Positions 1 to 64,000 of a DNA stretch of 64,000 nucleotides are shown here, in pieces; position 1 is the first letter of the stretch; each line of letters opens with the position of its first letter. The notes below the pieces were generated by a model. That model saw nothing but the letters and a program-made list of their open reading frames with translations. It made no database searches and was not told where the DNA came from. Source of the DNA: a virus. The stretch spans positions 1-64,000 of IMG/VR virus record IMGVR_UViG_3300042010_000040; one strand, given 5' to 3'. The position numbers and the translations under genes are program-made.

Positions 1-309
1 GCATGGAAGCTTATCTAGTACAGATAATAGCTCAGATGTCTTATGAATCTTTCCTGTGCGGAAGGTGTATTCTGAGCAAAGCGCTTTGAAGTGAGCATAG
101 AGCCATTGGTAATTGGCTGAGGTTGAGTGACACCACTTGATAGAGGGGTGCCCAGAATGCGTGGGTTTGTAACCAACTTGCACACCATCAAGGACAAAGT
201 GTGCTGTAGACAGAATCTGAGCACTTTCCACAATCATTTTTCGGCAGTGAACATTGCATTGATCTTGTGCTGCTTTGATTGGGCACTTGTTGGTTACAAA
301 GATATTCAC
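1..309 (-). CDS. conserved phage protein, C-terminus cut by window edge
   Basis: The first 103 codons of a gene that runs off the left edge. It starts at GTG (307-309), three bases after the helicase-like gene stops, with a GAGGA-type ribosome site inside the end of that gene. The protein has Cys/His spacing near the N-terminus (C..NVHCRKM), then a segment reading ESAQILSTAHFVLDG and a later YKPTHSGHPSIKW segment. From memory this pattern recurs in an uncharacterised family of phage proteins. No catalytic motif is certain, so no function is assigned. The non-ATG start makes the gene easy to miss. Confidence 0.7.
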   Translation of the reverse strand, partial: MNIFVTNKCPIKAAQDQCNVHCRKMIVESAQILSTAHFVLDGVQVGYKPTHSGHPSIKWCHSTSANYQWLYAHFKALCSEYTFRTGKIHKTSELLSVLDKLPC

Positions 310-312
310 AAT

Positions 313-1554
313 TTAATCCTCAGAGGTTAACCAGTTCTGAAACAAGCTTCTCATACGTTTAGACAAAATGCAAATCTTAATTGGTTTTCCATCACGAATT
401 TGTGAGCGCCAAACAAACTGAACCAACTCAGACAATGCAAACTGATTGTTGTCAACATCCACACCATAATCTTGTAGGAATGAAGAAACAGAAACATGAG
501 GAAAACGGTTATAAGCATGCACCAATACAGAACGGTCACGATAAGCATTTGTAGCTCTTGCTGTACAAGCTAGGAAGCAGCCTTGAGCAATACCATCCTC
601 GTTAATCTCTCCATCACCTGCACTGTATCCTCTAGGAGAAACTTTCCTTGCACCTGAACGTGTCTGATTGACAAGAGTTGAAGGAACGCACCAAACAAGA
701 TCAGTATTACGAGCTTTGTTAGCATCTCCAATTGCACGAATAGACTTACCAATTGCTGTCAAATCTTTCTGCGTAGCTTTAGAATACCAACTAGAAGACA
801 AACTTTCTCCTGCCCACTCTTTAACTTGTTTATCGCCTACAAATTCAATAAGTGGAATCAGGTTAGATTTACTTTGTTCATTTAGTGTTATCTCTGTAAA
901 GTCAACAACTTCAATTCCTTTAAGTTTAAGGAATGAAGACATGATACTACCTTTAAAAAGATAAGTAAGAACAATTACCCTTTCTGCTGAATGAATCAAA
1001 CCGATTGGTAGTTGAGTTACAAACATACTATCACTACGTTTAGCTTGATAAATCATTCCCAGCTTGCACATATTGGCAAGCTTAGTGTATTTAGCACCAT
1101 CTTTAATCTCATCATTAAGCCATACTAAACGACCATCTTCTTCAACTTCAATCTGTTTCAGATCTTTAAGGTAGTCAAAGTCAGATTTAGTATAACCAGC
1201 ATTCAGTGGTTCAATAAAACTTACTTCTTCATCAAGGATCAGCGTATATTTATTTTGTTTAATCCAGAACAGATGTGGTTGTTTAAGGCTTGAGTACAAA
1301 GAGTGAGTAATAGAAATATTAACACCTGACTGTAACAAATCTAAAAGGTGCTCGCCCTTAGTGTCGAACTCTTCTGTACTAGGTGCAATGAACTTAGATT
1401 GAACACAGAAATCTACAACTCTCCCCTCACTCTCACTTAAAAGTGGTGTTACATACAAAAATGGTGTTGAAGGGTTAGCCTCACACCATTGTAAAATGGA
1501 AGTAGTTTTACCACTACCCATTAGCTTATCTAAAACCTCAATTTTAAAAGCCAT
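313..1554 (-). CDS. SF2-like DEAD/DEAH helicase or origin-binding ATPase
   Basis: 413 aa. A P-loop is seen at residues 12-18 (MGSGKTT) and a Walker B/DExx box at 105-110 (LILDEE). Near the C-terminus, a segment ending QFVWRSQIR resembles helicase motif VI. The order matches a compact superfamily 2 helicase of the kind phage annotations call DEAD-box helicase or origin-of-replication-binding protein. It probably remodels DNA near the origin in the infected cell. It heads a minus-strand cluster with the partial gene at 1-309. The role at an origin is inference; the ATPase fold is well supported. Confidence 0.72.
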   Translation of the reverse strand: MAFKIEVLDKLMGSGKTTSILQWCEANPSTPFLYVTPLLSESEGRVVDFCVQSKFIAPSTEEFDTKGEHLLDLLQSGVNISITHSLYSSLKQPHLFWIKQNKYTLILDEEVSFIEPLNAGYTKSDFDYLKDLKQIEVEEDGRLVWLNDEIKDGAKYTKLANMCKLGMIYQAKRSDSMFVTQLPIGLIHSAERVIVLTYLFKGSIMSSFLKLKGIEVVDFTEITLNEQSKSNLIPLIEFVGDKQVKEWAGESLSSSWYSKATQKDLTAIGKSIRAIGDANKARNTDLVWCVPSTLVNQTRSGARKVSPRGYSAGDGEINEDGIAQGCFLACTARATNAYRDRSVLVHAYNRFPHVSVSSFLQDYGVDVDNNQFALSELVQFVWRSQIRDGKPIKICILSKRMRSLFQNWLTSED

Positions 1555-1605
1555 TTTTCTTTTATCTCTCTTCTCTAGTATCTAGTTCTTTTAAGGGCTG
1601 ATTTC

Positions 1606-1650
1606 TCAAACCCTTGTATTACGTGGCCTATAGGGCAGTTGTAGGGTCAT
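1606..1650 (-). CDS. possible 14-aa leader peptide
   Basis: A 15-codon frame (MTLQLPYRPRNTRV, stop) in the spacer upstream of the helicase-like gene. It has a strong AAGGAG ribosome site 9 bases upstream of its ATG. That site lies in the loop of a 5-bp hairpin (1655-1669). The position before a larger gene would fit a leader peptide controlling it. Nothing but the ribosome site and position supports translation. Confidence 0.3.
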   Translation of the reverse strand: MTLQLPYRPRNTRV

Positions 1651-1654
1651 TTCT

Positions 1655-1669
1655 CGACACTCCTTGTCG
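1655..1669 (-). promoter_or_regulatory. small hairpin carrying a Shine-Dalgarno in its loop
   Basis: CGACA and TGTCG arms (1655-1659, 1665-1669) enclose AGGAG, read on the minus strand. This presents the ribosome site of the 14-aa frame. The rest of the 131-base spacer 1555-1685 shows a TTGACA-like hexamer at 1677-1682 (minus) without a convincing -10 partner. Confidence 0.35.
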
Positions 1670-1685
1670 TGGCATTTGTCAAGAT

Positions 1686-1889
1686 TTAATCCTCTCTCCA
1701 TTGTACAACAATCTCATCAGTCTTGTAATCATGAAACTCAAAGTATGTCAACCCATCTTTAGGCTTAGGATTTAGCACACTGTCATTACAAGGAAATCCT
1801 TTCTCTTTCAGGAGAGACATGATTGAGTAGTTAGGTGGTTGTTTTAGGATATCATTCATTCCTATACGGATTTCTTTAGTCTTTCTCAT
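1686..1889 (-). CDS. small hypothetical protein
   Basis: 67 aa, no recognised family. It overlaps the end of the upstream gene by 14 bases, as expected for translationally coupled phage genes. An in-frame ATG 10 codons in (at 1859) is an alternative start. Basic N-terminus, acidic C-terminus (QWRED), no membrane segment. Confidence 0.6.
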   Translation of the reverse strand: MRKTKEIRIGMNDILKQPPNYSIMSLLKEKGFPCNDSVLNPKPKDGLTYFEFHDYKTDEIVVQWRED

Positions 1890-2088
1890 AAAACACCCAA
1901 CCTCTGTTCAGCATCACATCAGTAGACAATCCGTAAGTTCGATAACCACCTTGACGTTTCCATACTGACCAACCCCACACAACCGGCTTACCTGTCTGGT
2001 TACTTACTAAACATTTCATTTCACCATGTTCTGGATGAACAGCTTTAAGTTCTTTATTCCAAAAGACAGAAACATTAGGATCAATCAT
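1876..2088 (-). CDS. small hypothetical protein
   Basis: 70 aa. The frame could open upstream at 2112, but an AGGAG site lies right before the ATG at 2086-2088 (MIDPNVSV), so that start is chosen. Trp- and Gly-rich middle (VVWGWSVWKRQGG), no transmembrane segment. Its 3' end overlaps the next gene. Function unknown. Confidence 0.65.
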   Translation of the reverse strand: MIDPNVSVFWNKELKAVHPEHGEMKCLVSNQTGKPVVWGWSVWKRQGGYRTYGLSTDVMLNRGWVFYEKD

Positions 2089-2209
2089 TGTATTTCTCCT
2101 TAATTTGTACAACCAATTTATTGATAAATCATCTCACATTCACCCCTCAAATAGCAAGGAAACGAAGATGGTATTATTTCAAGTGGTTAGGGATTAACTT
2201 GAGAACAAT

Positions 2210-2341
2210 TCATGACGCCTCTTCTTCAAGAGCTTCTAGTACGAACTGCTCAACCTGTTTCCAAGCTTCATAGAAATAGACATCTTCTTGATCGACCACC
2301 TCTTTCATGTAAGCTAACATGTGCTTCTGTAATTCGTTCAT
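2210..2341 (-). CDS. small acidic hypothetical protein
   Basis: 43 aa, rich in Glu and predicted helical (MNELQKHMLAYMKEVV...). A GAGGA ribosome site precedes the ATG, and the gap to the upstream stop is 2 bases, so it belongs to the minus-strand cluster. Below the usual size cut-off. Function unknown. The 121 bases downstream (2089-2209) hold nothing I can identify. Confidence 0.6.
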   Translation of the reverse strand: MNELQKHMLAYMKEVVDQEDVYFYEAWKQVEQFVLEALEEEAS

Positions 2342-2343
2342 GA

Positions 2344-2628
2344 TTAATCCTCAATCCCATCATCAAAATGTCTACGAATCAAATACTGTCGCCACTCTTC
2401 ACTTACTTCATAATCTTTCTTTGTGTGGTTGTCAAAGAAATACATAACCCAACCACTGCTACCAATGATACCACCTTCTCGGATAGGTTTACCCCAAGAT
2501 TCCTCTACATTCAGCACTTCACCTTGAACATATGTAGATGCAAGATAGCGTGATTTACTGAGCACAACAGAGGAGTATTTCTTTCCTGAGTGTAAATGTG
2601 TAACGTACCAAGCTTTAAGGTCAGTCAT
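2344..2628 (-). CDS. hypothetical protein
   Basis: 94 aa, soluble, with aromatic-rich stretches (GWVMYFFDNHTKKDYEV). It overlaps the stop of the upstream gene by one base and is followed after 2 bases by the next gene, so it is cotranscribed. No recognised domain. Confidence 0.65.
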   Translation of the reverse strand: MTDLKAWYVTHLHSGKKYSSVVLSKSRYLASTYVQGEVLNVEESWGKPIREGGIIGSSGWVMYFFDNHTKKDYEVSEEWRQYLIRRHFDDGIED

Positions 2629-2816
2629 TATAAACTTCCCCGTTTAGCTTTCATAAAATCAGAATAGTGGATTAGTGAACCATTGAAGAACATAGATTGA
2701 CCTTCAAATGTCCATTTCTTATTATTGTAGAAAAGGCACTCATACACATTTGCTCGATAAACAACCCACTCTTCAGTGGACAATTCATGGCCTGCACCTG
2801 TCATTTTATTTTTCAT
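2628..2816 (-). CDS. small hypothetical protein
   Basis: 62 aa. In-frame ATGs exist at 2834 and 2825, but a GAGGA site sits 8 bases before the ATG at 2814-2816 (MKNKMTGAGHEL), so that start is preferred. It overlaps the upstream gene by 11 bases. No family recognised. Confidence 0.6.
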   Translation of the reverse strand: MKNKMTGAGHELSTEEWVVYRANVYECLFYNNKKWTFEGQSMFFNGSLIHYSDFMKAKRGSL

Positions 2817-3120
2817 ATTGCTCATCCTCTGCATCGTTCATGGCTTTAAGAGCAAAAATCAACTCCTCTTTTGTGGCCTTTATTCCCGGATTCCCTCCAC
2901 ACGCCTCCCAAGCTTCTTGGATCAGGTCATAGAGAGGATCAACCCATGCTACATCAAACCTAGGACACACATCAGACAACTTCCTGACATACGTATCATA
3001 GTCCATAAAATTCCCTACAACAAAGAATATTCCTTGACTGTTCATAACAATCATTTCTCCCTCTTTTAGCTTAATCTTCTGTCCCGTAGATGTGTCGATT
3101 ATTTTGAATTTCTTTTTCAT
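2806..3120 (-). CDS. hypothetical protein
   Basis: 104 aa with a Lys-rich N-terminus (MKKKFKII) and acidic C-terminus. The start overlaps the upstream stop as ATGA. Two short hydrophobic beta-like stretches (MIVMNSQGIFFVVGNF) but no membrane anchor. Function unknown. Confidence 0.65.
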   Translation of the reverse strand: MKKKFKIIDTSTGQKIKLKEGEMIVMNSQGIFFVVGNFMDYDTYVRKLSDVCPRFDVAWVDPLYDLIQEAWEACGGNPGIKATKEELIFALKAMNDAEDEQYEK

Positions 3121-3269
3121 TCTACTTCCCTCTTTGCATCTGATCGATTATAATCCACAAGATCCTCAATCATCTCCACCAGCTTATCATAGTCACGATC
3201 TGGAGAATACCCACCATAAAGGGATTGCAGATTTTCTTTAATTTCTTCAAACAGATCTTCATTACTCAT
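3117..3269 (-). CDS. small hypothetical protein, first gene of the leftward unit
   Basis: 50 aa (MSNEDLFEEIKENLQ...), acidic and mostly helical. A very strong GAGGAGG site lies 5 bases before the ATG. It follows the minus-strand promoter at 3298-3326 by about 30 bases, so it is probably the first gene of the leftward cluster. Function unknown. Confidence 0.65.
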   Translation of the reverse strand: MSNEDLFEEIKENLQSLYGGYSPDRDYDKLVEMIEDLVDYNRSDAKREVE

Positions 3270-3297
3270 AAAAACCTCCTCATTGGTTGATGTGTCT

Positions 3298-3326
3298 AGG
3301 ATAACGTCATCAGCTCATTCTGTCAA
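3298..3326 (-). promoter_or_regulatory. sigma70-like promoter of the leftward early cluster
   Basis: On the minus strand: TTGACA (3321-3326), 17-bp spacer, TATCCT (3298-3303). The -35 is perfect and the -10 matches 4 of 6. It points at the small genes ending at 3117 and lies back to back with a plus-strand promoter. Confidence 0.7.
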
Positions 3327-3355
3327 CACCCTTTCGAAAAATCTTCTGACAGAGT

Positions 3356-3369
3356 GTAGATAAATCTAC
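3356..3369. promoter_or_regulatory. 14-bp palindrome between divergent promoters
   Basis: GTAGAT and ATCTAC arms separated by two bases. The AT-rich segment around it (3356-3412) also repeats an ATAAAT[C/T]TACCAAA-like motif. The position suggests an operator or replication-related site; there is no direct evidence of binding. Confidence 0.35.
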
Positions 3370-3474
3370 CAAACAAATTTGCTAGACAAACCTACTGAAT
3401 AAATTTACCAAATGGATGTGCCCAAGGGGTTTCCCTGAAGAAGGTGTGCCTTGAATAATATTTTAAATCAACCC

Positions 3475-3503
3475 TTGACAGGTGTGGAGGTGAGGGGTAG
3501 CAT
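3475..3503 (+). promoter_or_regulatory. sigma70-like promoter of the rightward unit
   Basis: TTGACA (3475-3480), 17-bp spacer, TAGCAT (3498-3503). It lies about 35 bases before the first plus-strand gene and is the likely start of rightward transcription into the replication region. Confidence 0.65.
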
Positions 3504-3540
3504 TGGTGTATCTGAAGTGAACACATAGGAGCAACAAATT

Positions 3541-3771
3541 ATGTATTTTCAAATCACCTACAAAGCTGGTAATGGCGAGCTGCTGAACGATTACTTAATG
3601 GAAGAATCAGACATCAAGAAAGCTCGTTGGTTCGCTGAACACAAGGTAGATGGTAGCTACGGAGAGACAGACTTGAAGCTTCATGGCATCAAGCGTATCT
3701 CTAAAGCACAAGCAATAAAAATGTTTGACAGCAACTGTGTGGCATGGTGCAATGAGCCGTATTGGGATTGA
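3541..3771 (+). CDS. hypothetical protein, first gene of the rightward unit
   Basis: 76 aa, soluble, with charged helices (MEESDIKKARWFAEHKVDG). AGGAG 9 bases before the ATG. Function unknown. The 141-base gap after it has a TTGACC hexamer at 3781 with only a weak -10 candidate. Confidence 0.65.
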   Translation: MYFQITYKAGNGELLNDYLMEESDIKKARWFAEHKVDGSYGETDLKLHGIKRISKAQAIKMFDSNCVAWCNEPYWD

Positions 3772-3912
3772 GAGAACCTCTTGACCCCTCACAAACAATG
3801 TGACAAGATGCTGTGAATGCTTAGAGATTTAAGCAAATAAATTTGAATAATTATTAATGTAATGCTATGCAGCGAAAGCTATTCGAAGAATGGCGGCTGT
3901 GGGAGAAATGGG

Positions 3913-4191
3913 ATGAGTGAAGTACATTGCACAGGTCACGTAGACTATGACCCAAAGAAGATTGTTAAGGTTCAGATTACAGAAAAGGTCACTTACTTGT
4001 CTGAAGTGGAAATGACCGAATCTGAGTACAAAGATTGGTGTGATCGTATTGACAACGCGAGAGGCTGGGAAAAGGAATCTGTGGGTGAAGAGTTGATGGA
4101 CCTGTGTCGGTTGAGTCGTATCATGGATGGAGACTATCATGATACACAGGTCGAAGACTTTATTTGTCCAGAATTTGAGGAGAATAAATAA
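3913..4191 (+). CDS. hypothetical protein
   Basis: 92 aa. The frame is open from 3862, but GGAG precedes the ATG at 3913 (MSEVHCTGHVDYD), so the shorter form is preferred. Acidic, with His/Cys near the start. Its stop overlaps the next ATG as TAATG. No family recognised. Confidence 0.6.
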   Translation: MSEVHCTGHVDYDPKKIVKVQITEKVTYLSEVEMTESEYKDWCDRIDNARGWEKESVGEELMDLCRLSRIMDGDYHDTQVEDFICPEFEENK

Positions 4192-4490
4192 TGATTGATG
4201 AACATATGCAGCAACTAAGTGAGATGGAAAATAAATTGAATGGCTGGGAGGGTCAGGTGATGAGTGATATTATTGGTTATGAAGTGGTAATGTTTCAGGG
4301 TGAAGAAGATGGCGTTAGTATCTTCGGAAGCTCTGATGTAAAAGAGTGTAAGACTTTTGCAAAGAAAGGACGGAAGCAATTTAAGACTTTTGTTGAGAAT
4401 GGTTTTCCTGTAGAGTCGTTGCCTGAGTTTGCTATCATAGCGTATCATACGGACCAGATTACTAGTTTTGTAGAGGATGAACAGGAATGA
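4191..4490 (+). CDS. hypothetical protein
   Basis: 99 aa, acidic. An N-terminal helix (MQQLSEMENKLNGWEGQ) is followed by a mixed alpha/beta-like part. Coupled to both neighbours by start/stop overlaps. Function unknown. Confidence 0.65.
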   Translation: MIDEHMQQLSEMENKLNGWEGQVMSDIIGYEVVMFQGEEDGVSIFGSSDVKECKTFAKKGRKQFKTFVENGFPVESLPEFAIIAYHTDQITSFVEDEQE

Positions 4491-5467
4491 ACACACCACA
4501 AGCAACAACACCAGTATTGAAAGTAATTTCTATCGATGATCTTGGTGTCAATATTGTAGAACTCCCATATGGTAACTTCCTTGTGGATGGTGAGGTTGTT
4601 AGCAATACTGGCTACAACTCCTATAACAGTAAACACCAGATTGCAGCTAAAGATGTTGAAAATGTCCGTTCTATCAGTACACGGAATATTCTTGTTGAAT
4701 ATGTCCCTGCTGTAGATGATGGCTCAAATGATCACATGTCTATTGAAGCCTACAACCGCATCAAGTCTGAGCTTAAGATTAATTGTACAGAAGATGAAGA
4801 CGGAGATATTGACTGGAATGATTTGGACTCTGAGTTTGCATATCGTAAGTTCGTATCATTCTGGAAGCCTATATATAAAGAAGATATTACATATTCAGAA
4901 CCTCAGTTGATTGATCGTAGCCACATTCGTCAAGATTCAGGTAACCCTTACATTGTTGCAGGCTTCCTCACTGGACGTTCCGACGTTCCTTTGTATAGCT
5001 ATTCTCGTTCAAATGCCGTAGCATCACTGTTGGCTAAGAAGTTTGAAAGTCTTGGTATGGAATTTAAAGAGGGACTTAGCTATTCACAAACAGAAGGTAA
5101 GAAAGTTTGGAGTAATTCCACTCACTCTGGCTTGGAATACGTGACAGCGTTTGGTAAATATATTATCGGTAAAAACATTGTAGCCAAGACACGAGGTGAG
5201 TTTAAAGGCTCATTTGAACATCTTGAAAAGATTTACAAAGAAGACAAAGAGTTTATTGAAAACCTGATTCAACTGGGGTACAATTTACATTTTCGTAACG
5301 AAGGTGCTTCAACTGTGCTACTAGGCGAAGTACATAATGGGATTAAAACTTGTATCGCCTATGTAAACACAATGGATGTTAAAGTGAAGTCTGAGACTAG
5401 TAAACGTTCGGCACTTGCACAACTCAATAAACTTCTTGAAAGTGTTAATCAGGAGATTTTGAAATGA
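4487..5467 (+). CDS. phage protein of unknown function
   Basis: 326 aa, soluble, no signal or membrane segment. An Asp/Glu-rich stretch (TEDEDGDIDWNDLDSEF) lies at about residues 100-117. A C-terminal basic helix ends RSALAQLNKLLESVNQEILK. No catalytic motif recognised. Its place ahead of the primase suggests an early or replication-associated protein. Confidence 0.65.
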   Translation: MNTPQATTPVLKVISIDDLGVNIVELPYGNFLVDGEVVSNTGYNSYNSKHQIAAKDVENVRSISTRNILVEYVPAVDDGSNDHMSIEAYNRIKSELKINCTEDEDGDIDWNDLDSEFAYRKFVSFWKPIYKEDITYSEPQLIDRSHIRQDSGNPYIVAGFLTGRSDVPLYSYSRSNAVASLLAKKFESLGMEFKEGLSYSQTEGKKVWSNSTHSGLEYVTAFGKYIIGKNIVAKTRGEFKGSFEHLEKIYKEDKEFIENLIQLGYNLHFRNEGASTVLLGEVHNGIKTCIAYVNTMDVKVKSETSKRSALAQLNKLLESVNQEILK

Positions 5468-5670
5468 GTGTTCTTAAAGACGGGCTAAAAGAAACCAAAG
5501 TTATTTATGAACTTGTTCCAGATCAGATTAAAGTGCTGATTGCAAATGATTTGGATGTACCTGTCGAGAAAGTCAGTGTACACTACGTTATCCAAGAAGT
5601 TGGGGGCGACCCTTTGGACCGTTACCGTGGAACCGACACTGTGACTAAAATTATGGTGACTGTGAAATGA
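5464..5670 (+). CDS. small hypothetical protein
   Basis: 68 aa with an alternating beta-like pattern (KVIYELVPDQIKVLIANDL). It overlaps the preceding gene as ATGA and the following start by 4 bases. Function unknown. Confidence 0.6.
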   Translation: MSVLKDGLKETKVIYELVPDQIKVLIANDLDVPVEKVSVHYVIQEVGGDPLDRYRGTDTVTKIMVTVK

Positions 5671-5828
5671 TTCCAATCTATGACATCTACTATGAGCGGA
5701 AAAATGGAGATGTTGTGTTTTGTGGGAGCTTAGAATCTCTTCTTGAAGCTATCGAAGAGATTAATATACTTGGAGCTGAATTCCCTGAACATCACTATTG
5801 GTATGAAGTCACTTATGCAGAGCCATAA
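5667..5828 (+). CDS. small hypothetical protein
   Basis: 53 aa (MIPIYDIYYERKNGD...). It starts within the upstream stop (ATGA) and is probably the last gene of the first rightward transcript. A short AATAAC/GTTATT dyad follows its stop. Function unknown. Confidence 0.55.
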   Translation: MIPIYDIYYERKNGDVVFCGSLESLLEAIEEINILGAEFPEHHYWYEVTYAEP

Positions 5829-5834
5829 TAACCA

Positions 5835-5864
5835 TTGTTATTCTTGAAGCAATTTGATTAATAT
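5835..5864 (+). promoter_or_regulatory. candidate promoter for the primase/polymerase genes
   Basis: TTGTTA (5835-5840), 18-bp spacer, TAATAT (5859-5864), in the 128-base gap before primase-helicase. The same -10 hexamer is used by candidates at 53278 and 61518. Moderate match only. Confidence 0.45.
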
Positions 5865-5956
5865 TCTTTGCAGGGTGTTGGAGGGGAGAAGAGCGTGAGT
5901 ACGCGAAACAAGTTCGCTTTCATTCAGTCGCCATTGGGCTTTAGGAGCATAGAGAT

Positions 5957-7819
5957 TTGAGTAACATTCGAAAAGTGATTGAACACTACACGGATTTTTC
6001 TGGAGAGAAACTCTGTTGTCCAATTCACGGAGAAAACACACCATCACTTCAGATTTATGAAGATACTAATTCATGGTATTGTTGGGGAGCGTGTGGTGAA
6101 GGTGGTGATGAAATCGCATTTGTTAAAAGTATTGATGGTGTAGACTTCCCTGAAGCTGTAAAGAAAGTCTGTGAAATTCTAAATATTACCAAAGAGGAGC
6201 TTATGGAAAGTAAAGATAAAGAAAAGGTGGTCACTAAAGTATCTTCAGAAAATGCTGAAGCTATGGATATTGAAGAAGTAAAAGAACTTATTCGTTCCAC
6301 TGGGTATGTCAGTCATGGCTACCGTGGAATTCGTGATGAGATTAACAAATTCTTTGGTCATTTGACTAAGCTTGATGAAGCCGGCAACGTACTTGCTCGA
6401 TACTACCCGGAAACTAATAACTTTGGTAAATTGACAGGTTATAAATGCCGCAATCACCCCAAGGACTTTAGTCACGGTAAGGTGGGAGCTACAGGCAATA
6501 AGAGTCAACTGAGCGGTCAAGTTAAGTTTAAATCACCTTCCAAGTATGTACTCTACGTGGGCGGTGAAGAAGATAAAGCTGCTGCATACCAGATGCTTAA
6601 GGAGAATCGAAAGGATCAGGAGTTCGATTCTATTCCTGTGGTAAGTCCAACGTCCGGTGAAGGGAGCGCAGCAAAACAAGCTGCTATGCAATATGACTGG
6701 TTCGACCAATACGACATTATTGTGATTGGGATGGATCAAGATGAGGCTGGTATTAAGGCAGCTAAAGAAATTGCAAACGTACTGCCGAAAGAAAAGATTC
6801 GAATTGCTACATGGTCGGGCAAAGATCCAAATGCTATGTTGATTGATGGCAAAGAGAAACAGTTTGTTCGTGATTTCTACAACGCTAAAGAATTCATTAG
6901 CAGCGGTATTTCCTCTTCTGGTGATGCTGAAGCTGGTTTGGCTGAGTTCCTGACAGCACCAAAGATTGGTCTGCCTCCTCAACTGAGTAAGCTTGAAGCT
7001 GCAATGCGTGGTGGTATTAAATCTACTGGTTCTGTTGTGAATATCATTGGTGACACGAGTATTGGTAAGAGCTTTTTGTCTGACACTCTGATTTACCATT
7101 GGTTGTTCAATAGTCCTCGTGTTCCAACTATTGTAAGTCTTGAACGTACAAAAGAAGAGTTGACAATTGATTTGCTGTCAATGCACCTTAAGAAAAACCT
7201 GATGTGGTTTACAGATGGTCATGATGCTGTTGATTATCTGAACCAGCCTGAAGTACAAGTATTGAAGAATAATCTTCTGTACAATGAAGCTGGTGAACCT
7301 CGATTCTTTATTATTGACGAGCGAGAAGGTGAAATTGAGCTTCTTAAGCGTCAAATGGAGAAAAGTGGTAAAGTAAATGATTCTCGCCTTATGGTGATTG
7401 ATCCACTCACTGACTTCCTCCGCTCTCTTGGTACAGAGGTTCAGGAAAACTTTATGATGTGGCAAAAGCTGCAAAAGAAGAATGGGTTTGTATTCATTAA
7501 TATTCTTCACACACGTAAGCCACCAACTGATAAAGATGGTAATGTACGTAAAGTTACGGAATATGATGCGTTAGGGTCCGGGACATTTATCCAGTCAGCA
7601 GACGTGAACATTGTGATCAATCGTGATAAGATGGCTTCAGATCCGATTGAGAAGAATACGACCTATGTTGACATGCCTAAGTGTCGTGGGGGTATCACTG
7701 GTGAGATTTGTGCGCTATACTATGACGCTGAAACTCGTCAGCAATATGATCGTGATGAATATTTTCAAACGCCAATACAGTCACCTCCCGAATACCTTTC
7801 GGAAGAGATTAGCTTTTAA
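5957..7819 (+). CDS. bifunctional DNA primase-helicase, T7 gp4-like
   Basis: 620 aa. It unwinds the fork and makes RNA primers. Domains in order: an N-terminal zinc ribbon with C21-x2-H24 and C42-x3-C46; a TOPRIM domain (VVSPTSGEGS, then IIVIGMDQDEAGIKAA at about 255-270); a RecA-like helicase with Walker A GDTSIGKS at about 367-374; a Walker B LMVIDPLTDFL; and a later FINILHTRKP motif. Length is close to T7 gp4 (566). The start is TTG at 5957 with TAGGAG upstream; no ATG fits the zinc domain. It lies directly upstream of DNA polymerase, so the two likely form the replisome core. Confidence 0.93.
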   Translation: MSNIRKVIEHYTDFSGEKLCCPIHGENTPSLQIYEDTNSWYCWGACGEGGDEIAFVKSIDGVDFPEAVKKVCEILNITKEELMESKDKEKVVTKVSSENAEAMDIEEVKELIRSTGYVSHGYRGIRDEINKFFGHLTKLDEAGNVLARYYPETNNFGKLTGYKCRNHPKDFSHGKVGATGNKSQLSGQVKFKSPSKYVLYVGGEEDKAAAYQMLKENRKDQEFDSIPVVSPTSGEGSAAKQAAMQYDWFDQYDIIVIGMDQDEAGIKAAKEIANVLPKEKIRIATWSGKDPNAMLIDGKEKQFVRDFYNAKEFISSGISSSGDAEAGLAEFLTAPKIGLPPQLSKLEAAMRGGIKSTGSVVNIIGDTSIGKSFLSDTLIYHWLFNSPRVPTIVSLERTKEELTIDLLSMHLKKNLMWFTDGHDAVDYLNQPEVQVLKNNLLYNEAGEPRFFIIDEREGEIELLKRQMEKSGKVNDSRLMVIDPLTDFLRSLGTEVQENFMMWQKLQKKNGFVFINILHTRKPPTDKDGNVRKVTEYDALGSGTFIQSADVNIVINRDKMASDPIEKNTTYVDMPKCRGGITGEICALYYDAETRQQYDRDEYFQTPIQSPPEYLSEEISF

Positions 7820-7828
7820 GGAGAAATT

Positions 7829-9946
7829 GTGAGCAACGATATTGTCTATGACATTGAGGCCGATGGGTTCGTTTTTGAGTCAACGAAAGTTTGGACAATT
7901 TGTTTGACTCATGTACAGACTAAAACTAAGCTGAAAATCAATCCCTTTAAAGATCCAAATGCTAAGGAGAAATTTCTAAAATTCATCTTCTCGTTTGGTG
8001 AATGCCCTAATATTATTGGGCACTTTATTTTGGGCTACGATAATTTCGTTGTTCAGAATCTTCTTGGGATTAATTTTACAGTTGGTAAAGACACGATTGA
8101 AGGTAAACCAGTTCAGTTTATTGATACTCTGTACCTCTCTATGTTCCTAAACCCTGATCGGGTCGGGCATAGTATCGAGGCTTTTGGTGAGGAATTAGGG
8201 CTTCCAAAAATTGATTGGCGAGCAAAGGCAGTTGAGCTAGGCCTTATTGAAAGGAATGCCCCAAACGGCGCAGAATTCCAACAATGGCACCCAGAAATGG
8301 ACGTGTATTGTGACCGAGATACAGACGTAAACGTCTTGGTTTATGAATATCTGCAAAAAGAGTGGCGACAAGTATACGGAAAAGAATTTTCTATTACTGA
8401 TGCTTATAAGTGTGGGCAGAAATCTTTCTATCTGATGTCTTGTCAAGAACTTACAGGTTTCAAGTTTGATGTTGAGGGGGGTAAGAAACTAGCAATCCGT
8501 ATTGAACAGATGATGGAAGAGATTCGTGCAGAAGTTGAACCACAACTACCTCCGCGTGCTCTGAAAAAGTCTGAAGAATCTTTTTATTCGATGCCAGCTA
8601 AGCCCTATAAAAAGGACATGACATATAGTTCAGCTTGGCTTAAGTTTGTTGAGAAACACAATGGTAAAGAACTTGAGCACAGTTTTGAAGGTGATCGTTG
8701 GGAATTCTATGGGAAGGAATACTTTGTAGAACCCGGACAGATGCTTGATATTAAGTTGCCAATGGAAATGGCTAACCAAGATCAAATGAAAGATTGGTTC
8801 TTGGAATCTGGATGGCAGCCAACACTCTGGAACTTTAAGCGAGGGCCAGACAATAAGCCAATGCGTGATCCTAAGACACGCCAATTAATCCAGACAAGTC
8901 CCAAGATTCAGGAACAGGGGAAGTTGTGTAAGAACCTTGAGAGGATGGAGGGACCGCTTGTTAAATTGGTTGTGAAGTGGCTTAGTTTGCGAAACCGTCA
9001 GTCTGTGTTGAATGGCTGGTTAACAAATGATCGTCTACAAATGGATGGGCGGATTGGTGCAGGCCGTAGTGGTATTGCTGCAACTCACCGGCAAAAGCAT
9101 AAAACTTGTGTGAACGTGCCTAAAGCATCAGAGAAGGTATTGCTTGGTAAAGAATTCCGTTCATTATGGATTTCCGATGATGGGATGTTGATTGCTGCTG
9201 GGGATGCCGCTGCGTTAGAGGGACGGGTTCAGGGACATTACTGTTTTAAATATGATGGTGGTGCAACCGCTGAAGAATTGTTAAAAGGTGATGTCCACTC
9301 TAAGAATGCTTTTGCTTTCTTTGGACATGAGAAAGACTTGCAGCAATTTGATTTCCATAGTCCAGACTTCAACAAGGAACATCCGAAATTCAAGCCGTAT
9401 CGGGACAAGAGTAAAAACGGATACTACGCCTGTATGTATGGCTGTGCTGGACCTAAGCTCGCCTCTACCTTGGGTCTTCCTGTAAAGATGGGCAATGATA
9501 AGTTAGAGGCGTTCTGGGAAGCTAACCCAGCAACGAAAGCCCTGAAAGAGAACCTAGAGAGATATTGGGAAAGTGTTGGGCGTAGTAAATATCTGCCCGC
9601 TATTGATGGTCGTATGCTTTGCACACGTAAAAAGTCCGCATTGCTGAATACAATTTTCCAAAGTTGTGGCGGTATTTCCATGGACTATGCACTTTGTTTT
9701 ATGGATGCGTGGCTTGGGGGCCTGAAGTGGAAAGATCGTAAACCCCACTACGTCTACAAAGGATTTATTGTAAAGCGTGTTGCCTATATGCACGACGAAG
9801 TAGAATTTGAGTGTGAAGAACCAATTGCAGAGGAAATTTCAAGAATGATCGAACGGGCTATTGAAAAAGCAGGTTTGTATTTAAATCTAAAAGTCCCTTT
9901 GGCGGGAGAAGGTAAGGTGGGGAAAAGCTGGTGCGAAGTTCACTAA
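7829..9946 (+). CDS. family A DNA polymerase (T7 gp5-like)
   Basis: 705 aa, the replicative polymerase with proofreading. The 3'-5' exonuclease shows Exo I at D8/E10 (YDIEAD), Exo II around IIGHFILGYDN, and Exo III YCDRD. Polymerase motif A is GDAAALEGRVQGHYC near residue 457. Motif B is KSKNGYYACMYG near 527. Motif C is YMHDEVEFE near 654. Length matches T7 gp5 (704). GTG start after AAGGAG. Motif A has AAALEGR where SQIELR is usual, but the key Asp, Glu and Arg are kept. Its last 16 bases overlap a homing endonuclease gene. Confidence 0.95.
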   Translation: MSNDIVYDIEADGFVFESTKVWTICLTHVQTKTKLKINPFKDPNAKEKFLKFIFSFGECPNIIGHFILGYDNFVVQNLLGINFTVGKDTIEGKPVQFIDTLYLSMFLNPDRVGHSIEAFGEELGLPKIDWRAKAVELGLIERNAPNGAEFQQWHPEMDVYCDRDTDVNVLVYEYLQKEWRQVYGKEFSITDAYKCGQKSFYLMSCQELTGFKFDVEGGKKLAIRIEQMMEEIRAEVEPQLPPRALKKSEESFYSMPAKPYKKDMTYSSAWLKFVEKHNGKELEHSFEGDRWEFYGKEYFVEPGQMLDIKLPMEMANQDQMKDWFLESGWQPTLWNFKRGPDNKPMRDPKTRQLIQTSPKIQEQGKLCKNLERMEGPLVKLVVKWLSLRNRQSVLNGWLTNDRLQMDGRIGAGRSGIAATHRQKHKTCVNVPKASEKVLLGKEFRSLWISDDGMLIAAGDAAALEGRVQGHYCFKYDGGATAEELLKGDVHSKNAFAFFGHEKDLQQFDFHSPDFNKEHPKFKPYRDKSKNGYYACMYGCAGPKLASTLGLPVKMGNDKLEAFWEANPATKALKENLERYWESVGRSKYLPAIDGRMLCTRKKSALLNTIFQSCGGISMDYALCFMDAWLGGLKWKDRKPHYVYKGFIVKRVAYMHDEVEFECEEPIAEEISRMIERAIEKAGLYLNLKVPLAGEGKVGKSWCEVH

Positions 9947-10611
9947 GAGAGTTTTTCATTAATCAGATACCATTCGATAGGAAAAATGAAGGTGGTATTT
10001 ATAAAATACAAAACCTGATAAACGGAAAAGTATATGTAGGTAAGACTGTTAATTTCCGTAAAAGGTATGTATCATATAAGTCCAGTTACTTTAACAATAC
10101 ACCGAGACAGATCAATGCTTACTTCAGAAGCGCTATAGATAAAACAAAACCTGAGAACTTTAGCTTTTCTGTACTTGAGTTCTGCGATGTTGATATCATG
10201 GCTGAAAGAGAATTGTTTTGGATGGTTGAGTTATCCTCGACAGATTCAGAGAAAGGATATAACCTACGAATGGATTCCTCTACAGGAATGATTACTCACG
10301 ATTCAACACGAGAAAAGATTTCCAATCGTTTGAAAAAGGAGTATAGTGACGGAACACGTTCTGCTGAAGAGATGGGAGTTTTCTTTAGTAAAATGTGGGA
10401 AGATGAAGAGCTAAAAGACCAGATGAGGCAACAAATCTCAGAAAGTCGAAGATCTTTCTTTATCCAGAGCACGAAAGATGGTAAAGTAGTTGCTGTGTGG
10501 AACGGTGTCAATCAGGTTATGAACCACAACAAAGACTACAAGTGGCAGAACGTCTGCGGCATGCAATGGAAACAAGAAGAATTATCGTGGTTTCTTGTGG
10601 AAACGTGTTGA
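9931..10611 (+). CDS. GIY-YIG homing endonuclease
   Basis: 226 aa. The N-terminal catalytic module reads GGIYKIQNLINGKVYVGKT, with GIY and YVG at the usual spacing and an Arg (FRKRY) in the next helix; Glu of the family follows later. The C-terminal half is basic and probably binds DNA. GTG start inside the polymerase gene. Such genes cut homing sites in related genomes and copy themselves in; the target here is probably the polymerase 3' end. It is free-standing, with no intron evident. Confidence 0.85.
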   Translation: MRSSLREFFINQIPFDRKNEGGIYKIQNLINGKVYVGKTVNFRKRYVSYKSSYFNNTPRQINAYFRSAIDKTKPENFSFSVLEFCDVDIMAERELFWMVELSSTDSEKGYNLRMDSSTGMITHDSTREKISNRLKKEYSDGTRSAEEMGVFFSKMWEDEELKDQMRQQISESRRSFFIQSTKDGKVVAVWNGVNQVMNHNKDYKWQNVCGMQWKQEELSWFLVETC

Positions 10612-10903
10612 TGAACTTGAGGAATGGATGCTAGACTATCTCGTGACGGATAACACTGATTTAGCGGGAAGAAGTGCTGATGAAAGCGTCTATCAGACTG
10701 GGAAGTATCACCGGGGTGGATTGTGGATTTACGAAGTTTCAGACGGTGAGAACACCGAAGAAATGGCTGGTAAAGACTTGCGGATATTGCTTCCTAACAT
10801 CTATGGTGTTTTCTATAGGCTCAAGACTGATACTGTGAAACACAAAGGATATACGATCACAAGACGTAAATTTGGTGAAAATATCGCTGTACAAACCCAA
10901 TAA
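10595..10903 (+). CDS. hypothetical protein
   Basis: Up to 102 aa. It may start at TTG 10595, overlapping the end of the homing endonuclease, or at the ATG of MLDYLVTD (10628), which has GAGGA very close upstream. Soluble, no domain recognised. The promoter of the next unit lies within its last codons. Confidence 0.55.
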   Translation: MWKRVDELEEWMLDYLVTDNTDLAGRSADESVYQTGKYHRGGLWIYEVSDGENTEEMAGKDLRILLPNIYGVFYRLKTDTVKHKGYTITRRKFGENIAVQTQ

Positions 10904-10915
10904 TTCGCGTATAAT
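10888..10915 (+). promoter_or_regulatory. sigma70-like promoter
   Basis: TGTACA (10888-10893), 16-bp spacer, perfect TATAAT (10910-10915), about 35 bases before the ATG at 10951. It overlaps the end of the preceding gene and probably boosts the SSB/exonuclease segment. Confidence 0.65.
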
Positions 10916-10950
10916 TGATAGTACAAATTAAATTGTAAAGGAGAGAAGAG

Positions 10951-11412
10951 ATGAAAGAGCTTGTAGGAAAGACAATCAAAGAGCTTTATGTGAACCAAGA
11001 CCAATCACTACTGAAGTTTGTTACTGATCAAGGTGAATTAATTTACGAAACTGAAGGCGACTGTTGCTCTGAGACATGGTTTGCTGATATCATCTTCAAC
11101 TGGAAATTCTTTCAAACACCAGTTACAGATGTCACTGAACTAGAAGTGCCTGAATGGCTTGATCGGCTTATTACTAAAGATGGGCGTACACGGCAAGAGT
11201 TTGATCAGGCATATGGGTATAACATTAAGGCTGACTCAACAACCAGCACATTCTACAGTGGTAACGGGACAAGTTGTGATATCGTTTTCCGTAACTCAAG
11301 CAACGGTTACTATGGTGGCTCTTGCGGTTTGATGGATCAAGACAGTAAATGGTCTAAAGAAAAGCTTGAAGAAGCAGCATGGACTCAAATCACTGAAGAT
11401 TGGCAAGCGTAA
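10951..11412 (+). CDS. hypothetical protein, DUF7448-like
   Basis: 153 aa. The N-terminal LVGKTIKELYVNQDQSLLKF and the EGDCCSETWFADI motif recall a small phage/plasmid family that I remember as DUF7448. Soluble, Gly/Ser-rich C-terminus. Strong AAGGAG ribosome site. Function unknown. Confidence 0.65.
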   Translation: MKELVGKTIKELYVNQDQSLLKFVTDQGELIYETEGDCCSETWFADIIFNWKFFQTPVTDVTELEVPEWLDRLITKDGRTRQEFDQAYGYNIKADSTTSTFYSGNGTSCDIVFRNSSNGYYGGSCGLMDQDSKWSKEKLEEAAWTQITEDWQA

Positions 11413-11439
11413 TTTAAATTAAAACTGAGGAGAAATAAC

Positions 11440-11610
11440 ATGATTACTAAGATTCAATACACTGTAGCAGACGACACCACTATCTATGCAGAAGTTGAAA
11501 CACGAGCGATCGCTCGTGCATATCTTCGCGACTTGAAAGCTAATGGGAATAAGTCTGTGAAGATTTATCAAGAAGAGTTCGCTCGTATTGCTAGCAAACA
11601 GGTGCGATAG
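11440..11610 (+). CDS. small hypothetical protein
   Basis: 56 aa (MITKIQYTVADDTTIY...), preceded by GAGGAG 8 bases before the ATG. Mixed charge, no membrane segment. The next gene starts 2 bases after its stop. Function unknown. Confidence 0.6.
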   Translation: MITKIQYTVADDTTIYAEVETRAIARAYLRDLKANGNKSVKIYQEEFARIASKQVR

Positions 11611-11611
11611 T

Positions 11612-11878
11612 ATGGGTACAGTAACCCTTCGCGATTCTGTAGAAAAAGTTGGTGATGCGTCAATTTCTACTGTAGAATATGTCTTCTCAGATATTCAGGA
11701 CTTTCTACTTTGGGAGTCAAGTAAACGTGATGCTATGAGTCAGGCTGTAAAGAGCTTTGTTGATAGTCAGTTGTTTGGTGATCATCTTTCGGGTGAAAGC
11801 CCTTTTGAGAACGAAGAAGCTGGGAATGTTACAGAGATTAAAGTGGCTAAAAAGAAAACTGCACCAACTAAACATTAA
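11612..11878 (+). CDS. hypothetical protein
   Basis: 88 aa from the ATG at 11612 (MGTVTLRDSVEKV); an upstream TTG at 11588 in frame is less likely. Lys-rich C-terminus (KVAKKKTAPTKH). No domain recognised. Confidence 0.6.
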   Translation: MGTVTLRDSVEKVGDASISTVEYVFSDIQDFLLWESSKRDAMSQAVKSFVDSQLFGDHLSGESPFENEEAGNVTEIKVAKKKTAPTKH

Positions 11879-11892
11879 TTAAGGAGAAGTGA

Positions 11893-12111
11893 GTGAAAGT
11901 TGCATTTTTCGGTATCGTTGTTGTAATTGCTGCAATCCTGATGGCTCTAGCAGTTGTCTCAGGTATTGGTTATGGTCTATACTTGTTGGGTGTTGTTGGT
12001 CTAACATTTGGTCCAGCAGCTTGGGCAGGATTTGTACTGTGGGCTAAGATGCTCGGCGGCGGTTTTGTGTTGTACATCGTCGGTATTCTTGGTGTTACGC
12101 TCAGTAAGTAA
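11893..12111 (+). CDS. small integral membrane protein
   Basis: 72 aa with two predicted transmembrane helices (about residues 4-33 and 36-68), Gly/Ala/Val-rich, almost no charge. GTG start after AAGGAG. It lies in the replication region, so it is not obviously part of the lysis cassette. Function unknown. Confidence 0.6.
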   Translation: MKVAFFGIVVVIAAILMALAVVSGIGYGLYLLGVVGLTFGPAAWAGFVLWAKMLGGGFVLYIVGILGVTLSK

Positions 12112-12117
12112 AAGAAT

Positions 12118-12151
12118 TTGTGAGAAATCACAATGTTGCCAAGATGGCAAG
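12118..12151 (+). promoter_or_regulatory. two small hairpins before the SSB gene
   Basis: TGTGA-GAAA-TCACA and TTGCC-AAGAT-GGCAA arms lie in tandem in the 92-base gap. They may shield or stabilise the SSB message; no U-run follows, so they are not a terminator. Confidence 0.35.
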
Positions 12152-12203
12152 CGATGTAAATGTAAGCAATAATTAAACTAAAATTGAAAAGGTAATTTAA
12201 AAG

Positions 12204-12830
12204 ATGGCAACTGTAACTGGTATTCTGGCATACGTTAAACTGCAACAACCTGACTTCAAATATGGCTCTACTACTGAGAAAGAGTTTGCTGTAAATCTCA
12301 TTGTAGATAAGCCTACAGCTAAAGCTTGGAACAAAGAGTTTCCGAAGCAGAAAGCAAAAGAAGTTGATCGTGCAGACTTTGAAAAGTCTTACAAGATTGC
12401 TCCTCCGACAGACGATGATGTATTCTTTGTATTGAGCATTCGTAAACCTGCACAGTATAAGGATGGTAACCCCATTCCTGATGCAATGCGTCCACGAGCT
12501 TTTATCAAAGGTGAAAATGGTAAACTTCAAGACATCACTAAAGATGTTCTGATTGCAAACGGCTCTGTTGGTACTGTGAGCTACGATGTAAAAGATAATG
12601 ACTTTGGTCACTTCTCCAGTCTCAAAGCTGTTCGTGTTGATCAGTTGATTGAGTACAAGAAGAAAGGTGGTGCTTCCAATGACTTCTCTGAGCTTGGTGA
12701 TGTAGAGAGTTTGGCGACTGACTTTGAGGAGATTCCTGAACGTGTTCAGAGTGAGGCTCAGAAGGCTGTAGCTGCTAAGAAAGTCGAAGAGCCTGAAGAG
12801 GATTTTGACAGCGAACAATTACCTTTCTGA
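12204..12830 (+). CDS. single-stranded DNA-binding protein, T7 gp2.5-like
   Basis: 208 aa. A beta-rich core (ATVTGILAYVKLQ...) is followed by a long acidic tail with a hydrophobic tip (EEDFDSEQLPF). That arrangement is typical of phage and bacterial SSBs that recruit polymerase and helicase through the C-terminus. Length is close to T7 gp2.5 (232). Its place between polymerase and exonuclease fits replication and recombination. Identity by architecture, not by a strict motif. Confidence 0.75.
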   Translation: MATVTGILAYVKLQQPDFKYGSTTEKEFAVNLIVDKPTAKAWNKEFPKQKAKEVDRADFEKSYKIAPPTDDDVFFVLSIRKPAQYKDGNPIPDAMRPRAFIKGENGKLQDITKDVLIANGSVGTVSYDVKDNDFGHFSSLKAVRVDQLIEYKKKGGASNDFSELGDVESLATDFEEIPERVQSEAQKAVAAKKVEEPEEDFDSEQLPF

Positions 12831-12877
12831 TCTAACACACCGACTCAAGGATGAGTCACTTATTTAAGGAGAGATTT

Positions 12878-13366
12878 ATGAGCACCACCGAACAAGTTGG
12901 AAAAGTTGTTGATCTTACCCAAGAACTAAACATGATTGTAAATATCGAGAAAACTAAAGCCCTGAAGACTTTGGCTAAGTTTGATATTGAATGGTCAGAG
13001 AATCGTCAGATCGTAAAACACTACCCGCTTGATGATATGTGTTTTATTAATAATCCTGAGCAGTTGGCAAAGAAGCTTGAAAACCTGTCTCACGCGTTTT
13101 GGCTGACGTTCAATCACTACGTTGAACAAGCAATTGGCCCACAAGTTCCTGTACTGGAGACGGGTGTTCTGAGTCCTTGTGAATGGGGTGAACGTCCAGA
13201 AAAACCTAAGAAGATTGGTAAGATTTATACTTGTCAACCAAATCGGTTTATGACTGTAAACAAGCCAACTGAAGTTGTTCAACCATATTTGTATTCTTAT
13301 GATAATCTTAAAGAAGATCATAAAGAGTTGATGGGTGAAATTAACTTTGGTATTGAAATTTATTAA
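12878..13366 (+). CDS. hypothetical protein
   Basis: 162 aa from the ATG at 12878, which has AAGGAG upstream; an upstream ATG at 12851 lacks one. Soluble, Lys- and Pro-rich (RPEKPKKIGKIYTC). Probably cotranscribed with SSB. Function unknown. Confidence 0.6.
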   Translation: MSTTEQVGKVVDLTQELNMIVNIEKTKALKTLAKFDIEWSENRQIVKHYPLDDMCFINNPEQLAKKLENLSHAFWLTFNHYVEQAIGPQVPVLETGVLSPCEWGERPEKPKKIGKIYTCQPNRFMTVNKPTEVVQPYLYSYDNLKEDHKELMGEINFGIEIY

Positions 13367-13379
13367 TTAGGAAACATAT

Positions 13380-13637
13380 ATGATTAGCGAAAAAGAACTG
13401 TTTGATCGACTGGCAGATTTGGAATCTCAGAAATTGGTATTGGCTGAAGATATTCGTCAGCTCAAAGCAGACAGCAAGTATAACGAAGATGATTGCCCTC
13501 AAGGTTTGACTGCTGAAGTTATTAAGTTGGTTGCAGTGGCTGCTAAACTTGAAGCCAAGCTTGATTTTGAAGAAAAGAAAGATGCTGCGAATGCTGTGTT
13601 CAAGAAGTATGAAGAGCTGACTCAGTATAATGATTGA
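13380..13637 (+). CDS. coiled-coil hypothetical protein
   Basis: 85 aa, almost wholly helical, with heptad-like Leu/Val spacing (LFDRLADLESQKLVLAEDI) and a second helix rich in Ala/Lys/Glu. AGGAAAC-type ribosome site. A terminator follows its stop. Function unknown. Confidence 0.6.
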   Translation: MISEKELFDRLADLESQKLVLAEDIRQLKADSKYNEDDCPQGLTAEVIKLVAVAAKLEAKLDFEEKKDAANAVFKKYEELTQYND

Positions 13638-13644
13638 TTTAATT

Positions 13645-13666
13645 GCCCCGAAAGGGGCTTTCTTTT
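13645..13666 (+). terminator. rho-independent terminator
   Basis: GCCCC-GAAA-GGGGC with a GAAA tetraloop, followed by TTTCTTTT. It lies between the coiled-coil gene and the exonuclease gene, so it probably limits read-through. Confidence 0.8.
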
Positions 13667-13677
13667 AGGAGAAAGCA

Positions 13678-14739
13678 GTGAGTGATAAATATGAACTCGT
13701 TTTACTAGACGCCGATACTCCCGTCTTTAAGGCCGCAAAGTCTGTACAACAAGATTACATTATGGTGACACGGAAGTCTGATGGTGCAACAAAACGTTAC
13801 CCTAATAAAACTGCATTCTGGGGCCATCATAAAAAGAAAGAAGGTGGTGAACTTGCAAAGAATAATCTTATTCGTATTGAGCGTGGGCTTGAGCCAAACA
13901 AACCAGAAGATTATGAGATTGAAGAGTGTGCTGAGTTAGTTCCTGAAATTGAGGATCACGTAGCGGCAGGAGTGGAACAGTTTGACCGTTTCGTAGGTAA
14001 AATTAAGGGGCTAAACCTCGCTGAAGACTATAGGCTAGGCATTGGCGGGAGTGGTAACTTTCGCTACGAAATAGCCCAGCAATTGCCCTATAAGGGAGCT
14101 AGGAAGGACAAGCCACTTCTATTCCTTGAGATTAAAGAAGCGATCATTAAAAAGTATCGAAACAAAGTTGTTGTGGTTGATAATGAGGAAGTGGATGATT
14201 GGTGTTCAATCAAGGGTTATGAAAACTACAAACACTATCTTAAAACTGGTAAGTGGAAGTATGTTCTCGGGTTTCTTGATAAAGACATCAAACAAGTAAT
14301 TTCTCCTCAGTTTAACTTTGATGATCAATTCCCAGAAGTAATTATCCCGACACCATTTGAAGCTGCTAAATGTTTTGCAAGTCAGTGTCTTAGTGGTGAT
14401 TTGTCTACTGACAATATTCTTGGCTTGCCAAACTTCACCAAAGAGATTCAAGAGAAATACCAGCTAGGTGGAACTCGCGGTATTGGTAAAGCAACTGCTC
14501 TGAAGTACCTTGAAGGTTGTGAGACTGTTAAGGATTTGTTTGAAAGGGTTGTTGAAGCTTATAAGAGTTACTACGGTACTGAAAAGCAAGAGTTGGTTAG
14601 TCATACAGGTCAAGCTTTGATGTGGGATTATCTAGACTTCCTTCAGGATAGCGCCCAGTTGTTGTATCTGCGAAGAGAAGAAGGTGAGATGTATCATGTG
14701 TGTACGACGTTAGATAAACTTGGTATTAGCTATGTTTAA
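13678..14739 (+). CDS. 5'-3' exonuclease, FEN/T7 gp6-like
   Basis: 353 aa. N-terminal LLDADTP (D11/D13) supplies metal ligands, and an acidic patch (VVVDNEEVDDW) lies near residue 170. A helix-hairpin-helix of FEN type follows (LGLPN..., then GGTRGIGKATALKYL near 262-276). These nucleases remove RNA primers and degrade host DNA. GTG start after AGGAG. Length and order fit phage 5'-exonucleases. Confidence 0.85.
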   Translation: MSDKYELVLLDADTPVFKAAKSVQQDYIMVTRKSDGATKRYPNKTAFWGHHKKKEGGELAKNNLIRIERGLEPNKPEDYEIEECAELVPEIEDHVAAGVEQFDRFVGKIKGLNLAEDYRLGIGGSGNFRYEIAQQLPYKGARKDKPLLFLEIKEAIIKKYRNKVVVVDNEEVDDWCSIKGYENYKHYLKTGKWKYVLGFLDKDIKQVISPQFNFDDQFPEVIIPTPFEAAKCFASQCLSGDLSTDNILGLPNFTKEIQEKYQLGGTRGIGKATALKYLEGCETVKDLFERVVEAYKSYYGTEKQELVSHTGQALMWDYLDFLQDSAQLLYLRREEGEMYHVCTTLDKLGISYV

Positions 14740-15286
14740 AGAGCCTTGGCTAACACCAGAAGGACTGAAGATATGGAAGACTGAATCCCAATATTGGCAA
14801 TGGCTTCGTGGCTCACTTCGACGACTTTGGGGGGATTACCCTCTACGTAAACAATGGAAAGCTAACCAACTACGTTTAATTACACCAGAAGAGAAAGCTA
14901 GTAAGAAGTTTCATCCCTCTACAAAGAATCTTGGGCAATGTTTTTATTGCGGTGAATGGTTTGCTGGAAGTAAACTAGAATGTGACCACAAGACTCCTTC
15001 AGATGGTTGTATATCAAAAGAGACAGCAGAGAGTTTTCTGTGGTATTGTGGAGGCGGTGTTGGGGATGAGTGGGTGTTAAGTTGTAAGCCCTGCCACAAA
15101 GTGAAGACACACTCTGAACGTCAAGGATTGACAATGGAAGAGAGTCGGATAGATAAAGAAATCATTGCTATTATGAATGCTAAAGCTGATAGACAGTGGT
15201 TGATTGATCATGATATAGTGCCAGCAAGCAACGCCAAGAAAAGGCGTAAGCAAATTGAGGAGAAAATGAAGAATGAGCACAGTTGA
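14732..15286 (+). CDS. HNH-type endonuclease
   Basis: 184 aa from the ATG at 14732. A zinc-binding HNH core is visible: CFYC, then LECDHKTP, then CKPCHKVKT, i.e. C-x2-C, a D-H catalytic pair and a second C-x2-C. Basic termini. It overlaps the exonuclease stop by 8 bases. It could be a free-standing homing endonuclease or a phage recombination/packaging nuclease. Confidence 0.75.
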   Translation: MFKEPWLTPEGLKIWKTESQYWQWLRGSLRRLWGDYPLRKQWKANQLRLITPEEKASKKFHPSTKNLGQCFYCGEWFAGSKLECDHKTPSDGCISKETAESFLWYCGGGVGDEWVLSCKPCHKVKTHSERQGLTMEESRIDKEIIAIMNAKADRQWLIDHDIVPASNAKKRRKQIEEKMKNEHS

Positions 15287-15548
15287 GAGAAATAAAGGTG
15301 TTCTTATTGCAACAGATATAGACACTGAACATTTCACAGAAGAAGATTTTGAAACATACTCAGAGAATGGGTTTGTTATTATAGACAATGAAATTTATGA
15401 AGTTCAATGGGAAGTTCAGCGAGAGACTGACTGCGATTATTTTGTAGATGTTGAAGTAAACAAAGAAACTGGTAGTATTTATTTTCACACAATGCACTAT
15501 AACGGTGGTGCTCACTGGACTGAAGTTGTAGAGAGGGCTTTGAAATGA
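15273..15548 (+). CDS. hypothetical protein
   Basis: 91 aa, acidic, mostly beta-like (VIIDNEIYEVQWEVQRE). It starts inside the end of the HNH gene and overlaps the next start by 4 bases. No domain recognised. Confidence 0.6.
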   Translation: MSTVERNKGVLIATDIDTEHFTEEDFETYSENGFVIIDNEIYEVQWEVQRETDCDYFVDVEVNKETGSIYFHTMHYNGGAHWTEVVERALK

Positions 15549-15724
15549 CTAACAAAATCACAAAAGAGTTTCTTTTCACCGAACTGAGTATTAAGATTGC
15601 AACTTTGGAAATGAAGTTGGATAAAATTCTAAGTTTGTTGGATAAGCCTAAAGATGATAATGATCGTCTGGCGGACGAAACAATCGTAGAGTGGGCTGAT
15701 AGGCTGGGAGGGCTGAATAAATGA
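15545..15724 (+). CDS. small coiled-coil-like protein
   Basis: 59 aa, helical, with regular Leu/Ile spacing (TLEMKLDKILSLLDK). ATGA overlaps at both ends place it in a tightly coupled series. Function unknown. Confidence 0.6.
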   Translation: MTNKITKEFLFTELSIKIATLEMKLDKILSLLDKPKDDNDRLADETIVEWADRLGGLNK

Positions 15725-15828
15725 ATCAGCAAAACTCATTATCTGATCCTTGGACAGCAACCCTTGCAGCAAACGTAGTTGAATACGGGGCGATGTTTTA
15801 TGTGTGGTGCTCACAATTGGGTGTGTAA
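15721..15828 (+). CDS. very small hypothetical protein
   Basis: 35 aa (MNQQNSLSDPWTATLAANVV...) starting in the ATGA of the previous stop. Supported only by coupling and by filling the gap before the GGAGG-led gene at 15842. Confidence 0.45.
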   Translation: MNQQNSLSDPWTATLAANVVEYGAMFYVWCSQLGV

Positions 15829-15841
15829 CCGGAGGTTAGAT

Positions 15842-16057
15842 ATGTCAGTAATAGAGATGTTTCCTAAGAAACCAGACACAGATAAGTCAGTTGATCACAC
15901 TATCTCTAAGTTGGATTTCTGGAAAGGGAGGAATGAGATTATAAGTCGTGACTTTAATACTTTTAGTGTTTACCAGAAACAGGAGACGCTTGACACTGTA
16001 CTTGACATCAATAACAAGCTATATCAGCTTATTTTAGAATTGAAGGGAGAGATTTAA
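15842..16057 (+). CDS. small hypothetical protein
   Basis: 71 aa from the ATG at 15842, chosen because GGAGG lies 7 bases upstream; the frame is open from 15779. Helical C-terminus (ETLDTVLDINNKLYQLILEL). Immediately followed by the exonuclease-like gene. Confidence 0.6.
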   Translation: MSVIEMFPKKPDTDKSVDHTISKLDFWKGRNEIISRDFNTFSVYQKQETLDTVLDINNKLYQLILELKGEI

Positions 16058-16975
16058 TTGAGTGAAGTAGAATGGAAACAACATGCAATTGAACTAGCTA
16101 AGACTGGAAAGAGCTGGAGGAAGATTTCTGAGTTGTTGGATAAGCCACGCTCTACTGTCTCTGATTATCTGCGTAAAGAGTTTAAATCTGTAGCAGTCAC
16201 TGCAAAGAAAGGTCCAAGAGTTCTCATTTACGACATTGAAACGGCCCCATTGCTTGGCTACTGCTGGTCGCTTTGGGATAATAATATCGGTCTAAATCAG
16301 ATTCATTCTGACTGGCATGTATTGAGCTGGGCAGCTAAATGGATGGGTGAAGAGGATGTCTATTATCAAGACCAACGAGACGTTAAGAACGTAGAAGATG
16401 ACAAACAACTTCTACAAGGTATTTGGAAACTTCTGGACGAGTGTGATTTTGTAATTACGCAGAATGGTAAAAAATTCGACCAGAAAAAACTTAATGCCCG
16501 TTTTGTTATTCATGGTATGAAGCCTCCATCTACTTATCGTCACATTGACGTTTTGCAGATTGCTAAATCTCAGTTTGGTTTTACGTCGAATAAGTTGCAG
16601 TACATGACAGAGACTTTGTGTAAGAAGTATAAGAAGTCTGGTCACGCTAAGTTCTCAGGGTTTGAGCTTTGGAGCGAGTGCCTTAACGGGAATATTGAAG
16701 CTTGGTCTGAAATGGAAAATTATAATATTCTAGATATCTTGAGCCTAGAAGAACTTTACTCCATTATCAGTCCGTGGGACGCCAAACTTCCTAACTTCTC
16801 GGTTTACGATGATGAACCAAGTGAAAATGAAGAGTGGGTAAAGGATGGTTTTGTCTATTCCAACTTGGGTAAATACGATCGTTATCGAAATACTGTTACA
16901 GGTCAACAACGACGTGGGAATATTAATCTCTTGTCGAAAGAAAAACGAGATAGTCTATTGAGGAATATTGTTTAA
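16058..16975 (+). CDS. DEDD-type 3'-5' exonuclease with N-terminal helix-turn-helix
   Basis: 305 aa. Residues 1-45 look like a homeodomain-type HTH (GKSWRKISELLDKPRSTVSDYL). An RNase H-like exonuclease follows, with D59/E61 (YDIETA), a second motif TQNGKKFDQKKLNARF and a Y-x3-D motif (YNILD) near residue 225. Similar proteins are called DNA polymerase exonuclease-like proteins in phages. TTG start after GGGAG. It may act in repair or recombination; the HTH suggests targeting to particular DNA. Confidence 0.75.
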   Translation: MSEVEWKQHAIELAKTGKSWRKISELLDKPRSTVSDYLRKEFKSVAVTAKKGPRVLIYDIETAPLLGYCWSLWDNNIGLNQIHSDWHVLSWAAKWMGEEDVYYQDQRDVKNVEDDKQLLQGIWKLLDECDFVITQNGKKFDQKKLNARFVIHGMKPPSTYRHIDVLQIAKSQFGFTSNKLQYMTETLCKKYKKSGHAKFSGFELWSECLNGNIEAWSEMENYNILDILSLEELYSIISPWDAKLPNFSVYDDEPSENEEWVKDGFVYSNLGKYDRYRNTVTGQQRRGNINLLSKEKRDSLLRNIV

Positions 16976-16977
16976 AA

Positions 16978-17445
16978 ATGGGATCACCAATACATTACCT
17001 AACAAGGACAAGAGAACATAATATATGGGCAGGGATGCGCCAGAGATGTTATGATTTCAACAGCAAAGATTTCCCTCAGTATGGTGCCAAGGAAGTTAGA
17101 GTTTACAGTCCTTGGTTTGAATCCTTCGTGGATTTCCTTGATTATATGGGTCCATGCCCAGACGGGATGTCGTTAGACAGGTGGCCCAATAAAGATGGTA
17201 ACTATGAGCCGGGTAATGTTCGTTGGGCTACACATAGCGAACAAAATCATAATCGTGGTATGTTGAGGAATAATAAATCTGGCAAGAATGGTGTATTTGA
17301 GTTAAAATCTGGTGGAGGGTTTCAGGCTTGCATTATGTTTCAAAAGAAGAGAATTCACTTAGGTACGTTCCAGACTTTTGAAGAGGCAAAGGAAGCTAGA
17401 GAGCAAGCTGAACTTAAATACTTAGGAGTTATTAAAGAGGTATAA
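16978..17445 (+). CDS. HNH/AP2-type homing endonuclease
   Basis: 155 aa. An HNH-like half (WAGMRQRCYD, then LDRWPNKDGNYEPGNVRWA) is followed by an AP2-like DNA-binding part (GKNGVFELKSGGGFQACI... HLGTFQTFEEAKEAREQAE). It is clearly similar to the gene at 44716-45189. It lies between the exonuclease and a small coiled-coil gene and looks like an insertion. Confidence 0.8.
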   Translation: MGSPIHYLTRTREHNIWAGMRQRCYDFNSKDFPQYGAKEVRVYSPWFESFVDFLDYMGPCPDGMSLDRWPNKDGNYEPGNVRWATHSEQNHNRGMLRNNKSGKNGVFELKSGGGFQACIMFQKKRIHLGTFQTFEEAKEAREQAELKYLGVIKEV

Positions 17446-17601
17446 GTGGAAGACTACAAACTAAAGAACACTGTCAACCGCTTGGAGAATTCGGTTGACA
17501 GCCTGACTAGAGAGCTATACACTCTCAAGCAACAACAGAAAGATATGTTGGAACAAATTAAACGCCTAAAGGAAATGAATAATGACGGGTCGGGAAAGTA
17601 A
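17446..17601 (+). CDS. short coiled-coil protein
   Basis: 51 aa from GTG 17446, with heptads of Leu (VNRLENSVDSLTRELYTL). It overlaps the next gene by 20 bases. Its coding sequence contains a perfect 10-bp inverted repeat. Function unknown. Confidence 0.55.
   Translation: MEDYKLKNTVNRLENSVDSLTRELYTLKQQQKDMLEQIKRLKEMNNDGSGK
17471..17501. repeat. perfect 10-bp inverted repeat
   Basis: CTGTCAACCG (17471-17480) and CGGTTGACAG (17492-17501) with an 11-base spacer, inside the 51-aa gene. The right arm also contains TTGACA. It could be an RNA hairpin, an operator or a homing recognition site; coding chance alone is unlikely but possible. Confidence 0.5.
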
Positions 17602-18124
17602 AAAGTACCAAGTTGGCGATAAAGTAATATCAATCACAGACACACCACAAGTCCCTGAAGGGTTTATTGGGTATGTTGTACAAAACGGAAGCACGTTTGG
17701 TTATGCTGTCCGTGGCGAACACAGCGTTGCAACAGAGTATTTTGAAGAACATGAACTGGAGTTGCTGAGTGTTAACCAATCCTCAATCACCAGACCAATT
17801 CTTACAGAACGTAAAGTTGGCAAAGTTCAGATGGACCTATTCGATTCAGGCTTCCCTAACGCTATCAATGAAGTTGCAAAGGTAATGACATGGGCGGCAG
17901 AGAACAAAGGTTATAAACCTCATGACTGGAAAGGTCTTCCAAATGCCGAAACTGAATTCTCTGCTGCTGCAAGTCGACACCGCGTAAAAGGTTTTATTCA
18001 GAAGGCTGAAGGTGTTGCAGCTATTGATAGGACGGATGAAGAGAGTAATATTGTTCATCTGGCTCACACAGCATTTAACATCTTGGCTGAACTTGAATTG
18101 GTGCTCACTGGTAAAATCCAATGA
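17582..18124 (+). CDS. dATP/dGTP diphosphohydrolase-like protein (DUF5664/MazZ type)
   Basis: 180 aa. The first 60 residues form a small beta-rich domain (GDKVISITDTPQVPEGFIGYV). The rest matches an all-alpha NTP pyrophosphohydrolase pattern: an AINEVAKVMTWAAEN helix, DWKGLPNAETEFSAAASRHRVKGF, and ESNIVHLAHTAFNILAEL. I recall this as the DUF5664 family, which includes MazZ of 2-aminoadenine phages. It would hydrolyse dNTPs to shape the pool. No PurZ-like gene is visible here, so a modified-base role is only possible. Confidence 0.65.
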   Translation: MTGRESKKYQVGDKVISITDTPQVPEGFIGYVVQNGSTFGYAVRGEHSVATEYFEEHELELLSVNQSSITRPILTERKVGKVQMDLFDSGFPNAINEVAKVMTWAAENKGYKPHDWKGLPNAETEFSAAASRHRVKGFIQKAEGVAAIDRTDEESNIVHLAHTAFNILAELELVLTGKIQ

Positions 18125-18339
18125 AACAAACTAAGAAACAATCCTTGATTGAAACCTGCACAAACACTACAATAGGCATGGTAGGAAGTTGGCTGATTAC
18201 AATGGGTTGTTTGATGTTCTTTACAACACCTGTTGGGATTGCCACTTCCACAACTATTCTTTGTACTGTATGGTCACTCGGGAGAGGGTATGTTGTAAGG
18301 CGTCATTTTAATAACAAGCTAGAAGTACAAATTAATTAA
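18121..18339 (+). CDS. small membrane protein, DUF7220-like
   Basis: 72 aa. Two hydrophobic helices (about 19-36 and 38-55) are followed by an Arg-rich end (GRGYVVRRHFNNKL). The pattern SLIETCTNTTIG plus RGYVVRRHFN recalls a small phage membrane family (DUF7220, from memory). Function unknown. Confidence 0.6.
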   Translation: MKQTKKQSLIETCTNTTIGMVGSWLITMGCLMFFTTPVGIATSTTILCTVWSLGRGYVVRRHFNNKLEVQIN

Positions 18340-18348
18340 GGAGAAGTT

Positions 18349-18843
18349 GTGAAAGATTTGCAAGGTTACTACAATCAAATCATTGATTGGAACAAGAAAG
18401 CTGGTGTTAAAGATCCTGAGTTCAGTACACTTGATTGGGAGCGAGCAGTAGAACTGCAAAGTAAACTCTTGGTAGAAGAGGCCACTGAAACTGTTGATGC
18501 AATGGCAGTAGGAAATATGAAAGAGTTGCTCGATGGAGCAGTTGACACATTCGTAATTCTTTCTAAGTTGTTTGACATACTTGAGAAAGCTGGCTTTGAT
18601 GTTGAAGGCGGTATCCAACAAATCATTGACAATAATCAGAATAAGATTTTCAACTCTTTCTATGAAGCTTGTGAAGCTAAAGAGAAACTGGAAGAACGCG
18701 ATGATGTAGAGTACTATATTGAAACTTCTATTTTGAATAATCTTTCTTTTTATACAGTTCGCAGAGACGACGGAAAGATTGCTAAACCTGTAGGATTTGT
18801 TGCTGTAGAACTTGATAGTTTTATCCCAAAGGAATTACGATGA
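18349..18843 (+). CDS. MazG/HisE-like NTP pyrophosphohydrolase
   Basis: 164 aa. The first 100 residues show the all-alpha NTP-PPase pattern: LLVEEATETVDAM (EExxE-like), then ELLDGAVDTFVIL (second acidic pair), and IDNNQNKI. These enzymes cleave (d)NTPs to monophosphates. GTG start after AAGGAG. Close to a MazZ-like gene and upstream of ThyX and RNR, it fits control of the nucleotide pool. The C-terminal 60 residues are unassigned. Confidence 0.75.
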   Translation: MKDLQGYYNQIIDWNKKAGVKDPEFSTLDWERAVELQSKLLVEEATETVDAMAVGNMKELLDGAVDTFVILSKLFDILEKAGFDVEGGIQQIIDNNQNKIFNSFYEACEAKEKLEERDDVEYYIETSILNNLSFYTVRRDDGKIAKPVGFVAVELDSFIPKELR

Positions 18844-19016
18844 TCCACGCACATGTACCAACACAACGCCCAAAGCTTGTTTGGCAAGACATTATTAAAT
18901 CAAAAGAAGACTATACAAACCTAGCTAAATCAGGCATGATGTACGTCTACTTTCCAGATATTAGTTGGAAAGAAGTTGAAGAGTATTTGAAATATAAGGA
19001 GAAGGAATTTGTTTGA
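18840..19016 (+). CDS. small hypothetical protein
   Basis: 58 aa (MIHAHVPTQRPKLVW...). It starts in the ATGA of the previous stop, and its stop overlaps the TTG start of ThyX. Function unknown. Confidence 0.6.
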   Translation: MIHAHVPTQRPKLVWQDIIKSKEDYTNLAKSGMMYVYFPDISWKEVEEYLKYKEKEFV

Positions 19017-19686
19017 TTTTATCAAATGTAGAGTTATCGGTGTAACACAACCTGTGGTAGACTTCATTCCAGATAGTGAAGGCATCATCAGTTACGCAGC
19101 AAGAGTTTCAGCACCGCAGAATCAAAGTAACTTCGACACAGCAGCAAAACTTCTTAAGTATTGCGTAGACCATCAGCACTATTCAGTATTTGAAACCTGC
19201 AACATTACTATGGAGATTGAAGCACCACGAGACATTGCACGGCAAATTCTTCGTCACCGTAGTTTCAGCTTTCAAGAGTTTAGTCAGCGCTACGCAGAGT
19301 CCACAGATTTCATTACTCGTGAATGTCGATTGCTAGATACAAAGAATCGTCAGAACAGTATTAAACTTGATCCGACATCAAGTGAAGTAAATAGTGAGCT
19401 GTACTATTGGTGGATTGACCAACAAAACTTTTTGTTGGAAGAAATTAAACATGTCTACGAACGTGCATTAGAGCAAGGTATCGCTAAAGAAGTTGCTCGC
19501 TGCATCTTGCCAGAAGGTCTTACAATGAGTAAGATGTACATGAATGGCACAGTGCGTAGTTGGTTGCACTACTGCTCACTACGAGAGGCTAACGGGACAC
19601 AACTAGAACATCAAGATGTAGCTATCAAGTGCAAAGAAGAAGTGGTAAAATTCTTCCCGTTCCTAAAAGAAGTAATGGAGAAATAA
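19009..19686 (+). CDS. thyX: flavin-dependent thymidylate synthase ThyX
   Basis: 225 aa. It makes dTMP from dUMP using FAD and methylene-tetrahydrofolate. The ThyX signature is present as RHRSFSFQEFSQRYAES near residues 81-97, with an upstream NITMEIEAPRDIARQILRH helix. Length is typical (about 220-250). TTG start with AAGGAG upstream. It lies with RNR and two NTP pyrophosphohydrolases, a dNTP supply module for phage replication. Confidence 0.95.
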   Translation: MFDFIKCRVIGVTQPVVDFIPDSEGIISYAARVSAPQNQSNFDTAAKLLKYCVDHQHYSVFETCNITMEIEAPRDIARQILRHRSFSFQEFSQRYAESTDFITRECRLLDTKNRQNSIKLDPTSSEVNSELYYWWIDQQNFLLEEIKHVYERALEQGIAKEVARCILPEGLTMSKMYMNGTVRSWLHYCSLREANGTQLEHQDVAIKCKEEVVKFFPFLKEVMEK

Positions 19687-19687
19687 A

Positions 19688-19885
19688 ATGATTAGTAGCG
19701 AATATACAATTTCCAACTTTATCCAAGAGCTTCAGAATCTCTATATGGTACGACTGGGTATGTCAATCTCGGAATCGAGTAGGTACATTGTTGACACTAT
19801 CGAAGATATTGAAATCGCACTAAATAATGATGTTTCGGCATTTGAATACTTTCAAGAAGATTTGGCTAATGGGGTAGAAGTATGA
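19688..19885 (+). CDS. small hypothetical protein
   Basis: 65 aa, acidic, helical. ATG directly after the ThyX stop; overlaps the next start as ATGA. No domain recognised. Confidence 0.6.
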   Translation: MISSEYTISNFIQELQNLYMVRLGMSISESSRYIVDTIEDIEIALNNDVSAFEYFQEDLANGVEV

Positions 19886-20064
19886 CTTACGATGAACTTT
19901 GTTATGTAGAAGATAAAGCTTGGACAGCGTTTCTAAATGTATTTGAAGAAGCTGGGGTTGATCGTAATAAGTTGCGAAACGCAATTGATGCTAAAGACTC
20001 TTTTAACGATGTTTCCGATGCTGTAATGGAAGCTGCTCGTAGTATTTTGGTTGGAGAAGAATAA
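19882..20064 (+). CDS. small acidic hypothetical protein
   Basis: 60 aa (MTYDELCYVEDKAW...), rich in Asp/Glu. Coupled at both ends by overlapping start/stop. Function unknown. Confidence 0.6.
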   Translation: MTYDELCYVEDKAWTAFLNVFEEAGVDRNKLRNAIDAKDSFNDVSDAVMEAARSILVGEE

Positions 20065-20426
20065 TGTCAGTTGGATTTAATTTGAGTTTGTCAGACCTCC
20101 TTCTTTGTGAAGGATTTGCTCAAGCTTTCGGTGAAGACAATAAAGAACAAATTAATAAGTTTCTTTTTGATAATGGTCTAGATGTTTCAATGGGGGTTGA
20201 TGAAGTAGTTTGTAAGCATCGTAATCTCCGTGGTAATGTTGTAGATTGTTTGATGTATCAGGGGCATGAGCGTAGTGATGAATGGTTGAAGTCTGGAGCT
20301 GCATCTTGGGATGCGATTGTGGACAACTGTAGTTTGGATCTTCGTATTGACCTTAAAACAATCGGAGCACAGTCTAACAATACTGGTATGATCCTTGATC
20401 AACTAGAACGACATGCAAGTAAATAA
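20064..20426 (+). CDS. hypothetical protein
   Basis: 120 aa, soluble, no recognised domain. It lies between small genes and a homing endonuclease upstream of NrdA. The start overlaps the preceding TAATG. Confidence 0.6.
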   Translation: MSVGFNLSLSDLLLCEGFAQAFGEDNKEQINKFLFDNGLDVSMGVDEVVCKHRNLRGNVVDCLMYQGHERSDEWLKSGAASWDAIVDNCSLDLRIDLKTIGAQSNNTGMILDQLERHASK

Positions 20427-20436
20427 GGAGTAGGTT

Positions 20437-21072
20437 TTGTCAAGAAAATTAATCTATGGAGTTGGAATTAATGACCTAGACTATGTTGTTACTAGATGTC
20501 CTTTCTACAACACTTGGCTTGAGATGCTCCGACGTGGCTTTTCTGAACGAGAGAAAGAAAGGCATCCAACTTACAAAGACACAACAGTATGTGAAGAGTG
20601 GAAAACAGCAAGTGTCTTTAAAGCTTGGATGGAGAAACAGAATTACGAAGGTCTAGATTTAGATAAAGATATTCTCATAAAAGGTAATAACGTTTATAGT
20701 CCTGAAACTACAGTGTTTGTACCATCTTATATAAACACACTACTGGTTACGAGTAAGGCCATCAGGGGTAAGTGGCCTTTGGGAGTTTCTCTATTGAAAG
20801 ATCAAATTGCTAAAGGTCGCTCAAAGATATTCCGGGCTTCTATTAAGGATAAGAGAAACAAAGATCAGGTTCAAAAGAACCTAGGGCATTTTACTACACA
20901 AAATGAAGCTCATAAAACTTGGCAACAAGCTAAGTATGAAATCTTCATGAAAAGATTGAGTGAATACTCCCAAGAACCATCTTTTGAGGTTAGAGTACAC
21001 AACGCCATGCAAGCGCGTGCTATTGGATTAAAACTTGACATCGCCCTCGAAAGAGAAACATATAATATTTAG
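20437..21072 (+). CDS. putative homing endonuclease (HNH/AP2-like)
   Basis: 211 aa, TTG start after AAGGAG. It contains YNTWLEMLRRGFS, a VFKAWMEKQNYEG segment, then LDKDILIKGNNVYSPETTVFVP, followed by a basic AP2-like part (GVSLLKDQ..., LGHFTTQNEAHKTW). The same layout is found in the gene at 26824-27591. It lies directly upstream of nrdA, a common homing target in phages. The exact nuclease class is inferred. Confidence 0.65.
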   Translation: MSRKLIYGVGINDLDYVVTRCPFYNTWLEMLRRGFSEREKERHPTYKDTTVCEEWKTASVFKAWMEKQNYEGLDLDKDILIKGNNVYSPETTVFVPSYINTLLVTSKAIRGKWPLGVSLLKDQIAKGRSKIFRASIKDKRNKDQVQKNLGHFTTQNEAHKTWQQAKYEIFMKRLSEYSQEPSFEVRVHNAMQARAIGLKLDIALERETYNI

Positions 21073-21081
21073 GAGTTAGAA

Positions 21082-22941
21082 TTGAAAGAAGTTGACGAAG
21101 ACACACTAAAAGAGTATCTGGGGATTTATATTGATTACGCACGAGACAACTTGATCCCGGAACAGGGTAAGGCTATGTTGACCCGGAAAGGTTTTTACAA
21201 GAAAGACCATGAAAACAGCCCACAGGAGTCTTTTGCTCGTGCTGCTACATGTTACTCTTTCGGGGACTATGAGTTTGCAGAACGGATCTACCATGCTGTA
21301 AGTAATAAGTGGTTTACTTTTGCAAGCCCTGTTCTTAGCAATGCTGTTGATATTGAATGGCCTACATTTGGTAAAGATCAATTTGACGAAGCTTCTGATT
21401 GGTTGGCAGAAAATGTAGATCCTGATGGAATGCCTATTTCTTGCTTCTTGTCTAAGATTCCAGACACCAAAAAGGGGTTGGTAGAAGCTCGTAGTGAAGC
21501 AGAATGGCTTTCAATGATGGGTGGCGGGGTTGGTATTTGGGCATCTAATCGCTCACCAGATGAAAAGTCTACTGGTGTAATGGCTCACTTGGCCGGGTAT
21601 GATGCTGATACACTGGCGTATAAACAAACAGCTTCACGTCGGGGCTCAATGGCAGCTTACTTGGATATCGACCATCCAGAAGTTAAGCCATTTATTGAAA
21701 TGCGTAATCCAGTTGGTGGCGATCAGAATCACAAATGTTTTAACTTGAACAACGCTTTAAATATCCCAGACTCTTTTATGATGTCTATGATTAAAGGTGA
21801 AGATTATGAATTAGTAGACCCTAAACATGGTCCTACAGGACGCATGTTGCCAGCTCGTGAAGTGTGGGAAGAGTTGTTGACTCTTCGTTATGATACTGGT
21901 GAGCCTTATATGTTGTTCAAAGACACTGTTAATCGTAATATTCGTCCTTGGATTAAACGTCCACTATATCATGTAAGTCAAAGTAATCTTTGTAGTGAAG
22001 TAACACTCATGACCTCAGATAAACGAACTGCTGTATGTTGCTTGAGCAGTTTGAACCTTGAGCTTTATGATGAATGGAAAGATAAAGGGTTGGTTGCAGA
22101 TTTAGTTCGTTTGTTGGATAACGTGCTCGAATACTTTATTCGATTGGCACCACCAGAACTGAAACGGGCCGTCTACTCTGCCTCTAAAGAAAGGGCAATC
22201 GGAATTGGTTCGCTGGGCTGGCATTCTTACTTGCAAAGTAAGATGATTCCTTTTGAATCGGGTGGCTTCAATAGTGCAGCACAACACGTATCAATGATTC
22301 ACTCTAATATTGAGCGTCAAGGTATTGCAGAGAGTTTGCAACTAGGCAAAGAGCGAGGTGAATCACCAGACACTAAAGGTAGTGGAATGCGTAACAGCCA
22401 CTTGTTTGCTATTGCACCTAATGCTAGTTCTAGCAGTCTGATTGATGTAAGCCCAAGTATTGAGCCTTGGAGTGGATGTGCCTTTAATGCTCAAGGACGT
22501 GCAGGGAACTTCCTTATCAAGAATAAGTATCTTGAGAAGTTGCTTGAGGAGAAAGGGTTTAATACCCCTGAAATCTGGAAATCAATTGTTGAAACAGAAG
22601 GTAGCGTCCAGCATTTAGATTGCTTGAATACTGAAGAGAAGATGGTATTTAAAACCGCTTACGAGATTGATCCGATGTGGATTGTTGAGTTGGCTGCTAT
22701 CCGTCAGAAGTTTGTATGTCAAAGTCAAAGCTTGAACCTCTTTGTCCCTAAAGATATTACGATGGAAGAGATGTCAGATATACACGTAAAAGCTTGGGCT
22801 TCTGGCGTAAAAAGCTTATACTACTGCCGCACTAAAGGCGTAGCCAAAGCAAGTGTAGGGGTAGGTGGTAAACTGCCTTTGAATAGTGTTCCAGTGCGTA
22901 AAACTATTGTTTACGATGAATGTAAAGCATGCGAGGGTTGA
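21082..22941 (+). CDS. nrdA: class I ribonucleotide reductase, large (alpha) subunit
   Basis: 619 aa. It reduces ribonucleotides to deoxyribonucleotides with NrdB. The active-site motif N-x-C-x-E is seen as SNLCSEV. A second cysteine pair follows (TAVCCLSSLN). The radical-transfer tyrosines appear as SLYYCRTKG near the C-terminus, and the C-terminal redox pair is CKAC. The usual N-terminal ATP-cone seems absent, so allosteric activity control may be lost, as in many phage enzymes. TTG start after AGGAG. nrdB follows directly. Confidence 0.93.
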   Translation: MKEVDEDTLKEYLGIYIDYARDNLIPEQGKAMLTRKGFYKKDHENSPQESFARAATCYSFGDYEFAERIYHAVSNKWFTFASPVLSNAVDIEWPTFGKDQFDEASDWLAENVDPDGMPISCFLSKIPDTKKGLVEARSEAEWLSMMGGGVGIWASNRSPDEKSTGVMAHLAGYDADTLAYKQTASRRGSMAAYLDIDHPEVKPFIEMRNPVGGDQNHKCFNLNNALNIPDSFMMSMIKGEDYELVDPKHGPTGRMLPAREVWEELLTLRYDTGEPYMLFKDTVNRNIRPWIKRPLYHVSQSNLCSEVTLMTSDKRTAVCCLSSLNLELYDEWKDKGLVADLVRLLDNVLEYFIRLAPPELKRAVYSASKERAIGIGSLGWHSYLQSKMIPFESGGFNSAAQHVSMIHSNIERQGIAESLQLGKERGESPDTKGSGMRNSHLFAIAPNASSSSLIDVSPSIEPWSGCAFNAQGRAGNFLIKNKYLEKLLEEKGFNTPEIWKSIVETEGSVQHLDCLNTEEKMVFKTAYEIDPMWIVELAAIRQKFVCQSQSLNLFVPKDITMEEMSDIHVKAWASGVKSLYYCRTKGVAKASVGVGGKLPLNSVPVRKTIVYDECKACEG

Positions 22942-23949
22942 ATGAGTATTTTTGAAGAGAGTAAGTCTTATCGACCGTTCCAGTATAGCTGGGCAGTCGA
23001 AGCTGCACAGAAACACAGTATTGAAATGTATTGGGATATTCATCAAGTAAACCTTCAGGATGATATTCAGCAATATTTTAGTAAAGATGGCTTGGCTACA
23101 CAGAACGTAAGTCATGCACAGAATAAGAATATCTTAGACCGGACATTGTGTCTATTCACGGAGATGGATCGTACTGTTGGTGCTGGTTACACAAAGATGA
23201 TGTCAAACATCCGGAACAATGAAATTCGTAATATGTTCCTAACGTTTGCATCAAGAGAAGTTACACACCAACGAGCCTATGCTTTGTGTGCTGAAACATT
23301 TGGATTCTCGGATCAAGATTGGATTGCTTTCTCTGATTATATTGAGATGGTGGATAAGCTTGATGTAATGACTGCTGATTTCATCCCTGAAGGGGCTTCT
23401 GAGGAACTTAAGACTTGTGTTCTACTTTCTCAAGTATTGCTCGGTGAAGGTATCGGCTTATTTGCGGCATTTGCCACCTTGTTGAACCTTCCTCGGCATG
23501 GTCTGATGATTGGGTTCAATGATGTGAATGAGTGGAGTTTGAAAGATGAACAGGAGCACGTAATCAATAACATTCGTGCTTTGAAGGAAGGTCGTAAGTC
23601 TCTGTCAGAGCTTGAAAATGATGCACTGGATCGAGTTATCCTTGCATTCATTGAGGCTTATAAACAGGCTGAATTTAAGTTCATTGACCTAGTGTTTGAG
23701 ATGGGCGGTGCTGAAGGACTGACTGCACAGGAAATGAAAGATTATATTTCTTATCTGTGTGAGTTCCGTGAGTATCAGTTGGAACTCCGTTCGATGAAGG
23801 ATGTTGGTAAGAATCCTTTGGAATGGATGGAGTGGGTGTTGTCTGGTTCGAAGCATGGTAATTTCTTTGAGAAAAAGATTACAGAATATTCTCATGGTGG
23901 GTTGCCCGGTAAGATTGATTACTCAAAATATCTGCATCTTGCAGCTTGA
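22942..23949 (+). CDS. nrdB: class I ribonucleotide reductase, small (beta) subunit
   Basis: 335 aa. It holds the dinuclear metal and tyrosyl radical used by NrdA. Metal-ligand motifs are visible: TEMD, then EVTHQRAY (E-x2-H with Tyr four residues on, the radical position), LLGEGIG and DEQEH. Helical throughout. It starts directly after the nrdA stop with no gap, which suggests coupled translation. The last codons overlap a promoter. Confidence 0.93.
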   Translation: MSIFEESKSYRPFQYSWAVEAAQKHSIEMYWDIHQVNLQDDIQQYFSKDGLATQNVSHAQNKNILDRTLCLFTEMDRTVGAGYTKMMSNIRNNEIRNMFLTFASREVTHQRAYALCAETFGFSDQDWIAFSDYIEMVDKLDVMTADFIPEGASEELKTCVLLSQVLLGEGIGLFAAFATLLNLPRHGLMIGFNDVNEWSLKDEQEHVINNIRALKEGRKSLSELENDALDRVILAFIEAYKQAEFKFIDLVFEMGGAEGLTAQEMKDYISYLCEFREYQLELRSMKDVGKNPLEWMEWVLSGSKHGNFFEKKITEYSHGGLPGKIDYSKYLHLAA

Positions 23950-23973
23950 CACAGTAAAATAATCTGCTATCCT
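23946..23973 (+). promoter_or_regulatory. sigma70-like promoter at the nrdB stop
   Basis: TTGACA (23946-23951), 16-bp spacer, TATCCT (23968-23973). The -10 is identical to that of the leftward promoter at 3298. The predicted start point falls at the base of a terminator-like hairpin. Confidence 0.6.
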
Positions 23974-23975
23974 AG

Positions 23976-24011
23976 ACCGTACTGAGCAGAGATGTTCGTG
24001 CGGTTTTTCTT
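23976..24011 (+). terminator. rho-independent terminator after nrdAB
   Basis: ACCGTAC pairs with GTGCGGT (one G-U), continued inside by GAGCA/TGTTC around a GAGA tetraloop with one bulged base. TTTTTCTTT follows. It ends the nrdAB transcript and directly follows a promoter. Confidence 0.8.
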
Positions 24012-24026
24012 TATGGAGAATTTAAA

Positions 24027-24173
24027 ATGCTAAAACTATCACAATATAAAGGTTACATGCTTGAAGTGTCTGAGTGGGGAACTACTAAAGTTCTTGACAT
24101 GGGTACAGCAGAAGTACTTGGACGATTCGGGTCAAAGCAAGCTGCCCAAGACTGGATTGATGGTTGTTATTAA
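24027..24173 (+). CDS. small hypothetical protein
   Basis: 48 aa (MLKLSQYKGYMLEVSEWG...), preceded by TGGAG. First gene after the nrdAB terminator. Function unknown. Confidence 0.6.
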   Translation: MLKLSQYKGYMLEVSEWGTTKVLDMGTAEVLGRFGSKQAAQDWIDGCY

Positions 24174-24188
24174 ATTGAAGGAAATAAA

Positions 24189-24560
24189 ATGTCAATCGAA
24201 CGAATCAAAGATGTCGTAGAACAATACCAAGAACGTCTTCGTGGTAACATCATGGAGGATGGCCGTACACGTTGGGAATATTATGGTGTTCAACGTCGTA
24301 TCGCTCAAGCTGCCTATAATTACAATGGGTATATTGTAACAGGCACACGTCATAGCTGTCCTATTATGGAAATGCAGATTATGATGATGGATGAAGTATT
24401 GGAAGAGTGGTGTCATGGTGATAAGATGGTTCAAGGTTTCACAGATCAATACGGTAACTTCCTAACTCGCAAAGAAGCCTACCCAATTGCTAAAGCTGCT
24501 GGTCAAATTATCCGTGAGGATCATTGTCCCGGAACCCTTTATTCGGAGTGCTATATCTAA
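24189..24560 (+). CDS. conserved phage protein of unknown function
   Basis: 123 aa. The segment GTGTRHSCPIMEMQ... then GFTDQYGNFLTRKEAYPIAKAAGQI and GTLYSE recurs, from memory, in many unrelated lytic phages. It is soluble, with conserved His/Cys in the middle. No function is established. Its stop overlaps the next ATG (TAATG). Confidence 0.65.
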   Translation: MSIERIKDVVEQYQERLRGNIMEDGRTRWEYYGVQRRIAQAAYNYNGYIVTGTRHSCPIMEMQIMMMDEVLEEWCHGDKMVQGFTDQYGNFLTRKEAYPIAKAAGQIIREDHCPGTLYSECYI

Positions 24561-25210
24561 TGAAATTCATACAACACCGTACACGAATGTCCTACTGGTC
24601 ACTTAGCCCACTATCCAAATGGATTCGTACTAAATTTGGTCTTGATAATCCTAAATGTCTCTCCCTAGATGCTTGGGATACTCATAAGGAAGAATGTTGT
24701 GAAAAAGCTCCGCTCATCCACTGGCTCACTGACAAAGGTTTCAATAAACTTCAGAATGCTTGGTTGTTTATTCCTGATCTTATCTGGACAATCAGAGTAG
24801 CTCCATTGTGGAAATTCTTCAGAACCTTATGGAAGTTTCGTAAAGCTCTGTGGAGATATCGTAGTTGGGATTATTCAGGCTTGCTTTTGTTCATGGAAAC
24901 TGCTACAAAGGATATGCATCTTTGCCATAAGAATCATGGACACTTGATGCGTTCTGAGGATACAGCTAAAGAGCTTCTGATTGTGTCTACATTGTTGAAA
25001 CGTATTCGTGAAGACAAGTACACAGATGAAGTACAAGGATTTAAACATGTAGAGGGTAAGTTGTTTGGTGGTAGCTTTTATCAAAAGCCTAACACTTTAC
25101 CAAGCATTAACGCTAAGCGTTTCTATAAGATGCGTGAGGCTGTAAAACAAAATGATCTTGATTATCTGTGCAAGATTCTTAAACGTAAGCTATTCACATT
25201 TTGGGACTAG
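24560..25210 (+). CDS. conserved phage protein of unknown function
   Basis: 216 aa from the ATG at 24560; the frame is open from 24524 but the coupled ATG is more likely. Trp/Phe/Arg-rich middle (WKFFRTLWKFRKALWRYRSW) is amphipathic rather than a clean membrane helix. A helical C-terminal half follows. Function unknown; probably paired with the gene before it. Confidence 0.6.
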   Translation: MKFIQHRTRMSYWSLSPLSKWIRTKFGLDNPKCLSLDAWDTHKEECCEKAPLIHWLTDKGFNKLQNAWLFIPDLIWTIRVAPLWKFFRTLWKFRKALWRYRSWDYSGLLLFMETATKDMHLCHKNHGHLMRSEDTAKELLIVSTLLKRIREDKYTDEVQGFKHVEGKLFGGSFYQKPNTLPSINAKRFYKMREAVKQNDLDYLCKILKRKLFTFWD

Positions 25211-25221
25211 GAGATTAAAAT

Positions 25222-25398
25222 ATGAAAGGCCATGAAGACCTCCTCGCAGGCTTGCTTCTGTTGGTTGTTATACTAATTGGTGGCTACACTTATCTAAACT
25301 CACAAGTGATTAAGCAGAGGGAAGTGTTACAAGTACCGGCAGCAGAGAAGAAAGTTGAGAAAAGAGTTTTTGAGTCGTTATCAAAGGTGACGGAATAA
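25222..25398 (+). CDS. small single-span membrane protein
   Basis: 58 aa with one transmembrane helix (about residues 7-25, LAGLLLLVVILIGGYTYL) and a charged tail. Preceded by AGGAG. Last gene of the rightward unit; it lies close to, but oppositely oriented from, the lysis genes. Confidence 0.6.
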   Translation: MKGHEDLLAGLLLLVVILIGGYTYLNSQVIKQREVLQVPAAEKKVEKRVFESLSKVTE

Positions 25399-25417
25399 CT
25401 TTATTACAGACGAAAAG

Positions 25418-25452
25418 AAGCCGAGGCTCCGTAAAGGATGTCCTCGGCTTTA
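25418..25452. terminator. bidirectional terminator between convergent units
   Basis: Perfect 9-bp arms AAGCCGAGG (25418-25426) and CCTCGGCTT (25442-25450). T-rich sequence follows on the plus strand, and the A-rich AAAAG before it gives a T-run on the minus strand. It separates the replication and lysis/structural units. Confidence 0.8.
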
Positions 25453-25521
25453 GTGTTTCTGAGATATAGTGAATGGCATCACTATTCAAATGTCTTCTAG
25501 GGAAGTTCTTATTCTTAGCTT

Positions 25522-25863
25522 TTAATTATTCGTCAATGTATTAATATTGTTATTCACAATCTTTTGATTCAGTTTCTTATCGCCTTGTAGCTCTTTAACC
25601 CGAAGCTCTAGCACATAGATACGTTGATCAGTACTAACTTGGTAATCATCTTGTCTTTCAGAAGTTTTATTAACTCTCTGCTCAAGATAATCTGTATTAT
25701 TAGCAACTACTTTCATAATGTCTTGTCTTACTAAAGTAAGCTTCTGTCCATAGTTATTAACGTTAGCGTTGTCACTTGAGTTAGACATCAAGATTGCTAT
25801 TAGAATTGTAGACAAAATTAGATAGGCTACAGTTGCTGTTCGATCCAATACCTTCCAGATCAT
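25522..25863 (-). CDS. membrane-anchored coiled-coil protein, lysis region
   Basis: 113 aa. An N-terminal transmembrane helix (about 9-28, TATVAYLILSTILIAILM) is followed by a charged helical region. It follows the spanin genes in the same operon. It could be a small holin/antiholin or a superinfection-related protein; undecided. Confidence 0.6.
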   Translation of the reverse strand: MIWKVLDRTATVAYLILSTILIAILMSNSSDNANVNNYGQKLTLVRQDIMKVVANNTDYLEQRVNKTSERQDDYQVSTDQRIYVLELRVKELQGDKKLNQKIVNNNINTLTNN

Positions 25864-25875
25864 TGGACCTCCAAG

Positions 25876-26157
25876 TTACTTTCGTTTGTTTATCGATCCA
25901 AAATACAGGTCTAATCTTGCAAGCAAATCAGAACGCATACCTTCAATGTTAGTTACTAATCGTTGCTCTGTATCCTTGAGCTGCTGATTACTTACCTTAT
26001 CTGTGTAGAGGAATAACACTCTACTCTCAAGCTCTTTGTTTTGTGTTCGGATATCTTGGATAACAAGCATACCAAGTGCCATCACTACAGAGAGAAGACC
26101 TATAGCAAATTTCTCCCAGATGGCCGTAATGCGTGTGTTGGCTGAGTCATTTGACAT
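25876..26157 (-). CDS. membrane-anchored coiled-coil protein, lysis region
   Basis: 93 aa from the ATG at 26157 (MSNDSANTRIT), with GGAG upstream; the frame is open further upstream but that part covers the o-spanin gene. One transmembrane helix (about 17-36) and a long charged helix. The layout resembles its downstream neighbour, so both may derive from one gene. Possible holin-type protein. Confidence 0.6.
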   Translation of the reverse strand: MSNDSANTRITAIWEKFAIGLLSVVMALGMLVIQDIRTQNKELESRVLFLYTDKVSNQQLKDTEQRLVTNIEGMRSDLLARLDLYFGSINKRK

Positions 26158-26437
26158 TCTTGTACAGCTCCATCTGAGATTTCTTATTCTTGCGGATAGC
26201 TTCCATTTGCTTTTCCCACAAACCAATACAACCCACATTCTTGTTCTGTGCAAGAGCTAGATCAATCAAACTCTCTCCAGCAGGTTTAGCACGACAAGGG
26301 CTTACAAGAAGTGCATCACTTGGATACACATTCGTTATCATTGGGGTAGGTGGTGCAATAACCTTGTTTGAGCAGGCTGACAATGTTATCAGAAAGCAAC
26401 CCATCATCAGGCAAGACATTAGGTTTAAGATTCTCAT
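26147..26437 (-). CDS. o-spanin, outer-membrane lipoprotein (Rz1-like)
   Basis: 96 aa. A lipoprotein signal ends in the lipobox L19-S20-A21-C22, giving a mature outer-membrane lipoprotein. The first 122 bases overlap the end of the i-spanin gene in another frame, as in lambda Rz/Rz1. With the i-spanin it fuses inner and outer membranes in the last step of lysis. Confidence 0.85.
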   Translation of the reverse strand: MRILNLMSCLMMGCFLITLSACSNKVIAPPTPMITNVYPSDALLVSPCRAKPAGESLIDLALAQNKNVGCIGLWEKQMEAIRKNKKSQMELYKNVK

Positions 26438-26756
26438 TCTTAATGTTCTCTTGTTTGGCTGCTACAGGAGGCTTACCTTTAGGTAAGCGTAGCTTTTCAA
26501 TATTATCAGATATCACTTCAATTTTAGTTTGAAGATCCTTTTTACCAGCTTCCACTTCAACCACCGAAGCATCATCAATTTGACAGGACAAATCCTTTAA
26601 GTTAAGGGACTTTTGCATGTCTGAATTGACGTTAATAGCTTGGACTAGTGCTTGCTCAGCTATGAGCTTATCGTCGTGTAGAGATAGAGAAAGCCAGCCT
26701 AAAGCACCTACTGTTGCAGATAGTCCAAGGATAATGTAGAATATCCAACTATTCAT
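26316..26756 (-). CDS. i-spanin (Rz-like)
   Basis: 146 aa. An N-terminal signal-anchor (about 4-24, WIFYIILGLSATVGALGWLSL) is followed by a periplasmic coiled-coil with two Cys. Paired with the overlapping o-spanin. It is separated from holin and endolysin by a plus-strand homing endonuclease. Confidence 0.8.
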   Translation of the reverse strand: MNSWIFYIILGLSATVGALGWLSLSLHDDKLIAEQALVQAINVNSDMQKSLNLKDLSCQIDDASVVEVEAGKKDLQTKIEVISDNIEKLRLPKGKPPVAAKQENIKNENLKPNVLPDDGLLSDNIVSLLKQGYCTTYPNDNECVSK

Positions 26757-26823
26757 TCCAAACCTCTTGTCTAAGTCTGTTTTTCATGTTAATCTATATA
26801 CTCAATAATTTAAGAGGTGGTTT

Positions 26824-27591
26824 ATGTCGGTTAGAATGAATAAAGAAAAATCTATAGGTCAAATATTTGAAAACAAGTATGGAAAATACGAAGTGGTTGA
26901 CTACGAATCTGCACGGATGGTTAAAGTCCGTTGGCAAGATTATCCTTGTGATGTTTGGTGTCAGTGGCACGACGCTGTCCGTGGCAATGTCAAAAACCCC
27001 ATGTATCCCTCTATTTTTGGGGTAGGTTACTTCGGGATAGGTCCTTATTTCGCATATGCAAAGAATTCCAAGACTATTGAAAAGAGTTATAGCTGCTGGA
27101 AAGCTATGCTGCAAAGATGCTATGACAATTCATCTTACGATCAGTGGAACAGTTATTACGATTGCTTAGTCGAACCTGTTTGGCACAATTATCAAAATTT
27201 TGCCAAGTGGTACTTGGATAATTATAAAGAAGATCACCAACTGGACAAAGATATCTTAGTAAAAGGAAATCGTACTTACGGTCCAGAAGTTTGCTTGTTT
27301 GTTCCCACCCGAATTAACAGATTATTCATTCGTAATAAAAGTTGTCGAGGTGATTTACCAATAGGTGTTTGTATGAAGCAAAAAGTAACCCCTAGGTACA
27401 TAGCTGCTTGTACAAATCCTGATGGTATTCAACAGTACCTTGGAACTTATAATACACCACTGGAAGCGTTTCAAGTGTATAAAGAGTTTAAGGAAACTAC
27501 TATAAAACAAGTAGCAGAGGAATATAAGAAAGACATCTCAGAAGTCTTGTATAATATCCTCGTTACCTATGAAGTAGCACAGGACGACTAG
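26824..27591 (+). CDS. putative homing endonuclease inserted in the lysis cassette
   Basis: 255 aa on the plus strand between minus-strand lysis genes. It has CWKAMLQRCYDNSSYDQW, then QLDKDILVKGNRTYGPEVCLFVP, and an AP2-like basic part (GVCMKQKVTPRYIAACTNP... LGTYNTPLEAFQVYKEFKE). It is similar in layout to the gene at 20437-21072. GAGG upstream of the ATG. The orientation and position point to insertion of a mobile gene between endolysin/holin and spanins. Confidence 0.7.
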   Translation: MSVRMNKEKSIGQIFENKYGKYEVVDYESARMVKVRWQDYPCDVWCQWHDAVRGNVKNPMYPSIFGVGYFGIGPYFAYAKNSKTIEKSYSCWKAMLQRCYDNSSYDQWNSYYDCLVEPVWHNYQNFAKWYLDNYKEDHQLDKDILVKGNRTYGPEVCLFVPTRINRLFIRNKSCRGDLPIGVCMKQKVTPRYIAACTNPDGIQQYLGTYNTPLEAFQVYKEFKETTIKQVAEEYKKDISEVLYNILVTYEVAQDD

Positions 27592-27605
27592 TCGTCCTGT
27601 TTTTC
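27579..27605. terminator. 22-bp perfect palindrome at convergent stops
   Basis: Each half reads ACAGGACGACT on its own strand (27579-27600), followed by TTTTT on the plus strand. It holds the stop codons of the plus-strand homing gene and the minus-strand holin gene and probably terminates the plus transcript. Confidence 0.7.
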
Positions 27606-27842
27606 CTCAACATCTTCAGAAACTTGGCGAACAAACCTACCAATAAAACCAAGACTGGCAACACTGCCCATTACAAGAACGATGTAGAAAGGGCTCATAT
27701 AAACAAGCCCCATTCCAAATGCTAGTGATAGGCCGTATGCAAGAGCAATGAGCACATTAGCGAACAGAGATAAAGCACTATAGCTTTTAAGTTGTTTCTT
27801 CCAATCTTCTATCAAAGTAGGACGTTTAATTTTTACCTTCAT
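27588..27842 (-). CDS. putative holin
   Basis: 84 aa. Basic N-terminus, two transmembrane helices (about 25-45 and 49-68) and an acidic tail (SEDVEEKQDD). It overlaps the end of the endolysin gene by 17 bases. Holins set lysis timing; with an SAR endolysin the pore may be a pinholin. Assigned by topology and position only. Confidence 0.65.
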   Translation of the reverse strand: MKVKIKRPTLIEDWKKQLKSYSALSLFANVLIALAYGLSLAFGMGLVYMSPFYIVLVMGSVASLGFIGRFVRQVSEDVEEKQDD

Positions 27843-28353
27843 TAACCACCTCTTTAATATCTACTGGAACTTCACCCATGCAGTATTTGTACTCAAGTGA
27901 TCGTCTAATAACCAATCCCTTAAGCATTTTCTTTTTCGCGTAAACCCATTTAGTCAACTCTTGACAAGCCCCATCATAATCCTTTGCATTAAGTTTCTTA
28001 AGCATTGTGCTAGAAGAGAAGTTACCGATCCCCGCATTATAAACAAAAGAGAGCATTGCAGCATGTTGATAATCAGATTTGAAAGGAACTTTCACAACAG
28101 ACATCAATTGCTTGTCATGCTCTTTTAAGTCTGTAGCCATCTGATCTAGGCATTGCCCATCTGTGTAGGTTTTACCAAGGACAGCTTCCTTGCCAGTATT
28201 ACCATAGCAAACTGTTACAATACCAACGGGATCAATATAAGCTTTATTCTCTTTGCCTTCAAATGGTGCTACGATGAATGCTCCAGAAATTGCCAAGGCA
28301 GAGCCCAGACCAACTCCAAGAAGCTTTTTATACAAATTAGAGTTGGTTGACAT
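27826..28353 (-). CDS. SAR endolysin, GH24 lysozyme
   Basis: 175 aa. It cleaves peptidoglycan. An N-terminal weakly hydrophobic helix (about 11-29, rich in Gly/Ala) acts as a signal-arrest-release domain. The catalytic triad spacing of GH24 is exact: E32-x8-D41-x5-T47. Length fits P1/P21-type lysozymes. A holin and, further on, spanins complete the cassette. Confidence 0.92.
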   Translation of the reverse strand: MSTNSNLYKKLLGVGLGSALAISGAFIVAPFEGKENKAYIDPVGIVTVCYGNTGKEAVLGKTYTDGQCLDQMATDLKEHDKQLMSVVKVPFKSDYQHAAMLSFVYNAGIGNFSSSTMLKKLNAKDYDGACQELTKWVYAKKKMLKGLVIRRSLEYKYCMGEVPVDIKEVVNEGKN

Positions 28354-28362
28354 AAAATACCT

Positions 28363-29820
28363 TTAAATTAAATAAGAACCAGAGATGAGAATAGATCCCG
28401 AAGCGTCAACAGGAAGATAATTTCTTCCCGCACCAAACGGAGTATCCGTCAGGGTTATTTTAGATGCCCCTGACTCAATAAACCCACCTACAACCCCTAC
28501 CGATGTAATGCTACCAACATTTATGTTGACAATCGTATTGCCACCAGAAGAGCAGGCATAGGGCAAGCCCCTAATTTCCATATTACCTGTTCCTGTGTGG
28601 CCGGACCATTGTATTTCAGCATCAAAGGTACATACACCGGAATCAATTTTGAAGTTTCCTCTTCGGATTTGGTATGTGCATCCACCAGTAGAAGAAGTAC
28701 CTGCAATATAAGGCAAAAATGTAAATACCCTACCTTGCCACTGTACATTTCCGGAGTAACTTATTTCCCCGTCGAATACACAAGCCGTTTCATATAAGCT
28801 AATCTTACCAGACGTTCCTGTAGCAACGATGGCTTTATCATTGATATTGGTTTTTGTAGATGTACATCCATTTAAGGTAATACTTGCAGGCCGACCGTCC
28901 GAGGTTTTAATTGCTAGGAAAGACGCTGCCATCCCCGCATTTGCCATGCTGCCGTGAAGTGCGTGGCATCCGTTGAGCACTAGACCCTTAATATTCTGGT
29001 ATTCGGTAGGTATGCCTGAAGTTGAGGCTGTTGACGTATGGGCAAAATAGCTGTCCAGCAATGACCCTTCTGCCCCACAACCATTCAATACCATACCATT
29101 AATATTACTAAAGACATAACCCCATTTGTTATTATCAGACCCTAGTGCGTCAAAAGAGCTGTAAGTTAGTCCATTAAAAGACCAGCCTGCATCATTTGGA
29201 TTATTGTATGCCCAACACCTTCTACCTGTGATCGATGTGTGGAACCCATTAAATACAAATCCGCCCCCCATATTGGTGGAAGACCAGACATTATCCAATG
29301 ACACCATAAAAGAGTTCTGACTGAAGATGCCATGCCTACCACAGAGCTGCACCCTTACATTGTCAATATACCCCTGAGAAACGAAATCTGTACTTCCAAG
29401 TATACCACCGTTTATGGATATACCATCCCTGCCAGCACCAGTAATGGCAAGGTGTTCAATACCAAAGTGGACCCCCGGACCAAAGCTAATCCCATCTTCT
29501 AAGGGAGATAATCCAGAAAACTCAATAATTGTAGCAATTGGCCCTTGCCCCCGAATAATAATATTATGAACTTGTCCGGGGGCATACTGAGTGAAGTACA
29601 AGGGTTGTGTTATCTTAAACCTTCCTTTTGGAAGTTCAAAAATCCCCCCACGATACTCAGTATTTGTTTGAAGAAAATCTCTAAGTTCAATAAAGGCTTC
29701 AGTGTCATCAGCAACCCCATCACCCACAGCACTGAAATCCTTTATGTCATCAGATAATTTTTCTTGCAAATTCCTTGCAAACTCATTTGGGCCATAATAA
29801 AGAACATCAGTGCTATTCAT
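28363..29820 (-). CDS. tailspike or tail fibre with pectate-lyase-like beta-helix
   Basis: 485 aa from the ATG at 29820 (MNSTDVLYYG), with AAGGA upstream; an open extension to 29871 overlaps the previous gene. The motif GDGVADDTEAF near residue 40 opens a parallel beta-helix of the pectate-lyase type, and the rest is rich in Gly/Asn/Ser turns. Such proteins bind or cut surface polysaccharide. No catalytic residues can be named. Confidence 0.75.
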   Translation of the reverse strand: MNSTDVLYYGPNEFARNLQEKLSDDIKDFSAVGDGVADDTEAFIELRDFLQTNTEYRGGIFELPKGRFKITQPLYFTQYAPGQVHNIIIRGQGPIATIIEFSGLSPLEDGISFGPGVHFGIEHLAITGAGRDGISINGGILGSTDFVSQGYIDNVRVQLCGRHGIFSQNSFMVSLDNVWSSTNMGGGFVFNGFHTSITGRRCWAYNNPNDAGWSFNGLTYSSFDALGSDNNKWGYVFSNINGMVLNGCGAEGSLLDSYFAHTSTASTSGIPTEYQNIKGLVLNGCHALHGSMANAGMAASFLAIKTSDGRPASITLNGCTSTKTNINDKAIVATGTSGKISLYETACVFDGEISYSGNVQWQGRVFTFLPYIAGTSSTGGCTYQIRRGNFKIDSGVCTFDAEIQWSGHTGTGNMEIRGLPYACSSGGNTIVNINVGSITSVGVVGGFIESGASKITLTDTPFGAGRNYLPVDASGSILISGSYLI

Positions 29821-29821
29821 A

Positions 29822-30025
29822 TCAGGGAGTTCCTTCTGTGAATTCCCCGTCCAGATATACCCATCTTTCATCGGGCATTGGTTGTTCGTTAGTTATATCA
29901 ACCAAAGTGGCCACAAATTCCGGTATAAATCTAAGTTCAATAGGGATATCCGTACCATCATCATAAAGCAGTGGTTTGATAATCTCCTGCACTACGTTGT
30001 TCTCTAATCTTGCATATATCTTCAA
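29822..30025 (-). CDS. small tail-associated protein
   Basis: 67 aa (MKIYARLENNVVQEIIKPL...). The pattern is like the short N-terminal domain common in phage tail-fibre or tail-assembly proteins (IPIELRFIPEFVATLVDIT). It lies between two fibre genes and overlaps the upstream gene by 4 bases. Possibly a fibre connector or chaperone. Confidence 0.6.
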   Translation of the reverse strand: MKIYARLENNVVQEIIKPLLYDDGTDIPIELRFIPEFVATLVDITNEQPMPDERWVYLDGEFTEGTP

Positions 30026-31071
30026 AGAGAATACTCCTCTACAATTATGATCCCTGCTGCACCAGCACCACCAGCATTGCCACCGGGGATGCTAGCGAGG
30101 GAGAGCCCACCGGCACCACCAGCACCAATTGTAGTAGAAGATGCCCCTGTCCCAGATGCCCCACCAGCAGGACCACCACCACCAAATACGGACGACCCAC
30201 CACCACCTGAGAAGGTTACAGTGGCAGCAAGGCTAAATGCTACGCTGCCAGCCGTACCACGGCTGTTTAATATAGAGGCGTTAGACCCTAGGCCACCCGC
30301 GCCTGCTGAAGTGATCGCCGGGAATGCACCAATGCCAGATCCGGCTGGACCTCCACCCCCACCGGTTGCGGTTGCAACAGCGCCAAAACTAGAACTAGCG
30401 CCATTAGAACCAGCACTGAATCCAGCCGCACCACCAGCACCACCAGCACCTACGGTAACAGCTATTGCCGAGAGTGCACCTGCAACAACACCATCACAAT
30501 ATCCACCTGCACCACCACCACCCCCTGCGGCTGATTGGCCAGCACCAGTGGCACCTGCCCCACCACCACCACCACCACCCGAGTGCAACTTATATCTAGT
30601 AAAAGCTGTCTTTGAGTGTGTAGTAAAAGTTGTTGCTCCTGTTGTCGTCGCTGCTGCATCATCTACAGAGATTCGCTGAACACCGCCCACATTGGTGTAC
30701 ACAGTTCTGCGTAACAACCTACCTTGAGTTGGAAACGCAACATCCCAGTAGGTGTGGGTTACATCTGTCACAGGGTTTTGGTTTAAGCTATCAGCTACAG
30801 CTACATAAATAGTACCGTCTGAACCTTGGACGTATGAACGCTCACCACTTGTGGTGAAATAGTAGTTATCAGTGGCTGACCAAACACTAATACCCTTCTG
30901 GAATAAGTGCAGGATTGCATTATCCTGACGGTTCTGTGCAAAGTTCTCCCACTGAAAAGGTGGGACTTCAGCAGTCCAGCCAGTCTGAATCTTGACATCA
31001 CTTGGGGCAACAATAGAACCACCAGAGGCCCATTGAAAACTAAAATCGGGTTTGTTTACTTCAGCAGCCAT
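30022..31071 (-). CDS. glycine-rich tail fibre / receptor-binding protein
   Basis: 349 aa. An N-terminal attachment domain (about 1-150) contains the WASGGSIVAPSD and RQDNAILHLFQKG stretches. A C-terminal half is extremely rich in Gly/Ala with runs of up to seven Gly. This resembles the polyglycine-helix sandwich of T4-like gp38 adhesins, where loops between Gly runs bind the receptor. It ends in a hydrophobic IIIVEEYSL. The gp38 comparison is by composition. Confidence 0.7.
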   Translation of the reverse strand: MAAEVNKPDFSFQWASGGSIVAPSDVKIQTGWTAEVPPFQWENFAQNRQDNAILHLFQKGISVWSATDNYYFTTSGERSYVQGSDGTIYVAVADSLNQNPVTDVTHTYWDVAFPTQGRLLRRTVYTNVGGVQRISVDDAAATTTGATTFTTHSKTAFTRYKLHSGGGGGGGAGATGAGQSAAGGGGGAGGYCDGVVAGALSAIAVTVGAGGAGGAAGFSAGSNGASSSFGAVATATGGGGGPAGSGIGAFPAITSAGAGGLGSNASILNSRGTAGSVAFSLAATVTFSGGGGSSVFGGGGPAGGASGTGASSTTIGAGGAGGLSLASIPGGNAGGAGAAGIIIVEEYSL

Positions 31072-31085
31072 TATTAAATCCTTTG

Positions 31086-31847
31086 TTAGATGAGCTGAGC
31101 ATATAGCCCACCCAATGATAAATCACTCAAATCTCCGTAGCCTTTGGCATTCAGAGCACCTTGAAAACCAAAATAGTTTTCCGCAATAAACTCACCAAAA
31201 TTGATTCTTACACCAATTGGCTTTGGAATAAATCTAGAAGGGTAACCGGAGGAATAGGATGTATAAGTAAGTAGTACTTTCTCAAAAGAAGATAACTCTC
31301 TCCCTAGCATTACAGTAACTTCAGCATTACCCTCTGCAACAACCAAGCTCATATCAATTCCAAATATGAATTGCATAAACTCTATGAATTGGTTTGGGGT
31401 TACATTTGTATTATTCTTTACAATCTTAGCTTTAATGAACAGTCGATATTGTTCATCTGTAAGGAGTGTGTTCCCAGCTAAGGGATTGTTGATATCGTAA
31501 TACGGTCCACCAAGTGCTGGGTTATCCAAGTCACCGTAAGATTGAGCATCTGGATAGCCAACAAAAGCGAAGAACGTTAATAATGCTGTATCAATAAGCT
31601 CTCTTGGTTGGCCTACGATATCGCCAATGATGTCTAATTGAGCACCAACAGCAGTGTCAATAGAGCGCTCTTGCATCAATTGACGGAAGACTTCTTGAAG
31701 TTCAATCTTTCCGCCAAGGAGGAGTTGGAGGTACTTGTCGAACACAATCGGCCCAGAGCCATCTGAATCTAGCATAAACTGCTGAGTCACACGAGAACGT
31801 GCTACAGAAAGGTAATCCTCAATATTGAACAAATTCAATTCTGACAT
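31086..31847 (-). CDS. baseplate-associated protein, DUF2612-like
   Basis: 253 aa. The early IEDYLSVARSRVTQQF helix and the LQLLLGGKIELQEVFRQLMQ segment with GAQLDIIGDIVGQ recall DUF2612 proteins that follow the J-like protein in myophages. It probably links baseplate to fibres. Located exactly after baseplate J. Confidence 0.75.
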   Translation of the reverse strand: MSELNLFNIEDYLSVARSRVTQQFMLDSDGSGPIVFDKYLQLLLGGKIELQEVFRQLMQERSIDTAVGAQLDIIGDIVGQPRELIDTALLTFFAFVGYPDAQSYGDLDNPALGGPYYDINNPLAGNTLLTDEQYRLFIKAKIVKNNTNVTPNQFIEFMQFIFGIDMSLVVAEGNAEVTVMLGRELSSFEKVLLTYTSYSSGYPSRFIPKPIGVRINFGEFIAENYFGFQGALNAKGYGDLSDLSLGGLYAQLI

Positions 31848-31856
31848 GCTACCTCC

Positions 31857-33296
31857 TTATGTGATAACTATGTTGACACTGGACAGTGAGGCAATCTCAT
31901 CGAAGGCTATAATTACGTTCGTAACTCCAACAGGTGCTGGCGAAGTACCGATTGTAAGCGATACAACTTCATGTCCCGGAATACTATTGATGGGAGTGTA
32001 CAGACGACTATAAATCACATCATCACCAGTACCAAAGTTAGCAGTGAAGTATTCAATTAATGCCGACTTGATAGCATCATTCCCGTTAGGTGGGAAGTTC
32101 ACATCTGTTGTGATGTTCATGCTAATATAAATTACAACAGGATCTGGGCGAGAGAAACTAATGTCGTGAGGGAAACCCTGAACATCAGAAATGCTTACAG
32201 TGGTGTTGCCATAGCTTAAAATACCAATCGGCTTGTTATCCCAAATAGCATTAGCAATGTCTGTAGACAATCCCCCGGAAACAATGGGGAGAAAACTGTG
32301 TGCAGGAACGCCATTACCGTCTACAACACTTGTGTCATTCTCATAGATGGTTACTTCGCTAACATTATCAAGATTGATAAGAGCAGAGTAGATAGCATCT
32401 AGCGTATTAGTTGCACGATCAAACTTACCATTGCGGAACCTAAGACGAAGCTCTTCATCTGTTTCACGATCTTCACCGGGAGTAGCTGCAACTGGGTTGT
32501 TTACACTATCCCAACCCAGCATTGGTGTGAGGATTGTGTCAATAGTGTTTGCAGGCTGTTCAATGATGCCAGATTCTACAGCAACAACTTCGCCAACAGT
32601 GCGTACTTTAGTAATACCAAGATTAACAGAAGTGGTAAAGTTTACAGTCTGGAAGATATCATTCCGATCAATTACAAGAGTCGTTCCAACAACAGAGGCT
32701 GTCAGCGTTGGATGAGCACCAGCAATAACACCTTGCAATCCTGCCAAGATTTCAGCAACAGTAGCACTCGCATCAGATGTAAACGTGATGGTGTTAGAGG
32801 TTGTTGTATTGGCATAAGTGATGGTGTAAGCTGTGCTATCTTGTAAGGTGACTACAGATACGGTAATCCCACTCGCCGTGCTCGGAGATAGAGAAATTGC
32901 ACCAACTGTAGTGAATTGTTCGCCAGTTGTAGAGCTACTTACAGTTTGTCCAACAGGGATTAGTGTGTTAGTGTCACCAGCTACAAGAATAGAGGATGTG
33001 GTGAAGGTTTGTTCTTTGCGGGTAATGCCCGCATATGCTACAAGGTTATCAAGAGCAATACCTGTTGCAGAGTTTGGGTCAAAGGCTGCGTATACTTCTT
33101 GGGCAGCTTCCCATAGATCAGCTTCACTTGGAGCAGCTATGGAGATGAGGCGACCTAGTGCTGAGCTATCTGAAGTGTCAACTTGGTCTCCGGGCTGAAT
33201 AAGGTCTTGAAAGAGTTGTACTGCTAAAGCTCGGTCATCGGCTAGGATGTCGGCCAACCTTTTTATTACGAATCCTTGGTCAGTTACCCCGGCCAT
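31857..33296 (-). CDS. baseplate J-like wedge protein
   Basis: 479 aa. The N-terminal ADILADDRALAVQLFQDLI... DTSDSSALGRLISIAAPSEADLWEAAQEVY is typical of gpJ/T4 gp6-like proteins. ATGIALDNLVAYAGITRKEQT and a central GEDRETDEELRLRFRN follow. It forms the ring of the baseplate periphery that changes shape on contraction. Confidence 0.9.
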   Translation of the reverse strand: MAGVTDQGFVIKRLADILADDRALAVQLFQDLIQPGDQVDTSDSSALGRLISIAAPSEADLWEAAQEVYAAFDPNSATGIALDNLVAYAGITRKEQTFTTSSILVAGDTNTLIPVGQTVSSSTTGEQFTTVGAISLSPSTASGITVSVVTLQDSTAYTITYANTTTSNTITFTSDASATVAEILAGLQGVIAGAHPTLTASVVGTTLVIDRNDIFQTVNFTTSVNLGITKVRTVGEVVAVESGIIEQPANTIDTILTPMLGWDSVNNPVAATPGEDRETDEELRLRFRNGKFDRATNTLDAIYSALINLDNVSEVTIYENDTSVVDGNGVPAHSFLPIVSGGLSTDIANAIWDNKPIGILSYGNTTVSISDVQGFPHDISFSRPDPVVIYISMNITTDVNFPPNGNDAIKSALIEYFTANFGTGDDVIYSRLYTPINSIPGHEVVSLTIGTSPAPVGVTNVIIAFDEIASLSSVNIVIT

Positions 33297-33310
33297 AAAA
33301 GTTCCTTAAA

Positions 33311-33688
33311 TTAATTGATTGGTTGCACAGATATGGGTGCTGTAACTTCACCAGTAACAACCTTAACTTGAAAGGTTAGGGAATACTGTCTGTTCTGGAA
33401 GGTAGATTTAAAAGAAACGATTTCTTTTACACCCTCTTCTTCTAGGATTGCTGTTTGAAAAATCAAATCAACAGAGGACTTAGACGTTTGCTTAATCCCA
33501 AGAATACGAGAAAGGTAGGGGACACCATAGGTTGTATCGGCAAACCACTCAGGTTCCATTGTTAACAGACGAATCTTCAAACGCTGAGCAACAGTTTGAG
33601 TAAATGGCTGTGTGGTGTATTCGCGTGTCAAAGGCCCATTGTTCCAAACTATGTCATGAGTTTGGGTATCAAGTAGAAAATCAATAAT
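33311..33688 (-). CDS. baseplate wedge protein, gp25/W-like, ATT start
   Basis: 125 aa if read from ATT at 33686-33688. The frame has no ATG or GTG before the conserved part; TTG at 33631 would remove the IDFLLDTQTHDIVWNNGP segment, which looks like the normal N-terminus. GGAGG lies just before the ATT codons (33683-33688), and an in-frame TAA of the spike gene ends at 33698. A VAQRLKIRLLTMEPEWF... GVPYLSRILG core fits gp25-like wedge subunits. Confidence 0.75.
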   Translation of the reverse strand: MIDFLLDTQTHDIVWNNGPLTREYTTQPFTQTVAQRLKIRLLTMEPEWFADTTYGVPYLSRILGIKQTSKSSVDLIFQTAILEEEGVKEIVSFKSTFQNRQYSLTFQVKVVTGEVTAPISVQPIN

Positions 33689-33697
33689 ACACCTCCA

Positions 33698-34459
33698 TTA
33701 TGGGTTAGTTGGTGGAATAACAGCAGGTGCGTGTCTGTGGGTGTTGAAGATGACACCATTAAAGGTCGCTTGCCCACCGACAAGAGTATAATTTCCTGTC
33801 TGACTGTAATCGCCTTGGTGAATTATTGCTCCAATCCATGTTGTGGTTGGAATATCGACAGTCATCGTCTGTGCATTCAAATTAATTGCACCACTCGCGT
33901 TAACAGTGGCATCTGAGCAATTGATAACTACAGGTTGATTTGAAGTGTTAATTTCAATACTACCATCAGCTTTCAGTCGTACTTCACTCTCAACACCTCC
34001 AAGGTTCTGGAACAACACAGCATCACTTGGGTCATGCGTTAAAATGTGTTTTGCTGGGTTATTAACAGCGGAGCCCGGAGGTTGAATACCGGGGATAAAC
34101 ATTGCATCCCCTTTATCCATCTTTGCAAAGTTCATTGGTGAGGCAGGGCGACCATTACCAGCTTTCCAACCATCCATGTTACGCATAGAGAAGATGGCAA
34201 TGCCTGTGCTACCAACTTTGATTGGAAAAGTAAAACCTGCCGTAGAGGATACTGGGAACGATACTGGGACACCCAACACTTGAGGACGTTCTTTAACAGT
34301 GCCATCTTTAAACTTTTGATTGATTGTGGGCTGTATATCTACCATTTGCCCATTTAAACCATCTCTTACAGCAATAACGATGCACGGTAGGCTAGTATAC
34401 ATATTGTTGATCTTGTTATCAAAACCAGCACCAAGAAGTTCTTGAACGTCTGCACTCAT
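33698..34459 (-). CDS. baseplate spike protein, gpV/Gp138-like
   Basis: 253 aa. An N-terminal OB-like domain (about 20-110: LPCIVIAVRDGLNGQMVDIQP... LGVPVSFP) is followed by a beta-helical spike and a C-terminal FNTHRHAPA. Such His pairs bind a metal at the spike tip. It punctures the outer membrane on contraction. It overlaps the hub gene by 4 bases. Confidence 0.85.
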   Translation of the reverse strand: MSADVQELLGAGFDNKINNMYTSLPCIVIAVRDGLNGQMVDIQPTINQKFKDGTVKERPQVLGVPVSFPVSSTAGFTFPIKVGSTGIAIFSMRNMDGWKAGNGRPASPMNFAKMDKGDAMFIPGIQPPGSAVNNPAKHILTHDPSDAVLFQNLGGVESEVRLKADGSIEINTSNQPVVINCSDATVNASGAINLNAQTMTVDIPTTTWIGAIIHQGDYSQTGNYTLVGGQATFNGVIFNTHRHAPAVIPPTNP

Positions 34460-35346
34460 GATTTAAGAACCTTCTCTAATGAAATGCCTTTGCAATCCGT
34501 GTACCAGCTATTATCGCGAAACCCGCCATAGTGACGTAGAGTCTCAATCTTGAAATAACCCTGAATCAAAGTATCTTCAAGCAAAACAATATCACCAGCT
34601 CTGATATCTGGGTTCAGTAACATTGTCCACTGCACACCGGGTTTCTTCGCCTTATTCTTTTTAGACTTACGAACTTGTGGATTCACACGGTAAGCAGAAC
34701 CAATAAGACCTGTGTCTTCACTAATAACGTATGCTTGAGTGAAGTTCTCAGAGTTAGCCCTGTCGTTGTTATGCATGTACAAGGTGTCTTCTTCAATCTG
34801 CCAATCTACTTGATACTTCTCAGACAGCTCATCAAGCATCTCTTTTGGTGTACCTGATAACGGATAACCATAAATGATTTCATTATTCAGGTTTGTGCCG
34901 TTGTATATACCGCGAGATACACCGGGTATAGCTTGCCTGATAGCTTCAGCAACGTCTTTGACATTACGACCGGGAGCAACCAAAGAGTTCAACACCTCGT
35001 GGTTAATTTCTGTGTAAACAGCCCCCATCTGAAGCTGACTCACCAAATCAGGACCACTCTTACGAGTTGCAACATTAGTAACACGACCAGAGAAAATACG
35101 TTGCAAACTGTTAGTATCTTCATAGCCGCAACTAAATACTGCTGCTGGGTAGTCTGTATCTAACAGTGCTAGGGTTTCTGGGTCAAGGTTGTACACTTCA
35201 ATAGAAGCAGAGTTTGTACGGTCTTTGTTGTTCGTACTCTTACTGATATCAAAAGTAACTTGAAGGTTACTTTCTACAAGAACACCTTCAGAAGTATTAT
35301 AATCCCCAACCGTTAGTTGGAATACCCTGTTCCTTTGATAAATCAT
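34456..35346 (-). CDS. baseplate hub protein, gp27/gpD-like
   Basis: 296 aa. An early beta-rich domain (ASIEVYNLDPETLALL, then GYEDTNSLQRIFSGRVTNV) and a later WQIEEDTLYMHNND with LLNPDIRAGDIVLL match the central hub proteins that join tail tube and spike. Preceded by the plug protein and followed by the spike gene, the usual order. Confidence 0.8.
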   Translation of the reverse strand: MIYQRNRVFQLTVGDYNTSEGVLVESNLQVTFDISKSTNNKDRTNSASIEVYNLDPETLALLDTDYPAAVFSCGYEDTNSLQRIFSGRVTNVATRKSGPDLVSQLQMGAVYTEINHEVLNSLVAPGRNVKDVAEAIRQAIPGVSRGIYNGTNLNNEIIYGYPLSGTPKEMLDELSEKYQVDWQIEEDTLYMHNNDRANSENFTQAYVISEDTGLIGSAYRVNPQVRKSKKNKAKKPGVQWTMLLNPDIRAGDIVLLEDTLIQGYFKIETLRHYGGFRDNSWYTDCKGISLEKVLKS

Positions 35347-35348
35347 AA

Positions 35349-35684
35349 CTACTCTCCGTCGTCATATACATACCACATCAAGTAATATTCGTTGATCTTG
35401 TCTGGGTAAACTTTATAAGGTTCTGAGATAATCTCAGCAATCTCTTCCATCCAGAACCAACCAGTTAGTGGGAAAAGAGCATAGTCTTTGAACATTGGAT
35501 ATCCGGGGACTAATCTTTCCCCCATAACAATTGGATTGTTGTCTTGGTCCAGTAGATCTAAGAAGTAAGCTTCAGATCTGTCACTGTAGGTGAACCTAAG
35601 AATAACTGACAGACCTTGAAAGGATGTGCTATATTCATAGTAAGCATCACTAAAGAGTGGAAGAGATACGTATTGTAATGCCAT
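35349..35684 (-). CDS. baseplate plug protein, Pam3 gp18-like
   Basis: 111 aa, beta-rich (LPLFSDAYYEYSTSFQGLSVILRFTYSDRSEAYFLDLLDQ). The pattern recalls the small plug-domain proteins found beside hub genes (DUF6983, from memory). It starts one base inside the previous stop. Probably a small baseplate or hub component. Confidence 0.65.
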   Translation of the reverse strand: MALQYVSLPLFSDAYYEYSTSFQGLSVILRFTYSDRSEAYFLDLLDQDNNPIVMGERLVPGYPMFKDYALFPLTGWFWMEEIAEIISEPYKVYPDKINEYYLMWYVYDDGE

Positions 35685-36472
35685 TATAACTCCTCCGCTA
35701 CTTTAGTTTGTGGGTCTACGTCAGGACTTGCACCGTCCGTACCACTGACAGGCTTGGGAGTTGGATCTTGCTTACCTTTTGAAGCTTTTGGTGCAGCCTT
35801 CTTCTTGAGAGAATTCACAACATCTTGTGGGAGTACAGTCTTCTTCAATGTAGCAAAGGTAACTTGTTCAAAGGTTAAATCACAAAACAATCCTTCGCCA
35901 CTATTGACATCTTCCCTAAAGACCATGCTTGTGATGACGAGATTATTAATAATCTTCTTAAGAAGTGTCCCGTCATATTCAAACAACCTTACCAACTGAA
36001 TATTGGGAACAAACTTACCTTTCTTTTCGTTGAAGATAACACCAGCCATCAAACCAACAATAGCGTCTTTAACTGTGTCAAGGGTTTGTAGTCTAGGACC
36101 GTCAACAATAATTTCGGGGGTACTACTTGAAAGAAATTGACCAATACTGTCTGGGATGAATTGTTTTAAAACGCTATCATCTGTAGATGCGACAGAAACT
36201 GCTGTTGGTGCTTCGTTAACATTGTAGGGAGTATTACCAACCAAGTCCTGAATAAGATAACTATTCATGGAAATGTCATAGCCGGTGATAACTGTTGACA
36301 TTGTGAAGATAGGGTTTTGGCGTATAAAGTGGTCCGATATGGATGCACCACTCGCAATAGGGTGCTTTGTTACTTGACCAGAATAATTCTCTGTACTTAC
36401 CGTAATGGCGTCAAAAAACACGAATCCGCCACCCTCTTCGTTGTCCTCCCCCCATCTCAAACCAAAGCTCAT
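35684..36472 (-). CDS. Dit-like/baseplate hub initiator protein
   Basis: 262 aa, located between tape measure and plug. An N-terminal GGFVFFDAITVSTENYSGQVTKHPI and SISDHFIRQN stretch fits the Dit-like N-terminal domain of myophage tail proteins. The C-terminal 45 residues are Lys/Pro-rich and probably flexible. Likely joins tube and hub. Confidence 0.7.
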   Translation of the reverse strand: MSFGLRWGEDNEEGGGFVFFDAITVSTENYSGQVTKHPIASGASISDHFIRQNPIFTMSTVITGYDISMNSYLIQDLVGNTPYNVNEAPTAVSVASTDDSVLKQFIPDSIGQFLSSSTPEIIVDGPRLQTLDTVKDAIVGLMAGVIFNEKKGKFVPNIQLVRLFEYDGTLLKKIINNLVITSMVFREDVNSGEGLFCDLTFEQVTFATLKKTVLPQDVVNSLKKKAAPKASKGKQDPTPKPVSGTDGASPDVDPQTKVAEEL

Positions 36473-36475
36473 TCT

Positions 36476-38416
36476 TTATTCCTTCTCTGAATATTTATCT
36501 AAGGTTTGATGCACAATGTCAGCCAAACTACTTTCAAACTGTGTTTTAAAATCTTCTGGATTAGCCGCTGTGATCTTCACGTCCATTTTCAAAGTTACAT
36601 CAGCTTTTGGTGCCAATGGAGATGGTGTGCTTGAAGATCCAGAATCAGGCATCCCAGCCTTTTCCATAGGGAAAATACCAAGAGTTCCGTTGAAGTTATC
36701 ACGTCTACGATTGGCAAGAGCTTCATCTTGTCTAGCTCGTTGCTGTGTCTCATAGTTTGCAGGGTCAAAGTCAGGGCGAAGTTTCTGCATGGTACTGCTT
36801 GCTGGAAGACCAAAAGCATCTAAGGTTTTCTGAGCAGGAGTTGTGATATAGTTTAAATACCCAAACCCAGCAGCTTTTGCTGCCTCGCCAGCACCAGAGG
36901 TATCACCACCAGCGAGTTTATTGATCGTACCCACTGTGTTGCTTACAGTGTTGGCCCAATTCTTAAGATTGACAAAAGCATCAGAGTTAAAGAGTTTGAG
37001 TAGATCAGCCCAACCATTGTAGATGTTCTTACCTAGTTGTCCAATCTCAGACATCGCACCTTTATAGGCGTTCAAGAACTGGAGAACTTCGCCACGTTCT
37101 TCTGGTGTTGGGAAGAACTTATTACCCAAGAAACTATCACGACCGTCCAACATACGTTGAAAAGATTGAGCAGACAATAGGGCAAAAGACACGTATTTAG
37201 AGACGTTATCAAAACCCCGTGCCAAACCTTCAACCATCGGTGCAGACTCTTTAAGACCATCATTTAATGCACGAAAGAGCCTTGCGAAACCAGACTCAAT
37301 ACCTGAGTCTGACGCTACAGTTGCAAGGTTGTTTACTGTATTCTGATACCGTGCTTGTTGAGCTTGAGATGCTGTTTTAGCAGCTTCAAGACCCGGAGCA
37401 GCCTGCTCAGACGCAAGTCTTCCCGCATAGGTAAGAATGTTCCCTTTAACAAGACCTTTCTTCATGGCTTTGTTAAGTTCATCAATGGCAGCTTGACCTG
37501 TCTTACCTCCACCCTTACCCTCAGAAGCAAGTTGTGCTTGATATGCACGAGCAAACAAAGATACCGCGCCCGGTAAACTTTCTGCTAGCTGGCCAGTCAA
37601 CTCTTCAGATTGAAGTTTGTTTTTACCAGCGATTTGAGACAGCGCCCGGTAAACACGGGACTGAGCGGTGCGGTCAAGTTTGTTAACACGACTCAACTCA
37701 GAGAATCCCTTGAATACACCCTGAGATTGTTGAATACTCATGCCTGCGCCTGTCAGGCCAGATGTGAGTTTATTGTAATCAGGCGCCGCGTCGAGGTAAT
37801 TAAAACCAATGACATCCGCTTGTTTTTTCAGCCACTCAAAGGATTGCTTTCCTTCATACGGTGTAGCACCAGCCTGTTGAGCAACAGCAGAGGTTTGTAA
37901 CTGCGCAGCAACCACTTGTTGATTTCGGTTATTTAGGGCACCAAGACCATATCCACCTAAGCCTAATGCAAGGGCGGGACCGTATAGGCGAGAAAGTCCA
38001 CCTGCGATACCTCCCGCAACGCCACCAGCGACAATGTGACGACCACTGCCGGGGATTCGTGCTGACCCCGCATTACCGGGTGCCACATTTGGACGAATGT
38101 TTACTTTGGCTGATTTAGATGCGGCGGCGAACGCATTACTGAGTGTACGATTTAGATGAGCTTGGTCAACAACAAATCGAGATACTTGAAATGTAGTCTG
38201 TTTGCTTGCCAGATCTAGGGCACTACCCATTGCAAAATTAAGAGCTTTCTGGTTTACATTAAACTTAACCAGATTGATTGCCATGTTCTGAGAAGCAGTC
38301 TTACCAAAAGCTTTGAGCTTCTTCTCCATATTCTTCAGAGCAGAATCGACTTTCCTGATACTCTTGGCGTTGACCCCAAATCCTAATTCTGCGAAGTAGC
38401 TTGTGATTGCTGGCAT
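36476..38416 (-). CDS. tail tape measure protein
   Basis: 646 aa. The N-terminal part is basic and helical (AKSIRKVDSALKNMEKKLKAFGKTASQNMAI). A Gly-rich hydrophobic stretch (about 130-160) is followed by the tape-measure core with RVYRALSQIAGKNKLQSEELTGQLAESLPGA. It sets tail length; at about 0.15 nm per residue the tail would be near 97 nm. Preceded by the two overlapping chaperone frames. Confidence 0.9.
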   Translation of the reverse strand: MPAITSYFAELGFGVNAKSIRKVDSALKNMEKKLKAFGKTASQNMAINLVKFNVNQKALNFAMGSALDLASKQTTFQVSRFVVDQAHLNRTLSNAFAAASKSAKVNIRPNVAPGNAGSARIPGSGRHIVAGGVAGGIAGGLSRLYGPALALGLGGYGLGALNNRNQQVVAAQLQTSAVAQQAGATPYEGKQSFEWLKKQADVIGFNYLDAAPDYNKLTSGLTGAGMSIQQSQGVFKGFSELSRVNKLDRTAQSRVYRALSQIAGKNKLQSEELTGQLAESLPGAVSLFARAYQAQLASEGKGGGKTGQAAIDELNKAMKKGLVKGNILTYAGRLASEQAAPGLEAAKTASQAQQARYQNTVNNLATVASDSGIESGFARLFRALNDGLKESAPMVEGLARGFDNVSKYVSFALLSAQSFQRMLDGRDSFLGNKFFPTPEERGEVLQFLNAYKGAMSEIGQLGKNIYNGWADLLKLFNSDAFVNLKNWANTVSNTVGTINKLAGGDTSGAGEAAKAAGFGYLNYITTPAQKTLDAFGLPASSTMQKLRPDFDPANYETQQRARQDEALANRRRDNFNGTLGIFPMEKAGMPDSGSSSTPSPLAPKADVTLKMDVKITAANPEDFKTQFESSLADIVHQTLDKYSEKE

Positions 38417-38419
38417 AGC

Positions 38420-38716
38420 TTATCCTTTCTGATTTTGAATTCTTTTAGCTTCTGCCTTGTCATAAGCTATTTGTTGCCTAGCATCGTAAACTCTAATAAC
38501 TTCTAACATCATGTAGGCTTGCTTGATGGAGTAGACATTCTCTAACTCCCATAAAGTGCAAGGCTTTGTTTCATGGGTTAGCAGTTCGTAAACAATCCAG
38601 CTTTGAGAGAACTCTTCTTCAACTTGTCTCTCATCTTTGTTACGAACTGTTGGTGCAGAGGATTTTTTATTTAAGCCTCTGAACCGCTTTCCGTAAAAAC
38701 ATCTTGGAAGTTCCAC
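38420..38716 (-). CDS. tail assembly chaperone, C-terminal (T) frame made by -1 frameshift
   Basis: The open frame is 98 codons, but it probably has no start of its own: the first codon is GTG without a ribosome site. It overlaps the end of the G frame in the -1 phase. A shift at the T-run 38694-38700 would join 101 residues of G to the last 91 here, giving a 192-aa GT fusion as in lambda. These chaperones hold the tape measure during tail assembly. Confidence 0.75.
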   Translation of the reverse strand: MELPRCFYGKRFRGLNKKSSAPTVRNKDERQVEEEFSQSWIVYELLTHETKPCTLWELENVYSIKQAYMMLEVIRVYDARQQIAYDKAEAKRIQNQKG

Positions 38717-38997
38717 TGAATCAATGCATCAACTACGTTGTAGAGGTGGAGAGTACGGCGAGCAAAGTGATATTCAAACTCATCTTTGTCAATAGCCTTA
38801 CCTTCAGATTCCATACGACTACCCACTACGATTTTACGTACTAGGTCAATGTCTGGGCGCCAGCCCGGAGTTTCACCATTCTCAATCAGAACATCTTGAA
38901 TCATGATTGCAAGGGTGGTAGGAAGTGCGTTTGCTACATATTTAACTTCGTCAATCTCAAAAGATTCAGACGGAAGTTGGGAGAGAGTTTTTGCCAT
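38671..38997 (-). CDS. tail assembly chaperone, N-terminal (G) frame
   Basis: 108 aa, soluble and acidic (LPSESFEIDEVKYVANALPTTLAIMIQ). It sits between the tube genes and the tape measure, the standard place for G/GT chaperones. It ends seven codons after the candidate slippery site. Confidence 0.8.
   Translation of the reverse strand: MAKTLSQLPSESFEIDEVKYVANALPTTLAIMIQDVLIENGETPGWRPDIDLVRKIVVGSRMESEGKAIDKDEFEYHFARRTLHLYNVVDALIQWNFQDVFTESGSEA
38694..38700 (-). promoter_or_regulatory. candidate -1 frameshift site GTTTTTA
   Basis: In the G frame the codons are GTT TTT ACG. A tRNA-Phe on TTT can slip one base back and still pair with TTT, after which TAC is read in the T frame. It is not the canonical two-tRNA heptamer in phase, so efficiency is uncertain. 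Confidence 0.55.
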
Positions 38998-39012
38998 TAT
39001 TTATCTCAGAAT

Positions 39013-39510
39013 TTAAAGTAAGTTATTTACGAAATCGGATACTTCATTTAAAGCAGTGTCAAACAAACTTGTTGAAGGTCTAGTGTTGCCACCTACATTG
39101 TAAGACTCGGTGGTCTGTGCGAACAGTTCCCAAGACCGATCTTCAATTTGTCCAGTAAACGATGCTGAAGGGTATCCAGTAATATATGCTTCGTTAGTAG
39201 AGAACACGCTACTCCCCGAAGCATCTTTAATTGTTAGTGCAATCCTTGCTGTACCAAGTTCCAAGTCTAAATCATGAATCTGTGAAAGTACATCATTGGT
39301 AGGTGAACTACCCATAAGAGTTAGAATAATCGTAGCAGATGTGTCTTTATTCTTAACTCTCGTGTTCTTACCACGAATCCCACGAATTACTGTAAAACCT
39401 TTTACATTTCGTGTAATGGTGATACTCTGCCAACCAGCTACTGGGTAGCCACCGATGTTAAGACTTACGTCGGAAGGATTATAGGTTGAGACTGTAAAAC
39501 TATTAGACAT
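39013..39510 (-). CDS. tail tube-like protein (paralog 3)
   Basis: 165 aa, DUF3277-like. Core motifs: TYNPSDVSLNIGGYPVAGWQSITITRN, ATIILTLMGSSPTNDVLSQI, and IALTIKDASGSSVFSTNEAYITGYP. The same order of motifs occurs in the two genes before it. One of the three is the main tube protein, and this may be a tube-initiator or terminator variant. Confidence 0.75.
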   Translation of the reverse strand: MSNSFTVSTYNPSDVSLNIGGYPVAGWQSITITRNVKGFTVIRGIRGKNTRVKNKDTSATIILTLMGSSPTNDVLSQIHDLDLELGTARIALTIKDASGSSVFSTNEAYITGYPSASFTGQIEDRSWELFAQTTESYNVGGNTRPSTSLFDTALNEVSDFVNNLL

Positions 39511-40013
39511 TACAGAATACCTTCCAAGATTGGTAGAGCAGAAGCGCCTATGTTGAACAAGTCTTCAAGCAACCCTGATTCCCCGTTGTTACTACCAATG
39601 TTAATAACAGCTTGAGATGATCTGAGAATCCACGTCCTAGGTTCAAAGTCGTTACTCTTAATTAGAGAAGGGATACCTTCAATCCAAGTATTGGTTGAAA
39701 AGAACAAGTCACTGCCTGAACCATCCTTCACCATCATTTGGAACTTGCCACGCTGGGTGATTTCATCAATCTGCCACAGCTTAGTAAGGAATGTGTTACT
39801 TGTACTACCACTTAAAACTGTAAGCTCAATCGTATAAGTTTGGTCATTGTTATATACTCTACTGACCATACCAGATGTTGAACGCTGTGTTGAAAATGGA
39901 ACCATATCCTTATTTATTGAGATAAATGTTCCATCAACAAAACCTTCCAAGGGAAAGAATCCACAAAGTAATACAGAGACTTCTTGAGGGATGTATGTCG
40001 CTAACTCAACCAT
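39510..40013 (-). CDS. tail tube-like protein (paralog 2)
   Basis: 167 aa. It shares with its neighbours the TYIPQEVSVLL start, a YTIELTVLSGSTSNTFLTKLWQ segment and MVKDGSGSDLFFSTNTWIEG. It overlaps the start of the next paralog by one base. It lies after a hairpin that may lower its expression. Confidence 0.75.
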   Translation of the reverse strand: MVELATYIPQEVSVLLCGFFPLEGFVDGTFISINKDMVPFSTQRSTSGMVSRVYNNDQTYTIELTVLSGSTSNTFLTKLWQIDEITQRGKFQMMVKDGSGSDLFFSTNTWIEGIPSLIKSNDFEPRTWILRSSQAVINIGSNNGESGLLEDLFNIGASALPILEGIL

Positions 40014-40028
40014 TAGAATCTCCTAATG

Positions 40029-40046
40029 AGGGGCTTTACAGCCCCT
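40029..40046 (-). terminator. hairpin (attenuator-like) after tube paralog 1
   Basis: AGGGGCT and AGCCCCT, a perfect 7-bp stem with a 4-base loop, directly downstream of the gene at 40058-40588. No T-run follows on the minus strand, so partial termination or mRNA 3'-end protection is more likely than full stop. Confidence 0.55.
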
Positions 40047-40057
40047 ATTAATATTAC

Positions 40058-40588
40058 TTACAATTTCCAACGATCTTCAATCGAGCCACCAAGAGCCTCA
40101 ACAACAGCAACTGCCGCTTGATCCATTTTGGTGTTACCACCAACCAGAGTTTGTAGGTTAACAGCGTGAATCATCCATTCACGGTTTTCACCAGTCTCAG
40201 CATCGGAATAAGAACTGTCTGCCTGAGTGCCAATGAATGCTTGTTGTGCAAAGTACAAACTCTGACCAGAGTTGTCCTTAATTGTGATTGAGAAAACGAA
40301 GGTATCGGTTGCGTCTTCTTCATCAGCAATTTGCATTTGTTGAAAAACACGGTTACTGATAGAAGCTTGGTGTAAAGTTACCGAGATATCGGACGCTTTA
40401 TTACGACGCTTTACACGGAATGCAGAAAGATCAGAACCAACTACCAGACTAGAAGCTGGGGTTTGCCGGGTGATATTAATAAACGTACCCGGAGCAGTAC
40501 CAGAAACAATATGTGTTTGACCTGCCACGTTAATCAAAATTGTTACTTCTTCGGGACTATAAGTGCCAAGGATAATATCTGAAGCCAT
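40058..40588 (-). CDS. major tail tube protein candidate (paralog 1)
   Basis: 176 aa. It has the same fold pattern as the next two genes: TYSPEEVTILI, then SDISVTLHQASISNRVFQQM and SITIKDNSGQSLYFAQQAFIGT. It lies directly after the sheath gene, the usual place for the main tube protein, and is followed by a stable hairpin suited to a highly expressed message. Confidence 0.8.
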   Translation of the reverse strand: MASDIILGTYSPEEVTILINVAGQTHIVSGTAPGTFINITRQTPASSLVVGSDLSAFRVKRRNKASDISVTLHQASISNRVFQQMQIADEEDATDTFVFSITIKDNSGQSLYFAQQAFIGTQADSSYSDAETGENREWMIHAVNLQTLVGGNTKMDQAAVAVVEALGGSIEDRWKL

Positions 40589-40599
40589 TTAAACTCTCC

Positions 40600-41883
40600 T
40601 TATGCGGTTACAGTGCCAACGATAGTAACAACGCGAACGCTGCCCTGAAGTCGTGCAGTGAAGAGGAAGTCACCAGCAACACGCTGGATTCGTTGGTTAG
40701 CTGCGATGGTCAATGGATCAGGACTTGTGACGGTCCAGCCAGAGTCATACAAGCCGTTAGCTTGACCTTGTGCAAGTACAGAGCGCATTTCACTTTCAAT
40801 GATCAAGAAACCATTACGGGTATATGGAACTTTCAACAAGTTAACAAGGCGGCTGTAGATAGCCTCTTGCATGCGTGCATAAGTCCAATCGATGCCAATG
40901 ATGATATCAATCGCGTCACTAACACCAGTAGACATGTTACCGTCTTGGAAGATGTTAACACCCGCCACAGTAGTGTACATATTAGCATTCTTGGAACGCA
41001 AGTTAGTACGCTGAGTATCAGTCAATACAGAAACTGTAACCAAAGTTGCGCGTTTAAAGTCCCAGTCATTACTGCCCGGAGTACGAGGAAGCTGACTACC
41101 AGCCCAAGCTGCTTCTGGATATTCAGTGTCTGCTGTTGGCAGATAGATGATTGCAGTACGGCTATAACTACCAGCTTTCAACAAAGATGCTGGATCGGTT
41201 GTACCAGTTGTAATGGTAACTGGGTCAGCGGTGCTGGTCAGGTAAATTTTATGACGTGGTTGGATAGAGGCAGCAAGAGCCATAATATCAGCAGAAACAT
41301 GAGTCTCTGCAATCAAAGCATACCAAGCATTAGTCACATCAGTAGCAGCGTCTAGTGCTTCAACCCAAGTTTCAGTTGGTACAGCATTAACGCCCACCAA
41401 ATTCGCAGAAGACACAACACTCCAAGCAGTCCCAGCAACAGTAGGTGCCAAAGTGAGGGTAGTGGTGCCTGTGACAGTGATACCGGTTGGAGTACCAATA
41501 GCAGCTTTCAGACCAGTTACAATAGTGGTTGCTGTAGCACCAACACCAGAAGTGAACGAGTAAAGAACGCCATTGAGAGTTACACTGTAAACAGTGCTAT
41601 CTGCAACTGTTGGGGTGAAGGTTACACTGTCTACTTGACGGCGACCAACGATAATCGAAGGAGGACGTACACCATCTTGACCAAACAGGCGCTGGGCAAT
41701 CTTATAAACATTGTCTGTGCTGTTGAAGTCGTCAGCTACGGCATCAAAGTCAGTGTAGGTACGAACACGTTCAGAGAAATTAGTAAATGTTGCGAGCACC
41801 AGAGGGATTTGAAAGCTAGCAGTTGCTACTGCTGTGGTTTCTCGATTTATGGTGATAGAAATAATTGAATCAAGCTCTGCCAT
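40600..41883 (-). CDS. tail sheath protein, DUF3383-type
   Basis: 427 aa. An N-terminal ISITINRETTAVATASFQIPLVLATF and a VYKIAQRLFGQDGVRPPSIIVGRR stretch match the sheath family seen in many myophages. C-terminal NIIIGIDWTYARMQEAIYSRL and VPYTRNGFLIIESEMRSVL add support. It contracts to drive the tube through the envelope. This gene defines the phage as a myovirus. Confidence 0.9.
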   Translation of the reverse strand: MAELDSIISITINRETTAVATASFQIPLVLATFTNFSERVRTYTDFDAVADDFNSTDNVYKIAQRLFGQDGVRPPSIIVGRRQVDSVTFTPTVADSTVYSVTLNGVLYSFTSGVGATATTIVTGLKAAIGTPTGITVTGTTTLTLAPTVAGTAWSVVSSANLVGVNAVPTETWVEALDAATDVTNAWYALIAETHVSADIMALAASIQPRHKIYLTSTADPVTITTGTTDPASLLKAGSYSRTAIIYLPTADTEYPEAAWAGSQLPRTPGSNDWDFKRATLVTVSVLTDTQRTNLRSKNANMYTTVAGVNIFQDGNMSTGVSDAIDIIIGIDWTYARMQEAIYSRLVNLLKVPYTRNGFLIIESEMRSVLAQGQANGLYDSGWTVTSPDPLTIAANQRIQRVAGDFLFTARLQGSVRVVTIVGTVTA

Positions 41884-41889
41884 CGGATT

Positions 41890-42813
41890 TTATCCTTGTG
41901 TGGAGTAAATGTAGCCATATGTAGGAATCTTTTTGGAGATTCTGTTTTTAATAGTATTAAGTGGGATTCCCAGAGCTAGAGAAGCCTCCTCTAAACTTGA
42001 GAACTCCTTTCCTTCTGCCATGTAATTCCTACTTGGTTTTTCTTTCTTTATTTTATTGTTTTCTTCAAATACTCCACGAAGTATTTGTTGTCTAATACTT
42101 TCAGGTCTTTTATTGTAGACCTGCCCAGCTATAAACAAATCTGGAAACCAAAACCCTTTGTAGTAGTTTGGAACCTTTAATGCTGTTGAATTTGACTTTC
42201 TTTGTGGAACTTTAATGTCCCCTAGATAACCTTCAACCCTGCGCTTTTCATAAACATTCTGAGAGATATCTAGAGCAGCCAAAGCGTATTTTTTACTAGG
42301 GAACCAAAAACCTAACGCATACACAAACTTTTGTGGGCCGGACTTCTTTTCTGGGATTTTAATTTCACCAAGGAGATTTCTTTTCTTCCTTGAATTAAAT
42401 AAACCTTGCCCCCACTGAAGCTTACTAAGGGCCGTCCTCAGATTAGGGAACCACCATCCAGAAACATATATTTCTTTATCATCAGACCTAGATTTAACTG
42501 GGCCTCTGAGCCCACCTTTACCACCCATCCCACCAACGGAGAGATTGTATCCGTGACCAGTTACTAAAGAGTCATAGGAAGAAATGGCCTTTTGCTCAAG
42601 AGCATAGATATAATCTCTTGTGCCAATACACAAAACTTCAAAGGTAAAATTTTCTTTACCGTATTTCTTAACAGCTTTATTGACTGGGCGTCCCTTTTTC
42701 ACTTTCGTAAAATGTTGAGCCTTTCTGTTGGTTGGATTAGTCGTAACACCAATATATAGCTTCCCATTTACAAGATTTGTTATTTTATATAAATAATGAA
42801 CGTCGTCTTGCAA
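41890..42813 (-). CDS. GIY-YIG homing endonuclease with repeated DNA-binding modules
   Basis: 307 aa. An N-terminal GIY-YIG domain (LYKITNLVNGKLYIGVTT..., with NRKAQHF) is followed by three modules with a GWWFP or GFWFP motif, and a final helix-turn-helix-like ALGIPLNTIKNRISK. TTG start with AGGAGG upstream. It lies between the neck gene and the sheath gene, as a free-standing insertion. Confidence 0.8.
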   Translation of the reverse strand: MQDDVHYLYKITNLVNGKLYIGVTTNPTNRKAQHFTKVKKGRPVNKAVKKYGKENFTFEVLCIGTRDYIYALEQKAISSYDSLVTGHGYNLSVGGMGGKGGLRGPVKSRSDDKEIYVSGWWFPNLRTALSKLQWGQGLFNSRKKRNLLGEIKIPEKKSGPQKFVYALGFWFPSKKYALAALDISQNVYEKRRVEGYLGDIKVPQRKSNSTALKVPNYYKGFWFPDLFIAGQVYNKRPESIRQQILRGVFEENNKIKKEKPSRNYMAEGKEFSSLEEASLALGIPLNTIKNRISKKIPTYGYIYSTQG

Positions 42814-42823
42814 GATAAGCCTC

Positions 42824-43357
42824 CTAAGGGGTTATGATAAAATCTGGTGGGACTGTAAACACTTCGCCTGTTAATTCATCAACGATGATTACAGCCTCAA
42901 CTACATCCACAATCTGCTGTGTATTAACAGCGTATGTAAATACGACATCCATATTGTGATATTCAACCCACTTCGTATCTCGTTTCTGTGGTGCTCGACG
43001 GATGTTTGTTTTTGTTCTTAGATTAAGACTATTTCTTTGTAGCTCTTCACGCACAAGTACATTGTTCAATTGTTGTGTGAAGACTTGAGACATTTCCCCA
43101 GACTTACTCCCAACAAAACTAAACTGTGCGTAGATATTGTAATTAGCTTGGATGGTGAGTTCATCTAATTCATTAACTAAAGTAGATGTATATCCTTTAC
43201 CAACCTGTTCAACTTGCAGAATATTAATTACAACATAACTCTCGGCAGGTTCTGCACCATTAGAGTGAGAGAAGATAACCTGAGGGTTTGTGAATTCTGA
43301 TAAGGCTACTAAAGCCCCTTTACGGATACTTGTTCGAACGTCGGAATAGACACTCAA
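42824..43357 (-). CDS. neck/tail terminator protein
   Basis: 177 aa. Beta-rich with SYVVINILQVEQVGKGYTST and ANYNIYAQFSFVG, plus RAPQKRDTKWVEYHNMDVVFTYAVN. The pattern and place before the sheath match the gp12-like neck terminator family of myophages. It caps the tail tube and joins it to the head. Confidence 0.7.
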   Translation of the reverse strand: MSVYSDVRTSIRKGALVALSEFTNPQVIFSHSNGAEPAESYVVINILQVEQVGKGYTSTLVNELDELTIQANYNIYAQFSFVGSKSGEMSQVFTQQLNNVLVREELQRNSLNLRTKTNIRRAPQKRDTKWVEYHNMDVVFTYAVNTQQIVDVVEAVIIVDELTGEVFTVPPDFIITP

Positions 43358-43405
43358 TTTTTGCTACTCCTCAGCGTATTGTCTGCACGATATGAGGAAA
43401 GGCGA

Positions 43406-43879
43406 TTAAGCGCCCTTTTTAGCTACCTCAAAATCTGTGGTGTCATACATTGTCCCACTATCAATCAGAGGATTATTAAAACCCTTGTCTGCAATTGTTT
43501 GGGGACTGTTTGGTGGAGTATCCCACTTAGCTATTACATCCTTCATCTCTTTGACAAAGGTGGGGCCAAGCTTTGTGTACTCTTGTTTAAATGAACTTTT
43601 ACCTTCTGCAATCCTTTGCATACTTTCTTTGAACAAGCTGTCATAAACACCTTTTTTAATTGGTGTCATGAAACCAACCCGTATGAAAGGACGTATTGGG
43701 TTGGTTGAGGTTCCTTCCTCGTTAAACTGTGCCACCTGAGCTACGGGCAGGTTGTCATTCTCGGGTCCATAATTAGAACCTTCAAACCAACCAATCCTAA
43801 GTTTATCTTGTGTGTTTTTGGAGATATCCTTCTTCATCTTCTCCCAACCAGACTTATCAACCTTCAACTTAAAAGACAT
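43406..43879 (-). CDS. head-tail joining / minor tail completion protein
   Basis: 157 aa. RIGWFEGSNYGPENDNLPVAQVAQFNEEGTS and RPFIRVGFMT match the HK97 gp10/gpS-like virion morphogenesis proteins. Such proteins complete the neck or tail end. Its stop lies in a GGCG/CGCC-type dyad (43398-43418). Confidence 0.7.
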   Translation of the reverse strand: MSFKLKVDKSGWEKMKKDISKNTQDKLRIGWFEGSNYGPENDNLPVAQVAQFNEEGTSTNPIRPFIRVGFMTPIKKGVYDSLFKESMQRIAEGKSSFKQEYTKLGPTFVKEMKDVIAKWDTPPNSPQTIADKGFNNPLIDSGTMYDTTDFEVAKKGA

Positions 43880-43892
43880 TTTGTTATCCTTT

Positions 43893-44267
43893 TTAGTTTG
43901 GGGTTAATTCAATTCTGGCTGCTTGAATTTTAACGTGCTCCAAAATGCCCATTCCGTTTGTCCAATCATCAACCTTCATAATCTTATAACGATCATTCTT
44001 CCAAATGAATTCATCAGCATCCCAGCCTGAAGTTCCCTCTTTAAGAGTACGGGCATAATCAGCGGAGTAAAATTTAACCCACACTCTTGTCCTGTCAGCT
44101 TCGGGAAGCATCATGATTTCATAAGGTTTCAGAGGCTGGATATTTACTTGAAGAAGAACTTCAGTAACAGTGCCCTCAACCCAATCACCATCAACAAATG
44201 AACCAGCAGTCTGTCTATAGATTGTGAGGGGAATCTTATGCGTCAAAAGGAATTGTGGTCTTAGCAT
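43893..44267 (-). CDS. head-tail stopper protein
   Basis: 124 aa. The KIPLTIYRQTAGSFVDGDWVEG start and VDDWTNGMGILEHVKIQAARI end resemble small beta-barrel stopper proteins that close the portal channel. Position between adaptor and completion protein fits. No specific catalytic motif is expected. Confidence 0.65.
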   Translation of the reverse strand: MLRPQFLLTHKIPLTIYRQTAGSFVDGDWVEGTVTEVLLQVNIQPLKPYEIMMLPEADRTRVWVKFYSADYARTLKEGTSGWDADEFIWKNDRYKIMKVDDWTNGMGILEHVKIQAARIELTPN

Positions 44268-44275
44268 ATCAACTC

Positions 44276-44713
44276 CTAATAAACAAAAGTTTCACCACAA
44301 GAAGTGCAGCCGCACCCTGTGGTGCATCCTGTCTCACAACATTCCGCTTCTCTACAGATATCCCCATCACAAACTTCGATGTTCATGAGCTTGCTTGGAC
44401 AACTGTTAGCAGACCAAGGCATCAATCCCATAGGGATGAGTACAGTAGGGTTGTTAATGAAGTTACCAAGAGCTGCTAGATAGTTCTTAGCGTAGTCGTT
44501 CCACACAAGAATATCGCCGGTTTGCTCTCTCGTGTTATATCCGGAGATAGTGAACGAAGCACTAATAGCAGCCATCCTCGCCGCCTGATACACATTTTGA
44601 TTATTTAAATCTAAGAATTGTTGTATCTCTTCCTCACTGAATATTGGGTAAAATGGATTACCCAAAGTATTACCAATCAGCAGGTTAACCTGCTCGACAG
44701 GAGTTAATGCCAT
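44276..44713 (-). CDS. head-tail adaptor with cysteine-rich C-terminus
   Basis: 145 aa. The N-terminal two thirds are helical (EEEIQQFLDLNNQNVYQAARMAAIS) and fit gp6/gp15-like adaptors below the portal. The last 42 residues contain nine Cys in a repeated CxxGC pattern, unusual in an adaptor. They could bind zinc or form disulphides. Confidence 0.65.
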   Translation of the reverse strand: MALTPVEQVNLLIGNTLGNPFYPIFSEEEIQQFLDLNNQNVYQAARMAAISASFTISGYNTREQTGDILVWNDYAKNYLAALGNFINNPTVLIPMGLMPWSANSCPSKLMNIEVCDGDICREAECCETGCTTGCGCTSCGETFVY

Positions 44714-44715
44714 AA

Positions 44716-45189
44716 CTATTCCTTTATGTAACCATAGTATTGTAGTTCGGCTTCCTGTCTTACTTTGATTGCCTCTTCTAAAGAATCGTAACGACCAAGA
44801 TTAATTCGTTTCTTTTCTTTAGAAATGTAAACTTCCCACTTACCTCTTTCTGAACACCAACTAACTCCAGTTTTACCTGATGTATTGTGTGCTTTAAGAG
44901 TTTGGTTAAAGTTTTGTTCAGAGTAAGTTGTCCACCTGCAATTTTCTAAGAAGTAGTCACCATTGACATCAATTCTGTCTAGTGTAGTACCTTCTGGACG
45001 CTCACCCATATCTTCAAAGAAGTTAAGAACCCCATTAGATGGGTCAAGCCATCGATCACAAATCTGGATACCTCTACCACCACTATGCTCAAAAGATTTA
45101 TGATTTTCATCAGTAACCCTCTGAATCATTGCTCGATAGGAAGCATATGTCTTTGTTTTATATTTTCCGTGTTTCACATTATGATGCAT
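44716..45189 (-). CDS. HNH/AP2-type homing endonuclease
   Basis: 157 aa. YASYRAMIQRVTDENHKSF, TTLDRIDVNGDYFLENCRW and the AP2-like end (GVSWCSERGKWEVYISK..., LGRYDSLEEAIKVRQEAE) correspond part by part to the gene at 16978-17445. It sits between the capsid genes and the adaptor gene. GAGG site upstream. Confidence 0.8.
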   Translation of the reverse strand: MHHNVKHGKYKTKTYASYRAMIQRVTDENHKSFEHSGGRGIQICDRWLDPSNGVLNFFEDMGERPEGTTLDRIDVNGDYFLENCRWTTYSEQNFNQTLKAHNTSGKTGVSWCSERGKWEVYISKEKKRINLGRYDSLEEAIKVRQEAELQYYGYIKE

Positions 45190-45248
45190 TTTAGACCTCC
45201 TTTAAACTAATTTGATCTAAAATCTTATCACATAATTCTTGTAAATAC

Positions 45249-45270
45249 AAGGGCAGAACTAACCGCCCTT
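45249..45270 (-). terminator. hairpin after the head-fibre-like gene
   Basis: AAGGGC and GCCCTT, a 6-bp stem with 10-base loop, just past the stop of the gene at 45276-45587 and before the homing gene. A short T-rich stretch follows on the minus strand. It may separate capsid from neck transcripts. Confidence 0.5.
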
Positions 45271-45275
45271 TATAC

Positions 45276-45587
45276 TTACGCAGCAGGCATAATACCGGCA
45301 GCAATCAATTTAGTAAGCAATGCATTATAAGCTACAGTAACTGCTGCCAAGTCTGCAAAGTCTGGAGTTTGTTGGGCAGTGAAAGTAATTTGTTTTGCAA
45401 TACCAGCTACAGCAGTTGTTGCAGCAGCAGTGCCGAGAGCAGTACGAGCAGCGGCAGCGGTTGCAGCAGTCAATACAGAGCGGCCTACAGCAGTAGAGTC
45501 AGTGATGTCAGTGGAGGCAATACCGCCCAAACCAGTATCCAATTCTTGTACTGCAAAGATCCAACCGTTTTTAGTTGTTACAGCCAT
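45276..45587 (-). CDS. head fibre / capsid-associated protein
   Basis: 103 aa, rich in Ala/Thr (SVLTAATAAAARTALGTAAAT). That repeat pattern is common in head-fibre and tail-fibre proteins of phages. It lies next to the major capsid gene. Function assigned by composition and position. Confidence 0.55.
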   Translation of the reverse strand: MAVTTKNGWIFAVQELDTGLGGIASTDITDSTAVGRSVLTAATAAAARTALGTAAATTAVAGIAKQITFTAQQTPDFADLAAVTVAYNALLTKLIAAGIMPAA

Positions 45588-45607
45588 ATTTAAATCTCCG
45601 TAAATAA

Positions 45608-45627
45608 GGGGCTATATTTCAAGCCCC
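45608..45627 (-). terminator. hairpin (attenuator-like) after the major capsid gene
   Basis: GGGGCT and AGCCCC arms with an 8-base loop, followed by TTATTT on the minus strand. It lies just after the capsid gene stop and before the head-fibre-like gene. It probably gives partial termination, keeping capsid mRNA more abundant. Confidence 0.6.
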
Positions 45628-45637
45628 ATTAGATCGT

Positions 45638-46702
45638 TTACAAGTACAGACGAACAACAGCGGCAGGATTGAGCATGGCGTTCAAGAAGTTCTGCTCGGT
45701 CATGATTTCGATGATGTCATCTTTTTCATTCAGGTATTCGAACCAGTACGAACCTTGGGCACGACGGTTGATCGAACCAAAACGGTTAGCCGGAGCGTAG
45801 TAGGTTTTGAACAGATCACGAACACCAACAGGCAGCAAGTAAGCATCACCTTCTGGAATGAACGGTACGAAAGTACCAGCAGCATTCTCGTAACCACCGG
45901 CACCGGCATTGATGAATGTGATACCGAATACAGTCATCTGTTCGAAACGTGCATCCAGACCAGCAACATCTGCACCACCTTTACCCAACAGAATGCTTGT
46001 ACCTTGGCTTTGGTCAACATACTTGAATGCGTCAGTTACGAAAGCATTCTGTTGCAGAGCCATATAGAAGCTGTCGGAGCACAGGCATACGAAGGCACGA
46101 ACAGTACCGGCTTGACCATCACGCAGACCATTACGAACAGCTTTCTTAGCAGTGTTCAGAACAGCACGAGGATCAGCAGCACCTGCGAAGTCAACATCGA
46201 TTTCTTCACGAGTAACATCAAACTCGGTGTAGTAGTTGGTTACTACAGTGCCACGAGGGGCGTAAGCAGTACCACTTACAATCAGTTGCATACGAGCAGC
46301 TTCAAGAGTGAGGGAATGCGCTTCACGCAGATCAATCATCTTGTCAGCACGAACCGAAGCTACAGTTTCCAGCTCAGCAAACTCAGCCAGACTACCACCT
46401 TGAACAATACCATCGATATCATTAGGGGTGATTGCGTCATCAGCAGGGAAGTGAGGGATCTTCAGCAACAGGGAATCTTGTTCACGACCAGCGATGGTCT
46501 GATTACGTTCGTCCCAGTTACGGTCTTCCAGAATGTGACTTTTCTTGGTGTTACGAACAATCTCGATGTTCTTCTGGCTGCGATAGTCAGGAGTAAACAA
46601 ACCGAGAGCGTTAGTGATACCAACAGTATTAGGAACAATGATCAGGGATTCGGTGCGGTCTACAACCTTACCCGGATTGTTGCGGTCAAGTACAATTGCC
46701 AT
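45638..46702 (-). CDS. major capsid protein, lambda gpE-like
   Basis: 354 aa. It forms the icosahedral shell. Motifs: LFTPDYRSQKNIEIVRN near residue 35, REQDSLLLKIPHFPADDAITPNDIDG, DKMIDLREAHSLTLEAARMQLI, and VCLCSDSFYMALQQNAFV. Length and order fit the Phage_cap_E family. Preceded by a decoration-like protein and a protease/scaffold gene, as in lambda. Confidence 0.92.
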   Translation of the reverse strand: MAIVLDRNNPGKVVDRTESLIIVPNTVGITNALGLFTPDYRSQKNIEIVRNTKKSHILEDRNWDERNQTIAGREQDSLLLKIPHFPADDAITPNDIDGIVQGGSLAEFAELETVASVRADKMIDLREAHSLTLEAARMQLIVSGTAYAPRGTVVTNYYTEFDVTREEIDVDFAGAADPRAVLNTAKKAVRNGLRDGQAGTVRAFVCLCSDSFYMALQQNAFVTDAFKYVDQSQGTSILLGKGGADVAGLDARFEQMTVFGITFINAGAGGYENAAGTFVPFIPEGDAYLLPVGVRDLFKTYYAPANRFGSINRRAQGSYWFEYLNEKDDIIEIMTEQNFLNAMLNPAAVVRLYL

Positions 46703-46730
46703 AGTATTTATAATTCCTTAAGGTCGTAGA

Positions 46731-47195
46731 TTAAACAGTTTTGAGAACTTGGATGCCTTGTTGCTCAAGCAGACCCTTCAGGGTTTCAACTTCAGCGTCA
46801 GACAGATCGGCACCACCATCAACAGCAGCCGACTTAGCTACTTGTTTGATGTAGTATTCTTTGAGTTGCAGAGCACCCGAAGTACCTACAAAACCAACAG
46901 CGTTATATTTACCAGAGGCAATTGCACGAGGAACAAACGAAGGGTTGAACGAGAAATGATCGCCATATACAACAGCGAATTCATTGGTCAGAACCAGTGG
47001 AGCTTCAGAAGCGAGTACGGTCCAAGCAGCAGTAAGATCGGCAGACTTGGCACGATAAACTACAGTACCCATACGGATAGCTGGAGTGATTGGAGTGATA
47101 TTCAGATCACGGCGGCTGTAACCAACCGAGGGGTCCATCTCATGGACAACCAGATCAGAGAAGCGTTGTACGAAAGTTTCAGCAACGAAAGGCAT
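46731..47195 (-). CDS. capsid decoration protein candidate
   Basis: 154 aa. It lies between protease/scaffold and capsid genes, where lambda gpD is found. Beta-rich, with no signal peptide. A C-terminal helix follows (DLSDAEVETLKGLLEQQGI). Likely binds capsomers; by position and size. Confidence 0.65.
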   Translation of the reverse strand: MPFVAETFVQRFSDLVVHEMDPSVGYSRRDLNITPITPAIRMGTVVYRAKSADLTAAWTVLASEAPLVLTNEFAVVYGDHFSFNPSFVPRAIASGKYNAVGFVGTSGALQLKEYYIKQVAKSAAVDGGADLSDAEVETLKGLLEQQGIQVLKTV

Positions 47196-47219
47196 ATTTG
47201 TTTCCTTTAAATAATGTAA

Positions 47220-47708
47220 TTAGATCAAGCCAAGTTTTTGTTTGATAAGATCTTCGGTAGAAGTTTTAGCTTTCGAGGTAGTCTCTACAACGGCTTCAGT
47301 ACCTTGGTCGCCAATCTCTGTAAACATATCAGATGCTTCAAGAGCTTGTTTCTGTGCAGCAAAACCACTCAGAACAGTTTCAAATGCCGAGTCGTCCAGA
47401 GAAGCCAAGGACGTGCTAACGGCCTCCACTTTGTCAGCGGACATAACAGCGGCAAGTGCAGTCTTGCGACTGGTCATTTTTACGGCTACAGCAGCAGCTT
47501 CAGCAGAGGCTACTTGAGCAAGTGCTTCAGTCAGGGCTGCTTCTTTTTCTGCAAATGCAGATTGGAGAGTAGTCAGGGTTTCTTTGACAGAGGTAAGCTC
47601 TGCTACTTGGCCTTCGTACTGTGCAAGTTGTGCTTGCAATTCAGCGAGTTGCGACATATCCAGAGTTTCCTCATTGGTTTTCATATTAAATAGCTTATTC
47701 TTAAGCAT
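47220..47708 (-). CDS. scaffold protein from an internal in-frame start (Nu3-like)
   Basis: 162 aa. Within the protease gene an ATG (codon 286, MLKNKLFNMK) is preceded by AAGGA at 6 bases. The product would be only the coiled-coil scaffold part, as lambda Nu3 is made within C. Internal translation is inferred. Confidence 0.6.
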   Translation of the reverse strand: MLKNKLFNMKTNEETLDMSQLAELQAQLAQYEGQVAELTSVKETLTTLQSAFAEKEAALTEALAQVASAEAAAVAVKMTSRKTALAAVMSADKVEAVSTSLASLDDSAFETVLSGFAAQKQALEASDMFTEIGDQGTEAVVETTSKAKTSTEDLIKQKLGLI

Positions 47709-48563
47709 ACTGTTTCCTTCGGGTCTTTGAGCCGTATCGGCCAAATAGTTATAGAACTGATCCACAGTCATGGAACTATCAGCCAAACCAAGCTCAATTG
47801 CTTCTTTCGCAAGGAAAGTACGCGCTTGTGTCGATTTAACTGTCTCTACAGTGAGGTTACGGTGTGTCGCAACAAACTCTGTAAATTCGGTGTACAAAGT
47901 GTCAACTTTGGATTGGATATCACTAATGAAGTCTGGGCGGAAAGAACCATCATCTGCAAAAGGTGTTTTAGATTCACCAGCAAATACATAAGTGCGCTCG
48001 TAGCCTTCCATTTCAAGAGCTTTGCTATCGTTCATGAGTCTCACGACTACCCCAATACTACCCAACTCACTTTGACTATTAGTAATAACTTCATCAGCAA
48101 TTGCAGTCAGAGCGTAGCCAGCGCTTGCACTGAGCCCATCGACATATGCAAGAATCCTTACACCGTTATCATCAGCAAGTTTACGCAAGTAGTTTGCTGT
48201 ATCGAATACCGAGTAAGCTTCACCACCGGGGCTGTCCACAATGAAGGCGATGGTTTTAGCACCAGCATCCACCATAGCTGAGAAGTCTTCTTTCAAACCT
48301 TCGTATGAAGTACCACCGCAAAGGGCAGCAAACATTGTCGGCTTGTAGGTAAGAGGACCACTAATCTCAATAACACCAGTTTGAATATCAGCGTTATAAG
48401 TGAGTTGTTTTGGCTCACCATCAAAGAGAGCTTCAGGGGAAGTTTCAACATCACCAGAGCAACGCTTGTTCACATAATCAACAATAGTCTCAAACGAGCT
48501 AGAATCAATCATGTGAGGAACGTTGACAATTTTACTTTTCAGACGTAACAAGCTATGAGCCAT
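47220..48563 (-). CDS. S49-family prohead protease with C-terminal scaffold domain (lambda gpC-like)
   Basis: 447 aa. An SppA-like serine protease domain spans about 50-250. It has AFIVDSPGGEAYSV, a probable nucleophile in DGLSASAGYA (Ser147) and a probable Lys199 in VFAGESKTP. The C-terminal 150 residues are Ala/Glu/Gln-rich coiled coil (LAELQAQLAQYEGQVAEL), i.e. the scaffold part. It cleaves scaffold and itself during head maturation. Confidence 0.85.
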   Translation of the reverse strand: MAHSLLRLKSKIVNVPHMIDSSSFETIVDYVNKRCSGDVETSPEALFDGEPKQLTYNADIQTGVIEISGPLTYKPTMFAALCGGTSYEGLKEDFSAMVDAGAKTIAFIVDSPGGEAYSVFDTANYLRKLADDNGVRILAYVDGLSASAGYALTAIADEVITNSQSELGSIGVVVRLMNDSKALEMEGYERTYVFAGESKTPFADDGSFRPDFISDIQSKVDTLYTEFTEFVATHRNLTVETVKSTQARTFLAKEAIELGLADSSMTVDQFYNYLADTAQRPEGNSMLKNKLFNMKTNEETLDMSQLAELQAQLAQYEGQVAELTSVKETLTTLQSAFAEKEAALTEALAQVASAEAAAVAVKMTSRKTALAAVMSADKVEAVSTSLASLDDSAFETVLSGFAAQKQALEASDMFTEIGDQGTEAVVETTSKAKTSTEDLIKQKLGLI

Positions 48564-50170
48564 TATTCATATCCTAGTTCTTGCCAATCTTCTAAGGAGT
48601 ACGTAGTAACAACCCCAGCCATCTTGACTTTAATGTATTCGGAATCTCTTGAGATAACCTCGTAGACCGTTCTTTGTATATTTGCGTTAGCGTTGTTAGC
48701 TGTTGAGGCATCCCCAGAAGATCCATTAGAACCACCAGTGCCGTTAGACATACCTTCTACCATCCCTGCACCACTGTTAGAAGTTTCTGGTGTAAGTTGT
48801 TTAGAAAGTTCTTCTACAGACAATTCTTCATCCACTTTGTAAGGGATGTTAGCTTGATCCATAATCCAATTGACAACTTTTGGTGCTTTCGGAATTAGGC
48901 CAACTGCTGCTGTACGTTGAATAAACTTAGAGATTTCATCAAGACTAACTTTACCAATCTCACCGTACGTCCACTCTGGCATAACTTCTGTTGACCAACC
49001 ATTTAACTGGAACAGTTGTTTGGCAAGGTCAAAGTTAAGTTGAGTTTTAATCTCATCCAGTTTAGATTGAATAGCCATCTCTACTACGCTGATTTTAGAT
49101 TCAGCAAGAGAGAAGCTACCGGAACCATTACTACCAAGAGTCAAGAAGTCTGCAAACAAAGCAGTAAGAATCTCTGCTGTGTAACGCTGAATAATAAGGT
49201 TTGTATCATAAGACTTTTGTCCAGTTACAGACATAATCTCAAACTCAAACATTTTCTTGCCATCTTGGTCAAGGATAAGGGGGAGAATCAAACCAGACTC
49301 TTTAGCCTGATGCATGTTCTTGATTACAGTTTTGTAATGTTCGAACACCGCTTTATCTTCAACAGTTGCGGTTTCAGTCATATACTGAGGTGGCAAGTAA
49401 AGCACTTTAAACCCGTTCGAATCTTGAGCCACGGAGATAGCCTCCGACTCTTGATAAGCTGTCTTGTACTTCCAAGCTGTCCAACAACCAACCAAAGGAG
49501 ATTGGCCTTCGGGGCTATCTTTTATGGGATTTGAGCGGAACAACATGAACTTTTTACGCGGGATGAACTTAATGTTAGTATCGTTAAATTCGGCTACTTC
49601 TTGATAGGAATTTATAGCCCGATTACTTGGGATATTAACGCACTGATTCAAACCAGCAAGGTCACGGCCTTTATTCTTGAATACCCAACTGTCAATTGAG
49701 TCTTGTGAACGCAAAGGAAGTTTACGAATACCAATTAGGCCATCATTATACATCGAGCCTTTTTCTTTGTATCTTTGACGATAAACCTTCTCTACCGGTG
49801 CAAAACCATAACGGTTGAAGCTCACAGCTTGCTTAATAAAGGACTTAAAATCGTGTTCCATATCATTCATACATTGACGCATGAATATGGCTTTATCTTT
49901 CAACTCTTCTTCGTAGCCTTCTGGAATCTTTACTGTCCAGTCAACACGAGAAATCATCATCTCAACATACGCAAGAGCTGGGGCAATGGCACCATCTTTT
50001 TCCATACGTTTAAAGGTCTTAATTGCTTGTGGCCAACGTAGTTCGCTAGCGCACTCCTCAAGAATTTCGCCACCTAAAACCCGAAGATTATTAAATCCAG
50101 TTTCACCAAGAGCAAGAGTTGGAATATCATTTTCCCCAGCCTCTAGGGAGATTTCTGCTTCGTCAGCCAT
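48563..50170 (-). CDS. portal protein
   Basis: 535 aa. It forms the dodecameric DNA gateway. RWPQAIKTFKRMEKDGAIAPALAYVEMMISRVDWTV, the LPLRSQDSIDSWVFKNKG stretch and PRKKFMLFRSNPIKDSPEGQSPLVGCW fit Mu gp29/DUF935-type portals. The C-terminus is Gly/Ser/Asn-rich. It lies after the terminase gene and overlaps the protease start by one base. Confidence 0.9.
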   Translation of the reverse strand: MADEAEISLEAGENDIPTLALGETGFNNLRVLGGEILEECASELRWPQAIKTFKRMEKDGAIAPALAYVEMMISRVDWTVKIPEGYEEELKDKAIFMRQCMNDMEHDFKSFIKQAVSFNRYGFAPVEKVYRQRYKEKGSMYNDGLIGIRKLPLRSQDSIDSWVFKNKGRDLAGLNQCVNIPSNRAINSYQEVAEFNDTNIKFIPRKKFMLFRSNPIKDSPEGQSPLVGCWTAWKYKTAYQESEAISVAQDSNGFKVLYLPPQYMTETATVEDKAVFEHYKTVIKNMHQAKESGLILPLILDQDGKKMFEFEIMSVTGQKSYDTNLIIQRYTAEILTALFADFLTLGSNGSGSFSLAESKISVVEMAIQSKLDEIKTQLNFDLAKQLFQLNGWSTEVMPEWTYGEIGKVSLDEISKFIQRTAAVGLIPKAPKVVNWIMDQANIPYKVDEELSVEELSKQLTPETSNSGAGMVEGMSNGTGGSNGSSGDASTANNANANIQRTVYEVISRDSEYIKVKMAGVVTTYSLEDWQELGYE

Positions 50171-51625
50171 TTAAGCTCCTGCATTAAGGAAGGGGTTAGA
50201 TTGAGTTAAGTTTGCGGATAGTAAGCCGGAGGAGAAGTTTGGAATTTGTAACTTCTGGGCAAGGGTGATAAATGCATCACTTGTGGCGTCCACTTGGTCA
50301 TCCTTGTTCTTACGGCTCCCATCGAAACTCTCCAACTCATCAAAATAAGTGTCTGTCCAAGGCGCTTCGATATAATCAACAAGTCCGGCTTCAGCAGCTG
50401 CTGCGAATGGTTGGAATCTGATAATCTTGCTCTTATTAGAAGGACGCATTCTAGCGTAGAAACCTTCCGACAAAAGTTCTTTAATCATCATTTGTCCGGC
50501 AGCCTTCCCAGCTTGGCCCGGTTCTTGTGGGAGTATAATTTGAGTACCATCAGGATCAGATCCAGCAGTCTCAATTATCTTTGCCATAACTTCGCCAAAT
50601 CTTGCACGAAACCTAACAACATCAATTACAATATAACGACCTTGTTTTGTCTTACCAATAAGGACGCCAGCAGTCCAGTCCGGATTTGGTAGTGCCTCAC
50701 TAGGGATCGAACCGGCTATATCCCACGCACGACAGTAAGATATAATCTCTTTATCAAACAGATTAACTTTACCACAGAATTCTTTTTTCATGAATCCCGC
50801 TGCACTTTCCCTTACGAACCAATTGCCTTCCAGCAATCTTTTTCGTTCGGTGCCGCGAAGACCTTTGAGCCAAGCTACATACTTAGGGTTAACCTCTTCT
50901 ACAATTTTATTGTCATAAACGTTAGCACTAATGAAGGTAAAAGATAGAGCATCTTGCTCTCTTACACCATATTCAGCTAGAAGTTGCTCTTTAGTATCAG
51001 CCCAAACAAAGTCACCATCCATGAAAGAAAAGTATCTCAACATCCCATCTTTTGAACGGTCAGGAGTACCATCTTCTTGCAGGTAAGGCTCTACCCACTT
51101 ACGAAGTCCATGATCTGCATCAGGGTTACATGTGATTTTAAGGTGGGGTTTGATCGAAGGACAAGAGGGGTTCCGCATACGAGACATGATATATTGTATC
51201 ATATACATCGTATATTGGGTTCCCTCGTCTATATAGAAAAGATTTGCCTCAGACCCTTGCCAGTTTACATCAGCTTGGTCGTTTTCAAAGTGCTTTAAAT
51301 ATATTTCAGCACCACTAGCATGGAACACGAACTTACCATCCTTCGCACGCCATGTATATTCATCTGGTTTATATGCTTGACTAAAGACACGTTTACATTT
51401 AGTAAGTAGACCACCCGGACCATTAAGCTGTGGTGTTGTACGACGGGTCATCACACCAATAAAGTTAGGGATATCCGTGTACTTCAAGAAGTCAATAACG
51501 CCAATTTCACTTTTTCCGCTCGCGGCTGCGCCACCGAATAAGGTTACGTCAGCCTCCGAGGCGATATACATACTTTGGCGTAATGAACACGGGCCGGGTA
51601 ACTTTTTCTGAACAACTTCAGCCAC
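50171..51625 (-). CDS. terminase large subunit
   Basis: 484 aa from GTG 51625, chosen because GAGGAGG precedes it by 6 bases; the frame is open from 51640. ATPase: Walker A GGAAASGKSE near residue 31-40, Walker B NLFYIDEGTQYT. Nuclease domain: AWDIAGS, an acidic centre, and KDDQVDATSDAFI near the end. It packages DNA into the prohead. Its ribosome site lies inside the end of a homing endonuclease gene. Confidence 0.92.
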   Translation of the reverse strand: MAEVVQKKLPGPCSLRQSMYIASEADVTLFGGAAASGKSEIGVIDFLKYTDIPNFIGVMTRRTTPQLNGPGGLLTKCKRVFSQAYKPDEYTWRAKDGKFVFHASGAEIYLKHFENDQADVNWQGSEANLFYIDEGTQYTMYMIQYIMSRMRNPSCPSIKPHLKITCNPDADHGLRKWVEPYLQEDGTPDRSKDGMLRYFSFMDGDFVWADTKEQLLAEYGVREQDALSFTFISANVYDNKIVEEVNPKYVAWLKGLRGTERKRLLEGNWFVRESAAGFMKKEFCGKVNLFDKEIISYCRAWDIAGSIPSEALPNPDWTAGVLIGKTKQGRYIVIDVVRFRARFGEVMAKIIETAGSDPDGTQIILPQEPGQAGKAAGQMMIKELLSEGFYARMRPSNKSKIIRFQPFAAAAEAGLVDYIEAPWTDTYFDELESFDGSRKNKDDQVDATSDAFITLAQKLQIPNFSSGLLSANLTQSNPFLNAGA

Positions 51626-52781
51626 TTGTGGCCTCCTCAATGTATTTAATAATCAAGTCTTTAGCTTCATTACTAAAGCATTCAGTGTAACCTGTGAACT
51701 TCTTAGTTGGTTTATAGTAATAACCAAGAGATTTTAATTCCCGCATAATCTTTCTTTCAAGATTTGCAGAGTCTATATTAATCATCTCTTTTTCATATAC
51801 AAAGTTATAGTCATAAATATCTTTTTGGCGTTTATAAACCTTTTCCCGACCTTTCTTATTACAAGTAATACCGAGTTTCAGGAAAGATTCCTTGCCGTCT
51901 GACATTTCAACAATATAAATTGAGCCAACTCTTTGACCAAGCTCTGTATCTTCAGTGTACCGGTCAACCATATTATAAGTTGTTTTGTCGTAAGTACATT
52001 GGGCACAACCTTTACCTTTTACATGGCAAAGTGGACGTTGTTCAAAAATACCATGCACATCACAAACAATTTTAACTTTAGTTTCTGTATTTACATATTC
52101 TGCAAAATCATATGAATACTTATCTTTGTGAGTTTGTTTTGCTCTTTCGATAAAGTACTCAGTCGTGTATTCTGAATAGCGTTGAAGCAAACTTCTCTCG
52201 ACACCACACTTAGGACAACCATTACCATACATATGGGGTCCGGCAGATTGCGTGAACTCACCATGTTCTGGACAGCCAATTACAACTTTCTGAGTGAAAC
52301 CTTTAGTTAAGATAACTTTAGAATAGTCATATTTATGTTCATGGAATTCCGCACTCTTAACTAGAAAGTCTTCTTGAGATAATCTCTGCTTTTCTACACT
52401 GCACTCTGGACATCCACGGGATACCAAGTGGTGTGCTACCGTCTGACTGAAAACACCATGCTCTTTACAAATGATATCAATTTTACTTGTAGTTTTGGTT
52501 GTTGTTACTAAAGAGTAGTCAAACTTGTTTTGGTGTATTGCGGAGGCTTCAACAACAAAGTCCTCAATAGAGCGCTTGAGTGGAATAGACTCATGAACAC
52601 AATGGCGACAACCTGCACCTTTCAGGTGAGAGTCAGTTCGCTGAACAAATATACCATGATCTTTACATTCAATATCAATGTAATATCTTGGACCTCTTGC
52701 TTCCCAAGCAACATATTTATATTTGCTGTCGTGTATGTTGTTTGCTTTTTCTACAAACTTTTCAAAATTAAATTCTGGCAA
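51618..52781 (-). CDS. endonuclease-like protein with zinc-type repeats and C-terminal GIY-YIG/T5orf172-like domain
   Basis: 387 aa, TTG start with AGAGG upstream. At least five repeats of about 55 residues each have a helix with IH..KYDYS, then C..HG.F.Q....H, then GC..C. They look like zinc-binding DNA-recognition modules. The C-terminus (VGSIYIVEMSDG..., LKLGITC, SANLERKIMREL) fits the T5orf172/GIY-YIG group. Inserted directly upstream of the terminase and overlapping its start. Confidence 0.75.
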   Translation of the reverse strand: MPEFNFEKFVEKANNIHDSKYKYVAWEARGPRYYIDIECKDHGIFVQRTDSHLKGAGCRHCVHESIPLKRSIEDFVVEASAIHQNKFDYSLVTTTKTTSKIDIICKEHGVFSQTVAHHLVSRGCPECSVEKQRLSQEDFLVKSAEFHEHKYDYSKVILTKGFTQKVVIGCPEHGEFTQSAGPHMYGNGCPKCGVERSLLQRYSEYTTEYFIERAKQTHKDKYSYDFAEYVNTETKVKIVCDVHGIFEQRPLCHVKGKGCAQCTYDKTTYNMVDRYTEDTELGQRVGSIYIVEMSDGKESFLKLGITCNKKGREKVYKRQKDIYDYNFVYEKEMINIDSANLERKIMRELKSLGYYYKPTKKFTGYTECFSNEAKDLIIKYIEEATSG

Positions 52782-52813
52782 AACTTTAACCTCTGATTAG
52801 GTATTTAATAGGC

Positions 52814-52867
52814 GAGAGCTAGCTAACTGAATCAGCAGTTAGCGGGGATGGCCATCCTTTCGCTCTC
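52814..52867 (-). ncRNA. potential three-way-junction RNA structure
   Basis: A closing stem GAGAGC/GCTCTC (52814-52819, 52862-52867) contains an 8-bp hairpin GCTAACTG/CAGTTAGC (52822-52843) and a GGATGG/CCATCC hairpin (52846-52857). It starts 11 bases after the stop of the 120-aa gene and ends about 30 bases before the zinc-repeat endonuclease start. It may regulate that gene. Not a known family to me. Confidence 0.5.
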
Positions 52868-52878
52868 ATTGTATTTCT

Positions 52879-53241
52879 TTACTCAGCTTCTTCCGAAGCC
52901 TTTTCACCACCATCACATGTGGCAAGATATTGCTTGATCATTTTCGATTTATCGCGACCTTTAATACCCCGACGGGCAAGGATTGGTCGGATTTCCTCGA
53001 TAGGCATATCTTCAAGTTGTTCTTTCGTATAATTTTCTTGAATTACTTGATAACGAAAACCCGGACTATCTTCCAACATATCTTTGCTTTCAATGTACAT
53101 CCAGCAACTATGCGGATAACTCAGTCGTGGTACTTTGTCTTCTTGGAGGATAGCGCCTTTATTAGAGGCTTCTACCACATTCTTCATGAAGTCGTAGCCG
53201 AGGCTATCATTGCCTGTGACGTACAGCATATATCGATTCAT
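52879..53241 (-). CDS. hypothetical protein with SAP/Rho-N-like C-terminal motif
   Basis: 120 aa. The first 75 residues are unassigned. The last part (TKEQLEDMPIEEIRPILARRGI... DKSKMIKQYL) resembles small helix-extended-loop-helix DNA-binding motifs. Located just before the terminase region, it may aid packaging or head completion. First gene after a promoter. Confidence 0.6.
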   Translation of the reverse strand: MNRYMLYVTGNDSLGYDFMKNVVEASNKGAILQEDKVPRLSYPHSCWMYIESKDMLEDSPGFRYQVIQENYTKEQLEDMPIEEIRPILARRGIKGRDKSKMIKQYLATCDGGEKASEEAE

Positions 53242-53277
53242 TTAAATTCTCTCCGTTATGTTCAATTCATAAAAGAG

Positions 53278-53307
53278 ATATTACGCTACACAACAGTGGT
53301 TTGTCAA
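53278..53307 (-). promoter_or_regulatory. sigma70-like promoter upstream of the terminase/head genes
   Basis: Minus strand: TTGACA (53302-53307), 18-bp spacer, TAATAT (53278-53283), about 35 bases before the ATG at 53241. It likely drives terminase, portal and head genes. Confidence 0.6.
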
Positions 53308-53351
53308 GCTTATTACAAATATATTTAAACTATTTCAAGCTGTCTTAACAA

Positions 53352-53398
53352 ATAACTCTATATTCCAAGAGTTATCTATAAATCAGCTATGTAACTCT
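53352..53398. repeat. three alternating hairpin arms
   Basis: ATAACTCT (53352-53359), AGAGTTAT (53368-53375) and GTAACTCT (53391-53398). The middle arm can pair with either neighbour, so two hairpins exclude each other. The group sits at the end of the 94-aa gene on the minus strand and probably ends its transcript. Confidence 0.5.
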
Positions 53399-53671
53399 AA
53401 TATTCACCCTACCATACCCACTCAGCCAACATCCTGATTGAGATGCAGCTACTTGCGCAGACTGCCCCACGGCTATCTTAATACCGTCACTAATTTCAAC
53501 AGGAGGTTTTTCAGATTTAACAAATACATAGAGATAGTCTGTAGTTTTGTTTTGGATAGTGATCGCAGTTCCTGACGGAATAGCTGAAAGCTCATAGGCA
53601 TTCTCCCACTCCAATCCGGAAAGAATTACGTCTTCTTTTGTATCCCCAGAAATTACTATTACATTTTCCAT
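53387..53671 (-). CDS. small virion-like protein
   Basis: 94 aa from the ATG at 53671 with GAGG upstream; the frame opens at 53677. Beta-rich. It resembles the first 85 residues of the next gene (W.N.Y..S.I..GT, NK.T, DG..I..G). Possibly a decoration or fibre-attachment protein. Confidence 0.55.
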   Translation of the reverse strand: MENVIVISGDTKEDVILSGLEWENAYELSAIPSGTAITIQNKTTDYLYVFVKSEKPPVEISDGIKIAVGQSAQVAASQSGCWLSGYGRVNIRVT

Positions 53672-53678
53672 AGACACC

Positions 53679-54758
53679 TCAAACTAACGCTAATGTTGCA
53701 GCAGAGTACATCGTGCCAAGAAAGGCTGCCGTAACGCTGGTGTCGTTAGTTGATGCTGACAACACCCTAATAGCAAAATCTGTTTTCTCTGCTACGATAA
53801 TTCCGGGGTCTCCCTCATGCCGGTAAGGTGTGACCTGACTGACAGCAACTTCAAGGGGCATTCTATAGAAACCTAGTGGGGACTGGAAGACCGTAGCCAT
53901 AGTAACAGTCCTATCTACGCCACCTGATCTTGTCTGGGCGAATAGTATTGAGTGGACGCTTAGGGTGTGCCCTGCTGGGACTGTGTAGACAGCTTGTCTT
54001 GCTAATCCGAACCCTGCTGGGATCTGTCCTCTGATTGTACCCCCACCGGAATCGCGAACGTTGATATCGCCTACGTTAACCTTGGTAGTGCCAGCACTCA
54101 TAATTAGTATCGAGTTAATCCTGAACAATTGAAGTGGAACTGCCACAGGCGTTGTACCATTCAGTGTAATAGTTTGGTTAACTTCGACATAGTTGATATC
54201 AAGACCAAAGATGGTGATTGTTCTAGCACCTACACCGGCAGCGGCGTCACTCGTACTAGTTGATACTACTTCAAGACTCGTAGCCGCTGTCATCCACGGG
54301 TAAAGCCCACCAACAGACCATACATCCTCTGGTAGCGAAGCTTGGTCAACATCGGGGTTGCTACCTAGACCAGTCACCCTGCGGACACCCGGTACAAGGC
54401 CAAGCCCAACAGCAGTGTAGAAATCCATGCCTTTAGGGTGAACGTTTGTAGTCCACAGAGAACCGTTGCTACTCTTTTCAAGGGCCTTTTCTTGCACTAA
54501 AAGAGTTGTAGCAGAGTTAGGAGAGTAAGCCCACAGACCAACCTCACCGGGAGCAATCTCTAGTGGATCTGCCTCTGGAAATGCTGAGAGATGATAGCCG
54601 TCCACGGTTGTTGGGGCTGCTAACGATGTAGCAATTTTACAGAATGAAGTGCTCTTGTTATGCACTTCTACTTGTGTACCGACAGTGATGCCAGAAGCTG
54701 TGTAGAGGTTTGTCCAAACTCCTTTTGGTACTACAACATCTACTCTTGTTATCGCCAT
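53679..54758 (-). CDS. phage structural protein, fibre- or decoration-like
   Basis: 359 aa, beta-rich, without signal or membrane helices. An N-terminal domain (about 1-85) has GVWTNLYTASGITVGTQVEVHNKST. A middle part contains GGLYPWMTAATSLEVVSTS. Thr/Ser/Val-rich strands follow. It resembles proteins annotated as phage structural or head-fibre proteins. Function uncertain. Confidence 0.6.
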   Translation of the reverse strand: MAITRVDVVVPKGVWTNLYTASGITVGTQVEVHNKSTSFCKIATSLAAPTTVDGYHLSAFPEADPLEIAPGEVGLWAYSPNSATTLLVQEKALEKSSNGSLWTTNVHPKGMDFYTAVGLGLVPGVRRVTGLGSNPDVDQASLPEDVWSVGGLYPWMTAATSLEVVSTSTSDAAAGVGARTITIFGLDINYVEVNQTITLNGTTPVAVPLQLFRINSILIMSAGTTKVNVGDINVRDSGGGTIRGQIPAGFGLARQAVYTVPAGHTLSVHSILFAQTRSGGVDRTVTMATVFQSPLGFYRMPLEVAVSQVTPYRHEGDPGIIVAEKTDFAIRVLSASTNDTSVTAAFLGTMYSAATLALV

Positions 54759-55102
54759 ATTGCTATCTCCCTTTAAGAGATGGTTCTTCTAAATTCGTTA
54801 GAACCTTATTGTTATTGTTACAAAAGGGAAATTGTATACGTGGTAGGTAATTCGTACCACTCAGCTCAATTATATTAATAAATATAATTGTGTATAAAAT
54901 AAATGTATTAGCACCCACGCTACCATGGTCTAATAACTCTCTGAATGCAAAATCACTCAGCTTCTCCACTCGGTAGCTTACCTACCAGCATTTGTGTGGT
55001 TCGCCAGAACCACGGGCTTCCGAACTAGGCAGCTCAGAAATTCTTTTGAATAACATAAATCCCGAACGATATCACTACGACTGATTTCGTGCGAGTTTCT
55101 TG
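54759..55102. other. 344-base non-coding region dense in hairpins
   Basis: At least five inverted repeats are visible: GGTTCT/AGAACC (54782-54805), GTGGTA/TACCAC (54840-54860), CAATTATATT/AATATAATTG with 4-base loop (54867-54890), GGTAG/CTACC (54972-54986) and GTGGTTC/GAACCAC with 4-base loop (54996-55013). CACTCAGCT is repeated at 54858 and 54954. No convincing gene. Next to the putative small terminase, it could be a packaging site or a regulatory RNA. Confidence 0.5.
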
Positions 55103-55507
55103 TTATTCATCTTCATCAGGTTCAACGAATACTAGTGACAGACGTGGTTTCATTTCGGCCTTGATCTGCTCAGGAGATTGCTCTTCCTCTTCAGTATCAC
55201 GCTTACCTTCTGCACGAGCTTTGAAGTTTGTAATCTCATCGCTGCTAGCTGCTTTTTCAACGCTGACAATGGAATTGATAATCCACTTTGCGCTTGCGAC
55301 AGACTCAGAGTTTACATTTTCATTCTTAAGACTCTTATCAATCAAAGCTAGAGCAATATCTTCGCGTTCACGAAGCTTGTCAGCCAGTTCACGCAGTTTA
55401 CTCTTTTTGATTCGAACCTTACTGTTTCCCGAAGTGTTTCTGTTTGAACGTGGCCCATCAAACCTAGTATCTGGGCTAGGATTCGGGTTTGTAATTTTCT
55501 TAGCCAT
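55103..55507 (-). CDS. putative terminase small subunit
   Basis: 134 aa. An N-terminal basic disordered stretch, a helical middle (SKLRELADKLREREDIALALIDKSL) and an acidic C-terminus. Size, charge pattern and position upstream of the large terminase fit a TerS, but no defining motif is visible. It lies next to a hairpin-rich non-coding region, which would fit a packaging site. Confidence 0.5.
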   Translation of the reverse strand: MAKKITNPNPSPDTRFDGPRSNRNTSGNSKVRIKKSKLRELADKLREREDIALALIDKSLKNENVNSESVASAKWIINSIVSVEKAASSDEITNFKARAEGKRDTEEEEQSPEQIKAEMKPRLSLVFVEPDEDE

Positions 55508-55519
55508 AAATGTTACCTA

Positions 55520-58216
55520 TTAAGATACAGAAGGCATAACGCGGAAGTTTGTACTCGTTCCGGCGACACCTTCCGCCACATTGACCCAGCCCATCGATCC
55601 ACCTGCTGCAATTGTATTATTCCAAATCTTGTGACCTCTGGAATAATAAAAACCATCGGTTGGAATTGCTGTTGCATAGTGTGGGGTGACAGAGACAAGC
55701 ATCCACTCTGCTGTTGTACCTAGTTGTGGGATGATCCTTTCGAATATCAAAGCACCACCGCTAGGGCAGGTGAGTTCAGGGACACCAGATGCACGTAGAC
55801 TAATATTACCATTAGATCGTACAGTTACAGCACCGATTGCAAACAGTGTACGATGTTGTCCGGGGTTTGCCCAACCATGAAGATTTGAAATACGGATGGT
55901 CCTGTCAGCATTAGGGGACACATAGCAAGATGGATGGCCCTGCATATCAACGTTACCAGAAGCATCAGTAACAACAATTTTGTGTTGTCTGTTGTTCTTA
56001 AACAGTGTCATTCCGGTAGTTTGCTTACTGTTCTGTCCCACGTATTCCCAAGACTGAACTTGGTCAAGGCCTACACTACTAGCGGCAACCATGTTGTCAA
56101 CAGTACCGAGCATAAACCCACCGGGGCCAACCTGTGTGCGGCTGCTGACACCTTCCCTGAAGATACCCCCATCACCAACACCACCTTGAATGAAAGTAGT
56201 TGCTACAGTTTGGGATGCGCTAACTTGGTAAGTGCCAGACTTTCCAGTTGAACCTGTCAACTGTTGGACTATGGTGGTTCCAGCAGTAACCCCAGTACCC
56301 GTTAATGACATACCCGCAGCGAACCTGCCAAGCATTGACACATCGTTCTCAATCGTAAGGGTAGTTCCTGCAATGGAGCCATTACCTCGACCCGCACCAA
56401 CCGTACCATTGCCAGCATTAGCATGTCTGTTAGCTTGGAAGAATTGTTGGGCGCCAGTTTGAATGTCAAAACAGATACCTACAGATTCAAACCAAGTTTC
56501 CATTACGCTATTGTTACTGCAAGCACCAAGCTCCTTCCAACCCAATCGGGTTTTTTCACAAGCAAATTGCCCCATAGCCATTACACCAGTGGGGCAACGT
56601 GCAGCCTGACCAACACCGGCAATATCAGAAGTACTTTCACCATGACCACTTGCATTGTCTGCAACTTCCGAGGGGGTTGGGTCAAATGTCAACAGTACAC
56701 CGATATCTGATATATCATCTGGTGCTGTGCTCATACCGCCTGTGTAACCGTTCTCAAGTTCAATTTGACCGTGTTGGCCAGTGAACATGTAGCCAATACT
56801 GCCAATAGCTCCACGGGCACCTACTTGACAATCCTGAAACTTAACAAACTGGTTTGGGAGAAGTGAATGAGCATCGGTATATCCGGCTCTTGACCACACA
56901 CATCTGTTGAAGTTAATGATTCTGACATTGAAGAATGTCGTGTGCCACAACCCACCTTGAGTGTACCCAGCATCCCATTTTGCACGGGCATACAATCCCC
57001 ACTGTGTTGGGTTGACAGGTGCCACGTTAAAGTCTGCTGTTGATGCTCCGCTTATAGTGAGGTTAGACCACCCGCATTCTGCAACAACGCCAGAGTCAAT
57101 TTCCACCATCCCGTAAGTAAATCCGGGATCTGCTACAGGAAGAGCAACAAACCCACCATTCCTCACGCCGGGGCCGTCAACTGGAACTCTGGAGCGGATG
57201 GTTAGCTTAGTTACGGGGGAGAAGCCAGACCCAAGTCTAACCTTACCCCCACCCTTACTGGACGCATATAGAGATGCTTTTTCACAAGCCAGAGTGTCAT
57301 CTGTCACGCCGTCAGCCAGTCTACCAAACTCCTCCATCCAAATTTCACCGGAAGTAATTCTTTGGAACCTGCCTGTTGGAACACCCACAACAGCGAAAGT
57401 ATACCCACCATTATCCGGTTCTGTTGAAGCAGAGTCCCATATGAAATCACCACCGCCGCGTGGGCCAAGATAAGGTACTCTTGTGGACCACCCAGCATGA
57501 TAGGATGCGACTTTATAAGTAAGGCCAGTCTTTCTTGGTAGCGTCAATAGGTCTGCAACAGAATCAACAGACACCACAGCACTGCCAACATTCAGTGCTG
57601 CACCATCGGCAGCAAGGTCTGCAATGCTTACTTTTGTACTTAGAAGACCTTCTGTGTAAACAGCAGAAGCCTGTGCATCATTGGCGGAGTCTAAGGAGTC
57701 TTGAGCAGAAGCAGCGCTTTCAGCAGCTTTAGTAGTCGCTGTAACTGCACTTGATGCTGAAGACACAGCCGAAGTTTGACTTGCTGTGGCACTATTGGCA
57801 GAAGCTGTTGCAGAGTTAGCCGAATTCGTAGCACTTACCGCAGCTTGGCTTGCAGACGCAGCAGCAGCATTCTTACTAGCCAATGCACCAGCAGCATCAG
57901 CAGCCACTTGAGCTGCCAAGCCATCACTATGAGCTGTCTGATCAAGCATCAACAATTCATTAATTGTTGTCTGCGTTGTATCATCTGTAATCTCAATATT
58001 ACCAATGTTGGCATAAGATCTGTATTCTAAAGAAAATACACTAACATGATACCAACCGTTTGGGACATCAATTTCATACTCACCATCTTCATCTGTCTTA
58101 AAGTCTTTTGTTACAAACATAAGAACTTGTTCAGAGGTGTTATTAGCTGTAATCCGAACAGAAGAGTTTTTGTATGGTTCGCCTGTAGGGGTGAGGAGGG
58201 TGCCTGAAAGAATCAT
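55520..58216 (-). CDS. large tail fibre / tailspike with Stf-like N-terminus
   Basis: 898 aa. An N-terminal domain (about 1-100, [25 protein letters not shown]..., [16 protein letters not shown]) is typical of prophage-type tail fibres. An Ala/Ser-rich coiled stalk follows (about 105-195, [18 protein letters not shown]). Next comes a pectate-lyase-like beta-helix with [16 protein letters not shown] near 305. A second receptor-binding protein besides the ones at 28363-31071. It is the first gene of the late unit, far from the other fibre genes. Confidence 0.8.
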
Positions 58217-58307
58217 ATTGTCCCTACTGAGGTGGAGAGCTTGTTTTGTTTTTATAGAAAGATTTTCTTAAAGCCTATCAACAGGACAACCTGCAATACA
58301 TTTAGAA

Positions 58308-58496
58308 ATGATAATAGGACTTAAGAAAATCAACTCTTTAGAGGAGAGGGCTAAAGAGTTGATGAAAGAATGTCTACAGGAGAGGATAGACTTCTTTAAG
58401 ATGCTGACGCGAGAGGAAGAGGAGGAGAACGTCAGCTTTGAAGGCACCATTAATAAAGAATTTATACTTGGATGGTGTCGGGTGAAACTAATTTGA
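58308..58496 (+). CDS. possible small protein on the opposite strand
   Basis: 62 aa, very acidic, helical (MKECLQERIDFFKMLTREEEEENV). It points against the late unit. No clear ribosome site before the first ATG; one lies before an internal ATG (58361). Could be a remnant gene. Low confidence. Confidence 0.35.
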   Translation: MIIGLKKINSLEERAKELMKECLQERIDFFKMLTREEEEENVSFEGTINKEFILGWCRVKLI

Positions 58497-58601
58497 GTGG
58501 TTGGTACTGAACTCCAACTTGCTGACGGCATATTCAGCAGCATACCCGCGTTGTGCTATTTCTAGTCTTACGCTGTGTATCAGTCTACACATTCACTCAA
58601 A
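58492..58601. ncRNA. closed multi-branched structure A
   Basis: Perfect closing arms TTTGAGTG (58492-58499) and CACTCAAA (58594-58601). Inside are hairpins GTTGG/CCAAC (58500-58518), TGCTGA/TCAGCA (58520-58539), GCGT/ACGC (58548-58573) and TGTGTA/TACACA (58574-58591). It resembles a cloverleaf with an extra arm but lacks tRNA T-loop and CCA features. No coding use is seen. Strand of transcription unknown. Confidence 0.5.
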
Positions 58602-58616
58602 ACTGGAGCATACCTT

Positions 58617-58665
58617 GAAGGAATCTAACCTTCGACAACTTAAACGTATTCTAGACTACAGAATA
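58617..58665. repeat. two hairpins with 7-base loops
   Basis: GAAGG/CCTTC (58617-58633) and TATTCT/AGAATA (58647-58665). On the minus strand they recall a T-arm and anticodon arm, but no acceptor stem or D-arm fits, so I do not call a tRNA. Confidence 0.45.
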
Positions 58666-58675
58666 AGGAGCCAAC

Positions 58676-58702
58676 ATGAGGCAGCATAAAACTTTAGTTT
58701 GA
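58676..58702 (+). CDS. possible 8-aa peptide frame
   Basis: ATG AGG CAG ... TGA encoding MRQHKTLV, with AAGGAG 5 bases upstream. The ribosome site is the only support. It lies between structured elements A and B. Confidence 0.25.
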   Translation: MRQHKTLV

Positions 58703-58773
58703 ATCTTTAAATTCATTACCCCGTATTAAAACCATTTGAGCATCAATAAAGACACACATTGATAAGCTTGTTT

Positions 58774-58859
58774 AATTCCGAGGATTTCAGAACTCGTCAG
58801 TTCATTTCTTTAAGGGGCTCTAAGGCCTACGAAAAGACATTATTATGTCTCTCGGAATT
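58774..58859. ncRNA. closed multi-branched structure B
   Basis: Perfect closing arms AATTCCGAG (58774-58782) and CTCGGAATT (58851-58859). Inside are hairpins GAACT/AGTTC (58790-58803) and AGACAT/ATGTCT (58835-58850), the latter stacked directly on the closing stem, and a weaker G/C-rich one between them. Not a tRNA by sequence. Apart from structures A and B, the gap 58217-58979 holds only the doubtful frames noted and a promoter. Confidence 0.5.
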
Positions 58860-58926
58860 GGAGTATAAATACTTCCTTTATTTTTCCCTAAAAATTTCCG
58901 CTGGTCTTCCTTGACCCAGTAAAACA

Positions 58927-58955
58927 AGTATGAACTATAAAAGTTCTTTTGTCAA
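58927..58955 (-). promoter_or_regulatory. candidate late promoter
   Basis: Minus strand: TTGACA (58950-58955), 17-bp spacer, CATACT (58927-58932). Overlapping GAACT/AGTTC and CTTGAC/GTCAAG dyads could form an operator. It would transcribe structures A and B and then the tail fibre and late genes. Confidence 0.5.
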
Positions 58956-58979
58956 GTAATTGACTAATTTATTTGCAAT

Positions 58980-59126
58980 TTATTCAAAAATAGGCATCAC
59001 TTTACGGAATTGTGTGTTTCCTTCGGTGATACTTTCGAATGCATACTCAAATTTAAAGTCTGGATTGTCTTCTTCCCACAAATCTTCTTCAAGTTCTTCG
59101 TCTTCAAGATAATCTTCAATTTTCAT
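58980..59126 (-). CDS. small acidic hypothetical protein
   Basis: 48 aa, strongly acidic at the start (MKIEDYLEDEELEEDLWEED). AGGA 6 bases before the ATG; overlaps the end of the HNH gene by 11 bases. Possibly a DNA-mimic-like or regulatory protein by charge only. Function unknown. Confidence 0.6.
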   Translation of the reverse strand: MKIEDYLEDEELEEDLWEEDNPDFKFEYAFESITEGNTQFRKVMPIFE

Positions 59127-59901
59127 TTTTAATCCTATTCTTTCTCTTTTTGATTGCTATCTTTTCCCAGTCATCTGGGTGTTTAGCGTTCTTTTCTAAA
59201 TTACATGTTGGACACAGCAGTTGAATATTCTCAGGCCAATTACTCCCACCTAATGCAAGCGGCATAATATGATCTGCGTGGTAACTTGTGAATATTAAGT
59301 TAGCAAGACATCCTGTACACAGGCCATTTTGTTTAACAAATAAGTTATGTATATCGTCTGCTGTAAACTCGCCTTCAGCGTTCTTTATTCTTGCACGTCT
59401 TCGGTGTGAATTAGCTTTGAGTGTGGCTTTATTTTCTAAAGTGTAGTTCTTAGCTCTTTCTTTGTAGCATTCAACGCAACCACCAGAGTCAGCATATTTC
59501 TTACTAAAATGTCCTTTTAATTCACAAGCAACATTATCGTAGTAATACTTTTCTTCTACATATATGGCTTGTGCTCTGGTTTTAGGTAAGAAAGATAATT
59601 CCATTTCAAGAAGTTTTGTTGATTCGGGGCTATCTGGATCAGCAACAGACTTTAGGAAGTCCATTGTGTCTTTAGCATATTGAATTGCTTCTTTTGCTGT
59701 TTGTTTGCGTTTGTATTTCTCTTCAGCCCTATCGGAACTCTGTTCTCTAAATAAATCGTTTTGTTCGTGAATGCATTCAACACATTTAGTGGATTCAACC
59801 ATTCTGTCTGCTATATGTCCATTCTTACATTCTTCACCAATAAAGTAATATACCTCACCAGCTTTTCTTGCGTCACTTCTACTTATAAATTCCACTACCA
59901 C
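59116..59901 (-). CDS. HNH endonuclease, free-standing
   Basis: 261 aa. Two zinc-type cysteine sets occur in the N-terminal half (CKNGH...CVEC; CELKGHF...CVEC). The C-terminal HNH core is complete: LCTGCLANL, YHADHIMPLALGG, then WPENIQLLCPTCNLEKNAKHPDDW. GTG start. Probably a homing-type nuclease; it lies between the polymerase-like gene and the late unit. Confidence 0.85.
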   Translation of the reverse strand: MVVEFISRSDARKAGEVYYFIGEECKNGHIADRMVESTKCVECIHEQNDLFREQSSDRAEEKYKRKQTAKEAIQYAKDTMDFLKSVADPDSPESTKLLEMELSFLPKTRAQAIYVEEKYYYDNVACELKGHFSKKYADSGGCVECYKERAKNYTLENKATLKANSHRRRARIKNAEGEFTADDIHNLFVKQNGLCTGCLANLIFTSYHADHIMPLALGGSNWPENIQLLCPTCNLEKNAKHPDDWEKIAIKKRKNRIKNEN

Positions 59902-59927
59902 CGTACCTAATCAATGTCAATCTAATT

Positions 59928-59957
59928 AGTATACGGGGTAGATAGCTTATTAATCAA
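59928..59957 (-). promoter_or_regulatory. sigma70-like promoter of the HNH gene
   Basis: Minus strand: TTGATT (59952-59957), 18-bp spacer, TATACT (59928-59933), about 25 bases before the GTG at 59901. The rest of the 129-base gap is AT-rich and has a further TTGACA (60005-60010) without a matching -10. Confidence 0.55.
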
Positions 59958-60030
59958 GCTTTCACAATATTTATTTCTTATTTGAAACTGTATTATATTG
60001 AGTTTGTCAAGTTATATTTAAAATAATTGT

Positions 60031-61278
60031 TCAAACAGATAACTTCTCCTCAATAGCAACACCATCTTCTTTCCAATTCAGACTGATAGGCACTAAATAA
60101 TCCACACCAAACCTTTTACGAAAGCAATCACCCATAGTTTTTGATAGTAAGTCAGCATTCTTAGTCTGCACCAAAAATGAGTCATGCACTGGCAAGCATG
60201 AGATATTCTTTTCAATCATCACCTCTAGAATATCATTAGCCAAATGACTATCAGCATTTTGTAAGATACGCCCCATGCTATCTGGGCAACAGAAGAAATC
60301 ACCAAACTGTGGGTATTTATCATAGATAAGCAACATCACAGCCTTTGCACCGCCAAGGGAATACTTCTTTTTGTCTTCATCCTTAAGCAGATTAATCTCT
60401 TTACGAATAGCACCCTCTGCATCGTCGTCGTTATAGCAGTTAAACATGATGTTAACAGCGAGCTTCACGATACGACGATCTACTGTGTTTGTTTCATCTT
60501 CAAGAATACCTGAGTAAACGTCTAGTGGAAGGTACTCGACATCAATATCCTTGAGAGCAGCAGCTACACGAAAATGTAGATTGCAGAAGTCAATCTCACA
60601 AACTTCCTGACCTTCAATCTTAATATCAAGTCGTGCATCCGTATCTCGATTCTTAATTGCCAGCACATCAGCTTTATAAAATCGACCACCGTAAGCAAAC
60701 GACTCATTGAAGATACGACAGTAGAAGTTTGTGAGAGTCTTACCACTACCATCTTCAATACGAAATGATTCATTCATATGGTTGAGCTTACGAACAACCT
60801 CTTCCATTTTCTTGATATCTTGTGTGTTACGATAAGGGATTGAATTCTTGTCTTCATCTCGCAATTCAATAACCTTCACGGTGTCTTCATATGCTTTCAT
60901 AGTTTCCTCAATCAATTCTTCCATGTGCCAGACTTCAATGAACTTCTGGGTTGGAGTGATGTAGCTAACTTCCCTCTTCTCTTTAATCTTATGTGGCTTA
61001 CCCTTAACATTAACCACATAACCTTCATGTACTAAGTATTCAATACAACGAATAACCTTACGAGAGGTAATATCTTTCTTACTACTTGTCTTTGTTCCTC
61101 CTGTGTCTCTACTATACACAAGCTTACATTGTTTCTTAAGACAAGCAATCAGATTAGTGACAACCACACCTAACGTAGTAATGTCCTTATATCCATACAC
61201 CCTAATAGCATTACTTACCTCTCTACTAACTTTAATATCATAGGTTAGTAGCTTAGTATTCAAGATTACATCTCCCAT
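60031..61278 (-). CDS. stand-alone family-A-polymerase-like palm protein
   Basis: 415 aa. The N-terminal 130 residues look like a winged-helix DNA-binding part (TSRKVIRCIEYLVHEGYVV). Then come GGRFYKADVLAI, a motif-A-like VCEIDFCNLHFRVAAAL, a motif-B-like RRIVKLAVNIMFN, a NADSHLANDILEVMI helix, and a motif-C-like LPVHDSFLV. This is the order in family A polymerases, but the protein is far smaller and has no exonuclease. I recall similar uncharacterised proteins in phages and mobile elements. Possible primer or RNA/DNA-synthesising enzyme. Confidence 0.7.
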   Translation of the reverse strand: MGDVILNTKLLTYDIKVSREVSNAIRVYGYKDITTLGVVVTNLIACLKKQCKLVYSRDTGGTKTSSKKDITSRKVIRCIEYLVHEGYVVNVKGKPHKIKEKREVSYITPTQKFIEVWHMEELIEETMKAYEDTVKVIELRDEDKNSIPYRNTQDIKKMEEVVRKLNHMNESFRIEDGSGKTLTNFYCRIFNESFAYGGRFYKADVLAIKNRDTDARLDIKIEGQEVCEIDFCNLHFRVAAALKDIDVEYLPLDVYSGILEDETNTVDRRIVKLAVNIMFNCYNDDDAEGAIRKEINLLKDEDKKKYSLGGAKAVMLLIYDKYPQFGDFFCCPDSMGRILQNADSHLANDILEVMIEKNISCLPVHDSFLVQTKNADLLSKTMGDCFRKRFGVDYLVPISLNWKEDGVAIEEKLSV

Positions 61279-61284
61279 CCTCCT

Positions 61285-61512
61285 CTATACCTCCCTACTA
61301 TCATATAACGCAATTTTAGAGACAAAATGCTCTGTAGGCCACAGCCACAAAGGCTTGTAGCAAAAATCCCATAAATAAGTTTGCCTAAATTCGTCTGTAG
61401 GCATCAAATCTGAACAACCATATTGGCACACACAGCAGCACCTTGTCAACTCTCCCACAACATTATTTTTATTCCAAACAAATCTATTCACCGCTTGCAA
61501 TCCCTGAATCAT
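61285..61512 (-). CDS. small Cys-rich hypothetical protein
   Basis: 75 aa. CCCVCQYGCSDLMPTDEF and YLWDFCYKPLWLWPTEHF suggest a small zinc-binding protein. Six bases before the polymerase-like gene and in the same direction. No ribosome site at the first ATG, and its 5' end overlaps a plus-strand promoter, so the true start may be further in. Confidence 0.5.
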   Translation of the reverse strand: MIQGLQAVNRFVWNKNNVVGELTRCCCVCQYGCSDLMPTDEFRQTYLWDFCYKPLWLWPTEHFVSKIALYDSREV

Positions 61513-61523
61513 GCGTGTAATAT
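61495..61523 (+). promoter_or_regulatory. sigma70-like promoter of the rightward accessory genes
   Basis: TTGCAA (61495-61500), 17-bp spacer, TAATAT (61518-61523), about 32 bases before the first plus-strand gene. Confidence 0.6.
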
Positions 61524-61555
61524 GACTTCATCAACTGAACGAAGGAGAGAAATAA

Positions 61556-61729
61556 ATGATTTTGAAAGACTTGATTGATGCTTTACAGAGAGCAGAGGAA
61601 GCTAATGACTTGTTGCTGAGGTTGTGGTTGCAGATTGACGTGTATTCCGGAGAGCTTCGAGAGGGTAAGCTTGATGTTCATACCCTCAATGAGTTGCTGC
61701 ATTTCTTTAATTTCGATGATAGCGAATAG
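61556..61729 (+). CDS. small hypothetical protein
   Basis: 57 aa, helical and acidic (MILKDLIDALQRAEEANDLLLRLWL). AAGGAG upstream. First gene of the accessory rightward cluster. Function unknown. Confidence 0.6.
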   Translation: MILKDLIDALQRAEEANDLLLRLWLQIDVYSGELREGKLDVHTLNELLHFFNFDDSE

Positions 61730-61739
61730 GAGAACCCAA

Positions 61740-61895
61740 ATGCCCATCATCCACCTACACACCTACCGTCTCCTGAAACAAATCCTTGAACATGCAGATA
61801 AGGTTGTGATAGTGTCGGTAAACACAGATGATGGGAAGCAAATGGCATATACTTATGTGAAACGTAAACAAACTGAGAAGGGAGAGAAGAAATAA
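61740..61895 (+). CDS. small hypothetical protein
   Basis: 51 aa from the ATG at 61740, with GGAG upstream; the frame is open earlier but that part overlaps the previous gene. Basic C-terminus (VKRKQTEKGEKK). Stop overlaps the next ATG. Confidence 0.6.
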   Translation: MPIIHLHTYRLLKQILEHADKVVIVSVNTDDGKQMAYTYVKRKQTEKGEKK

Positions 61896-62335
61896 TGGGA
61901 ATGTACACAGAAATTCAAGGTACTATTGAGTTTACAACCGAAACACTGGCTGAATGTTTTGTAGGAAAGAATCAGTGGTCAATGATGGGTCACACATTGG
62001 ATAAAGTAAAACCGTTCATCACATTCAGCCGAAGTCACTGGATACCACATTCAGGTGATGGTGTAAAGTCAATTGAAGGTAATATTGTAAAGTTTCACAG
62101 TGAGCTTAAGAACTATGACCACACAATCGAAGAGTTCTTGAAGCTACTTCCTTTTATGGCTAAGAAATGGTGCTTAGAAACTCGTTATGAAGAATGCAGT
62201 AACTGGACATTGCACAGGAATGATGAAGAAGATATCGACGTGAATGGTGATAACTACTTTGACAGAGAGCGGAGTAATGTTCCCGAGCAAATCTATCCAG
62301 ATATTGATGTGTTTGATGAGAGTAACTTGAAATGA
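61895..62335 (+). CDS. hypothetical protein
   Basis: 146 aa. The start MGMYTEIQGTIEFT recalls a group of small phage proteins with MGMYTE starts. Soluble; acidic C-terminus. Coupled to neighbours by overlapping start/stop. Function unknown. Confidence 0.65.
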   Translation: MGMYTEIQGTIEFTTETLAECFVGKNQWSMMGHTLDKVKPFITFSRSHWIPHSGDGVKSIEGNIVKFHSELKNYDHTIEEFLKLLPFMAKKWCLETRYEECSNWTLHRNDEEDIDVNGDNYFDRERSNVPEQIYPDIDVFDESNLK

Positions 62336-62511
62336 CCCACAATTTCCGAGACAAAGACATAGACGAAATCTTCGTCATCCATTCACCAAACAACACTCTC
62401 CTCCACGTAAGCTATCTTGGCCCAACAGAGGAGACATTTTACACGAGGGCTGATATAGTGGCGATGTTGGACATTATTGATGGGAAGGAAGAGGGAGCGC
62501 TACGTAAATGA
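62332..62511 (+). CDS. small hypothetical protein
   Basis: 59 aa (MTHNFRDKDIDEIFVIH...). It starts in the ATGA of the previous stop and overlaps the next start by 4 bases. No domain recognised. Confidence 0.6.
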   Translation: MTHNFRDKDIDEIFVIHSPNNTLLHVSYLGPTEETFYTRADIVAMLDIIDGKEEGALRK

Positions 62512-62711
62512 AGATTAGTGAGTATCAGCAGGGTTTTGTTATTGGATTGGTTCTAGGTGCAATAATGATTATAACGATGTGTAGTTATTTTATTATCCGT
62601 CCTATGCTAGCTTTGGAGAATACTAGAATGCAGCTCATTGAAGAATGTCAGAAAGTTTTACCAAGGAATCAAACCTGTGAACTGGTAGCTGTGCCTGAGG
62701 AAAAACCATGA
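62508..62711 (+). CDS. small membrane protein
   Basis: 67 aa with one transmembrane helix (about 9-31, FVIGLVLGAIMIITMCSYFI) and a charged exterior part with two Cys. Possibly a signal-anchored envelope protein. Function unknown. Confidence 0.6.
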   Translation: MKISEYQQGFVIGLVLGAIMIITMCSYFIIRPMLALENTRMQLIEECQKVLPRNQTCELVAVPEEKP

Positions 62712-63010
62712 CCTATATTCTCTTGTGGTTCCTTTGTGCTTACTGCGCATATAAGCTACTCAAAAACTACGTCTCAGCCAACCTGCGACTAGTAGGCATC
62801 CCTGACGCTAGCATCGCTCAAGCTATGAGAAATGCCGCTAAGAAAGACGATTCGATTGAAGAAATCTACAATGCTACGGACAATACAATCAACGCAGCAT
62901 TTTGGACAGTGGTTTTAGTGGTGCATCTAGCTATTTGGCCTATTTGTTTGGTACAGTTGGTGGTGTGGCAGACAATAGATAAACAAGACTTTTCGGATTT
63001 TAGGGGTTGA
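62708..63010 (+). CDS. membrane protein
   Basis: 100 aa. Hydrophobic N-terminus (1-18) and a second hydrophobic helix (about 66-87, FWTVVLVVHLAIWPICLVQLVV) enclose a charged middle. Coupled to the preceding membrane protein gene, so the two may work together. Function unknown. Confidence 0.6.
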   Translation: MTYILLWFLCAYCAYKLLKNYVSANLRLVGIPDASIAQAMRNAAKKDDSIEEIYNATDNTINAAFWTVVLVVHLAIWPICLVQLVVWQTIDKQDFSDFRG

Positions 63011-63011
63011 T

Positions 63012-63203
63012 ATGCTTCAGATTAAAACAGATAATCATGGTACTTACTGGATTGAACTAGATGGTGAGTGTATTCATGGGTGCCTTACAAAAGAATCCTC
63101 GTTGGTGTGGTTTAAGAGTTATCAAAAGGTATGGGATAGCGGCTATAAGTTTAAGACAGCCGAAGAAGAGGCTGAATTGGCTAGATCTTGGGAGGGCTTG
63201 TAA
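63012..63203 (+). CDS. small hypothetical protein
   Basis: 63 aa, soluble (MLQIKTDNHGTYWIELDGECIHG). ATG one base after the previous stop. Stop overlaps the next ATG (TAATG). Confidence 0.6.
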   Translation: MLQIKTDNHGTYWIELDGECIHGCLTKESSLVWFKSYQKVWDSGYKFKTAEEEAELARSWEGL

Positions 63204-63445
63204 TGATTACCCCAACATGGCATCTAGAGCAAGCTATTATGATGCTTGACAAGTGGTATAAATTTGCTGAAAATTCCTTAGCGCTGATTGACAAATACCC
63301 TGTAAAGTATAGGAAGCTTCAGCCACAACGACATAAACAGAATGCAGACTGTAAGCGTAATGCTCTACACTGTAAAACGGCTGGACTTGTATGGCATGAT
63401 CGATATAAGAGGCTATTAGACACACAAAGAGGTATGTTTAAGTGA
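63203..63445 (+). CDS. small basic hypothetical protein
   Basis: 80 aa from the ATG at 63203, coupled to the previous stop; the frame is open 15 bases further upstream. Lys/Arg/His-rich (KLQPQRHKQNADCKRNALH). Might bind nucleic acid; no motif recognised. Confidence 0.6.
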   Translation: MITPTWHLEQAIMMLDKWYKFAENSLALIDKYPVKYRKLQPQRHKQNADCKRNALHCKTAGLVWHDRYKRLLDTQRGMFK

Positions 63446-63645
63446 GTGACACAAGAGAGTGTGAATTCTGTAGAGATAGGCTAGAAGAGTTTGCAGAAGA
63501 TGCTGTTGTCTGTGGAGCCTGTGACGGAACTAGATTATTGGGTGTTCGTGAATGCTTCTGTCACGCCTATGAACCTTCAGAATGTGGTTGTGAGGCTGAT
63601 TGGTCAGATTATACAGAGATTGATTACTGTGAGGATGAAGAGTGA
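63442..63645 (+). CDS. small zinc-ribbon-like protein
   Basis: 67 aa from GTG. CEFC, then CGACDG, then CFC and CGC, i.e. paired Cys like a DnaJ-type zinc ribbon (CxxCxG). Acidic C-terminus. Start and stop overlap neighbours by 4 bases. Confidence 0.6.
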   Translation: MSDTRECEFCRDRLEEFAEDAVVCGACDGTRLLGVRECFCHAYEPSECGCEADWSDYTEIDYCEDEE

Positions 63646-64000
63646 AAGTATGCTGTTCAAACGGTAAACCTTATGACTCTCTAACAGACTTCGAGCGACT
63701 GGGTGGGTGCTCAACCGATCAATGTGTAGGACCAATAGAGGTTGAAGACTTTGATCTATTACTAACTGGTCTTGGAACATTCGATCCAAAAGACATACCG
63801 ACAATTGAAGATCTTCTGGATTTCGATAGAGGTGTGCAGTCTGCTATTGATGGACAAGATATACGAAAAGCCAAACTAGCACAATTTGGAAGTAGGCTTC
63901 AGAAAGAAATAGATCTATTAACAGTCTGTGGAACATTCAACACAGACGAATGCATCAGTCACGAAGACTTTAGACATCTCTTCAACAAATCTGGTAGTTG
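63642..64000 (+). CDS. hypothetical protein, C-terminus cut by window edge
   Basis: At least 119 codons from GTG 63642, open to the window end. Acidic, soluble (IEVEDFDLLLTGLGTFDPKDIP). The GTGA overlap with the previous stop supports the start. Function unknown. Confidence 0.6.
   Translation, partial: MKVCCSNGKPYDSLTDFERLGGCSTDQCVGPIEVEDFDLLLTGLGTFDPKDIPTIEDLLDFDRGVQSAIDGQDIRKAKLAQFGSRLQKEIDLLTVCGTFNTDECISHEDFRHLFNKSGS

Follow-up and report, generated by a model that had tools for sequence, protein, structure and literature searches.

Pipolins are integrative elements encoding piPolB, a primer-independent PolB, and are characterized by integration at tRNA genes, att-like direct repeats, a tyrosine recombinase and variable cargo, with the polymerase as the common gene (PMC7385651). 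A tyrosine integrase, direct repeats and defence cargo are also found in defence islands integrated at tRNA or tmRNA genes, such as I55 (PMC12595487); the main text of that paper nowhere mentions a polymerase. Among enzymes, the relevant systems are the family A DNA polymerases (bacterial Pol I and T7 gp5; PF00476) and the single-subunit RNA polymerases (RNAPs; T7 RNAP and POLRMT; PF00940). A further entry, PHROG 4756 ("unknown function"), records nothing on fold, activity or a bacterial mobile-element branch. P0001, the phage protein described here, is a member of PHROG 4756 by profile, and its relatives form a family without a name that travels with mobile DNA, being present in lytic phages, small islands integrated at tRNA genes and a probable plasmid.

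P0001 is encoded in a phage record (IMG/VR record IMGVR_UViG_3300042010_000040), of which the first 64,000 nucleotides, termed the window, were analysed. An earlier note had placed a stand-alone polymerase-like protein of 415 amino acids at 60031 to 61278, and this position and length were borne out by an intact reading frame on the minus strand with an ATG start and zero internal stops. The features of the gene are listed below.

60031 to 61278, minus strand: P0001 coding sequence, PHROG 4756 member (profile match, structure model, purifying selection)
60952 to 61182, minus strand: winged-helix-like N-terminal region, residues about 33-109, a putative DNA-binding domain (DSSP of the model: helices 33-49 and 72-84, strands 88-92 and 104-109; weak Foldseek matches)
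60631 to 60717, minus strand: motif T-like block, residues 188-216, R-I/V-F-N ... G-G-R-F-Y ... R (conservation; collinear with the Pol I GRLSS...LQNIP...R)
60553 to 60609, minus strand: motif A, residues 224-242, with catalytic Asp D230 at 60589-60591 and steric-gate position H235 (conservation, model)
60439 to 60486, minus strand: motif B (O-helix-like), residues 265-280, R268-x3-K272-x7-N280 (conservation, model)
60166 to 60264, minus strand: motif C block, residues 339-371, LQ-x2-DS ... PVHDSF, with catalytic Asp D366 at 60181-60183 (conservation, model, profile)

The PHROG 4756 profile matched residues 25-394 of P0001 (E=1.5e-52), and Pfam, NCBIfam and PDB sequence searches with the protein gave no identification. 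Comparison with L014 (98% identity; dN 0.012, dS 0.56, dN/dS about 0.02) and L016 (82% identity; dN 0.117, dS 1.31, dN/dS about 0.09) showed computationally that the gene is under strong purifying selection. Upstream of the gene, no iteron-like repeats or origin were detected beyond chance. Sigma-70-type promoters near the gene were not in excess relative to shuffles, and hence no promoter is claimed. Rfam gave no match within 52-64 kb of the window, the phage collection contained no DNA-level relative of its 58.2-64 kb segment, and no PADLOC defence model matched P0001 or five homologues at E<=0.01. Directly downstream lies an HNH endonuclease gene (PF01844; 59116-59901, minus strand), possibly a homing-type neighbour. 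The phage also encodes a full T7-like polymerase, as had been claimed, at 7829-9946 (PF00476, E=7e-14), adjoined by a T7-like primase-helicase at 5957-7819.

AlphaFold2 models were obtained for P0001 (pLDDT 82.5) and a bacterial homologue (pLDDT 93.8, pTM 0.88). A fold devoid of a palm domain, named in the earlier note as evidence against a polymerase, was not what was predicted: the best PDB match of the P0001 model in Foldseek was Pol I of Aquifex pyrophilus (E=9.6e-5, prob 1.0), with weaker matches to mitochondrial RNA polymerase (POLRMT) and T7 RNAP. For the bacterial homologue, 99 PDB matches were found at E<=0.001, and the best 50 of these 99 were all of the Pol I family. Overall TM-scores against PDB entries were low (about 0.3), indicative of a match to the superfamily rather than to a close relative. 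Computationally, the models show a family-A (Pol I) palm/fingers fold for P0001. The absence of an exonuclease, also stated in the note, held up, as residues 1-130 gave no Pfam exonuclease match and were modelled as a small helical/winged region. The winged-helix-like N-terminus that had been suggested was moderately supported, in that the second helix and both strands of this region were present in the model; the Foldseek matches to RTP and PadR/LmrR were weak.

Profile comparisons gave a more distant relationship. PF00476 did not match P0001 and was not listed for any of 75 family members, and PF00940 fell below the cut-off for P0001 (E=0.11; 11.8 bits versus a cut-off of 22). Alignment of the P0001 family with bacterial PolA by hhalign was weak (P=0.043) yet collinear across all four motifs (T, A, B and C). 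With a T7-like RNAP profile, the probability was 45% and the motif C segment (P=2.2e-4) fitted better than it did to PolA. The family shares with the family A DNA polymerases the palm/fingers fold, the catalytic Asp pair, the R-x3-K of motif B and a collinear GR...R of motif T, but differs in the lack of an exonuclease domain and of a PF00476 match, a catalytic part of about 270 amino acids and the winged-helix-like N-terminal domain. With single-subunit RNAPs it shares a weaker fold match and the DS...HDSF of motif C at nearly equal spacing, whereas those enzymes have 800 or more residues compared with the 415 of P0001.

The three motifs quoted in the earlier note, CEIDFCNLHFR, RRIVKLAVNIMFN and PVHDSFLV, were located at residues 227-237, 268-280 and 363-370. 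Conservation was counted over 96 homologues. The residues of these motifs were near-invariant, most non-matching rows being gaps, indicating that the matches are not due to chance, and the secondary structure of the model (DSSP) agreed with the motif positions. In motif A, D230 was conserved in 95/96 homologues and ended a strand (224-230) that was followed by a helix (234-242). R268 and K272 of motif B (94/96 each) lay with N280 (89/96) on a single helix, 265-280, and H365 and D366 of motif C (90/96 and 91/96) occupied the turn of a hairpin formed by strands 361-364 and 367-371. Conservation extended to the motif T-like block (R188 in 93/96, G198 in 95/96, R199 in 96/96, Y201 in 94/96 and R216 in 95/96), the GGRFY motif containing R199 and the later R216 being absent from the motif list of the earlier note. 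Two positions departed from known polymerases, namely, the steric gate and the O-helix position, which, judged by motif spacing and general background, correspond to the E. coli Pol I residues E710 and Y766. The steric-gate column (H235) contained His in 73, Asn in 10, Gln in 7 and Glu in 1 of the homologues (His/Asn/Gln in 90/96), and the O-helix Tyr position was Asn in 89/96. Both family A hallmarks, a Glu at the steric gate and a Tyr/Phe in the O-helix, are thus absent, as are the Gly and the motif B Tyr of single-subunit RNAPs. From these sequences, use of ribonucleotides by the family is possible, given the missing steric-gate Glu.

The assertion of the note that similar proteins of undescribed activity exist in phages and mobile elements was likewise borne out. 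Matches were detected by tblastn in 206 phage records, mainly of Vibrio, Aeromonas and Rheinheimera phages and ICP1, and bacterial relatives were found in tRNA-integrated elements; no description of the family or its activity was found in open-licence papers, which cover part of the literature. Scans of IMG/VR with three phage homologues yielded nothing new. Sampled phages carried one to three copies, which lay among small uncharacterised genes. A 93-kb relative, G013, has a second, divergent copy, while the window phage record has one; the gene is, therefore, accessory in phages. Where G013 has this second copy (G013:11068-12264), a 413-amino-acid P-loop protein with no Pfam match is encoded in the window phage (window 313-1554, minus strand, and record 92006-92347).

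Matches were carried by 22 of 289 alphaproteobacterial genomes searched (about 8%), and the host's own polA was retained in 11/12 genomes. Locus scans used a 55-amino-acid core of the Thioclava protein, as alignment A2, which leaves out two unrelated genes (L009:849-2126 and L005:13874-15127), was too divergent as a query; 140 bacterial loci were confirmed and 80 were kept. Most members share about 20-30% identity with P0001, and in a tree the 12 phage members fell on one side of a single branch (98/94). In the Thioclava plasmid pTElox9, the N-terminal part of a homologue (L006 9779-10786) is displaced by an IS21-family insertion.

A tyrosine recombinase was present near the family gene in 40 of 42 well-flanked bacterial loci (5 kb or more to either side) and a serine resolvase in 15 of 42, compared with a tyrosine recombinase background of 138 matches in 49.3 Mb from 11 host genomes (about 0.045 per 16 kb). 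Among the 59 loci with a tyrosine recombinase, 35 had a tRNA gene no more than about 120 bp from the 5′ end of the integrase. In 19 loci, which include two closely related and thus non-independent pairs (L032/L033 and L059/L061), a tRNA-end repeat of 15-73 bp recurred 6-12 kb away, and the family gene was inside the repeats in 19/19. These computed associations link the family to integrases and att repeats. The elements often carry defence cargo, including type I and III restriction-modification (R-M) systems, Cas9 with a repeat array, TIR and Mrr-nSTAND3, and elsewhere radical SAM enzymes. In one 6.0-kb element (L054), the family gene is joined by just two other large reading frames, an integrase and a single defence-type gene. 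A 12.2-kb tRNA-Leu element of a Desulfovibrio MAG (L045 3275-15470) contains a homologue, a Cas9 gene, two reading frames in the place of cas1/cas2 and a repeat array. Three loci (L018, L030 and L063, the L063 pair being on opposite strands) have two homologues each, perhaps from neighbouring or tandem elements. No other replication proteins were recognised among the sampled element reading frames, and no PolB was seen among the element proteins scanned. The delimited elements of 6-12 kb are like pipolins in layout (tRNA-gene integration, att-like repeats, tyrosine recombinase, variable cargo and a common polymerase gene), but are not pipolins, as their polymerase is family-A-like and not a PolB. 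From I55-type islands they differ in carrying a polymerase as a recurring gene.

More than two head-to-tail, near-identical copies of an 8949-bp unit were present in positions 1-20000 of L127 (G118 contig C14), which probably represents a circular plasmid that the assembler read through. The unit encodes a family homologue, RepA_C, a ParA-like ATPase, a serine resolvase and a D12 methyltransferase. The presence of the RepA_C initiator on this plasmid-like contig led to rejection of the idea that initiation depends everywhere on the family polymerase alone.

The setting of the relatives in phages and tRNA-integrated elements suggests that the family helps such mobile DNA to copy itself. Cargo varies between elements while the family gene stays with the integrase, intact, selected and with a polymerase fold, as expected for a backbone gene acting on the element's own DNA. 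As host and phage already have full polymerases, priming or initiation would be the most economical role. We give about an even chance to the reading in which P0001 is a catalytically active accessory polymerase that is carried by an element and starts or primes synthesis on that element. P0001 would be a stand-alone nucleotidyl-transferring polymerase that lacks an exonuclease and joins the palm and fingers of family A to a DNA-binding N-terminus of winged-helix-like form. The N-terminus would most likely bring the protein to the element's own DNA by element-specific binding, and the catalytic part would make a short nucleic acid there, either a primer or a first DNA strand. The element would thereby gain a replication start of its own beside the main replicase, here the T7-like polymerase and primase-helicase of the phage; catalysis, specific binding and priming are what we infer.

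Other roles would place the same gene differently. The bacterial copies often lie beside type I/III R-M, Cas9, TIR and STAND genes, and the phage copies are accessory, variable in number and surrounded by small uncharacterised genes, as might be expected of a defence or counter-defence polymerase whose product blocks or triggers an immune response, like Abi-type reverse transcriptases, without copying the element. PADLOC, however, gave no match for P0001 itself, and its continued pairing with the integrase, against changing cargo, points to a backbone gene more than to a defence gene; we consider this role unlikely. A similarly low likelihood is assigned to a repair or recombination polymerase that acts when the element is excised, integrated or recombined, by filling gaps or extending 3′ ends, and has no part in starting replication. 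The tight linkage to tyrosine recombinases, and often to serine resolvases, favours such a role, as does a family-A fold without proofreading, known from gap-filling Pol I relatives, but no tyrosine integrase was seen beside the family gene in lytic phages or the plasmid-like contig, and complete polymerases are already available in the hosts and the window phage.

The motif C match to the T7-like RNAP profile, the resemblance of HDSF and GR-x-Y to single-subunit RNAPs and the replacement of the Pol I steric-gate Glu would agree with a minimal relative of the T7-like enzymes that works as an RNA polymerase or RNA primase. This is improbable, as Pol I gives the strongest structure matches, the O-helix has Asn where RNAPs have Tyr, and P0001 is too short for a promoter-recognition domain like that of T7 RNAP and scores below the PF00940 cut-off. 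Least credible, with only a slight chance, is a catalytically dead or vestigial palm in a DNA-binding regulator: the altered steric-gate and O-helix positions and the low profile similarity to known polymerases are consistent with decay, but the catalytic Asp pair and the motif B R/K are near-invariant even though most members have low identity to P0001, and codon sites are strongly constrained.

An extension of the priming role, which we regard as tentative and on balance doubtful, is that the small elements form a new self-synthesising class in which a family-A-like polymerase starts without a primer, perhaps with ribonucleotides, as a counterpart to the PolB of pipolins, with large lytic phages carrying their own branch of the enzyme. 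The family lacks a Pfam or NCBIfam model despite its presence in about 8% of the sampled alphaproteobacterial genomes and more than 200 phage records. If active, its members would be unusually small family-A-type polymerases with altered sugar-selection positions, and would provide a testable explanation of how small islands that carry defence genes but no recognised replication genes are maintained or amplified when moving. A common gene links these defence-carrying islands to lytic phages.
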